From the IMG/VR virus record IMGVR_UViG_3300036781_000204, positions 1 to 55,361 of that record: a stretch of DNA of 55,361 bases; one strand, 5' to 3'. Made by a program: the position numbers and the translations under genes. Below are positions 1-55,361 of the stretch, piece after piece (the first letter of the stretch is position 1; each line of letters starts with the position of its first letter). Below the pieces are notes generated by a model. That model was not told the origin of the DNA, did not search any database, and saw only the letters and a list, made by a program, of their open reading frames with translations. This DNA comes from a virus.

Positions 1-211
1 TATTTGAGGGAACTGTGTCAAGAGTCGATAACGATAACGTAGGTAGGAAATCTTTGCCTGGTTTTGGGAGTTGTGGGAGTTGTGGGGGGGGGGGCGCGAT
101 CAAATCGTGTCACACATCTCCACTCCGGAAGATTCACCCGGAAGCGCCCACAAGTTGTCCCCGACTCGGACATTTGCCGAACGTGATACCTGGAGTCCTT
201 CATGACATCGC
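1..211. repeat. Left copy of terminal direct repeat
   Basis: This stretch is repeated at the right end of the window (55152-55361). The copies are identical except that the homopolymer near position 84 has 11 G here and 10 G there. This means either a circular molecule whose assembly overlaps itself, or true short direct terminal repeats. The G-run difference favours sequencing or assembly noise in one copy. Reading frames crossing the run differ between the copies, which argues that the stretch is not coding. Confidence 0.93.
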
Positions 212-385
212 GGAATTTTTTGATATCTCGGCGTGGATGGCAAAGGAGACTTGAAATCGACCCAGACCCCTCTGAGTATTTCCATATCCATTTCCATGTC
301 TACACGAATATGGATGGGTTACCAATTGACATACACAGTGTATTATTTGTTTGACAGGGTGTTTGGGGTATGAGAAAAAGGGAGT
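212..385. promoter_or_regulatory. Leader region with palindrome upstream of rightward genes
   Basis: No convincing gene lies here. It holds a perfect odd palindrome ATACACAGTGTAT at 331-343, overlapping the first of two TTGACA hexamers (326-331 and 351-356, 25 bp apart). That arrangement looks like a promoter with an operator over it. I could not place a well-spaced -10 box for either hexamer, so the promoter is inferred rather than shown. The first rightward gene starts at 386. Confidence 0.35.
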
Positions 386-748
386 ATGAGACCCCAGAAA
401 AATGGCTGGATTGGAGTCGATCTGGATGGAACCCTCGCCCACTACGACGGGTGGCAGGGGGAGCACCACATCGGAGAGCCGATCAAACCGATGGTCAAAC
501 GAGTGAAGGACTGGCTCGCCGCGGGTTATGAAGTCCGAATCTTCACCGCCCGAGTCGGCACCACCAAGGACGACCGGGACATCTCAAAAGTCCGGGCCAC
601 TATCGAATCCTGGTGCTTCCAACACATCGGAGTTGCCCTTCCCATCACCAACCTGAAAGACTTCGGGATGATCGAACTGTGGGACGACCGCGCAGTTCAG
701 GTCGAGAAAAACACCGGCCGAAGAATCGGAAGAACCCCCACCTCCTGA
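386..748 (+). CDS. HAD-superfamily phosphatase-like protein
   Basis: A 120-residue protein with the haloacid dehalogenase signature. Motif I is DLDGT at residues 12-16, with the nucleophile Asp and the acid/base Asp two residues later. A motif II-like IFTAR lies at 52-56, and a C-terminal acidic motif, ELWDDRA, at 97-103. The size and pattern match small phage HAD proteins related to the 3'-phosphatase part of polynucleotide kinase; no kinase domain is present. It probably removes phosphate from a nucleotide or nucleic-acid end, but the substrate cannot be read from sequence. It is the first gene after the non-coding junction. The GGGAG preceding the ATG is only one base away, poor spacing for a ribosome site, yet no other start keeps motif I. 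Confidence 0.75.
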   Translation: MRPQKNGWIGVDLDGTLAHYDGWQGEHHIGEPIKPMVKRVKDWLAAGYEVRIFTARVGTTKDDRDISKVRATIESWCFQHIGVALPITNLKDFGMIELWDDRAVQVEKNTGRRIGRTPTS

Positions 749-751
749 GTC

Positions 752-1267
752 ATGAAAAACTCCTTTGCCCCGATCTTCACTTCGATGCTGGATTCCTCCA
801 TCTGGCAGGAGCCCTACACGGTGAGGCTGGTTTGGATTGCCATGCTGCCACTCAAGGAGGCTGACCACGTAGTCCGATATAACGCCTTCCAAATCGCTCG
901 CCGGGCCAACATGACCGAGCAGGAAGTGATCGACGCCCTGAAAGTGCTGGAGTCCCCCGACACGCGCCGGATTGAGCCTCAGCCCTATGAAGGCCGGCGC
1001 ATCCAGCGGGTGCCCGACGGCTGGTTAATCCTCAACGGCCAGAAGTTTGAAGACCTGATGCGGACACTTTCCACCCGCGCCTACAACGCCCGAAAGCAGC
1101 GGGAATACCGCGGCGCCAAGAAGGGGAAGTCAGGTCCGAGCGGGCTCGCCGGTGAAGCTGAACACCTCCGCATGGAAGCGAACGGAGCCACCCAGGAACA
1201 GCTCGACCGGCACGAGGAGGAACACCTCGAACGAATAACCAAAAACTCCATCCCGGAAATCGAATGA
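752..1267 (+). CDS. Phage winged-helix / replication-initiator-like protein
   Basis: 171 residues. The N-terminal half (about 1-90) has the look of phage proteins that open with a short segment on the theme IFTSMLDSSIW followed by a helix-turn-helix (FQIARRANMTEQEVIDALKVL, roughly 47-67), then GRRIQ and GWLILNGQKF. That arrangement resembles the N-terminal DNA-binding part of phage replication or replisome-organiser proteins. The rest is charged, with a basic linker (KQREYRGAKKGK) and an acidic coiled tail. It starts 3 bp after the HAD gene. A role in origin recognition is an inference; no initiator ATPase is present in it. Confidence 0.55.
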   Translation: MKNSFAPIFTSMLDSSIWQEPYTVRLVWIAMLPLKEADHVVRYNAFQIARRANMTEQEVIDALKVLESPDTRRIEPQPYEGRRIQRVPDGWLILNGQKFEDLMRTLSTRAYNARKQREYRGAKKGKSGPSGLAGEAEHLRMEANGATQEQLDRHEEEHLERITKNSIPEIE

Positions 1268-1268
1268 A

Positions 1269-1496
1269 ATGGAAGACATTCCCGAACCCAGAGCCCTTGG
1301 CCAGTCGTGGTTTTTATCCGGTGGCCATTTTGAGGATTGCCCCTTCCGGGGAGAATCCAAGGAGGACTCCGAGCTCAGGATCAGTTGGGAGCTCGGCTGG
1401 TTGCGGGAACGATTGAACGAATGGGACCGAAAAGTTGAAATGGCCGGGGGAGTCCTCTGGAAATACTCGGCCGATGGAAAAATTATAAAAGCATGA
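1269..1496 (+). CDS. Small protein, possibly Rmf/CrpP-like
   Basis: 75 residues, starting just after the stop of the preceding gene. The middle part has an aromatic and charged pattern (CPFRGESKEDSELRISWELGW at about 24-44) that recalls the short ribosome-modulation-factor/CrpP-like fold, in which a Cys/Pro-Phe segment is followed by W..GW. The resemblance is weak and I give no function. It is co-oriented and nearly overlapping with its neighbours, which supports it as a real gene. Confidence 0.5.
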   Translation: MEDIPEPRALGQSWFLSGGHFEDCPFRGESKEDSELRISWELGWLRERLNEWDRKVEMAGGVLWKYSADGKIIKA

Positions 1497-1711
1497 ACCC
1501 ATCCACCCACACTCGCTTTCAAAGAATGAAAACTACAAACCAAACGAATCTTCAGATAAAAAGAATCCAACCCCGACCTTACTCCAGCATTCGACTCACG
1601 CTGAAGTTCCAAAACTGCGTGGCGGCCCTGAGGGGTATGGTGGACGCGATTGAAGAACTTTCCGAGGAACTGATAGCCAACGAGAAGCACGCTCGGAATA
1701 AATCAAAATGA
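1493..1711 (+). CDS. Hypothetical protein
   Basis: 72 residues, not recognised. It is basic in its first half and ends in a helical, acidic-basic segment (VDAIEELSEELIANEKHARNK). Its ATG overlaps the stop of the upstream gene in an ATGA arrangement, and its own stop overlaps the next start the same way, which suggests translational coupling. A start at the internal Met (1526) is possible. Confidence 0.5.
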   Translation: MNPSTHTRFQRMKTTNQTNLQIKRIQPRPYSSIRLTLKFQNCVAALRGMVDAIEELSEELIANEKHARNKSK

Positions 1712-2115
1712 AAACCACACCCGAAAATATCACCCACCTCGCACCTCACCAGATCTTCGTGTTCGGCTCCAACGTCCAGGGCGTCCACGGAAAGGGCGCG
1801 GCCAAAGTCGCGGAGCAATTGTTCGGCGCTGTCCGCGGCGTCGGCGAAGGACTCTCCGGCCAGTCTTACGCCATCCCGACTCGAGAGATTCTGCCACCGA
1901 CCAGGCATCACCGGGGACTCCGCTTCCACACGCTCGAACCGATTGAAATAAAGTGGTCGGTGAACAAGTTCATCATGTTCGCCATCGCCCACCCGGAATT
2001 GGAATTCTTTGTCACGCCCATCGGCTGCGGATACGCCGGCCACAAACCCGAAGACATCAAACCGTTGTTCCACCATCGGGTTGAGAACGTAATCCTTCCT
2101 GAGTGTTTTCAGTGA
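1708..2115 (+). CDS. Macro-domain-like phage protein (A1S_2505-type)
   Basis: 135 residues opening with a hallmark segment IFVFGSNVQGVHGKGAA (about 16-32), followed by AKVAEQLFGA, GLSGQSYAIPTRE and, further on, VTPIGCGYAGHKPEDI. The glycine-rich start and the later G-C-G-x-A-G loop match the layout of ADP-ribose-binding macro domains and a family of phage non-structural proteins related to them. A role in binding or hydrolysing ADP-ribose derivatives is plausible, for example to counter an NAD-based host defence, but this is inference. It overlaps the convergent GroES-like gene by 59 bp at the 3' ends. Confidence 0.65.
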   Translation: MKTTPENITHLAPHQIFVFGSNVQGVHGKGAAKVAEQLFGAVRGVGEGLSGQSYAIPTREILPPTRHHRGLRFHTLEPIEIKWSVNKFIMFAIAHPELEFFVTPIGCGYAGHKPEDIKPLFHHRVENVILPECFQ

Positions 2116-2392
2116 ACACCATCAGCACGTTCGACTGGCGAATGAACCCGCGCCGGTAGATGTCTCCAGCGTAAACCGGCTCCACGTTGTCGTGATCGAA
2201 CTGGCAGACAATCCGGTCACGCGGTTTGATTCCCACCACCTTCGGACCCACCGCGCAGACCCAGAACTCGTGGTCTCCATCGCCTTCCCATTTCGACACC
2301 GTATTGGGGATGATGACTTTGCCCGATGGATTCCGGTCGGTCTTCGTGGGGGAGACCAGCAGCCGGTCCCCTGTTGGTTTTATTGTGCTCAT
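2057..2392 (-). CDS. groES: GroES-like co-chaperonin
   Basis: 111 residues, close to the usual 95-110 for GroES. It starts with IKPTGDRLLVSPTK and contains SGKVIIPNT, a lid/mobile-loop-like stretch, VCAVGPKVVGIKPRDRIVCQ and a C-terminal strand NVLMVF, the order seen in the GroES chaperonin-10 fold. Phage co-chaperonins such as T4 gp31 pair with host GroEL to fold the capsid protein. No GroEL is present here, so it would act with the host's. It is the last gene of the leftward operon that begins at 5195, and its start overlaps the stop of the Nudix gene. Confidence 0.85.
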   Translation of the reverse strand: MSTIKPTGDRLLVSPTKTDRNPSGKVIIPNTVSKWEGDGDHEFWVCAVGPKVVGIKPRDRIVCQFDHDNVEPVYAGDIYRRGFIRQSNVLMVFTENTQEGLRSQPDGGTTV

Positions 2393-2814
2393 AGGTATTC
2401 CAATGCCATCGCCATCCCGTTCGATCTCAGGGCGTCAATGGCCATCGGAATCAGCCAGTCCAGATTATCCACCGTGTCCCACCCTGACACTCCAACAACG
2501 AAGTGCTTTTCAATGTGCTCGTCAGTCATGGTCTTCGCCATGTCGAACGAGCGCTGGTCTCGTAGGGCGAAGCAGCACACTCGAAACCCTTTTCCATAAA
2601 AGTGGCCGAAGTGCTTCCACGCAGAGCATTCGGTGTCCACCCCGGCCTCCTCTCGGAACTCGCGCGTCATGCCATCACGCATCTGCTCTCCTTCGTTTAG
2701 CTCACCGCCCAGTCCGTTGAGAAGGTCCTTTTGAAACGTCGGCCTGTTCTTGCGAATCAGGACGACGTTTTTAAGGTCTTGATCGAAACAAAATCCCAGC
2801 ACGTAAGTTTTCAT
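2389..2814 (-). CDS. Nudix hydrolase
   Basis: 141 residues with a complete Nudix box at residues 37-59: G37, then E43 after five residues, R51-E52 after seven more, then E55-E56 and G58. Such enzymes hydrolyse nucleoside diphosphates linked to another group, for example oxidised dNTPs, ADP-ribose or NAD-type compounds; the substrate is not evident. The C-terminal half has no motif I know. It sits between MazG-like and GroES-like genes with start and stop codons overlapping, so it belongs to a nucleotide-housekeeping operon. Confidence 0.88.
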   Translation of the reverse strand: MKTYVLGFCFDQDLKNVVLIRKNRPTFQKDLLNGLGGELNEGEQMRDGMTREFREEAGVDTECSAWKHFGHFYGKGFRVCCFALRDQRSFDMAKTMTDEHIEKHFVVGVSGWDTVDNLDWLIPMAIDALRSNGMAMALEYL

Positions 2815-3353
2815 CAGAATCGTTTTCCGTCTGATTGTTGGCGAGCCTCATGAGTGTGGTCGAGTCGTGTCTTGTTGTATTCCAACTTTTCCCACATTGC
2901 TCCGTCCAGATCGTATCCGAACTTGACGCAGTAGGCGTCGATGTAGGAGAGGCACAGACTAATCCACTGTGGGCCTTGGCTTATCATGGTGAGCGCTTGA
3001 ATCAGGTTGAAAAGGGCCTCACCCTTGTTGTCTGGAATCGGACCCGGCAATTCCATCTTCGCCAGCATGACTCCAAATCCGGCAGCGAAGTCGAGCAGCC
3101 TGATCTTCGTGTCAGCCATCTCCACTTCCGCCATCTTGCGAGTAGGCAGCTTGTCGTCCCAGATATTCCTGCGCTCACCCTCGAGGCACTCAGAAACTTC
3201 AGAGATCGTGAGCGCGAGGAGTTCCTTCGCGTTGCGCGCTATCGGTTCTCCGGTTTTGATGTCCACCCACCACTTTTCGTGAATCTCGTGGACAGCGATG
3301 GCGAGTTCGTTCAGGTCAGTTGGTCGTTCAGGTATCATATTTATTTTTCCCAT
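2814..3353 (-). CDS. MazG-like nucleotide pyrophosphohydrolase
   Basis: 179 residues. The metal-binding motifs of the all-alpha NTP pyrophosphohydrolase fold are visible: E52-x2-E55 in LTISEVSECLEGE and E78-x2-D81 in AEVEMADTKIRLLD. The C-terminal stretch, from EKLEYNKTR through DGKRF, is the usual tail of phage MazG-like proteins. The enzyme would hydrolyse nucleoside triphosphates to monophosphates; in phages this is thought to adjust nucleotide pools or alarmone signalling. It overlaps its operon neighbours by a few bases. A start at the internal Met6 (3338) is also possible. Confidence 0.85.
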   Translation of the reverse strand: MGKINMIPERPTDLNELAIAVHEIHEKWWVDIKTGEPIARNAKELLALTISEVSECLEGERRNIWDDKLPTRKMAEVEMADTKIRLLDFAAGFGVMLAKMELPGPIPDNKGEALFNLIQALTMISQGPQWISLCLSYIDAYCVKFGYDLDGAMWEKLEYNKTRLDHTHEARQQSDGKRF

Positions 3354-3544
3354 TTTATTTCGGAGCCCTTCATCAGGGCCTCCACTGTGGTAACGAAAAT
3401 CGCAGCTTTCATTTTCTCCTTGGCGTGAGTCTCACAGATGCCGCGCCACTTCCCGTTGCCGATGAAGTAGGCGTGTGTGGACTCCGGACGCTTGCCCTGC
3501 CAGTCATCCTTGCAGAGCTCGCACATTTTATTGAGGGGACTCAT
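3341..3544 (-). CDS. Small Cys/His protein (putative zinc binding)
   Basis: 67 residues. A CELC pair near residues 8-11 and a C-E-T-H motif near 37-40 could form one zinc site, similar to small zinc-ribbon-like phage proteins. Function unknown. Its start overlaps the stop of the upstream gene, and it overlaps the MazG-like start by 13 bp. Confidence 0.6.
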   Translation of the reverse strand: MSPLNKMCELCKDDWQGKRPESTHAYFIGNGKWRGICETHAKEKMKAAIFVTTVEALMKGSEIKWEK

Positions 3545-3939
3545 GATACTTTTTCGATGACGATGCTAATCGCTGGTCCGTGTTCCGGGGAGAGCGCGCT
3601 GTCTATCGCGAGCCGACTTAAAATCTTCCAGTCGTCGTCGGGCGGCAATGAGGCAATCAAGGACAGTAGCGCAGCATCCATCTGGGTCGTGGGGGCGTCG
3701 GTCGGCAAAGAGGAAAACAATGCCGATACGATAGCGTCCTCCAGATTTTTCTTTCTTTGGGCGACGGACTTTTGGGTGAGGGTTCGCATCTTCCCGGTGT
3801 CGCGGTCCCTGATCGCTCGCTTCGCATTTTTGAACGACGGGCACACCATCCCTAAAACGTCGATCTGAACGATGGACCCATTCTCCCGGAGAAATTTGGA
3901 CGTAACCTTTTCGCTCGTATGCTTTGATGATCGACTCAT
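3541..3939 (-). CDS. Conserved phage protein, possibly RusA-like resolvase
   Basis: 132 residues. The region IDVLGMVCPSFKNAKRAIRDRDTGKMRTLT (about 26-55) resembles the PSxKN...R opening of RusA-type Holliday-junction resolvases, in which a basic strand follows. However, the conserved pair of Asp residues expected later (normally within a D..N..K pattern) is not clear, and the C-terminal half is instead helical with a DDDW segment. I therefore call it a RusA-like candidate only. It lies between the HNH gene and the small Cys protein, with overlapping start and stop codons. Confidence 0.4.
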   Translation of the reverse strand: MSRSSKHTSEKVTSKFLRENGSIVQIDVLGMVCPSFKNAKRAIRDRDTGKMRTLTQKSVAQRKKNLEDAIVSALFSSLPTDAPTTQMDAALLSLIASLPPDDDWKILSRLAIDSALSPEHGPAISIVIEKVS

Positions 3940-4496
3940 TTGATGAACTCATTTAATTGATCTCGAGTGTTGTTCTTTCTCCCAAACTTGGAGTGAAATT
4001 CTATATGGTGTTTTAGACACAGCGTTGCTCCATTGCCAACCAAATATCGAAGATCTTTCCTGGTGGAAAAATTTTCAATGTGGTGTGGGTGAATTTCCCC
4101 TCCGGTGACTCCGCATTTAAGGCAGGTGAATTTATCCCTTTTGAAAACAGACTCTCGCCATATTTTCCACTCGCATCCCTTTCGGGATATTTTGGAATCA
4201 TCCACAAACGTGCGAACCCTTCTCGATTTAGCAATTCTGCTCATAAGCAGTCTCGTTTTAGTGCTGTGAGGATTCCCAGTCTTTCCGGTCTGCTGTTCAG
4301 ACCACCTCTGCCTTCGGCCTTTATCCCAACTGATTCCCTTCTGGGACGAATGAAATTTTGAATTGGGATGCAATCTCATACGGGCTGATGTTTTAATTCT
4401 AAAGGATTCAGAAACGGGGTGCCCCATGAGCGCTAACGAGTGGCGGCGTTTTCGCTCATCACTCCACGGCTTATGTTTGTAAACTCCTCTCGGCAT
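3936..4496 (-). CDS. HNH homing endonuclease with NUMOD3-like N-terminus
   Basis: 186 residues from the start at MPRGVYK, which avoids overlap with the small regulator upstream. The N-terminal part has short DNA-binding repeats typical of homing enzymes (GVYKHKPWSDERKRRHSLALMG and GKTGNPHSTKT). The C-terminal HNH module has a CLKC pair, the HPHHIENF active-site strand, an N..TLC step and a final KHHIEFHSKF. Such enzymes nick or cut DNA and spread into intron- or gene-less sites. It sits in the operon between the regulator and the possible resolvase gene. Confidence 0.85.
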   Translation of the reverse strand: MPRGVYKHKPWSDERKRRHSLALMGHPVSESFRIKTSARMRLHPNSKFHSSQKGISWDKGRRQRWSEQQTGKTGNPHSTKTRLLMSRIAKSRRVRTFVDDSKISRKGCEWKIWRESVFKRDKFTCLKCGVTGGEIHPHHIENFSTRKDLRYLVGNGATLCLKHHIEFHSKFGRKNNTRDQLNEFIK

Positions 4497-4503
4497 GATT
4501 TTA

Positions 4504-4680
4504 TTATGGGCCGAAAATCCACACGAGAATCTTGTGGAAGTTGTCGATGCTAAGGGTTTCAGTGTCGCCGTTTTCAAACCGGCAGAGAGTGGTGTGGTCA
4601 ATCCCGATCTCGAGCGCCATCTTCCTCAGGGAGATTTTGTTCTCGGCACGGTAGGCTTTGATGAGTTGGCTGAGAATCAT
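4504..4680 (-). CDS. Tiny XRE/Cro-CI-type HTH regulator
   Basis: 58 residues. It begins MILSQLIKAYRAENKISLRK and ends in IFGP. The pattern is that of a single helix-turn-helix of the Cro/CI (XRE) type: LIKAYRAENKIS, then KMALEIGIDHTTLCRFENG as helices 2 and 3, then a closing helix with FHKILVWIF. Its ATG overlaps the stop of the exonuclease gene (4677-4680), and it ends 7 bp before the HNH start, so it belongs to the operon. It probably represses this or a divergent promoter. The inverted repeat at 5197-5214 just upstream of the operon is the natural candidate operator. Confidence 0.8.
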   Translation of the reverse strand: MILSQLIKAYRAENKISLRKMALEIGIDHTTLCRFENGDTETLSIDNFHKILVWIFGP

Positions 4681-5195
4681 TTGTTTTTGATTTTGAAAAC
4701 CGCCTCCGAAAGCAGTCGCGCTGACTGTCGAGCATCAGCGGACGGGTCATGAACTGGGAGCTCACTTTGGGTGCGTTCGTATTTTCCCATCGGGTCCATT
4801 CCAGCAGCAGCCATGTAGCTGGATATTTCATGGAGCGGATAAGGACCGTCCCATTTCCGACTCGGGTCATCAGTGATGCAGCTTCCAAGAAATTTTGCCT
4901 CCACAGGCCACCCGCACTCAACAGCGGCAACCGCGCCCTCAGTTTTGGCCTTGAGCCACAGTTCCCAAAAAGCACTTCTCAACTGCACAGGAGACCTGTG
5001 TGTGACATCCAGCATGGGCACGTTCTCCGCAACCCACTTCCGATCATCGTCAGTGCCGATGCATTCGCTGGACGGGCACGCCATTCGGAATCCCCATTGA
5101 ACCGCCCCATTCTCGAGATATACACCGCCACCAACAGCAAACCCTTCGCCGTGCAGTCCGACCGACTCAACATCGAATACGAAAAAAGATTTCAT
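4677..5195 (-). CDS. DnaQ-like DEDDh 3'-5' exonuclease
   Basis: 172 residues from the start at MKSFFVFDVES; the longer upstream reading lacks a ribosome site and would overlap the inverted repeat. Exonuclease motif I is D8-x-E10 in FVFDVES, a second acidic motif lies around VECGWPVEAKFL (93-103), and the third is H149-x4-D154 in HDPSADARQ, the pattern of the RNase T/DnaQ superfamily (DEDDh). It would remove nucleotides from 3' ends of DNA or RNA. No polymerase is attached. It is the promoter-proximal gene of the leftward operon ending at 2057. Confidence 0.8.
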   Translation of the reverse strand: MKSFFVFDVESVGLHGEGFAVGGGVYLENGAVQWGFRMACPSSECIGTDDDRKWVAENVPMLDVTHRSPVQLRSAFWELWLKAKTEGAVAAVECGWPVEAKFLGSCITDDPSRKWDGPYPLHEISSYMAAAGMDPMGKYERTQSELPVHDPSADARQSARLLSEAVFKIKNK

Positions 5196-5257
5196 GTGTT
5201 GCGACTGTGCAACAACTCGGGCTTGACTGCAAGCATAAAATCTGAGACAACCATTCC
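5196..5257. promoter_or_regulatory. Divergent promoter region with inverted repeat operator
   Basis: This 62-bp gap separates divergent genes. It contains an inverted repeat, TGTTGC-6-GCAACA, at 5197-5214, lying right at the start of the leftward operon. The inner sequence includes GTTGCG, half of the five-copy palindrome found elsewhere in this genome. A TTGACT hexamer lies at 5223-5228, but no well-spaced -10 box for the rightward gene was found. The obvious candidate binder is the XRE-type protein encoded at 4504-4680. Confidence 0.5.
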
Positions 5258-5977
5258 ATGTCACGACTCAAGAACCGACAAAAGCAAATCCCAGGCGGTT
5301 TTAAGCTCTACATCCCGCAGACCGGATACAAGTCAGCCCCGTTCGCCTCGTTCGATTCCATCGTTAACTCAGCGGCGGCGAACCTTGCGGCCAACCCAGC
5401 GGCAGCCAAGGCGGGTGGATACCCATCCGACCGAACCGCGCTCGCCGATTACATTGATTCCTACAACGCCGCACTCTGCGAGCGCATGGGATGGAACGAT
5501 TACATCATGCTTCCGTCAGTCTCCGCTCCCTCCCCAAAATTCAAAGCCCTGTCACCCCTCGACCAAAAGCAAATCGGTGCTGTGGCCGGAAAGATTAAGA
5601 AGGTGTGGCAGGGCGTCAAGAGTTTGAATGATTGGATTGAATCAGGAGAACCGGCAGTGGAGCGGAGTCACGCAGAATGCCGCGCTGTAGTTTGCGTAAA
5701 ATGTCCACTTAACGGAAAAGGCGGTTTGGAGGAGTGGTTCACTCGCCCCGCTGCGGAGGTTATTAAAAAGCAGTTCGAGAAATTGGAAAGCAGGAAGCTG
5801 CTCACGTCGGTTGATGACCAATTAGGCACATGCTCTGCGTGCCTTTGCCCTCTTAAGTTATTGGTGCAGACTCCGCTGAAGTATAAATTGTCACACATGG
5901 GAGAAGAAACTCGCAAGGCGCTCGACGCGAACTGCTGGGTGTTGTCCGAAGAAAAAGCGATGACTCCAACGACGTGA
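5258..5977 (+). CDS. Conserved phage protein with two Cys motifs
   Basis: 239 residues; no enzyme motif recognised. It begins with a basic segment (RLKNRQKQIPGG). The C-terminal half contains two Cys clusters, a CVKCPLN unit (about 145-151) and a CSACLCPL unit (about 192-199), spaced as two halves of a metal-binding treble-clef or zinc ribbon. I recall similar proteins in uncultured phages near glycosyltransferase genes, but without a known role. Its stop overlaps the next start (ATGA), so it heads the morphogenesis-side transcript. Confidence 0.6.
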   Translation: MSRLKNRQKQIPGGFKLYIPQTGYKSAPFASFDSIVNSAAANLAANPAAAKAGGYPSDRTALADYIDSYNAALCERMGWNDYIMLPSVSAPSPKFKALSPLDQKQIGAVAGKIKKVWQGVKSLNDWIESGEPAVERSHAECRAVVCVKCPLNGKGGLEEWFTRPAAEVIKKQFEKLESRKLLTSVDDQLGTCSACLCPLKLLVQTPLKYKLSHMGEETRKALDANCWVLSEEKAMTPTT

Positions 5978-6618
5978 AAGTCGCGATCATCTATATTTTT
6001 CCAACGACGCTGGCTCGAGTTTATATGCCGATGGCGCGTCGTTTTGTGGAGAGTTACATGACGAACCCGCCCGGTGAAACCGATCATGAAATCCATGTTG
6101 CCATCAACGGCGGCGTGGATATTGGTGACTGGTGTCGGGACCTTTTCAAACCGCTGCCGGTTCGTTTCTTCAAGCACAACAATTACGGCAAGGACATTGG
6201 CGCGTATCAGGTGGCGGCTGACATGATCGAGTGCGATTTGATGATGTGCCTTGGCTCTCCGATTTACTTCCACCGCCCAGGCTGGCTTGATCGCATCGCG
6301 CTCGCCTACATGGAGAATGGCCCCGCAGTTTACGGGCCTTGGGGATTTCACACGCCACTGCCCCACCTAAGGACGACCGCCTTCTGGATTCCGCCCGAGC
6401 TGCTCAACGCATACCCGCACAGGATTTCCGATTCCAACCGATACTCTTTCGAGCATGGAACGGATTCGATCACGCTCTGGAGTAAAAAGATTGGCCTCGA
6501 ACCATTGATGGTCACATGGAGCGGCACTTACCAGATGGAGGCATGGCACCATGTTACGCGCCACGATTCCCTACTCATCGACCAGCACCTCGACCGAAAT
6601 CAGCCAGCACCAAAATGA
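5974..6618 (+). CDS. Glycosyltransferase-like protein
   Basis: 214 residues. The opening strand VAIIYIFPTTL, the loop VAINGGVD and the segment NNYGKDIGAYQVAADMIECDLMMCLGSP (about 69-96) resemble the nucleotide-diphospho-sugar transferase (GT-A/rhamnan-synthesis-like) layout in which an acidic pair coordinates metal before a conserved small strand. A classical DxD is not evident. It likely works with the next two transferase-type genes, for example to modify host surface sugars or a virion component. The start overlaps the preceding stop, and the stop overlaps the next start. Confidence 0.6.
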   Translation: MKVAIIYIFPTTLARVYMPMARRFVESYMTNPPGETDHEIHVAINGGVDIGDWCRDLFKPLPVRFFKHNNYGKDIGAYQVAADMIECDLMMCLGSPIYFHRPGWLDRIALAYMENGPAVYGPWGFHTPLPHLRTTAFWIPPELLNAYPHRISDSNRYSFEHGTDSITLWSKKIGLEPLMVTWSGTYQMEAWHHVTRHDSLLIDQHLDRNQPAPK

Positions 6619-7259
6619 GCCCAATCGCGATTTTCTACCATTGCATCATCAGCGGCCGGGAGCGTCAGATCGACCCGGACTATGCGCTGGCCCTGATCTC
6701 TGCCCAGATGGACGCCCTCAAGCGCAGCGGTCTCGCCAATGCCGCTCAGGAGTTCATCATTGGGGTGAACGGAGGGGATGCTGATTGCTTTGCCGTGGCG
6801 TGCCTGTGCGACTCGAAGCCGAAGATCATCTCTCATGGAAAACACGCGACGACCGAAATCCACACCCTCAACGTCCTTCGCTCCTGGTTGCCTGATCACC
6901 GTGGATGGAACGTGCTTTATCACCACACAAAGGGAGTATCAACCCCCAACCAAGCAGATGGCTGGCGCCGCCGGATGGAGAACGCCTGCGTGTGGGGATG
7001 GAGCGAATGTGTCCGGGGATTGGATGCCGGATTCGACGCCGCGGGCTGTCACTGGCTGACGCCTGAAGTTCACGGAGGCGTGATACCGAGTCCCTTTTTT
7101 GGAGGAACTTTTTGGTGGGCAAAGTCGGATTACCTGCTCACTCTCCCACCGCTCCCGGAAGCGATCTGGGCGAACCGATACGAGGCCGAGACCTGGATTG
7201 GGAAAGGCACCCGCCGGCCAAAGGTCCTCGATTTCAGTCCAGGCTGGCCAACCCCATAA
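6615..7259 (+). CDS. Glycosyltransferase-like protein
   Basis: 214 residues from ATG 6615, chosen because it overlaps the preceding stop in ATGA form. The sequence opens with a beta-strand-like IAIFYHCIIS and includes FIIGVNGG, the same theme as the preceding gene's VAINGG, so the two may be diverged duplicates. A later segment, GWNVLYHHTKGVS with FFGGTFWWAKSDYLLTLP, recalls glycosyltransferase-like proteins with a C-terminal acceptor region. No catalytic residue can be named. The stop is immediately followed by one of the five genome-wide palindromes. Confidence 0.55.
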   Translation: MSPIAIFYHCIISGRERQIDPDYALALISAQMDALKRSGLANAAQEFIIGVNGGDADCFAVACLCDSKPKIISHGKHATTEIHTLNVLRSWLPDHRGWNVLYHHTKGVSTPNQADGWRRRMENACVWGWSECVRGLDAGFDAAGCHWLTPEVHGGVIPSPFFGGTFWWAKSDYLLTLPPLPEAIWANRYEAETWIGKGTRRPKVLDFSPGWPTP

Positions 7260-7260
7260 G

Positions 7261-7273
7261 CGCAACGGTTGCG
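7261..7273. repeat. Genome-wide palindrome, copy 1
   Basis: The core CGCAACGGTTGCG starts just after the stop of the upstream gene, in the 130-bp gap before the methyltransferase. The right flank TATTTG matches the symmetrical consensus. The left flank does not. See the finding on five copies. Confidence 0.85.
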
Positions 7274-7389
7274 TATTTGAGACCATGCGATAATGGAAAG
7301 AAAATCCAGAATGGGAAACCGATCAGTATGATTTAATTTTCAGAGATGGATTGATTTTAGGGTTCCTGAAAGATAGAAAAAACAACCCA

Positions 7390-8070
7390 ATGCTGCACAT
7401 ACGAAATCCTATGCAAACAGACTCAGAATTCGAGACCTACGGACCTGGTGGGAGACCAACTATGGACGAGATCGCCTGCCGGGAAACCGTGCCAGCGCTC
7501 TGGTCAGACAAACGCTCCCCCAAGGAGGGATTCATCTGTCACGACTACCTGAAGATTTATGAACGGGAATTCGGACGTTGGCGCGATGAACCGATTCGGT
7601 TTATGGAGATCGGCCTCAATAAGGGCGCCTCGATCAAAATCTGGCTGGAGTATTTCCAGCAGGCCACGATCTACGGCGTGGACATCGCCGACTTTTGCAA
7701 CGAGGCGGGGATTCCACAGGAACACCTGAATCGGTTCGTGTTCGAGAAGGGCGACCAGATGGACCCTTACTTCTGGCAGCGTTTCGCCGAGAGGCACACC
7801 GATCAATTCGATGTCATCATTGACGACGGTAGCCATGCCTCCGGCCCGATCATCTTGTCGTTTAATTCGCTCTGGGGGAAAGTGAAGCCCGGTGGTTGCT
7901 ACGTTATCGAGGACTTGACCGAGGCTCAGTTTAATGCCAGCCACACACCGGGATTCCCGACTCAAATCGAATTCGTGGAGACATTCATTCCGTCCGTGAT
8001 CTACGGCCAGAACGACATCGAAGAAATATTCATCAGCAAAGACCTTTGCATCCTGAGGAAGGAGAAATGA
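7390..8070 (+). CDS. SAM-dependent methyltransferase (TylF/sugar O-methyltransferase type)
   Basis: 226 residues from ATG 7390; a TTG at 7351 would add 13 residues. Motif I of class I methyltransferases is FMEIGLNKGASIKIW, followed by an acidic residue in IYGVDIADF. Further on come FDVIIDDGSHA, the usual D-D-G-S-H segment of rhamnosyl or macrocin O-methyltransferases, and VKPGGCYVIEDL. This matches enzymes that methylate sugar hydroxyls. Next to three glycosyltransferase-type genes, it would finish a phage-directed glycan modification. The preceding gap holds one palindrome copy. Confidence 0.85.
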   Translation: MLHIRNPMQTDSEFETYGPGGRPTMDEIACRETVPALWSDKRSPKEGFICHDYLKIYEREFGRWRDEPIRFMEIGLNKGASIKIWLEYFQQATIYGVDIADFCNEAGIPQEHLNRFVFEKGDQMDPYFWQRFAERHTDQFDVIIDDGSHASGPIILSFNSLWGKVKPGGCYVIEDLTEAQFNASHTPGFPTQIEFVETFIPSVIYGQNDIEEIFISKDLCILRKEK

Positions 8071-8267
8071 ACCAACCCACCGGAGTTGAGGCCATCGTCT
8101 GTCAGGACATCGCAGCGCGGCAGCAGATAGGCATCAAGAAATACGGCATGACCGTTGCTGAAAATCCAGCGGACATGCGGGAGAAATTGAACCACGCCTA
8201 CGAGGAGTGTTTAGATCAAGCCATCTACCTCAAATGGGCAATCATGCAACTGGACGCAAACCCATGA
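8067..8267 (+). CDS. Small helical phage protein, MazG/dATP-dGTP diphosphohydrolase-like
   Basis: 66 residues. The pattern IGIKKYGMTV followed by a helix ending in LNHAYEECLDQAIYLKWAI resembles short phage proteins annotated as dATP/dGTP pyrophosphohydrolase-related, where K-Y-G precedes the acidic H-A-Y-E-E helix. The true activity is uncertain. Start and stop overlap the flanking genes by four bases each. Confidence 0.65.
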   Translation: MNQPTGVEAIVCQDIAARQQIGIKKYGMTVAENPADMREKLNHAYEECLDQAIYLKWAIMQLDANP

Positions 8268-8941
8268 CCATAGAACTAATCACTTGTTTTTATCGGGAGG
8301 AATTTTTACTCCCACTTTTTAGGAATCATTATTCTTGGGTTGACGTGTTCAACGTCATCACCGATCAGCGGCCGGATGGCACCTTCGACGACGAAGACAA
8401 AATGAACTGGATTAACGACGCCATCAGGAAATCGCCCGCCGACTGGGTGGTCCTGGTGGATATGGACGAGTTCGTTTATCCAGCTCCGTGGGGAGCCAAT
8501 CCTCGCGTCGTTCTCGAGCAGGAGACCGGAGACATGATCTTCTCGCACATGACCCGGATGTGGCGTCACCACACCGACAAGGACATTGACCGTAACGCCC
8601 CACCAGTGCCGCAGCGGTTACACGGCCAGAGAGATCACATCAAGCCTTGCGTGTTCCGTCCGGCCGGGATAACCGTGGGCGCAGGAAATCACGATTACCA
8701 ATGCACCCACCCTATTGAAATTGGAAAACCTTGGTCCGGCGCTCACTGGGCGAACGCCGATCAAGCCTTCTGGATTGAACGTGAGACTCGAGACCGGGGA
8801 CCACGGTTGAGTCAGCGGAACATCTCTCGCGGCCACGGCACTCACACACGTCGATCAGCCGATCAAATTCTCGCTGAGTGCAAGGCTCACGAGAACGACC
8901 CGGTCATTATCGAGATTGACCGATACGCCAAAGGCGCGTAA
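8264..8941 (+). CDS. Glycosyltransferase family 2-like protein
   Basis: 225 residues. The N-terminus IELITCFYREEFLLP and the segment VVLVDMDEFVYP (about 64-75) fit GT2-like enzymes; D-M-D within it is the expected metal-binding acid motif. A His-rich stretch and HWANADQAFW lie downstream. It is the third glycosyltransferase-type gene in this locus, next to the methyltransferase. Its start overlaps the small helical protein's stop; it ends 10 bp before the portal gene. Confidence 0.75.
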   Translation: MTIELITCFYREEFLLPLFRNHYSWVDVFNVITDQRPDGTFDDEDKMNWINDAIRKSPADWVVLVDMDEFVYPAPWGANPRVVLEQETGDMIFSHMTRMWRHHTDKDIDRNAPPVPQRLHGQRDHIKPCVFRPAGITVGAGNHDYQCTHPIEIGKPWSGAHWANADQAFWIERETRDRGPRLSQRNISRGHGTHTRRSADQILAECKAHENDPVIIEIDRYAKGA

Positions 8942-8951
8942 GACAGGCACT

Positions 8952-11249
8952 ATGAAATTTGAGGACGCCGCACTCGTGCAGTCAATGGGATGGCAGCTTC
9001 GATACGGCGACTGGTATCGCGGAAACAATCGGGCACGCATCAACTCTCTTTTCAATGGGGCTCCTCCATACAGCGAAAGTGAAGTGCAGGAGAACAACAT
9101 CTCTGTCAACGTAAACTTTCTGGAATCCACCAGCATCTCGCACGATGCGCGCTCCCAGTTCGCCAGCGCATTCCAGAAACCAGGGAATTACTTCCGCGCC
9201 TCGACTGACAGTGGTCCCGTTCACAAGCGCAACGAGCGAGGAACTATTGTCACGAAGGAGATCAACCGAATCATGAAGCGCTCTGTGGATTACTACGAGT
9301 GTTTTCGTTCCAAGTTCGCTCTTGATGTGCTCCACGGAATTGGTCCGGCCGCGTGGGAGAACAAGGATAATTGGTGCCCGCGCGATCTTGGTGTTGAAGA
9401 CCTGCTTGTCCCCTCCGACACGCTGCTTTCATTCCGAAACCTTCCGTTCTTCATCGTCCTGCGCGCGTTCACTGCTCCCGAGCTGATTAAGCTCACCCGC
9501 GGAGCGAAGCGCGATTCCGCCTGGAATATGTCGCTCGTGAACTCGTGCATCGAATGGGTGGATAAGGAATCCCAAACCTTGCTCGGCTCGAACTTTCCAG
9601 ATGTGTGGTCCCCGGAGAAAATGAACGAGCGCGTCAAGAGTGACGGTGGCTACTACATGGGCGACCGGGTTCCCACGATCAACGTGTTTGATTTTTACTA
9701 TTGGTCCGACGAAGGGAATGATGAGGGCTGGAGGCGACGAATGGTTTTGGATTGCTGGAGCGCGCCCGCTGGTATCAGTGGTCAACCGTCCATCAACACG
9801 GAAATGGATTTTGGAAGGGGTCAATTTCTCTACAACCCGAAGGACCGGAAAGTGGCCAGCGACCGCAGTGAGATTTTCAGTTGCCAGTTCGCCGACCTTT
9901 CCGCTGTCGCGCCATTCCGATACCACTCCGTTCGATCACTCGGGTTCCTGCTCTATTCCGCGTGCCATCTTCAAAACCGACTGCGATGTAAATTGAGCGA
10001 GGCCACGTTTGAGGCCCTGATGATGTATTTCCGGGTGAAGACGATGGACGACGTTCAACGTGCCCTGAAGGTGGACTTGGTGAATCAGGGGTTCATCGAC
10101 GACTCGATCTCTTTTGTTCCGGCTGCTGACCGATTCCAAGTCAACGCTGGATTGGTGGAGACGGTTATTGGTCAGAATGCCGACCTGATTGCAAAGCACT
10201 CCTCCTCATTTACCGCGCTCCCGCAGAGTCAGGGAGATCAGGAGAAGACAAAATTTCAAGTGATGGCGGAGACTCAGACGGCCACGGCACTGGTGTCCAT
10301 CGCACTCCAGCAGGCTTACACTTACCAGACGTTTGAGTATCGTGAAATCTTCCGACGATTCTGCAAAGACAAATCCAGCGACCCTGACGTGCTGCGATTC
10401 CAGGCCGCGTGTTTACGGCAGGGGGTTCCCAAAAGTTCACTCACCGCCGAGGCGTGGGAAATTGAACCTGAGCGCGTGATGGGCGCGGGCAACAAGACTC
10501 TCGAGATGGCCATCGCTCAACAGCTCATGCAATATCGCCAACTCTATGACCCCGAGCCTCAGCGCGACATCTTGCGCGACGTTACGCTCGCGATCACGGA
10601 CGACCCGGCGCGCGCCAACGCACTCGTACCCGAGAAACCAGTGTCCATCACCGACACGGTTCACGACGCTCAGATTTCGGCCGGCACACTCATGCAGGGA
10701 TTACCCATCGCTGTCAAAACCGGAATCAACCACATCGAATGGGTGGACACGCTCATGGCGACGATGGCTTCGATCATCCAGAAGACTGGCGAGAATGCCG
10801 ACATCAAAACGATCACTGGGTTGCAGAACATGGCCCAGAACATTTCGCAGCACATTCAAATTGTTGCTCAGGACCCCGAGGAAAAACAGCGCGTCAAAGT
10901 CTGGGGCGATCAGTTGGGCAAGATGATGAACCTCGTGAAGGCCATGATGCAGCGACTCCAGGATCAGATGAAGCAGCAGCAGGCCCAAGGCCCTCAGATG
11001 GACCCGAAGGACCAAGCCAAGATTCAAGGCCAAGTTCTCATGTCCCAGACGAAAGCCCAGCTCACGAAAGAGAGCCACGCCCAGCGCACTGCCCAGCGTC
11101 AAATCCAGTTCGAGATGACTCAGAAGCAGAAAGAGGAGCAGCATCAGCTTAACATGCAGATCGAAGCCCAGCGTGCCGGATTGGAACTTACTTCCGACCG
11201 GCTAAAGATGATCGCCAATCACAACGGGAAAAAAGAGTCGCAGGAATGA
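8952..11249 (+). CDS. Portal protein
   Basis: 765 residues from ATG 8952; a longer start at 8916 would overlap the previous gene. Size, position ahead of the scaffold and capsid genes, and a long helical C-terminus fit a portal of podovirus type. The N-terminal third holds NNISVNVNFLESTSISHDARSQFA, and a middle region has typical clip/stem helices. The C-terminal 130 residues are Gln/Lys-rich coiled coil (QRLQDQMKQQQAQG and following), as in long portals that form a barrel. There is no sequence motif proving it, so the call rests on size, layout and context. The portal is the dodecameric ring through which DNA enters and leaves the capsid. Confidence 0.8.
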   Translation: MKFEDAALVQSMGWQLRYGDWYRGNNRARINSLFNGAPPYSESEVQENNISVNVNFLESTSISHDARSQFASAFQKPGNYFRASTDSGPVHKRNERGTIVTKEINRIMKRSVDYYECFRSKFALDVLHGIGPAAWENKDNWCPRDLGVEDLLVPSDTLLSFRNLPFFIVLRAFTAPELIKLTRGAKRDSAWNMSLVNSCIEWVDKESQTLLGSNFPDVWSPEKMNERVKSDGGYYMGDRVPTINVFDFYYWSDEGNDEGWRRRMVLDCWSAPAGISGQPSINTEMDFGRGQFLYNPKDRKVASDRSEIFSCQFADLSAVAPFRYHSVRSLGFLLYSACHLQNRLRCKLSEATFEALMMYFRVKTMDDVQRALKVDLVNQGFIDDSISFVPAADRFQVNAGLVETVIGQNADLIAKHSSSFTALPQSQGDQEKTKFQVMAETQTATALVSIALQQAYTYQTFEYREIFRRFCKDKSSDPDVLRFQAACLRQGVPKSSLTAEAWEIEPERVMGAGNKTLEMAIAQQLMQYRQLYDPEPQRDILRDVTLAITDDPARANALVPEKPVSITDTVHDAQISAGTLMQGLPIAVKTGINHIEWVDTLMATMASIIQKTGENADIKTITGLQNMAQNISQHIQIVAQDPEEKQRVKVWGDQLGKMMNLVKAMMQRLQDQMKQQQAQGPQMDPKDQAKIQGQVLMSQTKAQLTKESHAQRTAQRQIQFEMTQKQKEEQHQLNMQIEAQRAGLELTSDRLKMIANHNGKKESQE

Positions 11250-11407
11250 AATGCCCGAAGAAGCAGTCGATTACGAAGTCGCCGACGGACTTCCCGAAGA
11301 TGCCCAGGAAGACGATTGAACTCGTTTTTACTCCGGACGCGCTGCGCCGTGTGATGAAGGAGTCCATCGAAAAACGCACCACTAAAATCCATCATGAAAG
11401 ACACTGA
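11246..11407 (+). CDS. Small basic protein
   Basis: 53 residues, MKCPKKQSITKSPTDFPKMP at the start. It is basic and not recognised. Its ATG overlaps the portal stop (ATGA), and its stop lies inside the start of the ATP-grasp gene; this coupling is the main support. Confidence 0.5.
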   Translation: MKCPKKQSITKSPTDFPKMPRKTIELVFTPDALRRVMKESIEKRTTKIHHERH

Positions 11408-12677
11408 GGATATTGTTGCGTGCGTTGTGGATCACGGCCTTTTCCTGCCCATCGCTCAGAAATTGGCCGAGCAATACAAGCAGGTTTTTTACTGGTCGCC
11501 CCACGAGCGAATGATGCCCCGGCTGGAGGAGGGAGTGATTGGAGACGGGTTCAGGAATCTCACCAAGGTAAACGACATTTGGAGAATTAAGAGCCAGTGC
11601 GACCTTTTTGTTTTTCCTGACGTTGGATTTTCCGGTCTGCAAAACGAATTGATCTCTCAAGGGTTTCCGGTTTGGGGCCATCACGGAGGAGATGTTATCG
11701 AGACCAACCGTGGATTATTTCTCGAGACCCTGGATGAAGTGGGAATGGAAGTTCCGGGCTATGAAGTCATACAGGGTATGACCAATCTACAGAGCCACCT
11801 TCGCGATCAGAAGGACAAATGGATTAAAATCTCAAAGTGGCGCGGAGATTGGGAAACGCTGCACTGGCGGGACTGGTCTCACGACGAATCAACTCTGGAC
11901 TGTTACGCCTACCAGCTCGGGCCGATGAAGGAGATGATTAAATTTTACGTCTTCGATTCTATAGACACCGACATCGAGGACGGCATCGACACTTATTGTA
12001 TCGACGGAAAATTTCCATCGGTGGTAATGCATGGGATGGAGTGCAAGGACAAATCCTACCTGTGCTCGATTCAGTCGCTTGAGGATGTGGATGAGCGCGT
12101 GAGCGTCGTGACTGAAAAGTTTGGTCCGGTCCTTGGCCGTTACGGATACCGCGGATTCTTTTCGTGCGAGGTGAGAATTAAGGACGACAAAAGTTTCTTC
12201 ATCGACCCGACATGCCGCGCCGCCTCCCCTCCTTCTCAGGTGATGACCGAGCTGTTTGGAAATTTGGGTGAGATTATCTGGCATGGTGCCAACGGAGAAT
12301 GTGTTGACCCGGAGCCCGCTGCTCAGTTTGGAGTCCAAGCCTTGCTCACCATTGACCGCCAGAAGAACGAGTGGGAAGTGATGGACGTTCCAGACTCGAT
12401 TCGTCAATGGGTGAAGTGTGGATTCGCGTGCGAGATCGACGGCCGAATTTGCATTCCACCGCACCAATGCGAGAACATGGTGGGGTGGCTGGTGGCGACC
12501 GGAGACTCCATTGGGGGGGCTATCGACAACCTGAAAGATCACTGTGGAGAATTGCCTGATGGTGTAAACTGCGACGTGGACTCTCTGGCAAAATTGCTCG
12601 ACGAAGCGCAGAAGGCTGAGGGCGAAGGCATTGAATTAACCGACGATAAAATCCCCGAACCATCATCTGTATTATGA
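11394..12677 (+). CDS. ATP-grasp ligase (phosphoribosylamine-glycine ligase-like)
   Basis: 427 residues with ATP-grasp architecture: a Rossmann-like N-terminus with VFPDVGFSGLQNEL, then GFPVWGHHGGD, a nucleotide-binding strand region DKWIKISKWRGDWETLHWRDW, and a central stretch GIDTYCIDGKFP with RYGYRGFFSCEVRI and FIDPTCRAASPPSQ. The pattern matches phage proteins usually labelled phosphoribosylamine-glycine ligase, but a true purine-biosynthesis role is doubtful because no other purine gene is nearby. An ATP-grasp enzyme would ligate an amine to a carboxylate, perhaps modifying a peptide or virion protein. It sits between portal and scaffold, a recurrent position for this family as I recall it. 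Confidence 0.75.
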   Translation: MKDTEDIVACVVDHGLFLPIAQKLAEQYKQVFYWSPHERMMPRLEEGVIGDGFRNLTKVNDIWRIKSQCDLFVFPDVGFSGLQNELISQGFPVWGHHGGDVIETNRGLFLETLDEVGMEVPGYEVIQGMTNLQSHLRDQKDKWIKISKWRGDWETLHWRDWSHDESTLDCYAYQLGPMKEMIKFYVFDSIDTDIEDGIDTYCIDGKFPSVVMHGMECKDKSYLCSIQSLEDVDERVSVVTEKFGPVLGRYGYRGFFSCEVRIKDDKSFFIDPTCRAASPPSQVMTELFGNLGEIIWHGANGECVDPEPAAQFGVQALLTIDRQKNEWEVMDVPDSIRQWVKCGFACEIDGRICIPPHQCENMVGWLVATGDSIGGAIDNLKDHCGELPDGVNCDVDSLAKLLDEAQKAEGEGIELTDDKIPEPSSVL

Positions 12678-12832
12678 GCTGCATGTCAAAAGGAAGCGGA
12701 ACTGTGGGTCAGTCATTGGTGAATCAAACCCCAGTGTTTGACAACGGCCATCGCTCCCGCAAGACCGTTCACTCTCGTAAGGCTGGCGTGATGCGCCCCA
12801 CCAAGAAACATAGAAAGGAAAAATTCCTATGA
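12674..12832 (+). CDS. Small basic protein, unrecognised
   Basis: 52 residues with an Arg/Lys/His-rich middle (HRSRKTVHSRKAGVMRPTKK). It is a possible nucleic-acid or capsid-associated peptide, but nothing identifies it. The start overlaps the ATP-grasp stop, and its stop overlaps the next start (12829). Confidence 0.5.
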   Translation: MSCMSKGSGTVGQSLVNQTPVFDNGHRSRKTVHSRKAGVMRPTKKHRKEKFL

Positions 12833-13014
12833 GCCCGACCGACGAACCCTCATTCCCGCAATACCAACCGCCAGCTTCCGGAATCCCGGTATTCTCTCAC
12901 CCAAAGCAGCAGGCCCCGCTGATGAAGGTGATGAACAAAATGCTGAAGATGCCGAAGAAAAAAGTGTTGCAAAGGCGAAACAGAGTGGTTAGAAAGAAAT
13001 ACACAATCGTTTAA
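12829..13014 (+). CDS. Small basic protein
   Basis: 61 residues, Pro-rich at the start and strongly basic at the end (KMPKKKVLQRRNRVVRKK). Unknown function. Position between portal and scaffold suggests a head-assembly or DNA-packing accessory. Confidence 0.5.
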   Translation: MSPTDEPSFPQYQPPASGIPVFSHPKQQAPLMKVMNKMLKMPKKKVLQRRNRVVRKKYTIV

Positions 13015-13016
13015 CT

Positions 13017-13337
13017 ATGGAATCAAAACCAACGGCCCCTCCTGTCGCGCGTCTCAACCCCAATGCCAGCCCAAAGGCTCGGTTCATTGCAAACCCACGA
13101 ACCGTATCCGATCACCGGCAGATGGTGGATTTGGATGCTTTCAATCGAGGCTGTGACGCCGCGCTGCTCCAGTATGGATTGCTCCTGACTGAGCAATGCA
13201 AGGACGGTCAGACCGCGATGGCAAACGGCTTCAGGGTTCAGGGAGCGAATGAAATTATCGCCATCTTGAAAACCATTTCTGAATCCAGCCCGGTCACTCC
13301 CCGCCGCGCCACCGATAACCTCGACCACTCGCAATAA
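13017..13337 (+). CDS. Hypothetical head-region protein
   Basis: 106 residues. A predicted helical core includes FNRGCDAALLQYGLLL and NEIIAILKTI. No family recognised. Its last codon overlaps the start of the next gene by one base (13337). Confidence 0.5.
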   Translation: MESKPTAPPVARLNPNASPKARFIANPRTVSDHRQMVDLDAFNRGCDAALLQYGLLLTEQCKDGQTAMANGFRVQGANEIIAILKTISESSPVTPRRATDNLDHSQ

Positions 13338-13549
13338 TGGGGCGCGCCAAAAAACGTGGGACGATGGAGGAGAGAATTGAGTGGGCTCAGGCTCGGAATC
13401 ATGAGCTGTCCCACGCCATAAAATCCGGCTCGCCATCCCACTTGTTTGAGATCGCCCACGGAACCCAGCAGCTCGCCACGAAATTAACCGCAGCCGGAGC
13501 ACTCCCAATCCCAATATCGAAAGACTTTTATGCCAGCACCAATCATTGA
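13337..13549 (+). CDS. Hypothetical protein
   Basis: 70 residues, basic N-terminus (GRAKKRG) and a helical middle (WAQARNHELSHAIKSG). Not recognised. The start of the scaffold lies 20 bp inside its end. Confidence 0.45.
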   Translation: MGRAKKRGTMEERIEWAQARNHELSHAIKSGSPSHLFEIAHGTQQLATKLTAAGALPIPISKDFYASTNH

Positions 13550-14840
13550 ACCAGCGGCGCCAGCCGCAACAGCCGCAGCTCCCGGAAGACCAAGCGCCGC
13601 CCCAGCTTCATCTGGAGTAATCAACGTCACTGCTTCATCGGTAACTCCGGTGCGGCCAGCCGAGGTTCCACAAGAGGGCTCTGCGAAGGCCAATCTTTTC
13701 ACAGAGCTCGGAAAGAAAGCGAAACCAACCAATGCTCCACGCGAACCGAAACCAGAACCGCCGGCAAAGCCAGCCGAGGCTGCCACAGCAAAACCTGCGG
13801 AGACACCCGAACCCGCCGCCGCAGCCGCCGCTGAACCCGGTGCTCCCGTGGAGGCTGGCAAACCTGCTGAAGGAAAGGATTCAAAAGGCCGCGTAAGTCC
13901 ATGGAAATTGGTGGACGAATACAAAGGAAAACTAGCGGCTGCTGAAAAGGAAGTCGCCGAGGCTCGCGCCGCTGTTATGCCGGAAGCTGATCGCCGAAAA
14001 TACGACGAACGAATCGCCAAGTCTGAAGCGCGCCAAAAGGAACTTGAGAGCCACATGGCCTATGTGGACTATTCCAAGACTGATGAATTCCAAACCAAGT
14101 TTGTCGCACCCTATAACAAGGCATGGGAAAAAGCCATCGGTGAACTAAAGGAGATCACGGTCGTTGACCCCGCCTCCCAGACCGAGCGCGCGGTTACTGC
14201 TCAGGACATGCTCGATCTCGTGAATCTTCCACTGGGCAAGGCACGAGCGATGGCGAATGAAGTCTTCGGAGAATTTGCCGACGACGTGATGAACCACCGA
14301 AAGTCTATCAAGGACCTGTTCTATGCCCAGCAGGGCGCATTGGAGGACGCGAAGAAGAACGGAGTTGAGCGTGTCAAGCAGGCTCAGGAGGAAAATTCCA
14401 GAAAGGCCACGGATATGCAGCGCACAGTCAATGAGACTTGGGAAAAAGAGAACAAAGCTGTTCTCGAGGACCCGACTCATGGACCGCTGTTTAAGCCACG
14501 CGAAGGTGATGAAGTTTGGAATCAACGTCTCTCGAAAGGATTTGAACTTGTTGATCGCGCGTTCAAGGAAAGCCCGCTGGACCCGAAGCTGACCCCCGAG
14601 CAACGTCAGGCCGTTATCCGCCGCCACGCTGCTGTCCGTAATCGTGCTGCATCATGGGGAGCCATCCGTGCCGAGAATGATTCTCTCAAGGTAAAGATGA
14701 CTGCTCTGGAAAAAGAGCTCGCCGAATACAAAGGTAGCGAGCCTGGAACAGCCGGAGGAAAGCCCGGAGCCCTCGGCGCCCTCGCTGTTGGAAACGCCAA
14801 AGATCAAATGTTTGGAGCGCTTCGTAAAATAGCGAAGTAA
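13530..14840 (+). CDS. Scaffolding protein
   Basis: 436 residues. The N-terminal 120 residues are Pro/Ala/Lys-rich and disordered, while the rest is heptad-rich coiled coil (VDEYKGKLAAAEKEVAEARAAV and following), ending in a basic, helical tail. The location immediately upstream of the major capsid gene and the disordered-plus-coiled pattern fit capsid scaffolds, which template procapsid assembly and are then removed. No protease gene was recognised nearby, so removal might be by exit rather than cleavage. Confidence 0.75.
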   Translation: MPAPIIEPAAPAATAAAPGRPSAAPASSGVINVTASSVTPVRPAEVPQEGSAKANLFTELGKKAKPTNAPREPKPEPPAKPAEAATAKPAETPEPAAAAAAEPGAPVEAGKPAEGKDSKGRVSPWKLVDEYKGKLAAAEKEVAEARAAVMPEADRRKYDERIAKSEARQKELESHMAYVDYSKTDEFQTKFVAPYNKAWEKAIGELKEITVVDPASQTERAVTAQDMLDLVNLPLGKARAMANEVFGEFADDVMNHRKSIKDLFYAQQGALEDAKKNGVERVKQAQEENSRKATDMQRTVNETWEKENKAVLEDPTHGPLFKPREGDEVWNQRLSKGFELVDRAFKESPLDPKLTPEQRQAVIRRHAAVRNRAASWGAIRAENDSLKVKMTALEKELAEYKGSEPGTAGGKPGALGALAVGNAKDQMFGALRKIAK

Positions 14841-14846
14841 TGTCCC

Positions 14847-15122
14847 ATGTGTGCCACCATAAAAGAATTCGTGTGCGACTGCGGTAATCCCGCGGTTCGC
14901 AAGAAGAACAGTTTCCCAATTTGCCAGAGGTGCCTGGACATCGAAAGCAAGCTGGGAATTCGGGCTAACGCAAGATCAGGACTGGCAGAGAAGAAGCTGC
15001 CTATATGCTCCCACATTCGATGGGAGACTCGAATCGTTGAGGTGCCAATTCAGGTGGGGGCGTCTCTGGAAATTTTAGATATATGGCTTCGAGATTTGAC
15101 ACTTCTCCGGGAAGTGGTTTAA
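14847..15122 (+). CDS. Small zinc-ribbon-like protein
   Basis: 91 residues. The start has FVCDCGNPAVRKKNSFPICQRCLD, two Cys pairs (C10-x-C12 and C27-x2-C30), suggesting one zinc site. The rest contains a hydrophobic strand and helix. Function unknown. It is the last gene before the terminator at 15154, so it closes the portal-to-scaffold transcript. Confidence 0.55.
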   Translation: MCATIKEFVCDCGNPAVRKKNSFPICQRCLDIESKLGIRANARSGLAEKKLPICSHIRWETRIVEVPIQVGASLEILDIWLRDLTLLREVV

Positions 15123-15153
15123 TAAAAACTTGTCGGGTCCCTTGGTGGTTTAG

Positions 15154-15192
15154 TCCCGTCGTGAGTTTATCCATTCTCGCGGCGGGATTTTT
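15154..15192 (+). terminator. Rho-independent terminator
   Basis: A 12-bp stem pairs 15154-15165 with 15176-15187, with two G-U pairs and a 10-base loop, followed by a run of five T. It separates the scaffold transcript from the capsid gene. Confidence 0.85.
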
Positions 15193-15402
15193 ATTTGTTG
15201 ACTTCCCCTGCTGAACGGGAGTAGAACCCCCATCAGTTTTGTTAGTCGCTCGTTTCTAAAAACAACGACTCTCGGCATAAGTGGGCACCGGAAGCCCGAA
15301 GCTACTCGCCGACTTCAAGAAATTCCAACGATAGAAAACTCATGTTTGCGTGTGCATCCATGCTCTTTTTCTGAACCGAAAACAAATTGAATTTTTTGAA
15401 TT
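15193..15402. promoter_or_regulatory. Leader of the major capsid gene
   Basis: This gap of about 210 bp has no gene. A TTGACT hexamer at 15198-15203 may be a -35 element, with a weak TAGAAC at 15222-15227 as its -10 partner. The last 40 bases before the ATG are A/T-rich and lack a purine-rich ribosome site, which is unusual for a gene expected to be highly expressed. A dedicated promoter is likely because a terminator precedes it, but its elements are uncertain. Confidence 0.4.
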
Positions 15403-16926
15403 ATGGCATGTCCCCCATCCGGCATTGTAGCCGCCTGCGATATTCCGCAGTTTCTCGTCGATCAAACCCCGCGCTTTGATGAAATCATCATGCAGGACAT
15501 CCGGCCCACTGATGGCTGGCTGTATAACGTAACCACCGGCACGACCGAGATGGGAACCCCCGTCGAAGTCACGCAGGACCGTTTCCGAAGTGTGTTCCCG
15601 AACACCACTAAACCGTGGACTCGGAAGACCGCAAACGGCCCCGGCTGTGTGGGAACTCCTTGCGATATGACTGAGCATCAGATCGGTTGGGGTGCTGACC
15701 GGCTCACATGGTATGCTGAACAGCAATACTGGAACACACCGCTGTTCTGCTATGACCAGGACATGCACATCACCGCGGCGCAGGAGCACATCAGCCAGAT
15801 CATCTCCAAAATCCTAAAGCCCGCTACGACCGCGATCTCGAGCAACTTCCTACGCAAACGCCATCTTCTCTGGTCCTACAAAAAGAACGTGGCCAACAAA
15901 AATTGCGGCTACCTCAACACCGACGGCGAGTTCACCTACCAGTGGAATCTCGATGCCAACGGCGACGAGTCGTATTTCGACTGCTCGATCAGCCCGACCC
16001 GCGTGTTCAAGCTGGTGCCTCAGATGCTCCAGAACCGTTTCAATGACCTGATGCTGATCGGCTATGCCGGTGAGAATCCGTTCAAGGAAACCTCCCCGTT
16101 CATCGAACTCTGCACCGACGTTGACACATGCTGGAGCCTGGACCATCTCGGTGGTCAGCAAGGTGTAGGCGGAGCGGACAATCCAAATGTGCTGGGCAAC
16201 TGGCGCTTTGAGCAGTTCGGCGAGAGCACGAAATACTGGCGCTACGGGTTCTCCGGCCAGATCGGTAACTTCATGACCCGCGTGGACCCGATGGGCCTCC
16301 GGTTCAATTTCATGTCCGACCTTGGTGCCAACGCCAATGGCGGAAATGGAAACCGTTACCGCTATCAGGTCGTTCTCCCCTACGTGAACCAGATCACGAC
16401 TGGCGCGGGCGGCGCAGCCGGACTCGGAAGCATCCCCAATCCGGACTTCTTCAAGGCCCAATACGCGATCAGCCAAATCCATCACAAAATGGGTATGGAG
16501 CTGCTCGTGCCTGACGCGCGACCGCTCAATCCTGAAATGCCGTTCGGCCACCGCGACTTTGGTGGCAAGTGGCAGTTCGTGATGGACAACCTTGGAGCCG
16601 ACCAAAACGGCGTGGTTATCAACAATAAGCGACGCAACAAGGGTCAGTTCATCGCCGACTTCAATTATTATGTGCGTCCGCTGCACTACGAGTTTTTGGA
16701 AGTGTTCTTCCACAAACGCGAGCAGTTCTGCGTTCCTGAAATTGACGTGTGCAGCAACCCGACCGGATACCCGGCCCAGAACTACAACAGCACACTCCCG
16801 AGCTGCCCGTTGCCGGCTGACTTCGCGGGATTGTATCCTGGAGGTGGAGTGCCGACTGGTCCCCAGGACGGACCCATTCCTCCGGAAAATAATCCGAATC
16901 CGGGCGACCCGCATCTGGACCAATAA
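15403..16926 (+). CDS. Major capsid protein
   Basis: 507 residues. Placement after the scaffold, its own leader and terminator, and size around 500 residues point to the major capsid protein of the HK97 fold, although I see no diagnostic motif by eye. It has an unusual number of Cys residues for a capsid protein (for example in CGYLNTDG and VDTCWSL) and ends in a Pro-rich tail. The tail could be an exposed extension. Translation begins at ATG 15403 without a clear ribosome site. Confidence 0.8.
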   Translation: MACPPSGIVAACDIPQFLVDQTPRFDEIIMQDIRPTDGWLYNVTTGTTEMGTPVEVTQDRFRSVFPNTTKPWTRKTANGPGCVGTPCDMTEHQIGWGADRLTWYAEQQYWNTPLFCYDQDMHITAAQEHISQIISKILKPATTAISSNFLRKRHLLWSYKKNVANKNCGYLNTDGEFTYQWNLDANGDESYFDCSISPTRVFKLVPQMLQNRFNDLMLIGYAGENPFKETSPFIELCTDVDTCWSLDHLGGQQGVGGADNPNVLGNWRFEQFGESTKYWRYGFSGQIGNFMTRVDPMGLRFNFMSDLGANANGGNGNRYRYQVVLPYVNQITTGAGGAAGLGSIPNPDFFKAQYAISQIHHKMGMELLVPDARPLNPEMPFGHRDFGGKWQFVMDNLGADQNGVVINNKRRNKGQFIADFNYYVRPLHYEFLEVFFHKREQFCVPEIDVCSNPTGYPAQNYNSTLPSCPLPADFAGLYPGGGVPTGPQDGPIPPENNPNPGDPHLDQ

Positions 16927-16948
16927 TCCGGATGGTGATTGATTAAAC

Positions 16949-16981
16949 TCACCCGCAGGGGGTAAAAACTCCTGCGGGTGA
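16949..16981. terminator. Strong hairpin after capsid gene
   Basis: An 11-bp perfect stem pairs 16949-16959 with 16971-16981 around the loop. No T-run follows on the plus strand, so it may be an RNA-processing or transcript-stabilising hairpin, or a weak terminator, rather than a classic intrinsic terminator. Confidence 0.5.
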
Positions 16982-17027
16982 AACACCGAATAACAATCAA
17001 CTGGCTCGAATCGGGGCCTGCCATACC

Positions 17028-17303
17028 ATGCAAGATAGTGAAGATCTTTACGGAGAAACTCCAACCGCGCCTGAATCGCCCGCAAGTGATGGCGATGGAA
17101 AGGGCGCTGACGATCAAAAGACATTCGTTGTGCCAGAAGAAGTCTGTCCCGGAATGAAGCCCGGAGACCAGATGCAAGCGCGAGTTCTGAGGGTGAATGA
17201 GGGCAGTTACGAAATGTCCTACGAACCCTCAGAAAAGGAAGAAACACCGCCGGCTGAGGAACCAGCTCCCGACGAGGGAAGTATGGCCTCAATGATGCAG
17301 TGA
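17028..17303 (+). CDS. Hypothetical acidic protein
   Basis: 91 residues, strongly acidic with Pro/Glu-rich ends and one core strand (VCPGMKPGDQMQARVLRVNEGSYEMSY). Possibly a capsid-associated or decoration protein given its place right after the major capsid gene, but this is only position. The next gene starts at GTG 17300, overlapping its stop. Confidence 0.5.
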   Translation: MQDSEDLYGETPTAPESPASDGDGKGADDQKTFVVPEEVCPGMKPGDQMQARVLRVNEGSYEMSYEPSEKEETPPAEEPAPDEGSMASMMQ

Positions 17304-17638
17304 GCGCGGAACAAACTATCGACTCTGCTAAATGCCTGCTCTGTTTCGGCGCCATGAATCTTGGTGACGCGATGGAGTTGGCACTGCTGGGTCAGATTGC
17401 AAATATGACCGACCCGAAAACTCTGATTACTGAAGGCCACTGTTACGTCTGTTATGGTGCCAGCACTGCACAGGTGTTAAAGCTGGCGTTGCTCGCGCGC
17501 ATCTCAAAGAATCACAACTCAGCCAATAAAACCGACCCCGACAGTCTCATCGCCCAGGGGCAGTGTCTCGAATGCTTTGGGATGGTGAGCATCCCGAAAC
17601 TGATGGAGCTGGTTCTGTTTTCCCAAATCGCATCATGA
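17300..17638 (+). CDS. Three-repeat CxxC protein
   Basis: 112 residues, GTG start overlapping the previous stop. It is three tandem copies of a motif: a TDPxxLI-type entry (absent from the first copy), a CxxCxG pair, then a helix ending LxLLxxI. The Cys pairs are at 12/15, 48/51 and 89/92. Each unit resembles a small metal- or disulfide-stabilised module. The next gene has a fourth copy, so the two together are a repeat array. Function unknown; place and repetition suggest a virion or tail-tip component. Confidence 0.55.
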   Translation: MSAEQTIDSAKCLLCFGAMNLGDAMELALLGQIANMTDPKTLITEGHCYVCYGASTAQVLKLALLARISKNHNSANKTDPDSLIAQGQCLECFGMVSIPKLMELVLFSQIAS

Positions 17639-17874
17639 CCGACCCACAAACATTGCTGGCCAATGCGAAGTGTTACATCTGCCTTGGGGTAAGTCTTTAC
17701 GAGGCTCTCCAGTTGGCCCTGCTTGACCAGATCGCCAGCGGTGGCACCAGCAGTGCGGGCGGCATCACTTCTGGAATCGGCGCACCCACTCTCGCACCAA
17801 CAACCTCCCCGGCAATCTATTTCGATGAAAACACTGGCACGCAATATAATTACTACGCTGGCGCTTGGCATTAG
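17635..17874 (+). CDS. Single-repeat CxxC protein
   Basis: 79 residues, ATG overlapping the previous stop. The N-terminal half is a further copy of the repeat in the preceding gene (TDPQTLL, CYICLG, LALLDQIA); the C-terminal half is Gly/Ser/Thr-rich and ends in an aromatic segment (YFDENTGTQYNYYAGAWH). The secreted hydrolase starts inside its end. Confidence 0.55.
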   Translation: MTDPQTLLANAKCYICLGVSLYEALQLALLDQIASGGTSSAGGITSGIGAPTLAPTTSPAIYFDENTGTQYNYYAGAWH

Positions 17875-18982
17875 CCTCGCACTCAGCTTCCCCATCAACG
17901 CCGCCACAGTCGCGAACAGCTTTGTAACGAATGCTGATCTCACGGCTAAGTCTTTGGTGGTGACTGTTCCTGGGGCCGGGACGAACTCTGTAAACAATCT
18001 TTTTAATGTAGTTATTCCCGGACCTATAAAGTTGTTCATCCTGGGAGACTCGAAAAGTCTCATAACGAACGGTGCCGGGGTGAGCAATCAGTGGCCTATC
18101 GTGTTCACTAACATACCCTATTGGCGTAGCAATCTGGTTTCCGTTACGAATTTTTCAGCGAGTGGGTTCACGTTCACTGACATCTCAAATAAATATACCT
18201 CCGTCATCTCATTGCTGGCCGCGCCGGGAACAGGGACCAACAACCTTATTATTATTCGAGATGGGGCGAACGACTTTCCAACCAATCCACTGGTGTCATC
18301 GTGGATTGCGAACTATTCCAATCTGCTTAATGACATCCAAGGAAGGGCGAATTGCTATTCGTGTGTGTGGGATATTCAGCCGCGCACCGACTGGCCTGAC
18401 ACAACTGCCACCAATCGAAACGCGATGAATCAGGCGTTGCGTAGGCTCACCAACTGGAATTATTTCGTGAAGTCAGAAAAGTTGGTTCCCAACGCCACTG
18501 CGACCGACCTGTTTCGCGATGGCATCCACGCAAATACCAACGGCGCGTGCGCGGAGGCGATGATTTGCGATTACGCGATACGTCTTGGTCCGCAGCATTT
18601 TTACGACGAACCACGGAGTTGGAGCGAGGCTCAATCATTGTATGGAATTCAGCCACAGGTTATAAATGTGGCTGCGTGGGCATTCAACACCACGTTTGTA
18701 AACACAAATTCATCTCCAATTTTTGTCAGAGCGAATTATCAAATTATAAGTGCCGCAGTTAATGGAGCGGCGACCCTTGCTGCGTATGTGAGTGGTGCAA
18801 ATGTGGCTTTGCGGGGGTATAACACAACCGTCTCCATACCTGCGGAGGCGGCAAATTATGGGGACATTACATGGCTGGTTCCCCCATTTTCTAATTTCGC
18901 ACTCACTAACACTTCCACCGGGGCAGGAAATTCAGTCACGTTGTTTGGTGGGCAGATACTCATATTGGGAAAAGTAAATTGA
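17825..18982 (+). CDS. Secreted SGNH/GDSL hydrolase, tail-fibre-like C-terminus
   Basis: 385 residues. The first 27 residues are a Sec signal peptide (basic start, hydrophobic ALGISLALSF, cleavage after AINA-like NAA). The SGNH catalytic blocks are present: GDS at 74-76 (nucleophile Ser76), G147-x-N149-D150, and D232-x2-H235 for the acid and base. Such enzymes remove acyl groups from sugars or peptidoglycan. The C-terminal third is beta-rich and Asn/Thr-rich, as in fibre tips. Starts at ATG 17825 inside the preceding gene. A signal peptide on such a protein is unusual for a virion part and more fitting for a periplasmic or surface enzyme. Confidence 0.75.
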   Translation: MKTLARNIITTLALGISLALSFPINAATVANSFVTNADLTAKSLVVTVPGAGTNSVNNLFNVVIPGPIKLFILGDSKSLITNGAGVSNQWPIVFTNIPYWRSNLVSVTNFSASGFTFTDISNKYTSVISLLAAPGTGTNNLIIIRDGANDFPTNPLVSSWIANYSNLLNDIQGRANCYSCVWDIQPRTDWPDTTATNRNAMNQALRRLTNWNYFVKSEKLVPNATATDLFRDGIHANTNGACAEAMICDYAIRLGPQHFYDEPRSWSEAQSLYGIQPQVINVAAWAFNTTFVNTNSSPIFVRANYQIISAAVNGAATLAAYVSGANVALRGYNTTVSIPAEAANYGDITWLVPPFSNFALTNTSTGAGNSVTLFGGQILILGKVN

Positions 18983-18983
18983 C

Positions 18984-19361
18984 ATGAGGCGTTCAAATCT
19001 CGCGTTGCTTATGTTGGCCGGGTGTGTGACTGCCACGCACCCAAACACCCCACCAATGCCGCCGTCCGACGCTGCGGTTGCGATGTCTCCAAAGCTAAAG
19101 TATTTCTCCTCCACTTCCCAATCGGTCCCATTGGTAGTGGTAAACCCCATAAAGCCGTGGTGGGTTCAATGGAGTATCTGTGGTCCAGATGGGAATACCA
19201 ACATGCCCTATCCAAATGTCGAATTCGACCTTGAGAAGCGTGACAGCATTGATGGAGCGTGGTATTTATTTTGCAGAACAAATCAACCCCCTGTGCCTTT
19301 TAATTTCGACAACGAACAGGGTTACTTTCGTGTCGGTTCCCATTGGATTGTTGAGCCATGA
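18984..19361 (+). CDS. Lipoprotein (possible outer-membrane spanin)
   Basis: 125 residues. A short signal with a lipobox LAGC places the lipidated Cys at residue 14, so it should be anchored in the outer membrane or the periplasmic face of the inner membrane. The rest is soluble. It lies next to a membrane-coiled-coil protein and a holin, so it could be an o-spanin-type lysis protein. Starts 2 bp after the hydrolase stop. Confidence 0.55.
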   Translation: MRRSNLALLMLAGCVTATHPNTPPMPPSDAAVAMSPKLKYFSSTSQSVPLVVVNPIKPWWVQWSICGPDGNTNMPYPNVEFDLEKRDSIDGAWYLFCRTNQPPVPFNFDNEQGYFRVGSHWIVEP

Positions 19362-19702
19362 ATGCGCGACCATACCACGAAGACCCGCCGCCTCCAAAAA
19401 CAGATACGATTGTAAAGACGGCTAAGAAATCTTTCATTAACTGGGTTGTTCCAGCACTCTGCTTGGCTGTCTCGCTCGCCGTGTTCACTGTGGTTAAATC
19501 TTGGGCTGATGATCGCTACACCCAGAAGAAGGACGCCGATGCGGTGCAGTTGGTGGTCACTCGCCAGATCGACGAGGAACGGCAAAAACGAGAATCGCTT
19601 GAGAGAGAGCAATCCGAAATGAATCGCAAGCTGGACTTGATTGTTTACATCCTCCAGAATAGCGGCAAAGTTGACCCGAAAACATTACCGCCTGGACCAT
19701 GA
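19358..19702 (+). CDS. Inner-membrane coiled-coil protein (spanin-like)
   Basis: 114 residues. A Pro-rich start precedes one membrane segment (WVVPALCLAVSLAVFTVV, about 29-46), followed by a long charged coiled coil (RQIDEERQKRESLEREQSEM). This is the topology of an i-spanin, or of a holin partner. It is coupled to the next gene by overlapping stop and start codons, and it sits in the lysis region. Confidence 0.55.
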   Translation: MNARPYHEDPPPPKTDTIVKTAKKSFINWVVPALCLAVSLAVFTVVKSWADDRYTQKKDADAVQLVVTRQIDEERQKRESLEREQSEMNRKLDLIVYILQNSGKVDPKTLPPGP

Positions 19703-20049
19703 GCGCAAAGTTTGAAATCCCCACCCTCACCCCACTCCAAAGGTATGCAGTCCTGACGGCTCTTAAGCTGGTTGGGGTTGCGGCTGCTGCTCATGGGCTG
19801 ACTCGACTCTCCACTTTTGTAAACGCCTCGGACACCATTGAGCTTTCTGTCGGACTTGTGGCGGCCATCATCGGGCTTATTGGTGGATACAAGTCCAACA
19901 CCGTGAAGGGCGTTCAGCAGGCCGCGGCCGACACGCTTCCTCCAGGAACCGTTCTGCCAGCCACCACCGACGAGTCTCCCAAGGCAACCGTGATGAGCCC
20001 TGAGGGAGCTACCGAGTTCATTCGTAAATCACCACCTCCAATCCAATAA
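19699..20049 (+). CDS. Putative holin
   Basis: 116 residues with two membrane segments, one around VLTALKLVGVAAAAHGL (18-34) and another around IELSVGLVAAIIGLIGGY (47-64), followed by a soluble Pro/Thr-rich tail. Size and hairpin topology fit a class II-type holin that makes pores for lysis. No endolysin gene was recognised beside it. Part of the tightly packed lysis-region transcript. Confidence 0.6.
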   Translation: MSAKFEIPTLTPLQRYAVLTALKLVGVAAAAHGLTRLSTFVNASDTIELSVGLVAAIIGLIGGYKSNTVKGVQQAAADTLPPGTVLPATTDESPKATVMSPEGATEFIRKSPPPIQ

Positions 20050-20059
20050 TCACAAACCC

Positions 20060-20443
20060 ATGAGATCAATCAAATACGCAACGGTTGCGCTTTTGGCAGG
20101 AGTCGCTGCTTTGGCGCTGTCCATAACCGCCTGTAACACAACCCAGCAGCGCACAGTCTTCACTACCCTTGGAAGCCTCGAGTCCACGGCTACGGCCGGA
20201 GTGGACGGATACTTCCTGGCAGCGGTCAAGGGGTTGGCCGACACGAATGGAATTCCCAAAGTGTCAGCGCTCTACAATAAATTTCAGGTGGATATGCAGG
20301 CCGCAGTGCTGCTGGCCCAGAACAACACCAACGCGCTCGCCACAACTAATCTGGTGGCGGAGGCTGGGGCGATGCTCAGTGCTGTCGCTCAATACTATCC
20401 TGTACCCAAAACCCAAATTGAAAAAGTAAATCCAACGCCATGA
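20060..20443 (+). CDS. Lipoprotein with palindrome in its signal region
   Basis: 127 residues. The signal segment ends in a lipobox with Cys at residue 25 (SITAC), then helical repeats rich in Ala, Asn and Thr (LLAQNNTNALATTNLVAEAG). It is likely a periplasmic or outer-membrane lipoprotein, and a second spanin candidate. Its codons 6-10 are formed by copy 2 of the genome-wide palindrome, which spells YATVA. Its stop overlaps the next start. Confidence 0.6.
   Translation: MRSIKYATVALLAGVAALALSITACNTTQQRTVFTTLGSLESTATAGVDGYFLAAVKGLADTNGIPKVSALYNKFQVDMQAAVLLAQNNTNALATTNLVAEAGAMLSAVAQYYPVPKTQIEKVNPTP
20077..20089. repeat. Genome-wide palindrome, copy 2
   Basis: The core CGCAACGGTTGCG lies inside the lipoprotein's signal-peptide coding region, with left flank CAAATA and right flank CTTTTG. 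Because it is in coding sequence, it is not a normal promoter operator at this place. Confidence 0.9.
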
Positions 20444-20676
20444 ATCCGATCTTAATCGCACAACTTCTCGTCACGTTTGGACCGCCGGCAATCACACTGA
20501 TCGACGACCTTATCAAGAAGATCGAGACGAAGGGTGATGTTACTGCTGCTGAGTGGCAAACAATCAGCACTGATGTTCGTCGCACCGCGAAGGACAGGAT
20601 GTTGGTGACGCTGCAAACTGCCGGCATTGACCCGACCAGTCCCCAGGGTGTCGCAATGCTCGCCGCGGCGTCGTAA
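20440..20676 (+). CDS. Small helical protein of the lysis region
   Basis: 78 residues. A hydrophobic start (LIAQLLVTFGPPAITLIDDLI) is followed by helical and charged segments. Function unknown; proximity suggests lysis or virion assembly. Its stop is adjacent to the stop of the terminase on the other strand (20677), so the two converge with no intergenic sequence. Confidence 0.5.
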   Translation: MNPILIAQLLVTFGPPAITLIDDLIKKIETKGDVTAAEWQTISTDVRRTAKDRMLVTLQTAGIDPTSPQGVAMLAAAS

Positions 20677-22542
20677 CTAATCGTATTTCAACTCATGGCC
20701 ACGGCGAATTGCCGTGGCCTTTTTCTTCAACTCATCCATCCAGTCGGATTTGAACTGCACCGGCGCCTGATCGCTGAGACGGTTGATTACAAATCCACGC
20801 CGCTTCGCTCCCTCCAATCCGACAGCCACAGCGTCGGCCAAGTCGGGCGAGCGTCCGGTCTTCAACTTCATGTTCGCCTTGGGCTCGACTTCTATCTTGT
20901 TCTTTCCAACGACGGTCCACTCGCGCTGAGAGAACTCCATTATGACATCTTCAGTTAGGCCGCGCCATTGTGCTGCCTCAACCGCGTGACGGACAGAATA
21001 CCACAGCTCGGTAATGAACTTGGAGTAGTAGTCCTTGCAAATCATTTCAATCTGCTCGGACACTTTCCGGTCTGAAGCATTTCCACCGCAGTCGATGGGA
21101 TTTGTGTAGACCGACCAAAGCCGTCCAAACGCGCTGACGAGTCCTGTTCTCATGCCGGAGTCGTAGAAGAAATTCTCCGGGACAATACCTCCGTCCAGGC
21201 ATCGCTTCATGACGAACTGAACGATCTGATCTTCAGCCTCCTCCTTGCTGCTGGCGACGATTGGAATCACGGTGGTCTCACGAAGCGATATAATGTTTCG
21301 TTTCGAGGTTAGTGACGGTTTCTGACTCACGAGGTTTTCCACGATAACCGTCCCTGGGTCCAGCGAAGTATCCACTTCTTCTCCGAACTCCAGCTCTCCG
21401 TAAACGCAACGATCACCTCCCACCCCCTTGTAAGCGGCGTCCAGAAAGGCAATCCGAGTGCGATTGGAATTCTTCCAGATCGGTTCCTCCATCGCGCGGT
21501 GCTTGATGCACATATTTCGGGTAAGCACGCGCCGGCTGCCTTGGCCGCGCGGCATTTTTCCCTCATCCATCATCGAGAACCAAAGGCTGTCTTTTCCATA
21601 GAACGCCACGTCGCGGTCGATCTGCTCCTGAGTAATGAGTGGAATCCCGAGTTTGCCGTCTAGGTTTGGTGAATCGCTCCCCGGAAGTTGGATGCAGATT
21701 CCTTGCGGTCGGCGCGTGGCCCACGTTTTTGTTCCCGGTCCTTGGTCGATACCTCCATCCCACCCACCCAGTTCAGCGGACGGCTCACAGAATACGCCGA
21801 GTGCGTCCGTAGTGTCTTTCGGGTTTCCCATCCCGATACCTTTGAAGTCGGGGTTTTTATCGAGGTTGGAAATCGCATCCACGAACACGCGCGGGAGCAG
21901 GCTCAACTCATCAGCCAACAGCCTGACCCGCTTGTTCTTCACCCCTGCGAAGTCGCCGAGGCCGACCATATCGTTTCCCTTTTTACAGGGCACACCGAGC
22001 AGACCATTGCGGAAGTCCCGCCCCTCGTCGGATTCCGACTTATCGCTGGTGATGATGCGCTGCCTTGACTCGATGATGTGACCCGGAAGCCACGATCTTA
22101 ACTTCTTTGCGAGCGAGTGGTGGCGCTTGATTTCTCCCCAGATGCGTTGCTCCAGCATCTCTCGCGTGGTGGAGCAGCACAGGACCGTGGTGCAGTCTGG
22201 AAACACGTAATAATCCGCCAGCGCATCAGTAGCCGATTCAAAACTCTTACCGCTGCTGGCGGGACCAATGACCCCGATGGAGCGGTATTTGATGTAGCAG
22301 TCGAGCTGGAGCTCATTCCATTTGTGCCATTTCTTGTGAGGCCAAAGCAGCTTTTGAAAATTTATGAAGTGCTCAAACATCCCCAGCCCGATGGTTTGAC
22401 CATGCTTTCCCTTCCACTGGCCACCCTTGGCGAGCATACTTCTCTCGATGTGAATCGGGTCTGCGGTGGTCGGCCAGTTGAGCCCGTATTTAACAAACGT
22501 GGTGGGCGCACGGCGAACGTAGGGCGCTGAAGGAGTAGCCAT
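20677..22542 (-). CDS. terL: Terminase, large subunit
   Basis: 621 residues. Walker A is GPASSGKS at 93-100 and Walker B is around LLADE at 208-212, giving the packaging ATPase. The nuclease domain has the first acidic strand IAFLDAAYKG (Asp368), then FFYDSG, and a C-terminal SPDLADAVAVGLEG with the last acidic residue, the RuvC-like layout. Together these cut and pump the DNA into procapsids. It stands alone on the minus strand between two rightward transcripts. I did not recognise a small terminase. Its own 3' end carries the terminator of the opposing lysis transcript. Confidence 0.93.
   Translation of the reverse strand: MATPSAPYVRRAPTTFVKYGLNWPTTADPIHIERSMLAKGGQWKGKHGQTIGLGMFEHFINFQKLLWPHKKWHKWNELQLDCYIKYRSIGVIGPASSGKSFESATDALADYYVFPDCTTVLCCSTTREMLEQRIWGEIKRHHSLAKKLRSWLPGHIIESRQRIITSDKSESDEGRDFRNGLLGVPCKKGNDMVGLGDFAGVKNKRVRLLADELSLLPRVFVDAISNLDKNPDFKGIGMGNPKDTTDALGVFCEPSAELGGWDGGIDQGPGTKTWATRRPQGICIQLPGSDSPNLDGKLGIPLITQEQIDRDVAFYGKDSLWFSMMDEGKMPRGQGSRRVLTRNMCIKHRAMEEPIWKNSNRTRIAFLDAAYKGVGGDRCVYGELEFGEEVDTSLDPGTVIVENLVSQKPSLTSKRNIISLRETTVIPIVASSKEEAEDQIVQFVMKRCLDGGIVPENFFYDSGMRTGLVSAFGRLWSVYTNPIDCGGNASDRKVSEQIEMICKDYYSKFITELWYSVRHAVEAAQWRGLTEDVIMEFSQREWTVVGKNKIEVEPKANMKLKTGRSPDLADAVAVGLEGAKRRGFVINRLSDQAPVQFKSDWMDELKKKATAIRRGHELKYD
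20697..20724 (+). terminator. Rho-independent terminator for lysis transcript
   Basis: A perfect 9-bp stem pairs 20697-20705 with 20711-20719 around a 5-base loop, followed by five T. It lies within the 3' end of the terminase gene on the other strand, and closes the rightward transcript that ends at 20676. Confidence 0.9.
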
Positions 22543-22584
22543 TTATGCTTGATTGAATCACTCTGGAGCGTAACGTCAAGGCGT
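22543..22584. promoter_or_regulatory. Divergent gap between terminase and tail genes
   Basis: Only 42 bp separates the divergent starts at 22542 and 22585. Promoters for both directions must lie here or within the coding ends, but I see no clear -35/-10 pair. An AAGG just before ATG 22585 may serve as ribosome site. Confidence 0.35.
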
Positions 22585-25287
22585 ATGGTTCCCAGCCAAA
22601 GCCCAAACTCGGATGTGACATCGGTGGACGGCGCCATAGACTTCTCTGGCGGAGTCAACAGCCTCAAGGTCACGACTATTCAGTCCCAGCAGAATCCTAA
22701 TGGACTCTCTCGAAACGAATTGTCGTGGCTCATCAACGGCTCCGTGCGGGATGGCGGCATCACTCCTCGTCCAGGGTGGAAGCCGCTAAAGCGACTGGGC
22801 AGTGGCTCGTTCGCTTATCAGGGCGCGTATCTGTATCGACCCATCGACGGCAGCGACCCTTACTTCATCGCGCTCATTGGCGGAAAGGCATACAAAGCGA
22901 GCGTGGACGGAGATGATCTGATTGACCTTTTCTCGACCGCGTATCAGTTGTCGGTGGGCGATCAACCATCCATCACGCTGAAGAATATCGGCCTCACTCC
23001 CGGCGATACGATTCCGGTTGCTCCCGACATCCAATCATTTTGGGGCCTGCCAGCGTCCTTTGTGGCCCCCGCCGCGAACGGCTCAATCAAGTTCAACACC
23101 AACGGAAATATATCGGGGGTAATCGGGCAAACCATTTTGTTCTACGGAACGATGTCGATTCAGGCAGTGTCATTCGCATTCGACACCCCATCCCTTTCGT
23201 GGCGTGCCACCCTTACATTGCTCAATGAGAGCTACCCGGCAGGAACGCTCGTCAACACCACGCCGTTTACCAACCCTCATGGTCCTCCGATTTCTGGGAC
23301 GCTGAATAATTTCATTCCCGGAATGACATTCTCTCCGTTCACTGCTCCCGCCATCGGTTCCACAGTGAATGTGGTTTTCATTTTTCCAGTGGCTACCCGC
23401 ATTGGATTTGGAAATGTTTTTTTCACAAACGACACTCAAATACTGGAGTTCAACATCGGACAAAACCTTCTTCCGGGGCACATCGGAGGAGAAACGGTCA
23501 CCTACGATTCCGGAACCAATCAACTCATCGACACAATCAGTGGAGTGATGTCCCTCCAAGACGCGAGGTTTGCCAATGGAATGTGGTGTGAAAAGTCCCT
23601 CACGTTCAACTCTGGAGACCCCGTTCCTGCTGGCCCGGTTTTTAAGTTTGATTGCACCGCCGTTCCTGGATGGGTGTTCGATGCGTTCACCGCAGTCAGC
23701 GGATTCGCCACCTTGATTGGTCGCCAGCCAAACCTTCACCCCGAGGTGGGGCTAGACATCGGAGCGAACTTGAATTTCTGGTTTGGTGGAGCGCTGGTCA
23801 CGAACGTAAATAACACCACGTTCGATAAGTTTGGAACCAACCGTCCTTTCTTTTGTCAGGGCAACGAGTTCCTCGTGATTCAAGCTGGCGACTACACCAG
23901 CCTCCCACTGTTCTGGGACGGGGCGGTCCTGAGAAAATCCATCGGCATCAACAATAACGCCGTGGCTCCAGGGACTCCAGGCGTGAACGAACTTCCGGCC
24001 GGTGGTCCGATGGACTATTACCTGAACCGATTGTGGTATGCACAGGTTGGAATCTTCAACGCTGGCGACATCAGCGGCGGAGGCTCTGGAACGGCTCAAT
24101 ACAATTTCCGAGATTCGATTCTAAACGTCACCGAGAACCCGCTCGTTTTGGGTGGCGATGGATTTTCAACTCCAGCCGACGAAGGCCCCATCACCGCGCT
24201 CGCCCACAACGCAAATCAAGACGCTGCCCTTGGTCAGGGAAAATTGTTCTCGTTCACCGGAAAGGGCGCGCACCAGCTTTCAGTTCCGGTCACACGCGCG
24301 GATTGGATTGCGGCCAACTCCCAAAACCAACCGCTCCTTGTTCCAGTGCAGCTCGCCAACGGCACGGCCTCTGACAGGTCAGTCGTGGCGGTGAATGGAG
24401 ATCTTTTTTACCAGTCTCCTCAGGCTGACACACGGACCATGAAGACGGCGGTGAGATACTTCAGCGAGTGGGGGAATCTCCCAATCAGCTCGAACGTGAA
24501 CCGGGTGAATCAGTTCTCGAATCAGGCTCTCCTGGAATTCGCCACTGGAATTTATTTCGGAAATCGTTTGATGATGTCTGCGCTTCCGCTGCTAACCCCG
24601 CAGGGCTGCATCCACCAAGCGCTGACGGTTTTGGACTTTGAATCCATTAGCAGCTTCGGGGCGAACTTGACTCCCACATGGCAGGGAATGTATGAAGGCC
24701 TCGACATCCTCCAGTTGTTCACTGGAATCTTCTCGGGCCGCGAGCGCGCGTTTGCGATCACGGTGTCTCGAGTTGATTTCAGTATCCAGCTTTGGGAAAT
24801 CACAAAGGAGGATAAATTCGATAATACCGACTCTCGCATCCAGATGATTACCGAATTCCCTGCGTTCACTTGGGGGAATGAGTTTTCACTGAAGCAACAG
24901 GTGAGCGCGGAAATCTGGATTGACCGTCTCTACGGTGAAGTCACTTTTCTGATGGAATATAGACCTGACGGGGAATCGTGCTGGCAAAAATGGCACGAGT
25001 GGAAAGTGTGCGCTCCCAAAAATAGTTGTGAGAACACTGGGCCTGACCCGTGCACTGGACTGGTCAAGGCCATCTGTTATCCGCTGACCACGTTCGGAGA
25101 ATCGTATCGTCAAACGATGACGCTGCCAACGCCGCCAAAAGCGTGTGCCGGCACGAGCGGACGGCCGTCATACGTCAATTTCCAGTGCCAGCCACGGTTG
25201 ACGGTCAGGGGATTTTGCCGCATCCGTGGATTGCTCCTGCACGCCGCCCCGATTGAGCGAAAACTATTCACCGGAAAGGTTTGTTGA
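22585..25287 (+). CDS. Tail nozzle / stabilisation-like protein
   Basis: 900 residues from ATG 22585, the first start with an upstream AAGG; a TTG-type start at 22549 is less likely. The N-terminus includes IDFSGGVNSLK and GLSRNELSWLINGSVRDGGITPRPGW, similar to the start of large beta-rich phage proteins that list positions on a ring and end in a nozzle or tail knob. The remainder is mostly beta strands (for example SGVMSLQDARFANGMW). It is the first large gene after the terminase, in the tail module. Function by analogy with tail tubular B-like proteins. Confidence 0.6.
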   Translation: MVPSQSPNSDVTSVDGAIDFSGGVNSLKVTTIQSQQNPNGLSRNELSWLINGSVRDGGITPRPGWKPLKRLGSGSFAYQGAYLYRPIDGSDPYFIALIGGKAYKASVDGDDLIDLFSTAYQLSVGDQPSITLKNIGLTPGDTIPVAPDIQSFWGLPASFVAPAANGSIKFNTNGNISGVIGQTILFYGTMSIQAVSFAFDTPSLSWRATLTLLNESYPAGTLVNTTPFTNPHGPPISGTLNNFIPGMTFSPFTAPAIGSTVNVVFIFPVATRIGFGNVFFTNDTQILEFNIGQNLLPGHIGGETVTYDSGTNQLIDTISGVMSLQDARFANGMWCEKSLTFNSGDPVPAGPVFKFDCTAVPGWVFDAFTAVSGFATLIGRQPNLHPEVGLDIGANLNFWFGGALVTNVNNTTFDKFGTNRPFFCQGNEFLVIQAGDYTSLPLFWDGAVLRKSIGINNNAVAPGTPGVNELPAGGPMDYYLNRLWYAQVGIFNAGDISGGGSGTAQYNFRDSILNVTENPLVLGGDGFSTPADEGPITALAHNANQDAALGQGKLFSFTGKGAHQLSVPVTRADWIAANSQNQPLLVPVQLANGTASDRSVVAVNGDLFYQSPQADTRTMKTAVRYFSEWGNLPISSNVNRVNQFSNQALLEFATGIYFGNRLMMSALPLLTPQGCIHQALTVLDFESISSFGANLTPTWQGMYEGLDILQLFTGIFSGRERAFAITVSRVDFSIQLWEITKEDKFDNTDSRIQMITEFPAFTWGNEFSLKQQVSAEIWIDRLYGEVTFLMEYRPDGESCWQKWHEWKVCAPKNSCENTGPDPCTGLVKAICYPLTTFGESYRQTMTLPTPPKACAGTSGRPSYVNFQCQPRLTVRGFCRIRGLLLHAAPIERKLFTGKVC

Positions 25288-25288
25288 T

Positions 25289-26662
25289 ATGGCAAAATTT
25301 CCATGCTCAAGTCCGGCCAGTCTGTGCGATCAATCGCCCAACCCAATCACGACGTATTCAAGTGAAGCGATTGACGGCCCCACGTTCATCGGTATCGCCT
25401 GGAGTCAGGTCAAGCCGCTGCTCGGGAAGGTGTTCACGGTTTATCCGTGCGAAGCGATCTGTGAGTCTCAAGTGTCCCAGTTGGATGCCAACCAATGCGC
25501 TGCCCGAAACGTGGTGGGCTGCGCGGACACGTGCGCCCCGCTATTCAACAGCACGACACAATCAGCCTCACTGAACTGTGCCGACGGAACACCCTACTCA
25601 TTTTCAGTTTCGGCAGGACAATTCACGGCGCTCAGTCAGCTCGAGGCCGACCGGCTGGCATTCCAGTTCGCGGCTCAATTCCTCCAACTCCATTCGATAT
25701 GTATGTCCGGACTCGCCCCGCTGTCTATCTGCCTCGAAGACTTTTACGTGGGTCAGATTGTTCTGAGTGGAACCGATGCTCCATTCTCAGCCGCAGTGAT
25801 CGCTGGATCGCTCCCTCCTGGAGTGGTGATGGATGTTCAATCGGGCCAAATATCGTTTTCCGGACAACCCACTCAGGCTGGGGTTTTCACATTCACAATC
25901 GAGGCAACCAACTCGGCATCGATTGTCACACAGAAGACCTTCACGGTGGCAGTTGGACAGATCATCACGGACAGCCCGCTGCCCGATGGAACTCCAGGAA
26001 CTGATTACTCAGTGCAGTTCCAAGCGTTCACGAACCCTGATTTCAGTGTAACATGGCAGGTTACAGATGGGACACTCCCTGACGGTCTCGCGCTCGACCC
26101 GGATACTGGAGTCCTTAGTGGAAATCCAACCACTCCGGGAGACAGCGACTTCACAGTGTCAGTCACGAATGGTCCCGCCACTTGCTCGAAGGAGTTTGCG
26201 ATGACCGTGATCTCCAGCTCTAACGTCTGCGATGACGGCCTTGGAGACTTGGGGAATAACTGCTATGCGATTTCAGGATATTTTGATGGGCTCGTGCCGA
26301 ACACTTCAGCCAACCCTCCGGGTGATACCGTATATGACGGAACCTTTAAATTCTTCGACCCCGACCAAGGGGACCAGGGATTCTGGTTTGGAGCGGACGT
26401 TACTGATACCAATTTGGCAATGGTTGGTCAGTTCCTTTGCAACGTGCAGTTGCAGTTTCGGGGCTGCACAGATGAAATCCCGCTGTGGAGGATTCAATTT
26501 GACATCAATTCGGACGACTGGCGCGGTGAAAAAGGCGAGGGCAATACCCCAGAGGGGGTTTACACTAAGGTTGCCGGTTCCGCTCCTGGACCAGCCACGC
26601 TGACGATTGTTAAAATTGCGGGAGTGACAACCGTTCCAGGCAATACCACCTGTTCATCGTAA
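25289..26662 (+). CDS. Tail protein with Ig-like repeats
   Basis: 457 residues starting at ATG 25289. The C-terminal half contains two cadherin/He_PIG-like Ig repeats: SLPPGVVMDVQSGQISFSGQ with PTQAGVFTFTIEAT, and TLPDGLALDPDTGVLSGNPT with DSDFTVSVTN. Such repeats are common in tail tips and fibres, where they add surface-binding loops. The N-terminal part is Cys-rich and unrecognised. It probably decorates the tail or binds the host surface. Confidence 0.65.
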   Translation: MAKFPCSSPASLCDQSPNPITTYSSEAIDGPTFIGIAWSQVKPLLGKVFTVYPCEAICESQVSQLDANQCAARNVVGCADTCAPLFNSTTQSASLNCADGTPYSFSVSAGQFTALSQLEADRLAFQFAAQFLQLHSICMSGLAPLSICLEDFYVGQIVLSGTDAPFSAAVIAGSLPPGVVMDVQSGQISFSGQPTQAGVFTFTIEATNSASIVTQKTFTVAVGQIITDSPLPDGTPGTDYSVQFQAFTNPDFSVTWQVTDGTLPDGLALDPDTGVLSGNPTTPGDSDFTVSVTNGPATCSKEFAMTVISSSNVCDDGLGDLGNNCYAISGYFDGLVPNTSANPPGDTVYDGTFKFFDPDQGDQGFWFGADVTDTNLAMVGQFLCNVQLQFRGCTDEIPLWRIQFDINSDDWRGEKGEGNTPEGVYTKVAGSAPGPATLTIVKIAGVTTVPGNTTCSS

Positions 26663-26700
26663 TGCTTGCATTTATCAATGATTCAGCCTAAGACCATCGT

Positions 26701-27792
26701 ATGCCGCGACTGAGACTTTACGACTGCCGAATCAGCAGGCTCCCGACATTGATCGGGAAGTGTCAGGCCGACATCCCCGAAATCTCTGATGCAGTGAACG
26801 CGGCGCAGCGCCGGCTGCTTTACGCGAAGGAGGCTTCCGATGAATCCTGGTGGGGAACTTGGGCGGAAGTTCGTCTCAATGTTTCACGCAATGAGCCCTA
26901 CCTGACGCTGCCCCGAGAGATTGCCCGTTTGGAAGCAATTGTCGTTTGTGGCCGGCCTATCCAGTTGTTCAACCAGTTCTACGAATATCTCCAGTTCGGA
27001 AATGGACGCATGACGAAAGGCTGTCAAAGCCAGCACTGGAACGGTGGACACCGACTGCACGCGGCCTACACGCGGAACAACGCTGTCCTGTTCACTGACC
27101 TTCATCCGTCCCCGCAGATGATTGTGATCTTCCCGACGAATGCCGCTGATGCCACGGGGACTTCCCGAGTGCTGTTGCAAGGTCTGGACCAGAACGGGAT
27201 TCGGATTTATTCGCAGGATGGCGGCAACCAAATCGACGGCATATTTGTCACTATTGCATCCCCGTTCGTAGTCGCGCCGATTCAGTTCAGCCAGATCACC
27301 GGAGTCCAGAAGGACGTGACGCAAGGGCCAGTTCAGATTTTCCAGCAGGACCCGGTTACCGCGGCACAATCAATCCTGCTCTCGATGGAGCCCGGCGAAA
27401 CCGTTGCGTCATACCGACGCTACTATTTCGACAATCTTCCGTGCAGTTGCCGGCCGCCGATTTCACACAATCTGTGCCTGACCAGCAACCCGCAGCTACC
27501 ACCACCCCAAGTTATCGCGCTGGCGAAGCTGGAGCTGATTCCAGTTGTCACCGACACCGACTATCTGCTGATTCAGAATTTGGAAGCGATCACGGAGGAG
27601 TGCCAGTCGGCTCGGTATGCAGAGATGGACACGGCGGCTGCACAGCAGTTAGCTGCCGTCCACCACACCAACGCGATTCGATTGCTCAATGGCGAGCTTG
27701 GTCACTATAATGGCGTGAATAAGCCGGCGGTGGGGGTGCATCCTTTCGGCTCGGCAAGGCTCGTAAGGCAGCGCATCGGAACCCTTTACTAA
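26701..27792 (+). CDS. Tail adaptor-like protein
   Basis: 363 residues. The opening LIGKCQADIPEISDAVNAAQRRLL and the following mixed helix-strand sequence fit phage proteins that link portal and nozzle, such as tail tubular A-type adaptors. I have no strict motif, so the name is by position and layout. It lies between the Ig-repeat protein and internal virion proteins. Confidence 0.5.
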   Translation: MPRLRLYDCRISRLPTLIGKCQADIPEISDAVNAAQRRLLYAKEASDESWWGTWAEVRLNVSRNEPYLTLPREIARLEAIVVCGRPIQLFNQFYEYLQFGNGRMTKGCQSQHWNGGHRLHAAYTRNNAVLFTDLHPSPQMIVIFPTNAADATGTSRVLLQGLDQNGIRIYSQDGGNQIDGIFVTIASPFVVAPIQFSQITGVQKDVTQGPVQIFQQDPVTAAQSILLSMEPGETVASYRRYYFDNLPCSCRPPISHNLCLTSNPQLPPPQVIALAKLELIPVVTDTDYLLIQNLEAITEECQSARYAEMDTAAAQQLAAVHHTNAIRLLNGELGHYNGVNKPAVGVHPFGSARLVRQRIGTLY

Positions 27793-27804
27793 TATATTAC
27801 TAAT

Positions 27805-28491
27805 ATGGCTTCTGGATTCAACTTTGGAGGTGGTTACACACCCGCATACGGCGGCATTCCAGGAGTTCCAGACCCGACCAGCTCGGCCGCTGGAGCCATC
27901 GCGGGTAACAGCGCAAACCTTCCCGGCATTGAGGGAATCACCGGCAGTATTGACACCGCAAATCAGGCCCAGTTGGAGCAGAACTACAACATGGCCATCC
28001 CGAATTACGCCGCTCTTACTCAGCAGGCCAGCAATGTGACCGGCCAGGAATTGAACGGTCAAGTTCCTCAGGATGTGATTAGCCAGTTGCTTCAGCAGGC
28101 GGCCGAACGCGGTATCATGACCGGCGGCGCTGGCAGCCCAAACACGAACGCTGCCTACCTGCGTGCGCTCGGACTGACTTCGCTTGGCCAGCAGCAAACC
28201 GGCATGGGAAACCTAAGCCAGATCATTCAGGAAGCTCCCAAGGCCCCGCTGATGGATGCGAGCAGCCTGTTTGTTACCGCAGATCAAGAGCAACAGGCCA
28301 ACGCCGCGCGCGAGCTGTATGCCTCTGCCCCAATCCCTTCAGCAGCAGCAGCAGCGGCCAAGAGCGCTGCGACCGTTCCAAGCACGTCTCCCCAACCGTG
28401 GTGGGCTCAGGGAGCTGGCTATGCCGGTTGGCTTGGCACGGGCACCACCTCCAACGGCGCGGGCACTTATCACACTCCGTCTCGGAATTGA
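27805..28491 (+). CDS. Internal virion / structural protein
   Basis: 228 residues, low-complexity and Gln/Ala/Gly-rich, with a helix of the type DVISQLLQQAAERG. It fits the group of internal or ejection proteins found upstream of a giant internal protein. No enzyme motif is present. The HNH gene follows it on the opposite strand and begins a break in the rightward transcript. Confidence 0.5.
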   Translation: MASGFNFGGGYTPAYGGIPGVPDPTSSAAGAIAGNSANLPGIEGITGSIDTANQAQLEQNYNMAIPNYAALTQQASNVTGQELNGQVPQDVISQLLQQAAERGIMTGGAGSPNTNAAYLRALGLTSLGQQQTGMGNLSQIIQEAPKAPLMDASSLFVTADQEQQANAARELYASAPIPSAAAAAAKSAATVPSTSPQPWWAQGAGYAGWLGTGTTSNGAGTYHTPSRN

Positions 28492-28492
28492 T

Positions 28493-29020
28493 TTATTTAA
28501 CATGAGCCCAAGTTTTTCCAGAACAAACACACGCAACCGCGCTATGACTGACCCCGAATTGTTTTGCAACATCCCTCTGGGAGGTGCCGTTCGAGGTGAG
28601 TTCTCTTATTTGCCTTACTTTAGAGTCGTCCAGAACACGGTTAAAATGCTTTTCTCCGATTGGTCGAAACTGCCTTCCTTTATTTACCATGTCATCCATA
28701 TTGTCCTGTCGATTTCCAGGAAAGAGATGATTAGGATTGCAGCACCTCCGCACATCGCATTTATGAAGTATGTGGACGCCTTTTGGAATTGGACCGTTTG
28801 CAACCTCGTAAGCTACGCGGTGGGCACTGGTATGATTGCCATGTATTTTGGATTTTCCATATCCAGTTTTTTTGTTTATGGACATTTTCCAAAGCCAGCA
28901 CTCGTCATTGGATTTAACATCCACTCTCGCCCAAAACCTTTTTTCAAACGGGGGCTCTTTGGACCACCTTTCATTCGCACCTTTAATTCCCCATTCAACT
29001 CTTTGCTGATGTGTTTTCAT
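28493..29020 (-). CDS. HNH homing endonuclease with HTH
   Basis: 175 residues from the likely start at MKTHQQRVEW; a longer reading to about 29077 is also open. The HNH_3-type module is KKTGYGKSKIHGNHTSAHRVAYE with HILHKCDVRRCCNPNHLF and NRQDNMDDMVNKG, and a helix-turn-helix (TSQRDVAKQFGVSHSAVACVCSG) follows. It interrupts the rightward virion genes on the opposite strand, a typical mobile-gene position. Confidence 0.85.
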   Translation of the reverse strand: MKTHQQRVEWGIKGANERWSKEPPFEKRFWARVDVKSNDECWLWKMSINKKTGYGKSKIHGNHTSAHRVAYEVANGPIPKGVHILHKCDVRRCCNPNHLFPGNRQDNMDDMVNKGRQFRPIGEKHFNRVLDDSKVRQIRELTSNGTSQRDVAKQFGVSHSAVACVCSGKTWAHVK

Positions 29021-29070
29021 ATCAATGGTTATATGAAAAACCAACATGGCTGTAAACATATATAACCAAC

Positions 29071-29979
29071 ATGGCATCGTATCCCATTCCGGCTTGGTTA
29101 TCTCCAGAGGCCGCTCACGGTTATGGTGAGTTGGCTGGCGCTGCCTCGCGCGCTGCCCAGTCCGCGCAGTTGCAACGCGAGCAAATGGCTCAGGAGTCTT
29201 CCCGCGCCGCAATGCAAGCCCAGATGGAGCAGCAGCGATTGGCGCAGCAGGCCCAACAGCAACAGCAACAGCTCGCTCAGGCGGCCAAGATTCATTCCGA
29301 CACGCTGAATCAAAATCTGTTGGTGCAGTCCCAGAAGATCGCCATCGACCAAGCCTACAAGAATTCCATCATTGGACTCAAGGCACAGGACAGCGATTTG
29401 AAGGATAAGGAATTTCAGGAGAAGACCAAGCAGGCCGCAGGGCGATTCGCGGCCACCCAAAGTTTCCAAAAGGCCATCCTGCCACCTGAGCAGGGCGGAG
29501 AAGGAATGGCCCCGCAGGATGCCGCGCTGAAATACATGGCGCCATTCATGACTCCCGACGCAGCCGGTCGCATGGCCACCATTCCAGCCCCTTTCAAAAT
29601 CGGAGCACCGGAAGCAATCGCAGGCCACCCCGATCTGGACGCACTGCAAACCAGCCGCAATGGATATAAGATTATTCCGAAGCCCCCAGCAACCGCGACC
29701 AACGCTCCAACCGCAGTGCCGATCACTGACGAGAACGGTCAGGTCATTGGCCACTGGGCTCAACCCCCTGGTGGTGGTAAGCCCCAGAGAATCGCTCAGA
29801 CGAAGACGAAAAATTCCGGTCTCGAGGACGCTCTCAAGGCATATCAGGCCCAGAAATCGGGTGGTGGAAAATCCATTCCTGATGCTCCTCAGAATCCGAA
29901 AGACCGAAAAAAAGACACGACTTACAATACGCCTAAAGGTGCATTGACTTGGACCGGCACCGGATGGGTTAAGCCATGA
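29071..29979 (+). CDS. Internal virion protein, Gln-rich coiled coil
   Basis: 302 residues. After a short PIPAWLSPE start, the first third is a Gln/Ala-rich coiled coil (AQQAQQQQQQLAQAAKIHSD), then a mixed middle and a Gly/Pro/Lys-rich tail ending in a beta-like WTGTGW. It fits an internal virion or ejection protein. Its ATG is 50 bp after the HNH gene's start on the other strand, and its stop overlaps the next gene. Confidence 0.55.
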   Translation: MASYPIPAWLSPEAAHGYGELAGAASRAAQSAQLQREQMAQESSRAAMQAQMEQQRLAQQAQQQQQQLAQAAKIHSDTLNQNLLVQSQKIAIDQAYKNSIIGLKAQDSDLKDKEFQEKTKQAAGRFAATQSFQKAILPPEQGGEGMAPQDAALKYMAPFMTPDAAGRMATIPAPFKIGAPEAIAGHPDLDALQTSRNGYKIIPKPPATATNAPTAVPITDENGQVIGHWAQPPGGGKPQRIAQTKTKNSGLEDALKAYQAQKSGGGKSIPDAPQNPKDRKKDTTYNTPKGALTWTGTGWVKP

Positions 29980-32900
29980 GCGAGCTTACTGACGAAGATG
30001 TTTTTGGAAGTGCCGCACCCGCAACTCAAACCAAAGAGCTGACGGACGAAGATGTTTTTGGAGCACCCCAAAAAAAGTTCGGTGACGATGCTTACGACAG
30101 GTTCAAGCTGGAAGAATCCAAATCCTCAAATTTACCGTCGTATCCGATCACCGTCCCGCCGTCCATGAATCCCGATTGGGATTTTACTCGCGCCACGAAA
30201 GGAAGTCCTGTGTTGGCATTAGCTGGTCAGGCGGTTTCAGCCATCGACAAGCACATCATCGGTCCGGCCGCAGCCACGCTCATGACTCAGCTCAAGCGGT
30301 CCACTGCGCCTGAAACGGCCATCATGGGACCTGGCGCTCATTTTCCTGGTGAAAGGGAATCAGACTACTCCCCGATCACGCCAGAGCAGAAATTGATTCA
30401 GCTCCCGCATTTGACTCCGAAAGAGCTGGAAGGTGCCACTGAAACAGAGCGCATCGCCTACGCTGCGTCAAACCCGTTGGCGGAAACCGCTGAAGGTTTG
30501 AGCACTCCCGGAAACATTGCCCTGCTCCCGTTCGCTGAAGCAAAGCCGGTGCAGGCGTTCTTTGCGGCCGGCGCCGCTGCCGGAATTCCTGAATCATTTC
30601 AAAAACTTTCCGAGGCCAAAACCCCAGAGGAGATCGTGGGGGCCGGTTCTCGGTTGGGAATCAACCTGGGAATGGCGGGAACACTCATCCATTCCCTCGG
30701 AAAAGAAGGAGCTCCAAATGCCAGCCAAGTCCAAACGCCAGCAGCGATTCATGGCGATGTGCAGTCACAATCCATCGACATCGAATCGGAAGTGTCCCCC
30801 GCGAAAAGTGGCGGAGGAGTTCAGTCATCTCCCGAAGCGGCGCAAGCCCAAGTTCCACTGAGGACCAAGGAGCACTATGATCTTCTCGCGGAGCATTGGG
30901 ATGACGACAAGCACGAGTTCAAAAAACTCAGCGATGGTCGCGTCATGCAGGCCAATTACGAGACTGGCAAAACCGAGATCGACCCCGACCAGTTTGTGCA
31001 GTGGGTGGACAAGGATTTAAAGGGGTTGAATCCGAAGCAGAAGGCGGCGGCGGTGAAATCCGCCTTCGAGCACGAGGACATTCACCTCAAGACCGACCCG
31101 GAGGATGCCGAACCCTACTGGAACTCGCTGTCATCGTTTGAGCAGAACGTCCTGAAACGCCAATACCTGAAAGGGGGAGCTGATGAGACGCCAAGAAATC
31201 TCGGACTGGAGGCAATTCGTAATCGCGTGGAGCGAGCGATGGGCCTCGAGCGAAACGACTTTATCGGCATGGCCCTACGGGAGCGATGGACAGCTAAGTC
31301 CCTGGATGCCCTCGCCAACATCGTTGGAAAAATACGACGACTCGGCGACAAGGAGTTGAGCGCCCACCAGACTGCCATTCTCGACAAGGTCCTGAGTAAC
31401 ATCGACGCGGCCAAAAACGCAACGGTTGCGCTTTCAGGCCAGCCAGATGATGAGGAATCCAAGTATGTCGAGGGTCCTTTCATGCGCCGCACCGCCGAGC
31501 CGGAGCCTGAGAAGGAGGGCACGGTTCGCCTGTATCGCGGTCACGATGGCGGCAACGGCGGAGTTTACTGGAGCCAGGATAAGACCTACGCCTCCCGAAT
31601 GGGTGAGCAGATGGAGTATCTGGACGTTCCGGCCGATAAGGTCAGTGACTATTCGGTTAAAAAGACCGAAGGCAGCGGCACGCCGAACGCATTCAAACTG
31701 CCACCCGAGCTGACCAAGGAAGCCAAACCTCTCGCGAGCGAAGGGGTTCCTACTCACAACATCGACGACATCGAGAGTCCACTTCCCCCAACGGCTCCTG
31801 GTGAGCGAGTCGTGATCGTGAAACGGCCGGATGGTTCACTTTACCGCGCTGCGTATTCTGGAAAGCAATACGATGTGAGCGCTGGCGGGAAGGCGATGAT
31901 CGAAAAATACGGCGGCTCCAAGGTGGACTCCATTGGAACTGTGAACGAGCGAGGCCAGTGGACACATGGGCTGCTTCCGAAGGGTGATAAAATAATCAAG
32001 GGATTCAGTCCTTACGCTGCGGTGGAACGCTCTGGTGAGCCTGAAGGTCCGGCGATGCGCCGCAAGAAAGGCGAGGACCTGAGTCAGGAGAAGCTGTTCG
32101 GAGAACCGATCACATCGAAAGGCGTTCCTGGTCAGGAATCCGTTCCGGAAGAAAAGCCCAGTGCTGAAGCATCGGGCGCGCGTGAGTTCGCCGAGGAGCA
32201 AACCATCTTCCCCCACCAGATTGATTTCACTCAGAAAAGTTCTGACACTCCACACGAGATGCCGTTCCGTCCGATCACGGATTCGGAGTCGAAGAACCCG
32301 GCGGAGTTGAGCAAGTTCCTAACGAGCGAAGGCCGCATCGGTGGCAGTGATTTGCCAGTGTCGGCCAGCCGCCGCATGACCGTGCTGTTCGATAAGACGA
32401 ACGGAAAGGTCCATGTCGTTTCCACATACCGCGGTGACGGCGTGGCTCGCATGGTGGACCCCAGCATCTCTGGAAAGAACCGCCCCAACAAACCAATTGG
32501 TGAGTTGCTTCACCGCTACAAGCCCATTTACTCGATCTTGCTCGGTGAGCCACGCCAGAATTACCACCAGCAATTCAACTCGCTCGCCGACTTCTACACG
32601 CAGTTCGGTGAGGAAGCGAAGCTGATGGCCCGACAGTTCGGAACTGGAACCCAAGGAATCCCGCAGAGCCCGGTTCGGGCCACAGGAGTTCGCGACCCCG
32701 ATTTCCGGGGCATGGCGCAAGAGCCCGCAGAAAACTTTCAATACCCCAGTGAGCATGAGCCCAACCTTCCACGGCCGGAAGCACCCGAGCTGCGCGCGCT
32801 CCACGATTTCTTTGGCGACGAACTTCCGTCTGATCGGCGCATGTTTGAGACGAAGCTGGTCCGGGGCGCGGCCAACGCCAGCAACCAGATGATTTCCGGT

Positions 32901-35900
32901 TTGTCCAAAATGATGGACATTGAGAAGCGACAAACTCGCGGCCTGAATGATCGTCAGGCTATGGAAAATGTATTGGATAAACTTTATGAAAACCTCCAGA
33001 ACAGCGACACTCGCAGCGATTTCATCGAAAGGACGCTGGCTCAAAGCCGCACCCATGATCTTGAGACAGATCAAGCTATTCAAGAGCGGCTCGCGGAAAT
33101 CCGGACAGCGAAAAAATCCGGTGCTCGGGAGCTGAGCACTGCTCGGGACGTGGCGCCCACCACAGTTCGAGGAGTTCACGGCCCATTCCCGGAAGCACCC
33201 GAGCCGAAATTGTCGGAACCTAAGGCTCCTGAGAAACTGAGTGCTGAAGATCAGGCCGCTTTGGATGCCGAGATTCGCAAGCACGTTCCTCCGTCAGCTT
33301 CGCCCACTCTCCGTCGTCAGTTGGTTGAGCGTCAGGTTCCGCAAGAGCCCTACACGATTGGAAAATCCCGCCCCGTCACGAAGGTTGAATACGTTGACCC
33401 GGAAACGGGAGAGACTTACGAACAGCCCTACCGACCGAACGAGGCGACTCAGGCGGATTTGGAGGCTCAGGATGAGGCTGAGAACAAGCGCCAGCTTGAG
33501 GTGTTTCCGGAGCGCGAGATGCGTTCCGAGAAACCAGAGAAGCCCGCCCCCAAAGAGTCGCTGGCTCAGGAGAAGAAGGTCGTCGCCAAGGCTGAGGGCT
33601 CCAAAGGCCAACTGGATTTCTGGAAGCAGCAGCCGCCCGCCATGCGCCGTAAAGCCGCTCAGGTGAAGGAGAAAGTTGATGACTATCTCAAGCGCACGGC
33701 CGCGAATGTTTCCACCGCTGGAGATTTGTCCGACCAGCTTTACCGGCTGAAGTCCGGTGAGAAGGCCGATTATGATCTGGCCCTGCCGGTCATCAAAGCA
33801 TCGCTGCAATCCATCCCGGCTGAAGATCGTCCGGCGCTGCTCCATTACGCCGACGAGATGCAAGTGATGGGCAAGAGCAACATCAAGCTGACCGATGCTC
33901 AACACGCGATGTATGAGACGTTCCTGGAGCCGCTATTGCATGACAATCAGAAGATGTATTCCGATCTCCAGAAGGCTGGCGTGCCGGTTGGCGACTCCAC
34001 CTACCTTGGTCGTATCGTTCAGGACACGCACTCGTTGTATTCCCGTTTGGCGCGTGGTGTGAAGCAGCGAGTGACTGAGGGCTCCGTCCTTGGCCAGAGC
34101 GCCAGCTTTTTCAAACGCCGGGTGTTCAAGGCCGTTCAGGATGCTGAGGGAAACCGGAGGCTGGTGGCATTGGTGGGGACGGGGGAACGTACGAAGGTGA
34201 TTGCCTACGAAAACGGGAAGGCCGAGCTCTTGGGAAACATGCCTCCGAAAAGTTTGGAAGTGAAGCCGCTCACTGAGGTTCAGAAGCGAACCCAGCGCAT
34301 CGTGGAGGCCCGCAGGTTGCAGGAATTGGACGCGCTCGGAAAAGTGGAGAACCAACTCGAGTCCAAGAAGCGTCAACTCTCCGCCACACCTGAAGCGGCC
34401 GCCCAGAATGCCGCCCAGATCAAGGCCATCGACGGAAAGTTGAACGATCTGAACCAGGAATACGTTCGCGTGAACGACGCTTACCCGAGCCCAGTATTTG
34501 AGCAGCCTCGTTTCTGGACCGACAAGGCTGGAAATCAATGGGAGGTGACTGACGCCACCGTGGGTGAGATCGAGAAAAACACCAACACGCGCTACTACAA
34601 AGAGCCGATGTCGGGAATTATCACTCAGAATTTGAAGCTGAAGCAGATTTCTCGCGCGAACAATTTCCTCACCCAGTTGAAAGACTCCAGTGATTTCAAA
34701 CGAGTATCCCGCTCCGTGAATGAGCGCAACGTGCCGGAAGACTGGCGCACCGTGGACCTTCCACAATTCCGCGGGCTCCGCATTGAACCGCGCACCGCTG
34801 ACGTGCTCGATCAGTTCGCTGCCGAACAGAAAGGGCCGTCACTGCCGATGAAATACGTCAGTCATCTGACGAGTTTCCTGCGAAACGCTTTGTTCACCTG
34901 GAACCCATTCGTCCACGAGCCGAACCTTCTAGCTCACTGGTTCACCGCGCGCGGGGCTGAGTGGGCCAAGCCCGGCGGCTACGACCGCATGTTCAAGAGC
35001 GGCGTCGAGGCCATGAATGACGTGATGACTCGAAGCCGGTTCCGCGATCAAGCCCTTCGTGCCGGCGCCCCCTTGATGCGCGGGATGGGAAAGATGAACG
35101 CCGAGGTGATGAACCTTCTTAAAAAGGAGTTGGACACCACTCCAACGGTGGCTGGAAAATTGGCGCGCGGGCTCGGTTACATTAATCCTCTCCGGATGGT
35201 GCGAGCGTTCGGTGATTCGCTGACGTGGGGCACCAATGAAATCCTCACCCTCCAACTTATTCGTGAGACGATGCGCCGCACCGGGCTCCCGCTGGAAGAC
35301 GCGATCACTGAGGTTGGAAAACACATGCCGAACTACCGCGTTCCGCCGCGCGTCCTGAATTCCAGGCTGATCTCTCACGTCATGCAGAACCCGATGCTCT
35401 CTCTGTGGGGCCACTACCACTACGGCGCGCTGCGCTCATACGGTGAGATGGCCAAAGAAATTCTCAGTCCAAGCAGCACGATGCGCGAGCGGGTGGACGG
35501 CCTTGGCCGAGTCGCCACCATCGGTTTCCTGATGGCCGTCATGTATCCCGCGATTGATTCCGTTATCAACGAGATCATGAAGTCGAAAGGTTACAAGATG
35601 CGCCGCGCTGGTTCCGCAACGGCACCGCAGAACATTTTGGACGTGGCCCGAGGAAAGAAAACTCCCGAGGCCGCATTGCAGTCCATCGTGACTCCCTCCC
35701 CGGTTCCGATTGCGGCCGCTGAATTGTTGTTCAACCGAAATCTCCGGACGGGATTGCCGGTTTACGACCGATCACTCGGCAAGGACACAGCGAAAGACCT
35801 TGGCTCGTTTGCGGCAAGTCAAGTCTCTCCCATCCAAGAAGGGGGAAATGTTTTGGGCGGAAAGAAAAGCCTGAAAGAGTTCGGTCTCGGACTGGCTGGC

Positions 35901-36320
35901 ATCAGTCACACGCGAGCCGACAGTGCGATGGCTAAGTTTGGAAGATTGGCTGACCACTGGATGCAGAACAGCCCTGACCCGGCGATGCGCGAGCAATACA
36001 AACGCCGCACGTCGGAGGTGTTCCCGGAATCTGATTACCAGATGCTCCGGAGCGCGATCATCCGTGGCGACCAACGGGGAGGCCAGATGGCCGTTGAGAA
36101 GCTTTTGAAGACCCGGAAGCCTAGGGACGTGGCCACTAGAATTGAAGCGTGGAAGGATTCTCCGTTCACTGGAACGAAGAAAGGCGACGAAGCGATGATG
36201 AAGGAAATGACTCCTGAGCAGTGGGACTTGTGGTATCAGGCTGCTCAGGAGCGCATGGACATTGCTAACGGGATGATGATGAATCTGGCACAGAAGGTAT
36301 CGGAGGAACCGACCAAGTAA
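29976..36320 (+). CDS. Giant internal virion protein (polyvalent-type)
   Basis: 2114 residues. The start has two copies of ELTDEDVFG (3-11 and 21-29). Residues 366-370 read HEDIH, a HExxH zinc-peptidase motif in a setting like MPTase-PolyVal. Around 519-542, YRGHDGG and GVYWSQDKTYASRM resemble an ADP-ribosyltransferase (ART-PolyVal) loop. A copy of M-R-R (503, 694, 1223) may mark domain boundaries. A hydrophobic segment lies near residue 1850. Long coiled coils fill much of the rest. It is probably ejected with DNA, acting on host proteins early. Palindrome copy 3 lies in its coding sequence. Confidence 0.7.
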   Translation: MSELTDEDVFGSAAPATQTKELTDEDVFGAPQKKFGDDAYDRFKLEESKSSNLPSYPITVPPSMNPDWDFTRATKGSPVLALAGQAVSAIDKHIIGPAAATLMTQLKRSTAPETAIMGPGAHFPGERESDYSPITPEQKLIQLPHLTPKELEGATETERIAYAASNPLAETAEGLSTPGNIALLPFAEAKPVQAFFAAGAAAGIPESFQKLSEAKTPEEIVGAGSRLGINLGMAGTLIHSLGKEGAPNASQVQTPAAIHGDVQSQSIDIESEVSPAKSGGGVQSSPEAAQAQVPLRTKEHYDLLAEHWDDDKHEFKKLSDGRVMQANYETGKTEIDPDQFVQWVDKDLKGLNPKQKAAAVKSAFEHEDIHLKTDPEDAEPYWNSLSSFEQNVLKRQYLKGGADETPRNLGLEAIRNRVERAMGLERNDFIGMALRERWTAKSLDALANIVGKIRRLGDKELSAHQTAILDKVLSNIDAAKNATVALSGQPDDEESKYVEGPFMRRTAEPEPEKEGTVRLYRGHDGGNGGVYWSQDKTYASRMGEQMEYLDVPADKVSDYSVKKTEGSGTPNAFKLPPELTKEAKPLASEGVPTHNIDDIESPLPPTAPGERVVIVKRPDGSLYRAAYSGKQYDVSAGGKAMIEKYGGSKVDSIGTVNERGQWTHGLLPKGDKIIKGFSPYAAVERSGEPEGPAMRRKKGEDLSQEKLFGEPITSKGVPGQESVPEEKPSAEASGAREFAEEQTIFPHQIDFTQKSSDTPHEMPFRPITDSESKNPAELSKFLTSEGRIGGSDLPVSASRRMTVLFDKTNGKVHVVSTYRGDGVARMVDPSISGKNRPNKPIGELLHRYKPIYSILLGEPRQNYHQQFNSLADFYTQFGEEAKLMARQFGTGTQGIPQSPVRATGVRDPDFRGMAQEPAENFQYPSEHEPNLPRPEAPELRALHDFFGDELPSDRRMFETKLVRGAANASNQMISGLSKMMDIEKRQTRGLNDRQAMENVLDKLYENLQNSDTRSDFIERTLAQSRTHDLETDQAIQERLAEIRTAKKSGARELSTARDVAPTTVRGVHGPFPEAPEPKLSEPKAPEKLSAEDQAALDAEIRKHVPPSASPTLRRQLVERQVPQEPYTIGKSRPVTKVEYVDPETGETYEQPYRPNEATQADLEAQDEAENKRQLEVFPEREMRSEKPEKPAPKESLAQEKKVVAKAEGSKGQLDFWKQQPPAMRRKAAQVKEKVDDYLKRTAANVSTAGDLSDQLYRLKSGEKADYDLALPVIKASLQSIPAEDRPALLHYADEMQVMGKSNIKLTDAQHAMYETFLEPLLHDNQKMYSDLQKAGVPVGDSTYLGRIVQDTHSLYSRLARGVKQRVTEGSVLGQSASFFKRRVFKAVQDAEGNRRLVALVGTGERTKVIAYENGKAELLGNMPPKSLEVKPLTEVQKRTQRIVEARRLQELDALGKVENQLESKKRQLSATPEAAAQNAAQIKAIDGKLNDLNQEYVRVNDAYPSPVFEQPRFWTDKAGNQWEVTDATVGEIEKNTNTRYYKEPMSGIITQNLKLKQISRANNFLTQLKDSSDFKRVSRSVNERNVPEDWRTVDLPQFRGLRIEPRTADVLDQFAAEQKGPSLPMKYVSHLTSFLRNALFTWNPFVHEPNLLAHWFTARGAEWAKPGGYDRMFKSGVEAMNDVMTRSRFRDQALRAGAPLMRGMGKMNAEVMNLLKKELDTTPTVAGKLARGLGYINPLRMVRAFGDSLTWGTNEILTLQLIRETMRRTGLPLEDAITEVGKHMPNYRVPPRVLNSRLISHVMQNPMLSLWGHYHYGALRSYGEMAKEILSPSSTMRERVDGLGRVATIGFLMAVMYPAIDSVINEIMKSKGYKMRRAGSATAPQNILDVARGKKTPEAALQSIVTPSPVPIAAAELLFNRNLRTGLPVYDRSLGKDTAKDLGSFAASQVSPIQEGGNVLGGKKSLKEFGLGLAGISHTRADSAMAKFGRLADHWMQNSPDPAMREQYKRRTSEVFPESDYQMLRSAIIRGDQRGGQMAVEKLLKTRKPRDVATRIEAWKDSPFTGTKKGDEAMMKEMTPEQWDLWYQAAQERMDIANGMMMNLAQKVSEEPTK
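31418..31430. repeat. Genome-wide palindrome, copy 3
   Basis: Core CGCAACGGTTGCG within the giant internal protein gene, coding NATVAL in the same register as copy 2 codes YATVAL. The left flank is AAAA-like, the right flank CTTTC; only the core matches fully. Confidence 0.88.
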
Positions 36321-37095
36321 CGCTCGAGATAATATCTTCGAGCATCTTTTTGTTGGAGCCCATCTTCACGAATTCCCTTATGTCTTTGACGGGGAGAACG
36401 ATCACACACGACGGAATTGGCAGGAACTCCTGAAGCATCTTGGCGCCCTCAATCCCCGGCTTGTCGTTGTCAGCCACTATTACCGCACGCTGAGTCCTCA
36501 GTTTTCCAATCGCCGTGACAAGGTGCTGAACCCCGCCAGAGCATGACGGCCGACCGATGGCGTAATACCCCAGCGTGAGCGCCGCCGCACAGTCGGTTGG
36601 ACCTTCGACGATTAACGCCAGCGGCTTCGGCCTCGACTTGGGAATAAAAATACCCGAGTGCGATCCGAGCTCGGACCACTTCTTACCGCTCTCGTGACGG
36701 ATACGAATACCGATGTAGTTTCCAATTCCATCCCGCATTGGCACTGCCCAAGCGTCGTTCCATCGTGATCGACAGAATTCCAAGTCAACAAGTGAATCGC
36801 GCGACACTCCCAATTTTTGAGAGAGTGCAAGTAGATCGCGCGAGTTTGTGTTTGCAAGGTAGCGATCCATAATACTGCGAACATTTATGACCGGCATTTG
36901 TCGCTCCGGTTTTCTGTAAGCCGGAACGTAACTGCCATCCAATGGGTGAACCCATCCACGCTCACCACCCCTGAAGTCCTTGGGTCGCTCACTGGTGGTC
37001 CTCATGCAGATCGCAGTACTCTTTCCGACCAAGCACCACGAATCCTTTTGACAAATGGGGCACGGCTTAGATCTGGTGACTCGATGCATCGACAT
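36265..37095 (-). CDS. DnaG-type primase
   Basis: 276 residues from MSMHRV; an upstream in-frame Met is not needed. A CHC2-like zinc finger has Cys at 12, 15, 21 and 30. The TOPRIM domain has its acidic residue at E165 in LIVEGPTD and the D-x-D pair at 209/211 in VADND. This fits a phage primase that lays RNA primers at the fork. The C-terminal Ser/Pro tail overlaps the end of the giant protein gene on the other strand by 56 bp. No replicative DnaB helicase was recognised; the SF2 helicase at 37704 is a different type. Confidence 0.85.
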   Translation of the reverse strand: MSMHRVTRSKPCPICQKDSWCLVGKSTAICMRTTSERPKDFRGGERGWVHPLDGSYVPAYRKPERQMPVINVRSIMDRYLANTNSRDLLALSQKLGVSRDSLVDLEFCRSRWNDAWAVPMRDGIGNYIGIRIRHESGKKWSELGSHSGIFIPKSRPKPLALIVEGPTDCAAALTLGYYAIGRPSCSGGVQHLVTAIGKLRTQRAVIVADNDKPGIEGAKMLQEFLPIPSCVIVLPVKDIREFVKMGSNKKMLEDIISSVTWSVPPIPSVPDSSSSR

Positions 37096-37096
37096 A

Positions 37097-37414
37097 TCAG
37101 ATTCCCTCCACAGTTTTGTCGTCAGTGATTCCCGGAATTGTCTGGGTGTCAAACTCGGACAACTTACGTTTCAAAGAAGCGAGCGTTTTGGTCTCGAGTC
37201 GTTCCGCCTTCTTTCCCCAGACATCTCCAAGACTGTCTTTGCGGACAGATAGTGACAACATCGCAGAGTCTTCACATCGACGGGCGGTGTCCCGTATGTT
37301 TGCAGCAGCCAGATAACATTGACGTTGATTTTCTCGATGTCCCTTGGCTTTATTTGTGAACTTGTCGATCTTCGCGATGATCTGCTCGCGGGAAGTGAAT
37401 CGATTGGTGGTCAT
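37097..37414 (-). CDS. Hypothetical basic protein
   Basis: 105 residues, basic and helical (KIDKFTNKAKGHRENQRQ, LASLKRKLSEF). Not recognised. It ends one base before the primase start and is in the same leftward transcript, so a replication role is likely but not shown. Confidence 0.5.
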   Translation of the reverse strand: MTTNRFTSREQIIAKIDKFTNKAKGHRENQRQCYLAAANIRDTARRCEDSAMLSLSVRKDSLGDVWGKKAERLETKTLASLKRKLSEFDTQTIPGITDDKTVEGI

Positions 37415-37417
37415 GGT

Positions 37418-37702
37418 TCAGTTGTTGGATGGCGTTTCGGTGGTATTTTCACAGTGATTCTGTGCGAATTTTTGGCACGTTGATATAACATCTTTACGAA
37501 TGATTTGAATCACGGGAATGGCGGCGGCATCGGGCATAATATCTCCGATCAATTCCATTTTGCTCATCAACGCCAACGCCCCACAGAAAAAAGCCTTACG
37601 ACATTCTTCGCGTTGTTGAGGGGACACCTCCTGCCCCTCGTAGGAATCCGACATGTATTGCTCAAACTCTCCGGTGATCGTTTTTATCTGATGTATTTCC
37701 AT
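37418..37702 (-). CDS. Hypothetical helical protein
   Basis: 94 residues, mostly helical, with three Cys residues. Not recognised. Stops 3 bp before the basic protein start, in the same operon between helicase and primase. Confidence 0.5.
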   Translation of the reverse strand: MEIHQIKTITGEFEQYMSDSYEGQEVSPQQREECRKAFFCGALALMSKMELIGDIMPDAAAIPVIQIIRKDVISTCQKFAQNHCENTTETPSNN

Positions 37703-37703
37703 A

Positions 37704-39458
37704 TTAAATGTCCGGGTCGATTGGTGATTTTTTAGGTGGCACTTTCCAGTTATTACTACGCAGTTCGTTCATGAGTCTATCAGCCTCCTTCTTGGTCATG
37801 TTGGTGGTTTCGTAGCCGAATTTCTTCAGCGTGTTACAGGTTCCAGGGCCAGCCAGTCGATTCTTGAAACGACGCATCGTCTCGACAAACAACTGCTTAG
37901 CTTGAGGGTATTCGTAGTCGTCAGGATTGATACCTGCCCGACGCAGCAGGCCTTGTTGTTTCTCACTCAGCTTCTTTCCAATGGTGTCGCCGCGAGCGCG
38001 CGCCGGCTGAATATCATAAGCATCGAACGGGTCCACTTTGACCGTAGTGAATTTAGACCGCGCCACGATCTTGCCCCTCCGACCTTCCGAGTCTCGTTTC
38101 GCTCTATCAATTCGCTTCTTTATGATCTCCTCCGAGTCCTCCAGCAAGTCAGAAACTCGGAACACATCTTCTTTTTCCAGCGCCTTCTTTTTCGCCAGCG
38201 CCAGCACTCGGTCAGTCACGCGACCACCGAGAATATCCGCCACGGTAATCAGCTTATGCCGGCCGCTGTTGCCCACGAAATCGCAAACCAGTAATCCCTT
38301 TTTGTAGGAGGCGTTGATGGCTTCCTTACGAGCGTTGGCGGTTTCGATTCCGTCCACCAGTTTACGGAGCGGACGAGTTCCACGTCCGATGATCTGGGTG
38401 TAAAGGCTGCGGCTTTTTGTGGCACGCGCCATGACGACGACTTCCACTTCTGGACAATCAAACCCCTCAGTGCAGATGCCGACGTTCACGAGAACCTGAA
38501 GTGTTCCATTTTTGAACTCCTCAAACATTGAACGCCGCTCACCCTTGGGAACCTTGTCCCACACCGCCGCCGCCATGCCTGGTTTCACCCGGTTCATGAT
38601 CTCAGCGAACCTCTGGGCCTGAATGACGCTCGTGCAGAACACCAGCGTCCGCCTCGGATTTCCGTGCTTCACGATCACTGATGCCCAATCACTCACTGGA
38701 GAATAATCCAGGCGGTGCAGGGGCAGTCCCGATGACACCTCTAGAGTCGGCTGAATCATTCTCTGCACTGTGTCCTCGTCCTCCATTACCTCAGACAACT
38801 GACCGAGATTCAGATCTCCGGCAGTCGTCTCGATGTGTGAGTAGTCGAGCCCCTGAACGGGAATCATCATCTGGTCGATGGGCACCAGCCACCCATCCAT
38901 GATTCCGTCTATGATGTCGTATTCGTAAACCGTCTCTTTGAAGATTTGACCGAGCGCTTCGTTGTCCGCGCGGTCAGGGGTCGCCGTCATCCCCAGCATC
39001 TTCATGCTGGAATTTTGGAAGTAGTAATCGACAACCTTCTTGAAAGACGGGGCGGGAAAGTGGTGGCCTTCATCTCCCACCAGTAATCCGAAACTGTTCG
39101 GATTGAATTTCTTCATTCGACCACCGTTGAATCCGGCGTTCTGGGTTTGGATGGTGCTGATGATGACGGGCACTTTACTAAAGATTGAGTCGTTGGCCTT
39201 TTGGTCGGCCATCTCGATCTCACATTCAAGCCCGGTGAATTCTCGAATGGTGTCACGCGCTTGATAGATCAGCGTGTCGCGGTGGGCGAGTACGATGGTC
39301 CGCGCGGGCTGGATTCTCTTGATGACTTCAGAGATGATGCAAGTTTTCCCAAGCCCGGTGGCCAACACGCCGAGCACTGAATTAACCCCTCGGTCCCACG
39401 CCTCAAAAATACAATCCGTGCAGTCGGACTGGTAGTCCCTCATTTTCATGACGGCCAC
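37704..39458 (-). CDS. SF2 DEAD/DEAH-type helicase
   Basis: 584 residues. Motif I is ATGLGKT (33-39), motif II DEGH (129-132), motif III TATP (158-161) and a late QIIGRGTR is motif VI, so it is a superfamily 2 helicase, related to UvsW or type III restriction-type translocases. It may remodel forks and recombination intermediates. The start is one of three Met codons (39458, 39449, 39443) in the overlap with the HNH gene; I keep the longest. The C-terminal 200 residues are charged and not assigned. Confidence 0.85.
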   Translation of the reverse strand: MAVMKMRDYQSDCTDCIFEAWDRGVNSVLGVLATGLGKTCIISEVIKRIQPARTIVLAHRDTLIYQARDTIREFTGLECEIEMADQKANDSIFSKVPVIISTIQTQNAGFNGGRMKKFNPNSFGLLVGDEGHHFPAPSFKKVVDYYFQNSSMKMLGMTATPDRADNEALGQIFKETVYEYDIIDGIMDGWLVPIDQMMIPVQGLDYSHIETTAGDLNLGQLSEVMEDEDTVQRMIQPTLEVSSGLPLHRLDYSPVSDWASVIVKHGNPRRTLVFCTSVIQAQRFAEIMNRVKPGMAAAVWDKVPKGERRSMFEEFKNGTLQVLVNVGICTEGFDCPEVEVVVMARATKSRSLYTQIIGRGTRPLRKLVDGIETANARKEAINASYKKGLLVCDFVGNSGRHKLITVADILGGRVTDRVLALAKKKALEKEDVFRVSDLLEDSEEIIKKRIDRAKRDSEGRRGKIVARSKFTTVKVDPFDAYDIQPARARGDTIGKKLSEKQQGLLRRAGINPDDYEYPQAKQLFVETMRRFKNRLAGPGTCNTLKKFGYETTNMTKKEADRLMNELRSNNWKVPPKKSPIDPDI

Positions 39459-39814
39459 CGCCTGTCGTTCATTTTCTTACGGTGCATTTCGATGTGCTTT
39501 GACTGGGTGGTGACATCCAGATTTTTGTCTGAATTGTTCCTTTTATTTTCATCTTTATGATGGACGATCTCGCCGGGGCGAAGCGGTCTCCCGATTTTTA
39601 TCTCAGCCACAATTCTGTGGAGGTGACGACCGTGGAATTTTATATATCCCCTTCCAGCCCCGCGTCCACGCCTGGTGTTTCCTATCTTATCGGCATTGAA
39701 TTTCCCATTGCCGCGATTCCTACAAAGTGCGGAACAGAACTTTGCGGTGAGAGCCCGATATGGCCTAACGCTGAATTCTGCTCCGCACAACTTGCATATC
39801 AAATTTACCTTCAC
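39446..39814 (-). CDS. HNH endonuclease with zinc finger
   Basis: 122 residues. A CKLCGAEF / FCSALCRNRG zinc finger at the start is followed by an HNH_3-like module: GYIKFHGRHLHRIVAEIKIGR, then GEIVHHKDENKRNNSDKNLDV with the active-site His-His, and a final SKHIEMHRKK. It is the third HNH gene of the genome. Its stop overlaps the helicase start region, and its start overlaps the DUF3102-like gene's stop. Confidence 0.85.
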   Translation of the reverse strand: MKVNLICKLCGAEFSVRPYRALTAKFCSALCRNRGNGKFNADKIGNTRRGRGAGRGYIKFHGRHLHRIVAEIKIGRPLRPGEIVHHKDENKRNNSDKNLDVTTQSKHIEMHRKKMNDRRWPS

Positions 39815-40614
39815 TATTTCGCCTCCCCATTCACCAGCGCCTTCTGTCGAAGTTCCTTCACCTCGTTGGGGACTTTGTGCTTCCAGTAGAACTCACTGAC
39901 CATTCCCTTTCCCTGGCAGGTTCGGCACTGGTTGAGCGCGAGTCCCTGACACGTTGGACACACCGCGAACGGCAAACCGATCTTTAGGAACTGGAATGCG
40001 TTCGACAAGTCAGCGAGCAGTTGGGACATATTCACCTCGAGATACATCTTGTCCTTCTCGGCCTCCGCCTGCTCCATCCGGACGCGAATGTTGCTTAGGC
40101 TGGTGAGCATGTCGCGCACTTCCTGGGAGCGATTCCAGTGAACCAGAGCCGCTCCGCGAATGACCGCTCCGGTATGGTCGTAGATGTCCGGCATGATCGG
40201 GGGTGGTCGGTTCGGTGGTGGGACCAGCGGTGGACGCTCGTCCTCCTGAATACGCAACCGTTGCGTATTTGGAACCTCCGGTTGCGGAGTGTCGGTTGTC
40301 ATCCGTTCAGCCGGCGTCGGCCGTGGAGCCGCCAGCGCCCGGTAAGCCGCCGCGGGGTCGGTAATCTCTTGAGCGGTTAACAACTCCCGATTGTTGAAGA
40401 CCTTCATGTAATTCTGAATCGTCCGCTTGGACAATCCGGGGAGTTCTTCAGCGCAATAGCCGAGGAACTGTCCGTGTGGAAGGTCGCTCTTTATGGCGGC
40501 GATGAGCTCGCCCACCTGGATTGCTTTTTCCAGAGACGCTCTGGCGCTGCCCACGATTTCTGTGTGAAGCTCCATGATTTGTTGAACTCGAGTCGGTCCT
40601 GCTTGTCTTGGCAT
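39814..40614 (-). CDS. DUF3102-like protein with DnaJ-type zinc finger
   Basis: 266 residues. The N-terminal part (about 5-60) has a helical AIQVGELIAAIKSDLPHGQF and SKRTIQNYMKVF pattern typical of DUF3102, a family of phage and plasmid proteins tied to DNA replication or partition. After a Pro-rich linker there is a CPTCQGLAL / CRTCQGKGM pair, the CxxCxG arrangement of DnaJ zinc fingers. A strong ribosome site AAGGAGGT lies 9 bases before the ATG. Palindrome copy 4 falls within the linker coding sequence. DNA binding through the N-terminus is plausible but unproven. Confidence 0.6.
   Translation of the reverse strand: MPRQAGPTRVQQIMELHTEIVGSARASLEKAIQVGELIAAIKSDLPHGQFLGYCAEELPGLSKRTIQNYMKVFNNRELLTAQEITDPAAAYRALAAPRPTPAERMTTDTPQPEVPNTQRLRIQEDERPPLVPPPNRPPPIMPDIYDHTGAVIRGAALVHWNRSQEVRDMLTSLSNIRVRMEQAEAEKDKMYLEVNMSQLLADLSNAFQFLKIGLPFAVCPTCQGLALNQCRTCQGKGMVSEFYWKHKVPNEVKELRQKALVNGEAK
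40253..40265. repeat. Genome-wide palindrome, copy 4
   Basis: CGCAACCGTTGCG on the plus strand, so the opposite orientation to the other four at the single central base. It is the most symmetrical copy: arms extend to 10 bp each side (40249-40269). It lies in the coding region of the DUF3102-like gene, in a Pro-rich linker. Confidence 0.92.
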
Positions 40615-40615
40615 A

Positions 40616-40852
40616 TTATTTTACCTCCTTGTTCTGGTGGAAGCTGCGTTCGATCTTTTCGCCACATCCCATGCAGTGACCGTTAGCCACCATGAAGTGA
40701 CTGCACGGAAAGTGCTGGCTTGCCGATCTTTCCAGTTCGAGTGCGGCCTTGGATAATTCTTCGGCGCACTTCTGGATGTATTCCAATCTTCCAATCCGGC
40801 GCGCGGACAATAATTTTGTCCACGCATCTTCATACTGCTGTCGTCTGTCCAT
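40616..40852 (-). CDS. Small Cys-rich protein
   Basis: 78 residues from ATG 40852, chosen because it has the local leader AAAGGACAG. The C-terminal half has C and H residues (FPCSHFMVANGHCMGCGEK), suggesting one zinc site. Function unknown. It overlaps the nuclease gene's end by 23 bp. Confidence 0.55.
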   Translation of the reverse strand: MDRRQQYEDAWTKLLSARRIGRLEYIQKCAEELSKAALELERSASQHFPCSHFMVANGHCMGCGEKIERSFHQNKEVK

Positions 40853-41702
40853 GATTCTGTCCTTTCCATTGTTTAAACTGTTCGCAAAACTGAGATACTG
40901 AGCAATAATTCTCGCAGCGCGGCCTCTCGGCAGGACGCACTTCGATTGAGTAAGCTGACGGACTGGCTTGGGACGCGATGAATTGGCCGGCATCCAGTTT
41001 TGTGGCGAGAACTCTGGACGCTTTCACATTTCCCTTCTTCATCACCGCGTATTTTTCCGGCCGCTCCCACATTTCGTCGGGGGCACATTGGGGAAGCAGT
41101 CCGTTCCGGGCAGCGATGTGTAGCGCCATCCGGTTGCTCATCCACAGCTCCGTCATGTTCTTTTCCCAGATGCGAACGGGCAGCACCCGAACCTGCGACT
41201 GGGGATATGATTTGTCGCGCGATGCTTCAGCCACACTCCAATCTCGGAAGATCGCTATGATTCTCAACTCCTTCACTTCGACACCATAGGCGTCAGCGAG
41301 ATATTTGTAGCAGTTGAGCTGCTGCTCCCACTCCGGCTTCACGCCGTCCCTCACCGCCCATAGTGAAGTGAATTTGTAATCGTCGATGGCTTTGTCGGGT
41401 TCGCAGTAATCGATCTGGCCGGAGATTTTCTTCCCCTGGAGCTCGACGATGCAGCGCTCCTCAACAATTCCTCCGTTCGATGATCGCCGGAGAACTTCGT
41501 GACCAGCGCTGCCCATGAGTTGCCACAACCGATCACTGGCGTCTTCCTCCAGTTCGTCTTTGTGGATTATTTCCAGCGCAGAGATGCGCGGTGGTTTGAC
41601 GAGCTCGGTGACGCTGAAGTCAGCGCCGCCTTTGTCGTAAACCGAGTGACTGACTGCCCGAACTAGCGGCTCGGGCAAACCGAATTTATTTGTGATTTTC
41701 AT
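40830..41702 (-). CDS. PD-(D/E)XK nuclease (RecB/Cas4-like)
   Basis: 290 residues. A GSAGHEVL segment at 64-71 includes the His of the Cas4/RecB motif, and the active site is visible as D98 in GQIDYCEP with D108-x-K110 in IDDYKFTS, the D...D-x-K core. The C-terminal end has CENYCSVSQFC, a cysteine cluster that could hold an iron-sulfur or zinc site. It would trim DNA ends for recombination. It is co-directed with a Rad52/Mgm101-type annealing protein, so it may supply the resection partner of that system. Confidence 0.8.
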   Translation of the reverse strand: MKITNKFGLPEPLVRAVSHSVYDKGGADFSVTELVKPPRISALEIIHKDELEEDASDRLWQLMGSAGHEVLRRSSNGGIVEERCIVELQGKKISGQIDYCEPDKAIDDYKFTSLWAVRDGVKPEWEQQLNCYKYLADAYGVEVKELRIIAIFRDWSVAEASRDKSYPQSQVRVLPVRIWEKNMTELWMSNRMALHIAARNGLLPQCAPDEMWERPEKYAVMKKGNVKASRVLATKLDAGQFIASQASPSAYSIEVRPAERPRCENYCSVSQFCEQFKQWKGQNHGQTTAV

Positions 41703-41992
41703 TCTTTTCCATTCTCAGGAACAATCCTAATTCCACCGCCCGGATAAATAGTCACCAGGAATACTCGACCGCTGAAGGTGGCGTGAATCTTGGCATATTT
41801 CGCATCGGCGTTGTAATTCACCCACTCGATTGGCAGGAATCCTCCACCGATGAGCTTTTCTTTAACGCTCACTGTCACCGCTCTAAGCCTCTCATTGCGT
41901 TCTTTTTTGAGGGCCTCTTTCTGGAGGATTTCAGCCTCCTTCGCCGCAGCCTTCTTCGCTGCACGCGACTTAAACCATTGTGTGATTTTCAT
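41699..41992 (-). CDS. Hypothetical protein
   Basis: 97 residues. The start is a long basic-Ala coiled coil (KSRAAKKAAAKEAEILQKEALKKERNE) and the end is a beta-rich IYPGGGIRIV. Not recognised. Its stop overlaps the nuclease start. Confidence 0.5.
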   Translation of the reverse strand: MKITQWFKSRAAKKAAAKEAEILQKEALKKERNERLRAVTVSVKEKLIGGGFLPIEWVNYNADAKYAKIHATFSGRVFLVTIYPGGGIRIVPENGKE

Positions 41993-42201
41993 TTGATAGG
42001 TTTTATTTTACTGACTTTCATGCCTGTGGTGGTCTGGGCCTCCTTAAGGCAGTGGTCGCAAGAAGGCAGTCGCTTTGGTTTCTCTCCAGGATTGGTGAAT
42101 TCAGCGGTCACTGTAGAATTTGATTTGCACTGATTCCACCCTGTCCCTCCAAGCTGGAAGGCTCCATACCTCCTCCAGCCCTCACATCTTATTTTTTTCA
42201 A
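41989..42201 (-). CDS. Hypothetical Cys-containing protein
   Basis: 70 residues with CDHC (near residue 48) and two other Cys in CEGW and QCK, so a small zinc-binding site is possible. Not recognised. Overlaps its neighbours at both ends (ATGA). Confidence 0.5.
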   Translation of the reverse strand: MKKIRCEGWRRYGAFQLGGTGWNQCKSNSTVTAEFTNPGEKPKRLPSCDHCLKEAQTTTGMKVSKIKPIK

Positions 42202-42590
42202 AACAGCACCTCCTGTGAAGTTTCGTCTCGATACATTCCACGTCCTCTTTCATACTCGTGCTGAAAGCTGACATCATTGCGGTCGCACCAGTGCATTAAG
42301 TCGTCCAGAAAGTCCGCAACCACATCCTCGATGTCGGTTCCGGTTCGGTCCATGAACGCTCTGAGTGCCAAGCCAGCCCATTCAGCCCTCTCATAGTTTC
42401 TGCCGTCAGGATTTGGCGGGAGTGGACCGTTTTTGAAGATGACTTTTTGATTCTCTGTCGGCTGACCCGCCAACTGGCGCATCAGATTAATCTCGTGACG
42501 AACCACTTCGTCAGGAGCGTTCAATCCGATCACGTCAATCAGCCGGGCAGCCCCGCTCTTGATCTTATCCATGTCGTCCATGCTTATCAT
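42198..42590 (-). CDS. Hypothetical protein
   Basis: 130 residues, helical and acidic at the end (VVADFLDDLMHWCD). Not recognised. The start at ATG 42590 is backed by the leader AAAGGACAG at 42594-42602; an internal Met is possible. Confidence 0.5.
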   Translation of the reverse strand: MISMDDMDKIKSGAARLIDVIGLNAPDEVVRHEINLMRQLAGQPTENQKVIFKNGPLPPNPDGRNYERAEWAGLALRAFMDRTGTDIEDVVADFLDDLMHWCDRNDVSFQHEYERGRGMYRDETSQEVLF

Positions 42591-42626
42591 TTTCTGTCCT
42601 TTGGTTTTTACAAGATGGGTATTGTT

Positions 42627-43535
42627 TTATTTATTCTTCAGTTCTTCCATAGTAAATACTATGCCAGCCACCTCACGGATTTTAGACACCGCGTTCCTGC
42701 ATGTCTTCAGCAGCCACTCGTAGTGCTCTTTATTTCCACGTATCTGCTCCACCTTTTTCTCATTGCAGTAAAAGAACAGTGCGCTCGAAAGCGCCAACAC
42801 GGTGCGTTGCTGATTGGCTGTCCCGCCTTCCAAATGTGTCGGCCTTTCAATGAACTTCTGGAACTGAAGCACTGGGCTGGTTTTGGGTAAATTGGCCAGC
42901 TCGTTAAACTCTGTGGCAAATAAGTCTGCCGTGTCGGGTTCGACAGTTCTTAGAAGCGCCAATGGAGCGAGTATCCTTCCAGAGTATTTCTGGGAAGGCG
43001 CGTGGTTGGCACCCAGTATTTCAATGAGGGAGACGAAGTGATTCTTCATAAGGTTCGCCACCGCCATTCCCTGTGGGTTGCTCATCGCTCGGTCGCCAAA
43101 ACTAGTCACCATTAGCGCGAGTATTCTAGAGGCGCTGGCTATGGAGGAACTATACATAAATCCGTTGATTCCTAGCTGCTCCCCCAATGCCCGCTTACGA
43201 CCAATATCAAAGGTATCTATGGTTTTAAGGCTTTTGTTCACGTTCTCTGGAAGGTCCCACAGGACAATCATTGAGATCGTCACACCACTCCTAACTACAG
43301 CCGCTAAGCGATGTTGGCCGTCGAGTAGATTGCCATCAACGTCAAATGAGATGCCTTGGCCTGTCAGGGACCAATTTCCACCTTTCATATCCATTGCATA
43401 AATTTTAACCGTTCGTTCGTTCAATAGTCGTTGACGGAACTTCCCGTCCACTTGAGACCTTGAATGCTTTTCCAGTATTTCCATTGCCCATTCGGGTGTA
43501 ACCTGACGTATTTCCGATCTTGGTTTGCTGCTCAT
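42627..43535 (-). CDS. ParB-related nuclease-domain protein
   Basis: 302 residues from ATG 43535, which has a related leader (AAAGGGACAAT). The ParB/sulfiredoxin-type motif is VDGNLLDGQHRLAAVVRSG at about 67-85, the D-G-Q-H-R core used for CTP/nucleotide binding and DNA clamp loading in ParB proteins. The C-terminus is helical and lacks a known DNA-binding domain that I can name. PRTRC cassettes include a ParB-related gene, so this protein may belong with the E1/E2-type genes 2 kb upstream. It could also be the binder of the five genome-wide palindromes, which is untested. Confidence 0.7.
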   Translation of the reverse strand: MSSKPRSEIRQVTPEWAMEILEKHSRSQVDGKFRQRLLNERTVKIYAMDMKGGNWSLTGQGISFDVDGNLLDGQHRLAAVVRSGVTISMIVLWDLPENVNKSLKTIDTFDIGRKRALGEQLGINGFMYSSSIASASRILALMVTSFGDRAMSNPQGMAVANLMKNHFVSLIEILGANHAPSQKYSGRILAPLALLRTVEPDTADLFATEFNELANLPKTSPVLQFQKFIERPTHLEGGTANQQRTVLALSSALFFYCNEKKVEQIRGNKEHYEWLLKTCRNAVSKIREVAGIVFTMEELKNK

Positions 43536-43573
43536 AATTGTCCCTTTTTTGGTTTTTGGTTTTAATTTCCGGC

Positions 43574-44734
43574 TCAAAAATCGTAGTGATCTTCGGCTGC
43601 ATCCAGTGCAAGCCGGAAGTTCTTCATGAGTTCAATTTCAGCGTCCGGCTTACGCACGCCGTTGTAGCTCTCCTCGACTTCGTAATTCTTCACCCATCCG
43701 TAGAGCTTCTTTTTATCTAGCTCTCCGATGGGTGTTCCCTGCTGGGCACCGAATGGAACGCAAACAGCCTTCCACCAGAGCACGTCCGGCTGACGGTCGC
43801 CATCCATGAACGCCTTCAGCTCCGCCATGATCGAGTCATACTGCTTTTTGACCGTCGGCACGTATTGGTTCGGCAGGTCTTCCAAGGCCTGCGTGTCGGT
43901 TAGCCACCCATTCGCCGTGAAGTATTGCATGGCAGATGTCCTGTAATCGGACAGAGCGGCGAGGAACCGGAACCGCTGATCTTTGTCCGCCTGCGCCGGG
44001 GGTGCCATTTGGGGCGCAACATCCTCAGTTCTGGCCGCTGGCCTTGAAGCGGGCTGGGGGGCTGGCGCTGCGTTTGGACGCTGGGTGGTGTCTTGAGACC
44101 CTCCAGACCGTCCTGGGGCATTGCGTGGACTTCGGCGCCTCTCGCTTTCCCGTTCCCACCACCCGGCACACCAGTCTTTTTTCCACGCTTGGAGTCCAAT
44201 TCCGAGTTCCTTGGCACACCGACGTAGGGCGGCAGTTTTTGCCCCCTCCACGGCGTCACCATAATTCTGGGTCTGGTTTTTCTTGTAGTAAACCATGTCG
44301 CCGACGGCCTCTGCCACAAAACAGCCGCGGACGAGCAACATTGCTTCGACGTAAATTCGGGTTGCGTCATCTCCGGTGGATGTTTTGAAGTCCTCACCCC
44401 ATCGGCTGCGGGGAACGATTGCCCACTGGCCCAAGCCGAACACGTTGTTCAACCGATCACGCAAAAAAGCGTGTTCGATGTAGATCAGGTTTTCTTTTCC
44501 GCCGGCTCCCGGCTTGAACGCTTCATCCGGAAAGTCGGCCTTCAGCGCCGCGCATTCTTCCGGGGTTAGGTTCAACATGCTCGCGCGCTCATACGCCTTC
44601 AGCGTCAGATTGGCCACTGCGTCCACGCGAGCCTGGGCCGGCGTCGTGGGGGCTGCGGGTGCTGGCGGTGGAAGGGCTGGGTCGCGGAGCTGCACTGCGG
44701 ACGATTCAACTGGGATTGCATCTTGTTCGTTCAT
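43574..44734 (-). CDS. Single-strand annealing protein (Rad52/Mgm101-like)
   Basis: 386 residues from ATG 44734. After a Pro/Ala-rich start, the annealing core is LIYIEHAFLRDRLNNVFGLGQW and DMVYYKKNQTQNYGDAVEGAKTAALRRCAKELGIGLQAWK, which resembles the Mgm101/Rad52-type fold with a basic helix for ssDNA. A Pro/Ala linker and a helical end follow. It would anneal single strands during phage recombination. The PD-(D/E)XK nuclease lies further down the same operon, so the pair fits a classic exonuclease plus annealase set. Confidence 0.75.
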   Translation of the reverse strand: MNEQDAIPVESSAVQLRDPALPPPAPAAPTTPAQARVDAVANLTLKAYERASMLNLTPEECAALKADFPDEAFKPGAGGKENLIYIEHAFLRDRLNNVFGLGQWAIVPRSRWGEDFKTSTGDDATRIYVEAMLLVRGCFVAEAVGDMVYYKKNQTQNYGDAVEGAKTAALRRCAKELGIGLQAWKKDWCAGWWERESERRRSPRNAPGRSGGSQDTTQRPNAAPAPQPASRPAARTEDVAPQMAPPAQADKDQRFRFLAALSDYRTSAMQYFTANGWLTDTQALEDLPNQYVPTVKKQYDSIMAELKAFMDGDRQPDVLWWKAVCVPFGAQQGTPIGELDKKKLYGWVKNYEVEESYNGVRKPDAEIELMKNFRLALDAAEDHYDF

Positions 44735-45114
44735 TTTGTTTTGTGTGTTTCGGCGTGGTGGTATTTGCAGAGCCACGTCACTTGAAGTGGTTTGGAATAA
44801 TCGTCATGGTGCGCCTCCACTATTGGATTGCCACACTCCTGACATGGGGATTTAGAAAGAGTGCCGTTTCTTGCAGCGTCTCTCGCGATACGGCGGGCGC
44901 GCATCTTCACTCGGAGTGATGGCGTGCGCCAATATCGTGAGAAATTCCGCAGTTCTCTTGCTCTGTTTTCGGGGCGGGAACGCCAGCGCCTTTTATTTCG
45001 TCTGGAGTGCGCCTTGGTCTTTGGGGAGCTCTTGGAATTTTTGAGCGGCCGGCCTTCGATTTTTCTCCTGATTCGATACTCTTTGGCGTAGGCACGTCTC
45101 TGTTCGACTGTCAT
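44731..45114 (-). CDS. HNH-like endonuclease, phage type
   Basis: 127 residues. A basic N-terminus (RRNKRRWRSRPENRARELRN) precedes CQECGNPIVEAHHDDYSKPLQVTWLCKYHH, a zinc pair followed by an HHDDY active-site strand and a WLC..HH end, typical of a recurrent small phage HNH protein. Unlike the other HNH genes it may have been co-opted as a phage function. Its stop overlaps the annealing protein's start. Confidence 0.8.
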   Translation of the reverse strand: MTVEQRRAYAKEYRIRRKIEGRPLKNSKSSPKTKAHSRRNKRRWRSRPENRARELRNFSRYWRTPSLRVKMRARRIARDAARNGTLSKSPCQECGNPIVEAHHDDYSKPLQVTWLCKYHHAETHKTK

Positions 45115-45264
45115 ATCACAATGAAATTAAGCGGGGTTGCGAGTTTTCGGGCGGGACAGAACGCCTCATGCCACGTAAGTAGCAACATGATTCTCGCAAC
45201 CCCAGATTTGTTAATTCCTAAACCGTAGTGTCTCTTTCGATTGGAACATTATCACGTTCGTCAA
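45115..45264. promoter_or_regulatory. Intergenic gap with 11-bp inverted repeat
   Basis: An exact 11-bp inverted repeat pairs GGGGTTGCGAG (45133-45143) with CTCGCAACCCC (45193-45203), 49 bases apart. The half-site GGTTGCG is the right half of the genome-wide palindrome with its central base, and CGCAACC is its complement, so the gap carries two outward-facing half-sites. It could be a hairpin, an operator or a site for the same protein. A 25-codon reading frame (45111-45188) overlapping the HNH start exists but is not credible as a gene on its own. Confidence 0.5.
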
Positions 45265-46371
45265 TCACCCCCCACCGTAACCGCTCCAGTCCGGGTCTCC
45301 CGGCATGGATTCAGTTGAGGGAGCGTCGGTGATTGAGGGTTTATCTCCAGCTCCGATAGCCTTTGGAGCTGGTATCGACTGCTCCTCAAACTCGGCTGCG
45401 ATAATCTCACTCGCGAAATTCGGCATCTCGCGTTCCAAGTCATCCACATCGCACTTATGATGCAGGCAAGCCTTGAGAATAACTTCGTGAGCCCCCAGGG
45501 AAAGGTCGTTCATGGCATCCTGAACTTCCTCGAGCTCGAATTGAGAATGCTTGATCTCGAAGACTATCTCCTTCCACGCCGCCCGCGCCCTCTGCCATAG
45601 TGGAACTGTCTCGGACGAAAACGTCGAGTGAGTGTTTGAATTGGAGTGATAGTCGGGAAACATGCTTGGCGAGGCCGACACCTCCGGTTTCTTGATCTCG
45701 ATCATGTTCAATTTCCAGATCTCGGGAAATGGAACCGTCGATGGTTCGCACATCTGACGACGTGCCGTGATGCTGCGAATGTCTTTCGGAAGGAACTTTT
45801 GGAACTGCACCGGACACTCGGCCATGATGTCGCCAGTATCCCAGAACCAGCTCAGGTCCGGCTCGAAGCACAGCCCCTTTCGATAGAATCGCGCATGAAT
45901 GTCGTGCAGCTTCTCATCCATCTTTCCCACGGTGATGTGGATTCCATCCTGACCTTTTTCATTTTCCAAATCCACGCCGGACTGGAATGCGCTCATTGAG
46001 CAATGGTGATGAACCGTGCCGAAGTAAAGCCACGTCGCATCGAACTGCTCGCGTTGCTTTTTCGACTCATCGTTCACGACTTCACGTGCCGACATTCCGC
46101 TCTTGGCTTCCTGGGGATATGCCCACGCAGCCCACGTCTGCTCCTGCACGTTGACGTAGAGGCGAACTTGCGACTCGCTTTTGTAGGTATCGTAAGTCCA
46201 TTTGAAGAACGCCAGAACTCGCTGCCATTCCTCTTTTGGTATATTCGGCCCCACCCATGTCAGAGATGCCGACGTTTTCTCGATCTTGTGCTCGAACGAG
46301 CACTCGAATAGTCCATCGATCTCCTCCGACTCGGAGATGACCTTCTTATTTTTATCATGTTTCATTTTCAC
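45265..46371 (-). CDS. JAMM/JAB metalloprotease (PRTRC-A/DUB-like)
   Basis: 368 residues. The JAMM zinc motif HxH-x7-SxxD is exact: H122 and H124 in GTVHHHC, then S132 and D135 in FQSGVD. A catalytic Glu upstream cannot be fixed by eye. JAMM enzymes cut isopeptide bonds of ubiquitin-like proteins or process their precursors. The C-terminal half is helical with no named domain. It stands last in the block with E1-, E2- and ubiquitin-like genes. The start is GTG 46371 with leader AAAGGACAG; an ATG at 46365 would be just as reasonable. Confidence 0.85.
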   Translation of the reverse strand: MKMKHDKNKKVISESEEIDGLFECSFEHKIEKTSASLTWVGPNIPKEEWQRVLAFFKWTYDTYKSESQVRLYVNVQEQTWAAWAYPQEAKSGMSAREVVNDESKKQREQFDATWLYFGTVHHHCSMSAFQSGVDLENEKGQDGIHITVGKMDEKLHDIHARFYRKGLCFEPDLSWFWDTGDIMAECPVQFQKFLPKDIRSITARRQMCEPSTVPFPEIWKLNMIEIKKPEVSASPSMFPDYHSNSNTHSTFSSETVPLWQRARAAWKEIVFEIKHSQFELEEVQDAMNDLSLGAHEVILKACLHHKCDVDDLEREMPNFASEIIAAEFEEQSIPAPKAIGAGDKPSITDAPSTESMPGDPDWSGYGGG

Positions 46372-46411
46372 TGAGTCTGTCCTTTCTTTTTGTTTTGGTT
46401 TTTTAATCGCC

Positions 46412-47275
46412 CTAACCTTCCGAATCCAACCGAGAAGTGGTTCCCGGAGAAATCCTGTCCAGAAGAACTCTCAAGTTTGCCTTAACCTCGCGCTGGTTCC
46501 AGCTCCAATTGAATTCGTCATTGTCACTGGCTTCGTGGTTTGAGTATTCATAGCCCCCGTCGATTTGATCTGGCTCAGGAACGGCAATCCAGCTAACATT
46601 ATTGCTAATACTGTCATCCATGAGATCACGAATGCTATCCATGAAATCCTCCCAAGTATCGGACTCATCTGCTTCTCGGATGATGTCCTGCTCCGTTAGT
46701 TCCACACTTCCGGAACCTCTCATCACTACCGAGTAATCAGCCGTTCCTGACTCGGGTTGGGCCGCCTCAAACGAGATGCTTAAATAGGACGGTCTCGGCG
46801 CTACGCTGACCGGACGTGGGCTTGCTGGGGCTGGCGACGGCCAACCTGGAAGCTCTGGTGGGTCGTAGTTAAACTCAATCCATTTCTTGATCTGTGCATA
46901 TGACACACAGTCATCGGGGATTGTGATGTTGAGGTGAGCCAGAATCACGGCGCGAACCGTGTTGTTCTGGGGAGCCACCTTTATGAGGTTGATGACGCTG
47001 GTCGGAAGCACTCTGTCAATCGTGCATTTCTGAACCTGCGCGACCACCGCAGGATTCGCGGCCGGGTCTTCCTTTGGAAGTTCCGGCGGTGGTGATGCGC
47101 CAGGGTCAGAGTTCACGATATTGTCGATTCGAGTGATGGTCTCCGACACCTGTTCGGCGAGAGACCGTGCGAGCGACAAGTCACCATTGTCCGGTGGTGG
47201 CAGGGGGTCGGGAGTATATATATTCGTAATAGGCTCCGGGGGCTCATCCTCCCAATTATCAAACTCGTTACTCAT
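46412..47275 (-). CDS. Unrecognised protein of the ubiquitin-like cassette
   Basis: 287 residues. The first 75 residues are acidic and Pro-rich (YTPDPLPPPDNGD), then a helical part (VINLIKVAPQNNTVRAVILAHL), a Pro-rich linker and an acidic C-terminus with DTWEDFMDSIRDLMDD. No zinc or catalytic residues are visible. It sits between JAMM and E1, overlaps the E1 stop by 8 bp, and has the AAAGGACAG leader inside E1. It could be a target, adaptor or inhibitor of the pathway; I cannot tell. Confidence 0.5.
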   Translation of the reverse strand: MSNEFDNWEDEPPEPITNIYTPDPLPPPDNGDLSLARSLAEQVSETITRIDNIVNSDPGASPPPELPKEDPAANPAVVAQVQKCTIDRVLPTSVINLIKVAPQNNTVRAVILAHLNITIPDDCVSYAQIKKWIEFNYDPPELPGWPSPAPASPRPVSVAPRPSYLSISFEAAQPESGTADYSVVMRGSGSVELTEQDIIREADESDTWEDFMDSIRDLMDDSISNNVSWIAVPEPDQIDGGYEYSNHEASDNDEFNWSWNQREVKANLRVLLDRISPGTTSRLDSEG

Positions 47276-47984
47276 CTTGCTGTCCTTTCATTTCGGTTTC
47301 TGGTTCGGTTGTTTTAAGGGCGTCGGAGATTTTGAATGTCTCCAGCTTGGTCATGTTCGCCACGAGGCGATACGGCAGGCTGCCTCTGGTCTTTTCGCTG
47401 AACTTGTCAGCCTTCAAATGCCAGAGCGCAAACAGATGACCGGCCAGTGAAGCGGCCAGCGAATTACTCGTGACGAGCTGAAGGTTCGCCTTCTGAGCCT
47501 CGCCGGTGCAACCGGCCGACCGGGATCTCGGGTCGCCACTATGGTCAGTGAGGATGTCGGGGAAGTAAACCCTCGGGTCGATCTTTGTCTCCTTCCACGC
47601 AGACTCGTAGTAATACGCCTCCGCGGAGTGAGTCTCGTTCGCCGCGAAGATGGCGCGACACTCGTGACGGTCACACTCACCGAGCGCAGCTCGACGAGCG
47701 GCGTGATTGTCCACGCAGACGATTATCCAATCGCTTTGGCGGAACTCCAGCAGTCCCTCACAAAACCATTCCGGTCTTGATTGGCACTGGTAGCGTTCAG
47801 CGAGTGCATCGGCCTTGTTCCGACCCACATCCTTTTGATTGAACAACTGACGGTCGAGGTTTTTGCTCTCGAGCGTGTCGCCGTCGATCATGGTGATGAG
47901 TTTCGGTGAAGTGAGCAGCGTGAGAGCTGGCACCAACCAGGAGCCAACGCCTCCGCATCCAATGATATAGATATTTCCTTTCAT
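47268..47984 (-). CDS. ThiF/E1-like activating enzyme
   Basis: 238 residues. The Rossmann start IYIIGCGGVGSWLVP (G9, G11, G12, G14), D34/D36 in MIDGDTLE, N42, R45 and K57 (DRQLF, DVGRNKAD) and D92 in CVDNHAARRA are the adenylate-forming core of ThiF/MoeB/E1 enzymes. A candidate thioester Cys is C159 in AGCTGEA. It would adenylate the C-terminus of the ubiquitin-like protein and pass it on. The size matches prokaryotic E1-like proteins rather than MoeB with a rhodanese. It is coupled to both neighbours by overlapping codons. Confidence 0.88.
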   Translation of the reverse strand: MKGNIYIIGCGGVGSWLVPALTLLTSPKLITMIDGDTLESKNLDRQLFNQKDVGRNKADALAERYQCQSRPEWFCEGLLEFRQSDWIIVCVDNHAARRAALGECDRHECRAIFAANETHSAEAYYYESAWKETKIDPRVYFPDILTDHSGDPRSRSAGCTGEAQKANLQLVTSNSLAASLAGHLFALWHLKADKFSEKTRGSLPYRLVANMTKLETFKISDALKTTEPETEMKGQQDE

Positions 47985-48316
47985 ACGATTATTTGTGTGT
48001 CCCGATTTCGTTGAAGGACGCCGACGATTGTCACGGCCGGATTCGGCTTAGTGAGATCGCTGTTCATCCTTTCTCTAGTGCGATAAATGATGGCATCGAA
48101 CAATTCCAGATCGTGCATTGATATGTATTGAGTCCTTACCGATGTAGACATTATGAGAAGGACGGCCGTGGCCGTGTGTCCAAAGACAACCCTCCCTATC
48201 TCGTCTTGGATTTGAAGTATTCCTGATTTCAAGGAATCCTCAATGGCAGTCCGATTATCAATTCGATAGACGGCACTATTAAGCGCCTCCACCAGTTCTG
48301 GATTTGGTTGGCTCAT
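47981..48316 (-). CDS. Hypothetical protein of the ubiquitin-like cassette
   Basis: 111 residues, helical and beta mixed (EDSLKSGILQIQDEIGRVVFGHTATAVLLIM). Not recognised. It overlaps the E1 start and the E2 stop by four bases each, so it is translated as part of the cassette and may be a small structural or regulatory subunit. Confidence 0.5.
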   Translation of the reverse strand: MSQPNPELVEALNSAVYRIDNRTAIEDSLKSGILQIQDEIGRVVFGHTATAVLLIMSTSVRTQYISMHDLELFDAIIYRTRERMNSDLTKPNPAVTIVGVLQRNRDTQIIV

Positions 48317-49050
48317 AGCACGATGTATTTAAGGATTGCGGTTGATACCTTATTACAAAGTCTCCACCATTCACCTTCGATTGGCAGAGTTTGAAATCCA
48401 TCTTTGAGAGGCTTGAAGTGGAAGAATTTGGAAGTGATTCCGTTGTCGTCTCCGTAATACAAATCCGTGTTATACGGCGCGCTGCGGAACTGGGCGATGG
48501 CCTTCTCCACCGACTCAAACGCGGTTGGAGAGACTGAGCTGTATTCCCCGTTGCAAATCTCACCCGTGTCATAGATGTTCGCCATCGGCATCCGGTAGGC
48601 GTTTCCATCTTTGCTGAAGGCGAATAGATACTGCTTCAGCACTCGAGCCCCGCTAGGTCCCGATGCAACGTGAGCGACGAATCGAATCAGTGGAGTGTCG
48701 CGGCCAGCCAGGGCTTGCTCAACATTCCATGCAATCGACAATTTCGGGTCCGACTTCGCGAACGTGGGAACCAGTTGGGCGTCCTCGCCTTCACCGGAAG
48801 CCTTGAACGTGCTTTTGAAGACGATCTCCGCCAGCGGAATCGTCCAGTATTGTGTGCTATCCTTCGGGTCGATGGACACATTCACCACGCCACACCCAGG
48901 CATCGTGAACATATTCTTGACCTTTAATATCGCACCGGATGAGAACGCTTTTCCAAGCGCTTCTCCAGGGTCGATTTCGTCCTCCGTGACGGAGCGACGA
49001 ACCATTCTACCGTCGGCGCTGATCGCCCATTCTGCTTTTACAATTGGCAT
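48313..49050 (-). CDS. E2-like protein (PRTRC-B / Prok-E2_D type)
   Basis: 245 residues. The C-terminal part has YRMPMANIYDTGEICNGEY, the asparagine-tyrosine and G-x-I-C-x-G arrangement of PRTRC protein B and the prokaryotic E2 family D, with C166 as the candidate thioester Cys. A helix-rich and beta part follows with the SVEKAIAQFRSAPYNTDL segment typical of the family. It would receive the ubiquitin-like protein from E1 and conjugate it. Leader AAAGGACAG sits at 49054-49062, after a stem-loop that separates it from the ubiquitin-like gene. Confidence 0.75.
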   Translation of the reverse strand: MPIVKAEWAISADGRMVRRSVTEDEIDPGEALGKAFSSGAILKVKNMFTMPGCGVVNVSIDPKDSTQYWTIPLAEIVFKSTFKASGEGEDAQLVPTFAKSDPKLSIAWNVEQALAGRDTPLIRFVAHVASGPSGARVLKQYLFAFSKDGNAYRMPMANIYDTGEICNGEYSSVSPTAFESVEKAIAQFRSAPYNTDLYYGDDNGITSKFFHFKPLKDGFQTLPIEGEWWRLCNKVSTAILKYIVL

Positions 49051-49070
49051 AATCTGTCCTTTTTAAATGG

Positions 49071-49104
49071 AAAAACCGGCCGCAAGGTTTCGCCCCACGG
49101 CCGG
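49071..49104 (-). terminator. Stem-loop between ubiquitin-like and E2-like genes
   Basis: CCGGCCG (49076-49082) pairs with CGGCCGG (49098-49104), a 7-bp GC-only stem with a 15-base loop. On the leftward transcript it is followed by five U. It could partly terminate the mRNA so that the ubiquitin-like protein is made in excess over its enzymes, or act as a stability or processing hairpin. Other gaps of this operon also hold hairpins but without a T-run, so partial termination here is possible but unproven. Confidence 0.55.
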
Positions 49105-49121
49105 AGTTATTTTTGTTTTCG

Positions 49122-49367
49122 TTACGCCGCCACGAGTTCGAGCTCGTTGGCTTTCGTATTCGCAGCGGTCTCAACAAGCACCTCTGCGTCCGGCGGAACG
49201 ATGGCCTCGTCCGGCATCGTGACCCCGTTAATCATGAGGTTCACGTTGTCGCCGTAGCCCAGTTGGGCACGAAGGTCTTCGTCGCGTCGGATGGAACCGA
49301 TGGTGATGGGCGAGGAACTCTCGAGAGGTTCCACGTCCACTCCATATTTAACTCTGCATTTGAACAT
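49122..49367 (-). CDS. Ubiquitin-like beta-grasp protein
   Basis: 81 residues, close to the size of ubiquitin. The pattern of strands and turn (VKYGVDVEPLE, then ITIGSIRRDEDLRAQLGYGD, then VNLMINGVTMPDEAIVPPDAEVLVET) matches beta-grasp ubiquitin-like or ThiS/MoaD-type proteins, with a strand, a helix and two late strands. The C-terminus is ANTKANELELVAA, so it has no terminal di-glycine. Cleavage before an internal residue, or recognition without Gly-Gly, would be needed for conjugation. It leads the E2-E1-JAMM genes. It does not use the AAAGGACAG leader; the start has AAAGGATT. Confidence 0.7.
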   Translation of the reverse strand: MFKCRVKYGVDVEPLESSSPITIGSIRRDEDLRAQLGYGDNVNLMINGVTMPDEAIVPPDAEVLVETAANTKANELELVAA

Positions 49368-49412
49368 TTGATAATCCTTTGTTCAGGTTTTGGTTGGTTT
49401 ATGCGGCTCGAA

Positions 49413-49703
49413 TTACAGAGCTGCTTGAGTGCCGGCGCCGGTGTTGACCGCAACCGTGGTCGCTTCAGCCAGCTTCACGGCCAGGTCGTTCACTTCAGCC
49501 TGCGCCTTGCCGATTTCCTGCTGGAGCACCGCGATGCGCTTGTCGCTTTCCGCGTTCTCGGCATCAATCGCGGACTTCCGCGCGTTGTTCACACGCTGCG
49601 TTTCCAGCTCACCGTTCACGGACTGAATCAGCGGCTTGATACGACGGTCAGCGAGTGCGGTGACTTGGGTATTGACGTAGGCTTTAACTTGATCTGCGTT
49701 CAT
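49413..49703 (-). CDS. Small coiled-coil protein
   Basis: 96 residues, nearly all helical (DADQVKAY-like start, KAQAEVNDLAVKLAEATT at the end). Not recognised. The start has a variant leader (AAAGACAG) and it is just upstream of the ubiquitin-like gene in the same operon. It could be a substrate or an adaptor for the cassette; this is a guess from position. Confidence 0.45.
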   Translation of the reverse strand: MNADQVKAYVNTQVTALADRRIKPLIQSVNGELETQRVNNARKSAIDAENAESDKRIAVLQQEIGKAQAEVNDLAVKLAEATTVAVNTGAGTQAAL

Positions 49704-49826
49704 TTTTTCTGTCTTTCTTTCGTTGTGTGCGATAGGAGCAGTTCGCTCCGTTTGACGTATCGCTCGTCACCAGTTTGAAGACTGGCCTTGGCCGGCTCAC
49801 TGTTTTGAACCGGCCAACGCTAGTTG
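49704..49826 (-). promoter_or_regulatory. Structured intergenic gap with two stem-loops
   Basis: No gene. An 8-bp stem pairs TTGGCCGG (49788-49795) with CCGGCCAA (49810-49817), and a second 5-bp stem pairs CCAGT (49770-49774) with ACTGG (49781-49785). The HNH gene ends on one side and the coiled-coil gene starts on the other. The stems may stabilise or process the leftward mRNA. Confidence 0.45.
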
Positions 49827-50270
49827 TCAATACTTTGCGAACTCTCCGTGGAGAGTTTTTATCCTTTCCTCAGCATACTGTTTGGCCTCGGCCAATTTTT
49901 TGAAGTATCGAACCTTATCCCTTTTTCCGTCTTTAGTGATCTGGACGATGAACTTTTTGGCGCCTTTATGCCAGTGAACACATTTTACTCCCGTAGTATT
50001 GTTGGATAAACGCTCTCGGTTCATTTGATTTTGAGACTTGGTGCAGAGACGCAGGTTGGACTTTCGGTTATCCAACTTATTTCTGTTTTTATGGTCTCGC
50101 TCCATTTCATAAGGACAGTCAATAACGTCCCAATGCATGTGGTGTGACAACCCGTCAACCTTTCTCGCGGCATATCTCCCGGTGAAGTGCCACTTGAATT
50201 TGGAGAGTCTTTCAAAATCATCGTCATCGACGATTGCCTCCTTTCCTTGTGTTAATTTTATAGTTTTCAA
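49827..50270 (-). CDS. HNH homing endonuclease with AP2-like DNA-binding part
   Basis: 147 residues. An HNH_3-type module covers YAARKVDGLSHHMHWDVIDCPYE, MERDHKNRNKLDNRKSNLRL and QNQMNR. The C-terminal part, GVKCVHWHKGAKKFIVQI, has the AP2-like three-strand DNA-binding form. The start appears to be TTG (50270), a rare start that overlaps the upstream stop; the ORF has no ATG nearby. It is the fifth HNH-class gene in the genome. Confidence 0.85.
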   Translation of the reverse strand: MKTIKLTQGKEAIVDDDDFERLSKFKWHFTGRYAARKVDGLSHHMHWDVIDCPYEMERDHKNRNKLDNRKSNLRLCTKSQNQMNRERLSNNTTGVKCVHWHKGAKKFIVQITKDGKRDKVRYFKKLAEAKQYAEERIKTLHGEFAKY

Positions 50271-50495
50271 TCAATGATTTCCATTTTTTCGGCCATGAAT
50301 CTGGAATAAAACCGCATACGCCAAATATCCCGCGTCCACGCCCTTGGCCTCCAATTCACTCTGGAACGAGTGGAAATACAGCTTCAGCTTCTTTCCTTTT
50401 TCAAAATCGTCCAGCGATTCATTTAGGATGCGGGTGACTTCCTTACATTGATCCTCAGTGAGAATCTCACCGAGCGAAGTGATTTTTTCTGACAT
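50271..50495 (-). CDS. Hypothetical protein
   Basis: 74 residues from ATG 50495 (MSEKITSLGE). Helical, with an aromatic strand in the middle (LKLYFHSF). The start was chosen because upstream Met codons would overlap the previous gene by 150 bp. Not recognised. Confidence 0.5.
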   Translation of the reverse strand: MSEKITSLGEILTEDQCKEVTRILNESLDDFEKGKKLKLYFHSFQSELEAKGVDAGYLAYAVLFQIHGRKNGNH

Positions 50496-50649
50496 GATGG
50501 GGATTCTTTTTGATAACGAACTTCGGTGGTTTCTGAATGGTGGCGCACATGACTTGACCAGTGGGATGGACCACCGTCCAGTGAATGATAACCCCGTCGC
50601 CGTGCTCGATCTGCTCGAACACGGACGCCTTATCTTTGGCTGCCGACAT
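50467..50649 (-). CDS. Hypothetical protein
   Basis: 60 residues, start at ATG 50649 with AAAGGACAG. It overlaps the next gene's start by 29 bp. A small beta-rich protein (VIIHWTVVHPTGQVMCATI); not recognised. Confidence 0.5.
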   Translation of the reverse strand: MSAAKDKASVFEQIEHGDGVIIHWTVVHPTGQVMCATIQKPPKFVIKKNPHHVRKNHFAR

Positions 50650-50724
50650 GATTCTGTCCTTTCATTTGTTCGTGGCTTTAGCGCCACAGTCCGGGGACTC
50701 ACGTGAAATCACCGGAGTGTGAGA

Positions 50725-51297
50725 CTATGGCTTGAACGTGCCCTTGTTTTTGATGATGTTCTTGCAGATGGCGACGAGGCGCTCTGTGTCGTTATCTTCA
50801 TAATTTCCAAAAAAGACTGCCTTTCCCAAACTTTCGTCTTTGGCATTCCTGTGATGTGAATCGGTGCGCTGCTCAAACGCAGCTTCCAACAAGTCCACTT
50901 GGGCCTTCGGAAAGTATTTCTCGAGAATCTTCATTCCCTCGTCGTAACCATCCATCTCGAATCCTTTCTCAATGCTTCCTGGGATAGTGTCCTGATTGAA
51001 CAGTCGGATGGCGCTAGCGCACGCGGCACCCACCGCACAACAGGTGCAATTCGCAGCCGGAGTATCAATCACAATCGTCTTTCTTCCACCAAGCAACGCG
51101 GCCTGGATAATCTTGGAATTATTTTCCCCAGCTCCCGGAGATTCGTTTCCAGCCGGGTCAACTTCCAGCCACGTGCCTTTCTGGATGTCATACTTATGGG
51201 CTTTTATCTGCTTGAGAATGTCGTTCGCGATGGCGATGCGCTTCTCGGCGGCGCCCAATCGGGAGAACGATTTTGGTTTTGATGCTGACTTTGGCAT
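50725..51297 (-). CDS. Conserved phage protein with CTCC motif
   Basis: 190 residues from ATG 51297 (MPKSASKPK), with the related leader AAAGGACAAA. A central CTCCAVGAACAS motif and a C-terminal ERLVAICKNIIKNKGTF resemble phage proteins that combine a CxxC-like cluster with a final helix, found in uncultured phages; I recall no function. The Cys cluster could hold a metal or redox site. Palindrome copy 5 lies 76 bp upstream. Confidence 0.55.
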   Translation of the reverse strand: MPKSASKPKSFSRLGAAEKRIAIANDILKQIKAHKYDIQKGTWLEVDPAGNESPGAGENNSKIIQAALLGGRKTIVIDTPAANCTCCAVGAACASAIRLFNQDTIPGSIEKGFEMDGYDEGMKILEKYFPKAQVDLLEAAFEQRTDSHHRNAKDESLGKAVFFGNYEDNDTERLVAICKNIIKNKGTFKP

Positions 51298-51372
51298 TTT
51301 TTGTCCTTTGTTTTTGGAACGTGATTGTTCCAGTGTGGCCAGACTCGCCGGCCACAGTGGAGGAATCAAATA

Positions 51373-51385
51373 CGCAACGGTTGCG
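51373..51385. repeat. Genome-wide palindrome, copy 5
   Basis: Core CGCAACGGTTGCG at the 3' edge of the downstream small coiled protein gene and upstream of the CTCC protein. The left flank CAAATA matches the consensus; the right flank is TTTTT. It overlaps the last base pairs near the stop at 51389 but not its coding part. Confidence 0.9.
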
Positions 51386-51388
51386 TTT

Positions 51389-51610
51389 TTACTTTAGTCC
51401 TTGGCGCTTCAGTCGCATCGTGCGTTTGAATTTCGAGCGTCGTTCAGGGGTCCATGCTCTGAGTTTTCTGGGCAGTGGAAGCTGGAGTGGGTTTGGCAAC
51501 TTGCTGATGTCTCCAGTTAAAATTCCATCGAACTCGTTTTGAAGTGCTTCGATCTGGTCTTTAATGTCCGCGGCTCGACGAAGCGAGGCGGCGCTGATTT
51601 GGATGTTCAT
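51389..51610 (-). CDS. Small helical protein
   Basis: 73 residues from ATG 51610, with leader AAAGGGCAG. The pattern SAASLRRAADIKDQIEALQNEFDGIL is a short coiled coil seen in many phages, followed by a basic end (RRSKFKRTMRLKRQ). Function unknown; basic tail suggests nucleic-acid binding. Confidence 0.6.
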   Translation of the reverse strand: MNIQISAASLRRAADIKDQIEALQNEFDGILTGDISKLPNPLQLPLPRKLRAWTPERRSKFKRTMRLKRQGLK

Positions 51611-51703
51611 TTCTGCCCTTTCATGTGGCGCTGATTCATTCAACGCCAGAGGCAATCTGCCTCGCTCGTGGTGCGACTTGCGCCACACCACGACCGAAGC
51701 CGG

Positions 51704-51853
51704 TTACGGCTCAGGAGCTTCGTCAACCAGGTTTTGCACGCCATCGACGAGGGTTTCGTAATTGGATTGTGTGTCCGGCTTTTGCTCGCTCGTTTCCGCA
51801 GTCGCGATCAATGCCTTCATTTTTTCAACCCACGCTTTTTGTTCTTCGTTCAC
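51704..51853 (-). CDS. Hypothetical short protein
   Basis: 49 residues from a GTG start at 51853 preceded by AAAGGACAG; the longer reading from 51892 has no such leader. Helical and acidic (WVEKMKALIATAETSEQ). Not recognised. Confidence 0.45.
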   Translation of the reverse strand: MNEEQKAWVEKMKALIATAETSEQKPDTQSNYETLVDGVQNLVDEAPEP

Positions 51854-51895
51854 TGTCTGTCCTTTGGTTAATGCTGGCGTTATTGCCAGCAAATC

Positions 51896-52339
51896 TTAAA
51901 TTCTTTTCAGCACCAATTTTTCCACATTCCATACGCACCCGCTCGCCACGTCCCACGGGTAATACCACGAGCAGTCGTCGTTGAACCGAAGTGAGTGCTG
52001 GTAGGGACTTATCTCGATTCCGTCAAACTCTTTTGCCACAGCTTTCCAATCCAGGCTGGTGTGGTTGAATTGATCGGTGACACCAAATTTTCGGCTGAAC
52101 AGCAGCACGGATATGGCGTCCTGAAGCAGGAGCATGTTGCAGGCGCTCACATCGACTTCGTATTTGAGATCGTGAATCCAATGGGGCATTTCCGACTGGC
52201 ACCACTCCGACCACGAACCGTCCACGTCATACCAGAATCCCTTCGGTTTACAGTCAGGCTTGCCGGTCTGAGTTACAGAATTAAGCCTCTCGATTGGCTT
52301 TTTGCACAGGTGGGCCCTAACTATTTTTGTTTCAGTCAT
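51896..52339 (-). CDS. Hypothetical protein
   Basis: 147 residues from ATG 52339 with AAAGGAAAT. It has several Cys and Trp residues (for example FWYDVDGSWSEWCQS and CSWYYPWDVASG), and no recognised domain. In the leftward accessory operon with unknown role. Confidence 0.5.
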   Translation of the reverse strand: MTETKIVRAHLCKKPIERLNSVTQTGKPDCKPKGFWYDVDGSWSEWCQSEMPHWIHDLKYEVDVSACNMLLLQDAISVLLFSRKFGVTDQFNHTSLDWKAVAKEFDGIEISPYQHSLRFNDDCSWYYPWDVASGCVWNVEKLVLKRI

Positions 52340-52409
52340 ATTTCCTTTGGTTGAATTGCCGTCAAAGAGGGCAGCGGTGAGATCGGATTCCGCTGCCGTG
52401 CTTTGTGGG

Positions 52410-52733
52410 CTATTTCCACTTAAGATGTTCGAGCCCATCGCCGTCGGGTGATATCATTCCAGACTTAACGCCCTTGTCGTAGGCTTCTGGATGCAGCTCC
52501 AATTCCTGCTTGTCGATGGTGGGTAAGAACATGAGTGAATCAGTTGGAATGATGGCTCCCCAGCTCGGCCAGGGAGCGAAAGCGATGGCGTGGTTTTGCA
52601 GAACAAATCCCTTATTGTCTGGGAGCCTGAGAGCCCACGGTGATTCCACGTAACCCTTGCCATCCTCCAGCCTGACTTTTGTAAGTGGCAGTCCCTCGAG
52701 TGGAGTTGTTACTTTAGATCGTTTGTATTTCAT
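52410..52733 (-). CDS. Hypothetical protein
   Basis: 107 residues, beta-rich (KVRLEDGKGYVESPWALRL). Not recognised. It is in the operon next to another unknown; a hairpin lies between its stop (52410) and the start at 52339. Confidence 0.45.
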   Translation of the reverse strand: MKYKRSKVTTPLEGLPLTKVRLEDGKGYVESPWALRLPDNKGFVLQNHAIAFAPWPSWGAIIPTDSLMFLPTIDKQELELHPEAYDKGVKSGMISPDGDGLEHLKWK

Positions 52734-52752
52734 AAATAGTCAGTCGATGGTT

Positions 52753-53019
52753 TTATTCCTGATGCGATTGCTGTTCTGGTTCTTCGGGTGGTGGCGGGAA
52801 CATTCCCGAGATGTCGCTCATCTTAATCACGGTCACGTCCTTCGGTTTTTCTGGTCCGACCCACGCTTCAATCTCGACTTCGTAATCTCGCTCGGTGATG
52901 CGCTCCATTGACGCCATCATGAGCAGGAGCCGGCGGGAAGCGATGGCTGCGAATGCGGCCGCGTCCTGTTTGTCCGAGAATTTCGCATTGACCACGAGGG
53001 TCACAGTTTGTTTTTCCAT
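52753..53019 (-). CDS. Hypothetical protein
   Basis: 88 residues. Starts with a beta-strand (VTLVVNAKFSDKQDAAAFAA), then a long helix and an acidic Pro-rich tail (PPPPEEPEQQS). Not recognised. In the leftward operon. Confidence 0.5.
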   Translation of the reverse strand: MEKQTVTLVVNAKFSDKQDAAAFAAIASRRLLLMMASMERITERDYEVEIEAWVGPEKPKDVTVIKMSDISGMFPPPPEEPEQQSHQE

Positions 53020-53025
53020 AGGTTT

Positions 53026-53232
53026 TTATCGTCTGACGGGTGCTAGCGCATTCTCTACCACAATGTTCGATGGTTTCGAGAGACTGAAGACGCACGAGTC
53101 GTTCACATTCACGTAAATGTCGCCCTCCTCGGTAATCATTACGTTAACTTGGGAGGGCGACACGACGCGCATGAATTTGTTTCCGTCAGCGTCAGTGTTG
53201 GAGAACACGCAGTTTTTGTTTTTTGAGCTCAT
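53026..53232 (-). CDS. Hypothetical small protein after a hairpin
   Basis: 68 residues from ATG 53232. A beta-rich core (NKFMRVVSPSQVNVMITEEGDIYVN). Upstream, a 9-bp stem (53242-53250 with 53258-53266) lies directly before the start, ending in a CTCTTTT stretch. An alternative start at 53280 would put the stem inside the coding region; that reading has GAGG before it, so the start is uncertain. Confidence 0.45.
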   Translation of the reverse strand: MSSKNKNCVFSNTDADGNKFMRVVSPSQVNVMITEEGDIYVNVNDSCVFSLSKPSNIVVENALAPVRR

Positions 53233-53241
53233 AAAAGAGAT

Positions 53242-53266
53242 ACCGGGGAGTATTGTCCTCCCCGGT
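53242..53266 (-). promoter_or_regulatory. Hairpin upstream of small protein gene
   Basis: ACCGGGGAG (53242-53250) pairs with CTCCCCGGT (53258-53266), 9 bp with a 7-base loop. If translation starts at 53232, it is an mRNA leader hairpin next to the start and could control it or terminate transcription; if it starts at 53280, it is only a local structure. Confidence 0.4.
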
Positions 53267-53282
53267 GTTGATTTGATCATCC

Positions 53283-53816
53283 TCAGGCGTCCACCGTGTT
53301 CTTTTCCGCTTCGGCGAGCGCAGCCACTTGGCGACCACGCATCGTCTGAACTTCGGCGACGGTGCATCCGAGTGACTTGGCGATGGCCTCGTCGCTCGGT
53401 CCCGTATTCCGCTTGATTTCCTTGACCACGATGGAGATCTGTTTCACTCCATTTCCCAGGGTGCGCTGGGCCACCTTTGCGAGCGTCCAATCGGCACCGA
53501 GCGCCGCCACTTGACCCTTTACCGCGCGGAAGGCTTCATCGGACTGTCCCAAGATCGCTTTTTCGAGCGCATCCTTGTTGTCCTTCCCGGTGAGTCCGAG
53601 GGCAGTCGCCATGTCCTTGCGCGACTTCATCGTGACGCTCGAGCCCACGTCCACGCCCTTGCCATTCTTTATGACTTTGGCGCCGAACACCTTGCCGATG
53701 TCGTCATTGATGAAGCCCATTAGTCCCAACTGCTTCGGCTTTTGAGCTGTAGCCATCGTAATGGGTTCGATGTTTTCGGTGGCATTGCTGCTGGTCACTG
53801 CTGTTTCTGTTTTCAT
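53283..53816 (-). CDS. Hypothetical protein with HTH-like end
   Basis: 177 residues. The C-terminal part, KRNTGPSDEAIAKSLGCTVAEVQTMRGRQ, has the form of a helix-turn-helix. A central segment with GKGVDVGSSVTMKSRK is unassigned. The start at ATG 53816 has the leader AAAGGACAG. It might bind DNA near the junction region, but nothing confirms this. Confidence 0.5.
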   Translation of the reverse strand: MKTETAVTSSNATENIEPITMATAQKPKQLGLMGFINDDIGKVFGAKVIKNGKGVDVGSSVTMKSRKDMATALGLTGKDNKDALEKAILGQSDEAFRAVKGQVAALGADWTLAKVAQRTLGNGVKQISIVVKEIKRNTGPSDEAIAKSLGCTVAEVQTMRGRQVAALAEAEKNTVDA

Positions 53817-53924
53817 GACTGTCTGTCCTTTCGATCACGCCGCTTGATTGCTGCGCGCCGGTGTGAACCGGGAGCAAAGGGAAATCAATCCCTGCTCCCG
53901 AGCCACTGAGGACAGCTCTACACC
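53817..53924 (-). promoter_or_regulatory. Gap with stem-loop and partial promoter-like repeat
   Basis: A strong hairpin pairs CGGGAGCA (53869-53876) with TGCTCCCG (53893-53900), with an extra GGGA/TCCC pairing inside. The start of a 30-bp element repeated at 54651-54680 lies at its right edge (53915-53944). No gene is seen. Confidence 0.5.
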
Positions 53925-53944
53925 TTATGCTTCTGGTGATGGTT
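53915..53944 (-). repeat. Copy 1 of duplicated promoter-like element
   Basis: On the plus strand GCTCTACACC, then TTATGC, a six-base variable part and TGATGGTT; 23 of its 24 fixed positions match the copy at 54651-54680. It overlaps the 3' end of the gene at 53925. Read leftward it is AACCATCA...GCATAAGGTGTAGAGC, upstream of the gene starting at 53816. It could be a phage-specific promoter or a regulator-binding site. Confidence 0.5.
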
Positions 53945-54239
53945 GCACTTTCCAGTCACCATATCCGCCCACATTCCAGCTCTCAATGCTCCAGCCTTGG
54001 CAAGAAACAGCGAAGTCTCGAACGAAGGCAGCGATGCCAGTCCGGTGTTCTCGAATGCCACAGCTTGCCAGCCATCCACCCTCCTTTCGCCAGTCGTTTA
54101 TAACTGGTTTATCCCCCTCTTTCCACATGCCGATTGTCACCAGTCCCGAACCAGTGTTCCAAAGCACCATGTGCCATCCATAGGTGTCAATAACATCGAA
54201 TGGTCGGCCCGATTTGATTGCAGCGATGGCAGCATTCAT
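53925..54239 (-). CDS. Hypothetical protein
   Basis: 104 residues, Trp- and Gly-rich (GWHMVLWNTGSG, GYGDWKVQPSPEA). Not recognised. Its start overlaps the next gene's stop (54236), so it follows a leftward transcript. Confidence 0.5.
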   Translation of the reverse strand: MNAAIAAIKSGRPFDVIDTYGWHMVLWNTGSGLVTIGMWKEGDKPVINDWRKEGGWLASCGIREHRTGIAAFVRDFAVSCQGWSIESWNVGGYGDWKVQPSPEA

Positions 54240-54421
54240 ATCGCGTAGTCATCCCAAGCCCAATCGGTGTTCAGCGCGCGCGCTCTCACTTCGGCAGTTT
54301 GGAGACCGATGTCCCGCCCCCACGAAGCCCACTTCAGGTTGGCAATCCGAACTCGTTCAAGCCGGGCCAGCTCAACAGCCGACGCCTCATCCAACACCGA
54401 CACCATTGTTGATTGGCTCAT
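54236..54421 (-). CDS. Hypothetical protein
   Basis: 61 residues, mostly helical (EASAVELARLERVRIANLKW). Not recognised. Its stop overlaps the following start. Confidence 0.45.
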   Translation of the reverse strand: MSQSTMVSVLDEASAVELARLERVRIANLKWASWGRDIGLQTAEVRARALNTDWAWDDYAI

Positions 54422-54426
54422 ATGTT

Positions 54427-54618
54427 TTAATCCTGTGTCCGAATGTGAACCGTGCGCTTGTCATCCTTCCAATCAATACCCGAGACATTGAACGAAGACC
54501 CCGAACCGTCCTCGTGTTCGATTTGATTGATGAACTTGAATTCAACATCCTCATTTGACCCTTCCACGAGGATTGATGAACGGGATACGAACGCCGTTAG
54601 CAGCTTCCACTTTGACAT
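54427..54618 (-). CDS. Hypothetical protein, first gene of the leftward transcript
   Basis: 63 residues. Leader AAAGGACAAC lies before the ATG at 54618, and a stem-loop (54632-54654) lies just upstream. A strand-rich sequence (FKFINQIEHEDGSG). Not recognised. It is the first gene downstream of the divergent regulatory region, so it is likely expressed early. Confidence 0.55.
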   Translation of the reverse strand: MSKWKLLTAFVSRSSILVEGSNEDVEFKFINQIEHEDGSGSSFNVSGIDWKDDKRTVHIRTQD

Positions 54619-54650
54619 GTTGTCCTTTCATGAGCAGTGCTTCATGCACC

Positions 54651-54716
54651 GCTCTACACCCTATGCAATCCATGATGGTTAAGCCCGATACTTGACGCCC
54701 GGTGTGACGCCCGGTA
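54651..54716. promoter_or_regulatory. Divergent promoter region with two repeat types
   Basis: This gap between the leftward gene (start 54618) and the rightward gene (start 54727) contains copy 2 of the 30-bp element (54651-54680) and a tandem 12-mer, TGACGCCCGGTG at 54693-54704 and TGACGCCCGGTA at 54705-54716. Tandem sites one helical turn apart fit a regulator or iteron-like binding. A leftward promoter must lie here, but I could not define a convincing -35/-10 pair. Confidence 0.5.
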
Positions 54717-54726
54717 GGATGCCACG

Positions 54727-54948
54727 ATGTGGTGTAGTAAACCTTACAAGGATGCCGTTAAGGGCCAACGTGTTATCATGGAAAGACTGGATGCCGCAGG
54801 GGATAAGGAAGTTGCGCTCTTACTTTCAACTTTCGCTAAACTGGAAATGCTGAAGCTTCGACTACGAATGAAGCCAGCTCCAAAGCCAATCGACGTGAGC
54901 AAGTCGAAGGTTAAGAGCGAGCAACCAGCCGAGCCAACCGAAGCGTAA
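54727..54948 (+). CDS. Small helical protein
   Basis: 73 residues. A helical and basic first part (KPYKDAVKGQRVIMERLD) and a Lys/Pro-rich end. Not recognised. It diverges from the leftward operon across the repeat region, which suggests an early regulator or DNA-binding protein. Confidence 0.5.
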   Translation: MWCSKPYKDAVKGQRVIMERLDAAGDKEVALLLSTFAKLEMLKLRLRMKPAPKPIDVSKSKVKSEQPAEPTEA

Positions 54949-55151
54949 GGAATCTCTTTCGTTGCCGACCGTCCCTACGGGGTGCCCGGTGAGGGGCGCC
55001 ATTCTGTAACGTGCACTGTCTACCTCACCCACTTCTGAGAGATTTGGATTTTGGGAATACTACGATCAGATTCCGATTGGATTCCAGTCAACAACTGGAA
55101 CATGCCGGCCGGAGTCGATCAGGAAGACCCGATGGGGAATTATTAAGGGGG
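54949..55151. other. Non-coding junction with a small hairpin
   Basis: No gene is seen in this 203-bp stretch. A 7-bp hairpin pairs TTCCAGT (55082-55088) with ACTGGAA (55094-55100) around a 5-base loop. GC-rich complementary tracts lie at about 54970-55010. It joins the terminal repeat and then the leader to 385, so about 600 bp around the circle (54949 to 385, repeat counted once) is almost free of genes, a plausible site for origin or packaging signals. Confidence 0.5.
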
Positions 55152-55361
55152 TATTTGAGGGAACTGTGTCAAGAGTCGATAACGATAACGTAGGTAGGAA
55201 ATCTTTGCCTGGTTTTGGGAGTTGTGGGAGTTGTGGGGGGGGGGCGCGATCAAATCGTGTCACACATCTCCACTCCGGAAGATTCACCCGGAAGCGCCCA
55301 CAAGTTGTCCCCGACTCGGACATTTGCCGAACGTGATACCTGGAGTCCTTCATGACATCGC
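55152..55361. repeat. Right copy of terminal direct repeat
   Basis: A near-exact copy of bases 1-211, with 10 G instead of 11 in the homopolymer at about 55235-55244. A leftward reading through it is open only with this G count, so it is not taken as a gene. Confidence 0.93.

Follow-up and report, generated by a model that had tools for sequence, protein, structure and literature searches.

Ubiquitin-like (Ubl) conjugation is known from eukaryotes and from bacterial defense, and has hardly been studied in phages. In the type 6d systems of Iyer et al. 2006 (PMC1779556), the Ubl has a highly conserved C-terminal Gly, the E2 has a conserved Cys plus an absolutely conserved downstream His, and the JAB protein has an N-terminal domain with conserved Arg and Trp. 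The PRTRC system of plasmids consists of proteins A, B, C, E, F, ThiF and ParB, and Bil systems are defined by an E2 with a CEHH motif and an E1 with IAD and AAD (PMC11354881). Bacterial cGAS that undergoes conjugation has a conserved Gly or Ala at its C-terminus, and changing the Gly to Ala leaves conjugation partly intact (PMC10097602).

The window analyzed here is the whole of a 55,361-nucleotide stretch of DNA from an uncultured phage, in which six co-directed ORFs at 45265-49367, all on the minus strand, lie beside phage DNA-recombination genes (Table 1). Their order is Ubl, E2-like, X111, ThiF/E1-like, X287 and JAMM peptidase, and the E2/X111, X111/E1 and E1/X287 junctions have overlaps of 4 to 8 bases that resemble those of a translationally coupled operon, an inference from sequence alone. 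An initial annotation had read these genes as a PRTRC-type set of Ubl, E2, E1 and JAMM genes carried by a phage. The conservation of the family, the profile-profile matches and a model of the Ubl all support this core reading. The six genes, their coordinates and their co-direction held, as did the exact HxH-x7-SxxD motif claimed for the JAMM protein, the full set of ThiF/E1 core residues, the beta-grasp reading of the 81-aa protein (on a predicted model) and its lack of a C-terminal di-glycine; the candidate E2 Cys166 held as an invariant residue, but the E2 fold was not confirmed by structure search. The gene content, order, conservation, homology and Ubl fold model are shown. That the cassette is a self-contained system for Ubl conjugation and deconjugation is, in our judgment, likely, with all of the chemistry inferred and no biochemical data in hand.

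Table 1. Genes of the cassette and its downstream neighbors in the window.
Feature	Coordinates	Strand	Evidence and remarks
Ubl modifier, 81 aa	49122..49367	-	model pLDDT 84.6; ubiquitin matches; conservation in 21 domains
E2-like protein, 245 aa	48313..49050	-	invariant residues in 29 sequences; hhalign; Prok-E2_D
X111, small rapidly evolving protein, 111 aa	47981..48316	-	position kept between E2 and E1 genes; no assigned function
E1/ThiF-like adenylating enzyme, 238 aa	47268..47984	-	ThiF (Pfam) 9.1e-18; PRTRC_ThiF profile match
X287, 287 aa	46412..47275	-	conserved C-terminal core; no assigned function
JAMM/JAB metallopeptidase, 368 aa	45265..46371	-	motif residues invariant in 20; PRTRC_A/JAB profile match
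HNH-type endonuclease gene	44731..45114	-	phrog_2340 7e-20; between JAMM and recombinase genes
Mgm101/Rad52-type annealing recombinase	43574..44776	-	Pfam Mgm101p 3.2e-16; downstream of cassette, context

The E1 aligned with PRTRC_ThiF in hhalign (prob 99.7, E 6e-27) and, with an invariant GxGGxG (G9/G11/G12/G14), R45, K57, D92 and C159, meets the adenylation-site criteria of the E1/ThiF superfamily. It is a single protein without a separate catalytic-Cys domain, which counts against the conjugation reading. The JAMM protein gave only weak single-sequence matches (PRTRC_A, 0.0018); its family aligned with PRTRC_A/JAB at an hhalign E of 1e-11 with the motif residues in register. Its H121-x-H123-x7-S131-xx-D134 motif and E66 fulfill the JAMM/JAB metallopeptidase pattern (E ... 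H-x-H-x7-S-x2-D). The N-terminal region of this protein has invariant W49 and W58, and its identity with the type 6d Arg/Trp domain is not established.

The E2-like protein carries the motif P155-x2-N158-x7-C166-x-G168, in which N158, C166 and G168 are invariant across the compared sequences, PRTRC_B included. Profile-profile alignment with PRTRC_B gave a probability of 96.9 (E 1.4e-10) with Cys166 aligned, and Pfam Prok-E2_D was matched by 11 of the 19 E2 family members (best 3e-4), the window protein alone reaching only 0.013. The stretch N-[ILV]-x3-G-x-[ILV]-C in the window E2 is spaced exactly as the HPN-to-Cys segment of canonical E2s, which in UBE2D2 runs from N77 to C85, and this favors the conjugation reading. 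Three observations on the E2 count against conjugation: its model (pLDDT 87.5) had no significant Foldseek match in the PDB and UBC folds were not among the listed matches, the merged E2 profile had no UBC match by sequence, and no invariant His lies downstream of the cysteine in the family. The best VIA matches of the model, to a p32-like protein and an actin capping protein (Z 4.7, rmsd 3.4 and 5.4), were dismissed as noise.

The 81-aa protein had no match in the sequence libraries searched; its model matched ubiquitin (Foldseek best 3.3e-5, VIA Z about 8.5-9), and it is thus predicted by the model to have the ubiquitin beta-grasp fold. No significant profile match to PRTRC_C was obtained (hhalign probability 1-2%, no NCBIfam hit), which also argues against the conjugation reading, and adding a phage poly-Ubl profile to PRTRC_C did not bring significance. 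A resemblance to PRTRC_C and phage poly-Ubl (VKYG start, KG/KA end) is a lead only. The domains compared share a C-terminal motif, E66-T67-x-x-N70-x-K72-A73. Many relatives stop exactly at ...KA, and only one Ubl in the family ends in Gly. In the window, NTKA is followed by a tail of eight further residues after A73, which a peptidase would have to remove. Tandem di-Ubl genes occur in six relatives, with the junction just past the conserved motif. Given the Gly or Ala at the C-terminus of the bacterial cGAS that becomes conjugated (PMC10097602), an alanine end is chemically plausible, and the conserved Asn-x-Lys-Ala end is the likely answer to the missing di-glycine, albeit without biochemistry. 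An alternative is sulfur carrier chemistry of the ThiS/MoaD type, with a Ubl thiocarboxylate serving cofactor or tRNA/base modification. Supporting this is that a ThiF-type E1 with a beta-grasp partner is common to sulfur carriers, but E2 and JAMM partners are present, relatives encode tandem Ubl precursors, no sulfur-donor gene was identified in the cassette and the Ubl end is Ala, not Gly-Gly. We therefore consider this alternative very unlikely and retain Ubl conjugation as the preferred reading.

The same six-gene order was found in about 26 other viral contigs from at least two phage lineages, initially in the window and 19 phages (first two search rounds) and then in further contigs, as well as in some bacterial MAG contigs, mostly of Verrucomicrobia. 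The expectation that the genes occur together in other genomes was thereby met, and the initial description of such a cassette as unusual on a phage was half right, given also the E2-D/JAB/ThiF sets of cultured phages. These relatives were reached via a conserved 507-aa protein; viral contig scans with E1 or E2 as single-protein queries gave no match, and no nucleotide relatives of the window were found in INPHARED. Among 50 related phage records, the E1 gene and the E2 gene turned up in an identical set of 8; with the order also recurring in further loci, the association is more than chance. The core genes are under purifying selection (dN/dS 0.05-0.39), and the catalytic residues are invariant in the family (E1 Cys159; E2 Asn158 and Cys166; JAMM Glu66, His121, His123, Ser131 and Asp134). 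X111 had a dN/dS of 0.53 in one close pair of relatives. X287 relatives share the C-terminal core EYGxAxYSVxxxG, and it is possible, though a guess, that X287 is an adaptor or E3-like factor.

The cassette runs opposite to a long plus-strand gene block and adjoins DNA-metabolism genes, and its position near recombination genes is maintained across phage lineages. A Mgm101-type recombinase occupies the same downstream position in four relatives, with RecT or AAA_24 there in others, making three families in all. The HNH gene had no BLAST match in the eight relatives compared and does not belong to the conserved cassette. A nearby ParB-related gene, as initially annotated, was not confirmed: 42627-43577 matched only phrog_5931 (unknown function) and had no credible Pfam hit. 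A GQHR-type motif was seen in its product by eye. The initial idea of virion marking found no support in the window family, whose context points to DNA recombination. Virion protein modification rests on the E2-like and E1-like genes of the cultured Salmonella phage Arash being annotated "structural protein"; however, this is annotation alone, from a different phage, and the window cassette has the strand and neighbors described above, making modification of the virion very unlikely.

It remains possible that the cassette is a phage-carried conflict weapon, in which conjugation inactivates a protein of a competing phage or of host defense (like Bil or CBASS Cap2), or, in a variant, that it disarms a host Ubl system. 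In favor of this are the patchy presence among close relatives (the 8 of 50 records), the fast evolution of X111, the anti-phage role of known bacterial Ubl systems (PMC10097602, PMC11354881), and chromosomal-type copies on Verrucomicrobia MAG contigs, near Wadjet Jet genes in one and AbiE in another. On the other hand, PADLOC gave no match beyond a generic E1 domain, the placement near recombination genes is conserved across lineages, and the defense-island link comprises two contigs only and is also compatible with a mobile element.

In the conjugation mechanism that we favor, the JAMM peptidase would trim the Ubl precursor after the Asn-x-Lys-Ala end and split the tandem precursors of relatives. 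The E1 would adenylate the C-terminal alanine and carry the Ubl on Cys159. Cys166 of the E2 would then accept the Ubl, Asn158 standing in for the asparagine of HPN, and the E2 would link the Ubl to an amine on the target; the JAMM peptidase would also undo that bond. X111 and X287 would probably supply target choice. An ssDNA recombinase of varying family downstream suggests a DNA-metabolism target. The most likely target is a replication or recombination protein, possibly the downstream-encoded recombinase; this is a weak inference that may well not hold. A bolder possibility is that these phages have their own complete Ubl code regulating genome replication and recombination, with an alanine-terminated modifier, sometimes made as polyubiquitin-like precursors, in parallel to eukaryotic PCNA and Rad52. 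If the conjugation reading is right, reversible Ubl conjugation would extend to phage biology outside host defense, phages would offer a pared-down E1-E2-JAMM-Ubl system whose modifier does not end in glycine, and the unsolved function of PRTRC-type cassettes would become testable in phages, some of them cultured.

The cassette was not described in the open-access literature searched, of which coverage was partial. CBASS Cap2/Cap3 resembles it in E1/E2 conjugation, a Gly or Ala C-terminus and JAB-type reversal (PMC10097602), but Cap2 is an E1-E2 fusion that conjugates a CD-NTase, not a Ubl. Bil/polyUbl (6e) systems share Ubl, E1 and JAB, and tandem Ubl proteins with some relatives; however, the cassette has neither the CEHH motif of BilB nor a two-lobed BilD, and without a conserved E2 His and with its one-protein E1 it falls outside the definition of Bil. 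The same three enzyme families occur in cultured phages (Burkholderia BgVeeders33, Salmonella Arash, Vibrio D69 and Bacillus KLEB27-3), but in the order E2-JAB-E1 and without recognized X111/X287 relatives (no systematic search); BgVeeders33 has a true, complete PRTRC C-F-B-A-ThiF set and KLEB27-3 a poly-Ubl gene of four repeats. Matches to MoeB and ygdL in "Acinetobacter phage MD-2021a" were disregarded, because MoeB there is surrounded by ordinary genes of host metabolism. Type 6d shares the combination of Ubl, JAB, E1, Cys-conserved E2 and extra proteins, but most window-family Ubls lack the C-terminal Gly, the E2 lacks the downstream His, and the extra proteins are others, carried on phages. 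With PRTRC the cassette shares a Ubl partner, linkage to DNA-metabolism genes (dnaN, dnaG and ParB on plasmids) and E1, E2 and JAMM proteins homologous to PRTRC_ThiF, PRTRC_B and PRTRC_A with catalytic residues aligned, the PRTRC_B homology being at profile level only, without an NCBIfam hit in the window. Nevertheless, the NCBIfam cut-offs were missed (PRTRC_A 17.9 of 101.8 bits; PRTRC_ThiF 47.4 of 144.75 bits), the order is Ub-E2-X-E1-X-JAMM rather than E-C-F-B-A-ThiF, PRTRC_E and PRTRC_F are absent (neither X111 nor X287 matched them), and the Ubl ends in NxKA where PRTRC_C ends in GTKG. The cassette is related to PRTRC (Iyer type 6d) without being a member of it.

The six-gene cassette of this 55,361-base IMG/VR virus record is real and conserved, and at three of its junctions the adjacent genes share 4 to 8 bases. 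It encodes, in order, a ubiquitin-like modifier (Ubl), an E2-like protein (E2), a protein named by its length (X111), a ThiF-like enzyme (E1), a second such protein (X287) and a JAMM peptidase, and is bracketed by two HNH-type endonuclease genes. With a conserved 507-residue protein of the window as bait, possibly a capsid protein though this is unproven, 80 related viral loci were recovered. E1 was present in 8 of 50 records among the relatives of this protein and E2 in exactly those eight; no further E1 carriers were found among the 50 with a 20-sequence E1 profile. The order Ubl-E2-small gene-E1-X287-JAMM was kept in all eight, and additional loci from JAMM and E1 profile scans had the identical order wherever the contig was sufficiently complete; X287 was not recognizable in locus L166. 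Whether this order occurs elsewhere had been left to be determined by the initial annotation, and it does recur in other phages.

Features of the window and of related loci
Feature	Position	Strand	Remark
507-residue protein	15403-16926		bait
Terminase large subunit	20677-22542		weak match
Helicase	37704-39458
Exonuclease	40830-41702
Mgm101/Rad52-type recombinase	43574-44776
HNH-type endonuclease	44731-45114		PHROG endonuclease match
JAMM (368 residues)	46371-45265	minus	cassette gene 6
X287 (287 residues)	47275-46412	minus	cassette gene 5
E1 (238 residues)	47984-47268	minus	cassette gene 4
X111 (111 residues)	48316-47981	minus	cassette gene 3
E2 (245 residues)	49050-48313	minus	cassette gene 2
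Ubl (81 residues)	49367-49122	minus	cassette gene 1, in 5' to 3' reading
HNH-type endonuclease	49827-50270		assigned by eye
Second X287-like protein	L121:9266-10270; L122:9213-10178; L124:9260-10264; L170:8647-9471		weak likeness
Terminase frame	G059:C1:50410-54078		1236 residues
Verrucomicrobia MAG locus	L136:6279-13163
Limisphaerales MAG locus	L138:6009-17748
Arash set	L177:1519-4536
cr85_1 set	L179:2933-5857
BgVeeders33 set	L181:2776-6696
KLEB27-3 poly-Ubl gene	L183:718-1401

In all, ~27 viral contigs carry the cassette, a total that includes the window itself and L145, which is phage-like and was binned as Sneathiella. The window's phage type is common to 18 of them, and in eight of the remainder its 507-residue protein and terminase had no match; the cassette therefore crosses phage lineages. 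In record G059 the terminase match is split in three pieces within one open frame, possibly by an intein or insertion. The genome scan added 12 MAG contigs, mostly Verrucomicrobia, and the copies in L136 and L138 appear to be chromosomal. In L136, genes for a RadC-like JAB protein and an AbiEii toxin come after the cassette, the toxin gene having a putative partner, AbiEi. In L138 a Wadjet JetD/JetC/JetA set lies ~1 kb from the cassette, in what could be a defence island. dN/dS values from one close pair (L103/L104) were 0.05 for Ubl, 0.07 for E1, 0.09 for JAMM, 0.20 for E2, 0.23 for X287 and 0.53 for the X111 equivalent, the fastest-evolving member, and thus indicate that the cassette genes are functional.

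As a single sequence, E1 matched Pfam ThiF (9.1e-18) and PRTRC_ThiF (1.5e-12), and there is little doubt about its domain assignment. Families were built because JAMM and E2 gave only weak single-sequence matches, to PRTRC_A (0.0018) and Prok-E2_D (0.013), respectively, and Ubl gave no domain match in Pfam and NCBIfam searches. Residues G9, G11, G12, G14, R45, K57, D92 and C159 of E1 were invariant in 20/20 sequences, and in the comparison with PRTRC_ThiF (hhalign prob 99.7) C159 falls on its conserved Cys. E66, H121, H123, S131 and D134 of JAMM were likewise invariant (20/20) and aligned with their equivalents in PRTRC_A and the JABs of cultured phages (profile E 1e-11). For E2, N158, C166 and G168 were invariant in 29/29 sequences, a set that takes in PRTRC_B and cultured-phage members, and profile comparison gave an hhalign E of 1.4e-10. 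The canonical E2 reference stretch runs from N77 to C85 of UBE2D2; the E2 stretch N-I-Y-D-T-G-E-I-C has the canonical Asn-to-Cys spacing, Gly and Ile. The initial annotation had made a UBC-like fold a condition of its E2 reading, and here, despite a confident AlphaFold model (pLDDT 87.5), no UBC fold was found in the PDB, so that the E2 label rests on homology and motif. The top structural matches were an uncharacterized phage protein (7.6e-9) and, more weakly, a 621-residue protein (2.1e-3). The latter (BFVD A0A6J5P0Y8, 221 alignment columns), also an uncharacterized phage protein, might be an E2 fused to another cassette enzyme.

The beta-grasp assignment of Ubl held on a predicted model (pLDDT 84.6), which matched ubiquitin, SUMO and Bacteroides ubiquitin. 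Most members carry a C-terminal motif, E-T-x-A/C-N-x-K-A, which is the exact protein end in many and is followed by a few extra residues in others, including that of the window. Six loci (L121, L122, L124, L163, L166 and L170) encode two Ubls head to tail in one gene, joined just past the motif, from which we infer that the motif is the functional end; the junction would offer JAMM a processing site. In some of these phages a second protein weakly resembling X287 lies 3' of JAMM. The Ubl of L125 ends in STKG, resembling the GTKG end of PRTRC_C. How a modifier without di-glycine is activated had been left open, and an alanine end is a plausible answer, since the C-terminal residue conjugated in Cap2- and Cap3-containing CBASS operons is either Gly or Ala, and activity is partly retained when Gly is replaced by Ala (PMC10097602). 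By analogy, an alanine-ended Ubl would be compatible with known conjugation chemistry.

The earlier view that such a set is unusual on a phage held only in part, as carriage is wider than supposed and includes cultured phages. Burkholderia phage BgVeeders33, of 33 kb, encodes a complete PRTRC set in the order C-F-B-A-ThiF, and each of these five proteins exceeds its NCBIfam cut-off; most of them are annotated as hypothetical. E2-D, JAB and ThiF genes occur together in Salmonella phage Arash, Vibrio phage D69 and Bacillus phage KLEB27-3 (vB_BauM_KLEB27-3), with all three E2-D matches under the Pfam cut-off. Upstream of these genes, KLEB27-3 has a poly-Ubl gene of four 57-residue repeats, each with a GVKG end, that are 89-100% identical as protein versus 79-84% as DNA. 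The E2-D-like and ThiF-like proteins of Arash are annotated 'structural protein' and may be packaged, if that annotation derives from virion proteomics. In crAss-like phage cr85_1, ThiF adjoins a JAB protein, and a 218-residue protein, encoded two genes ahead of JAB, has an N-terminus that looks beta-grasp-like by eye. No paper on these cultured-phage sets was found in the open-access literature searched, whose coverage was partial.

An ssDNA recombinase is often the next recognizable gene downstream of the cassette, its family differing among relatives. The window and four relatives have an Mgm101/Rad52 protein, others a RecT (Pfam 1e-29 to 1e-41), and L121 and L110 an AAA_24 protein that lies a few kilobases further on. 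Plasmid PRTRC cassettes adjoin dnaN or ParB. From this genomic context we infer, with only modest confidence, that the cassette may act in DNA replication or recombination. The main rival is a role in conflict, which we are inclined to doubt without dismissing it.

Taken as a whole, the cassette is probably a ubiquitin-like conjugation system, its conjugating function and target being inferred, and is a divergent relative of the plasmid PRTRC system and of the 6d operon type of Iyer et al. 2006, from which it differs in its own gene order, two extra proteins of its own and an alanine-ended modifier.
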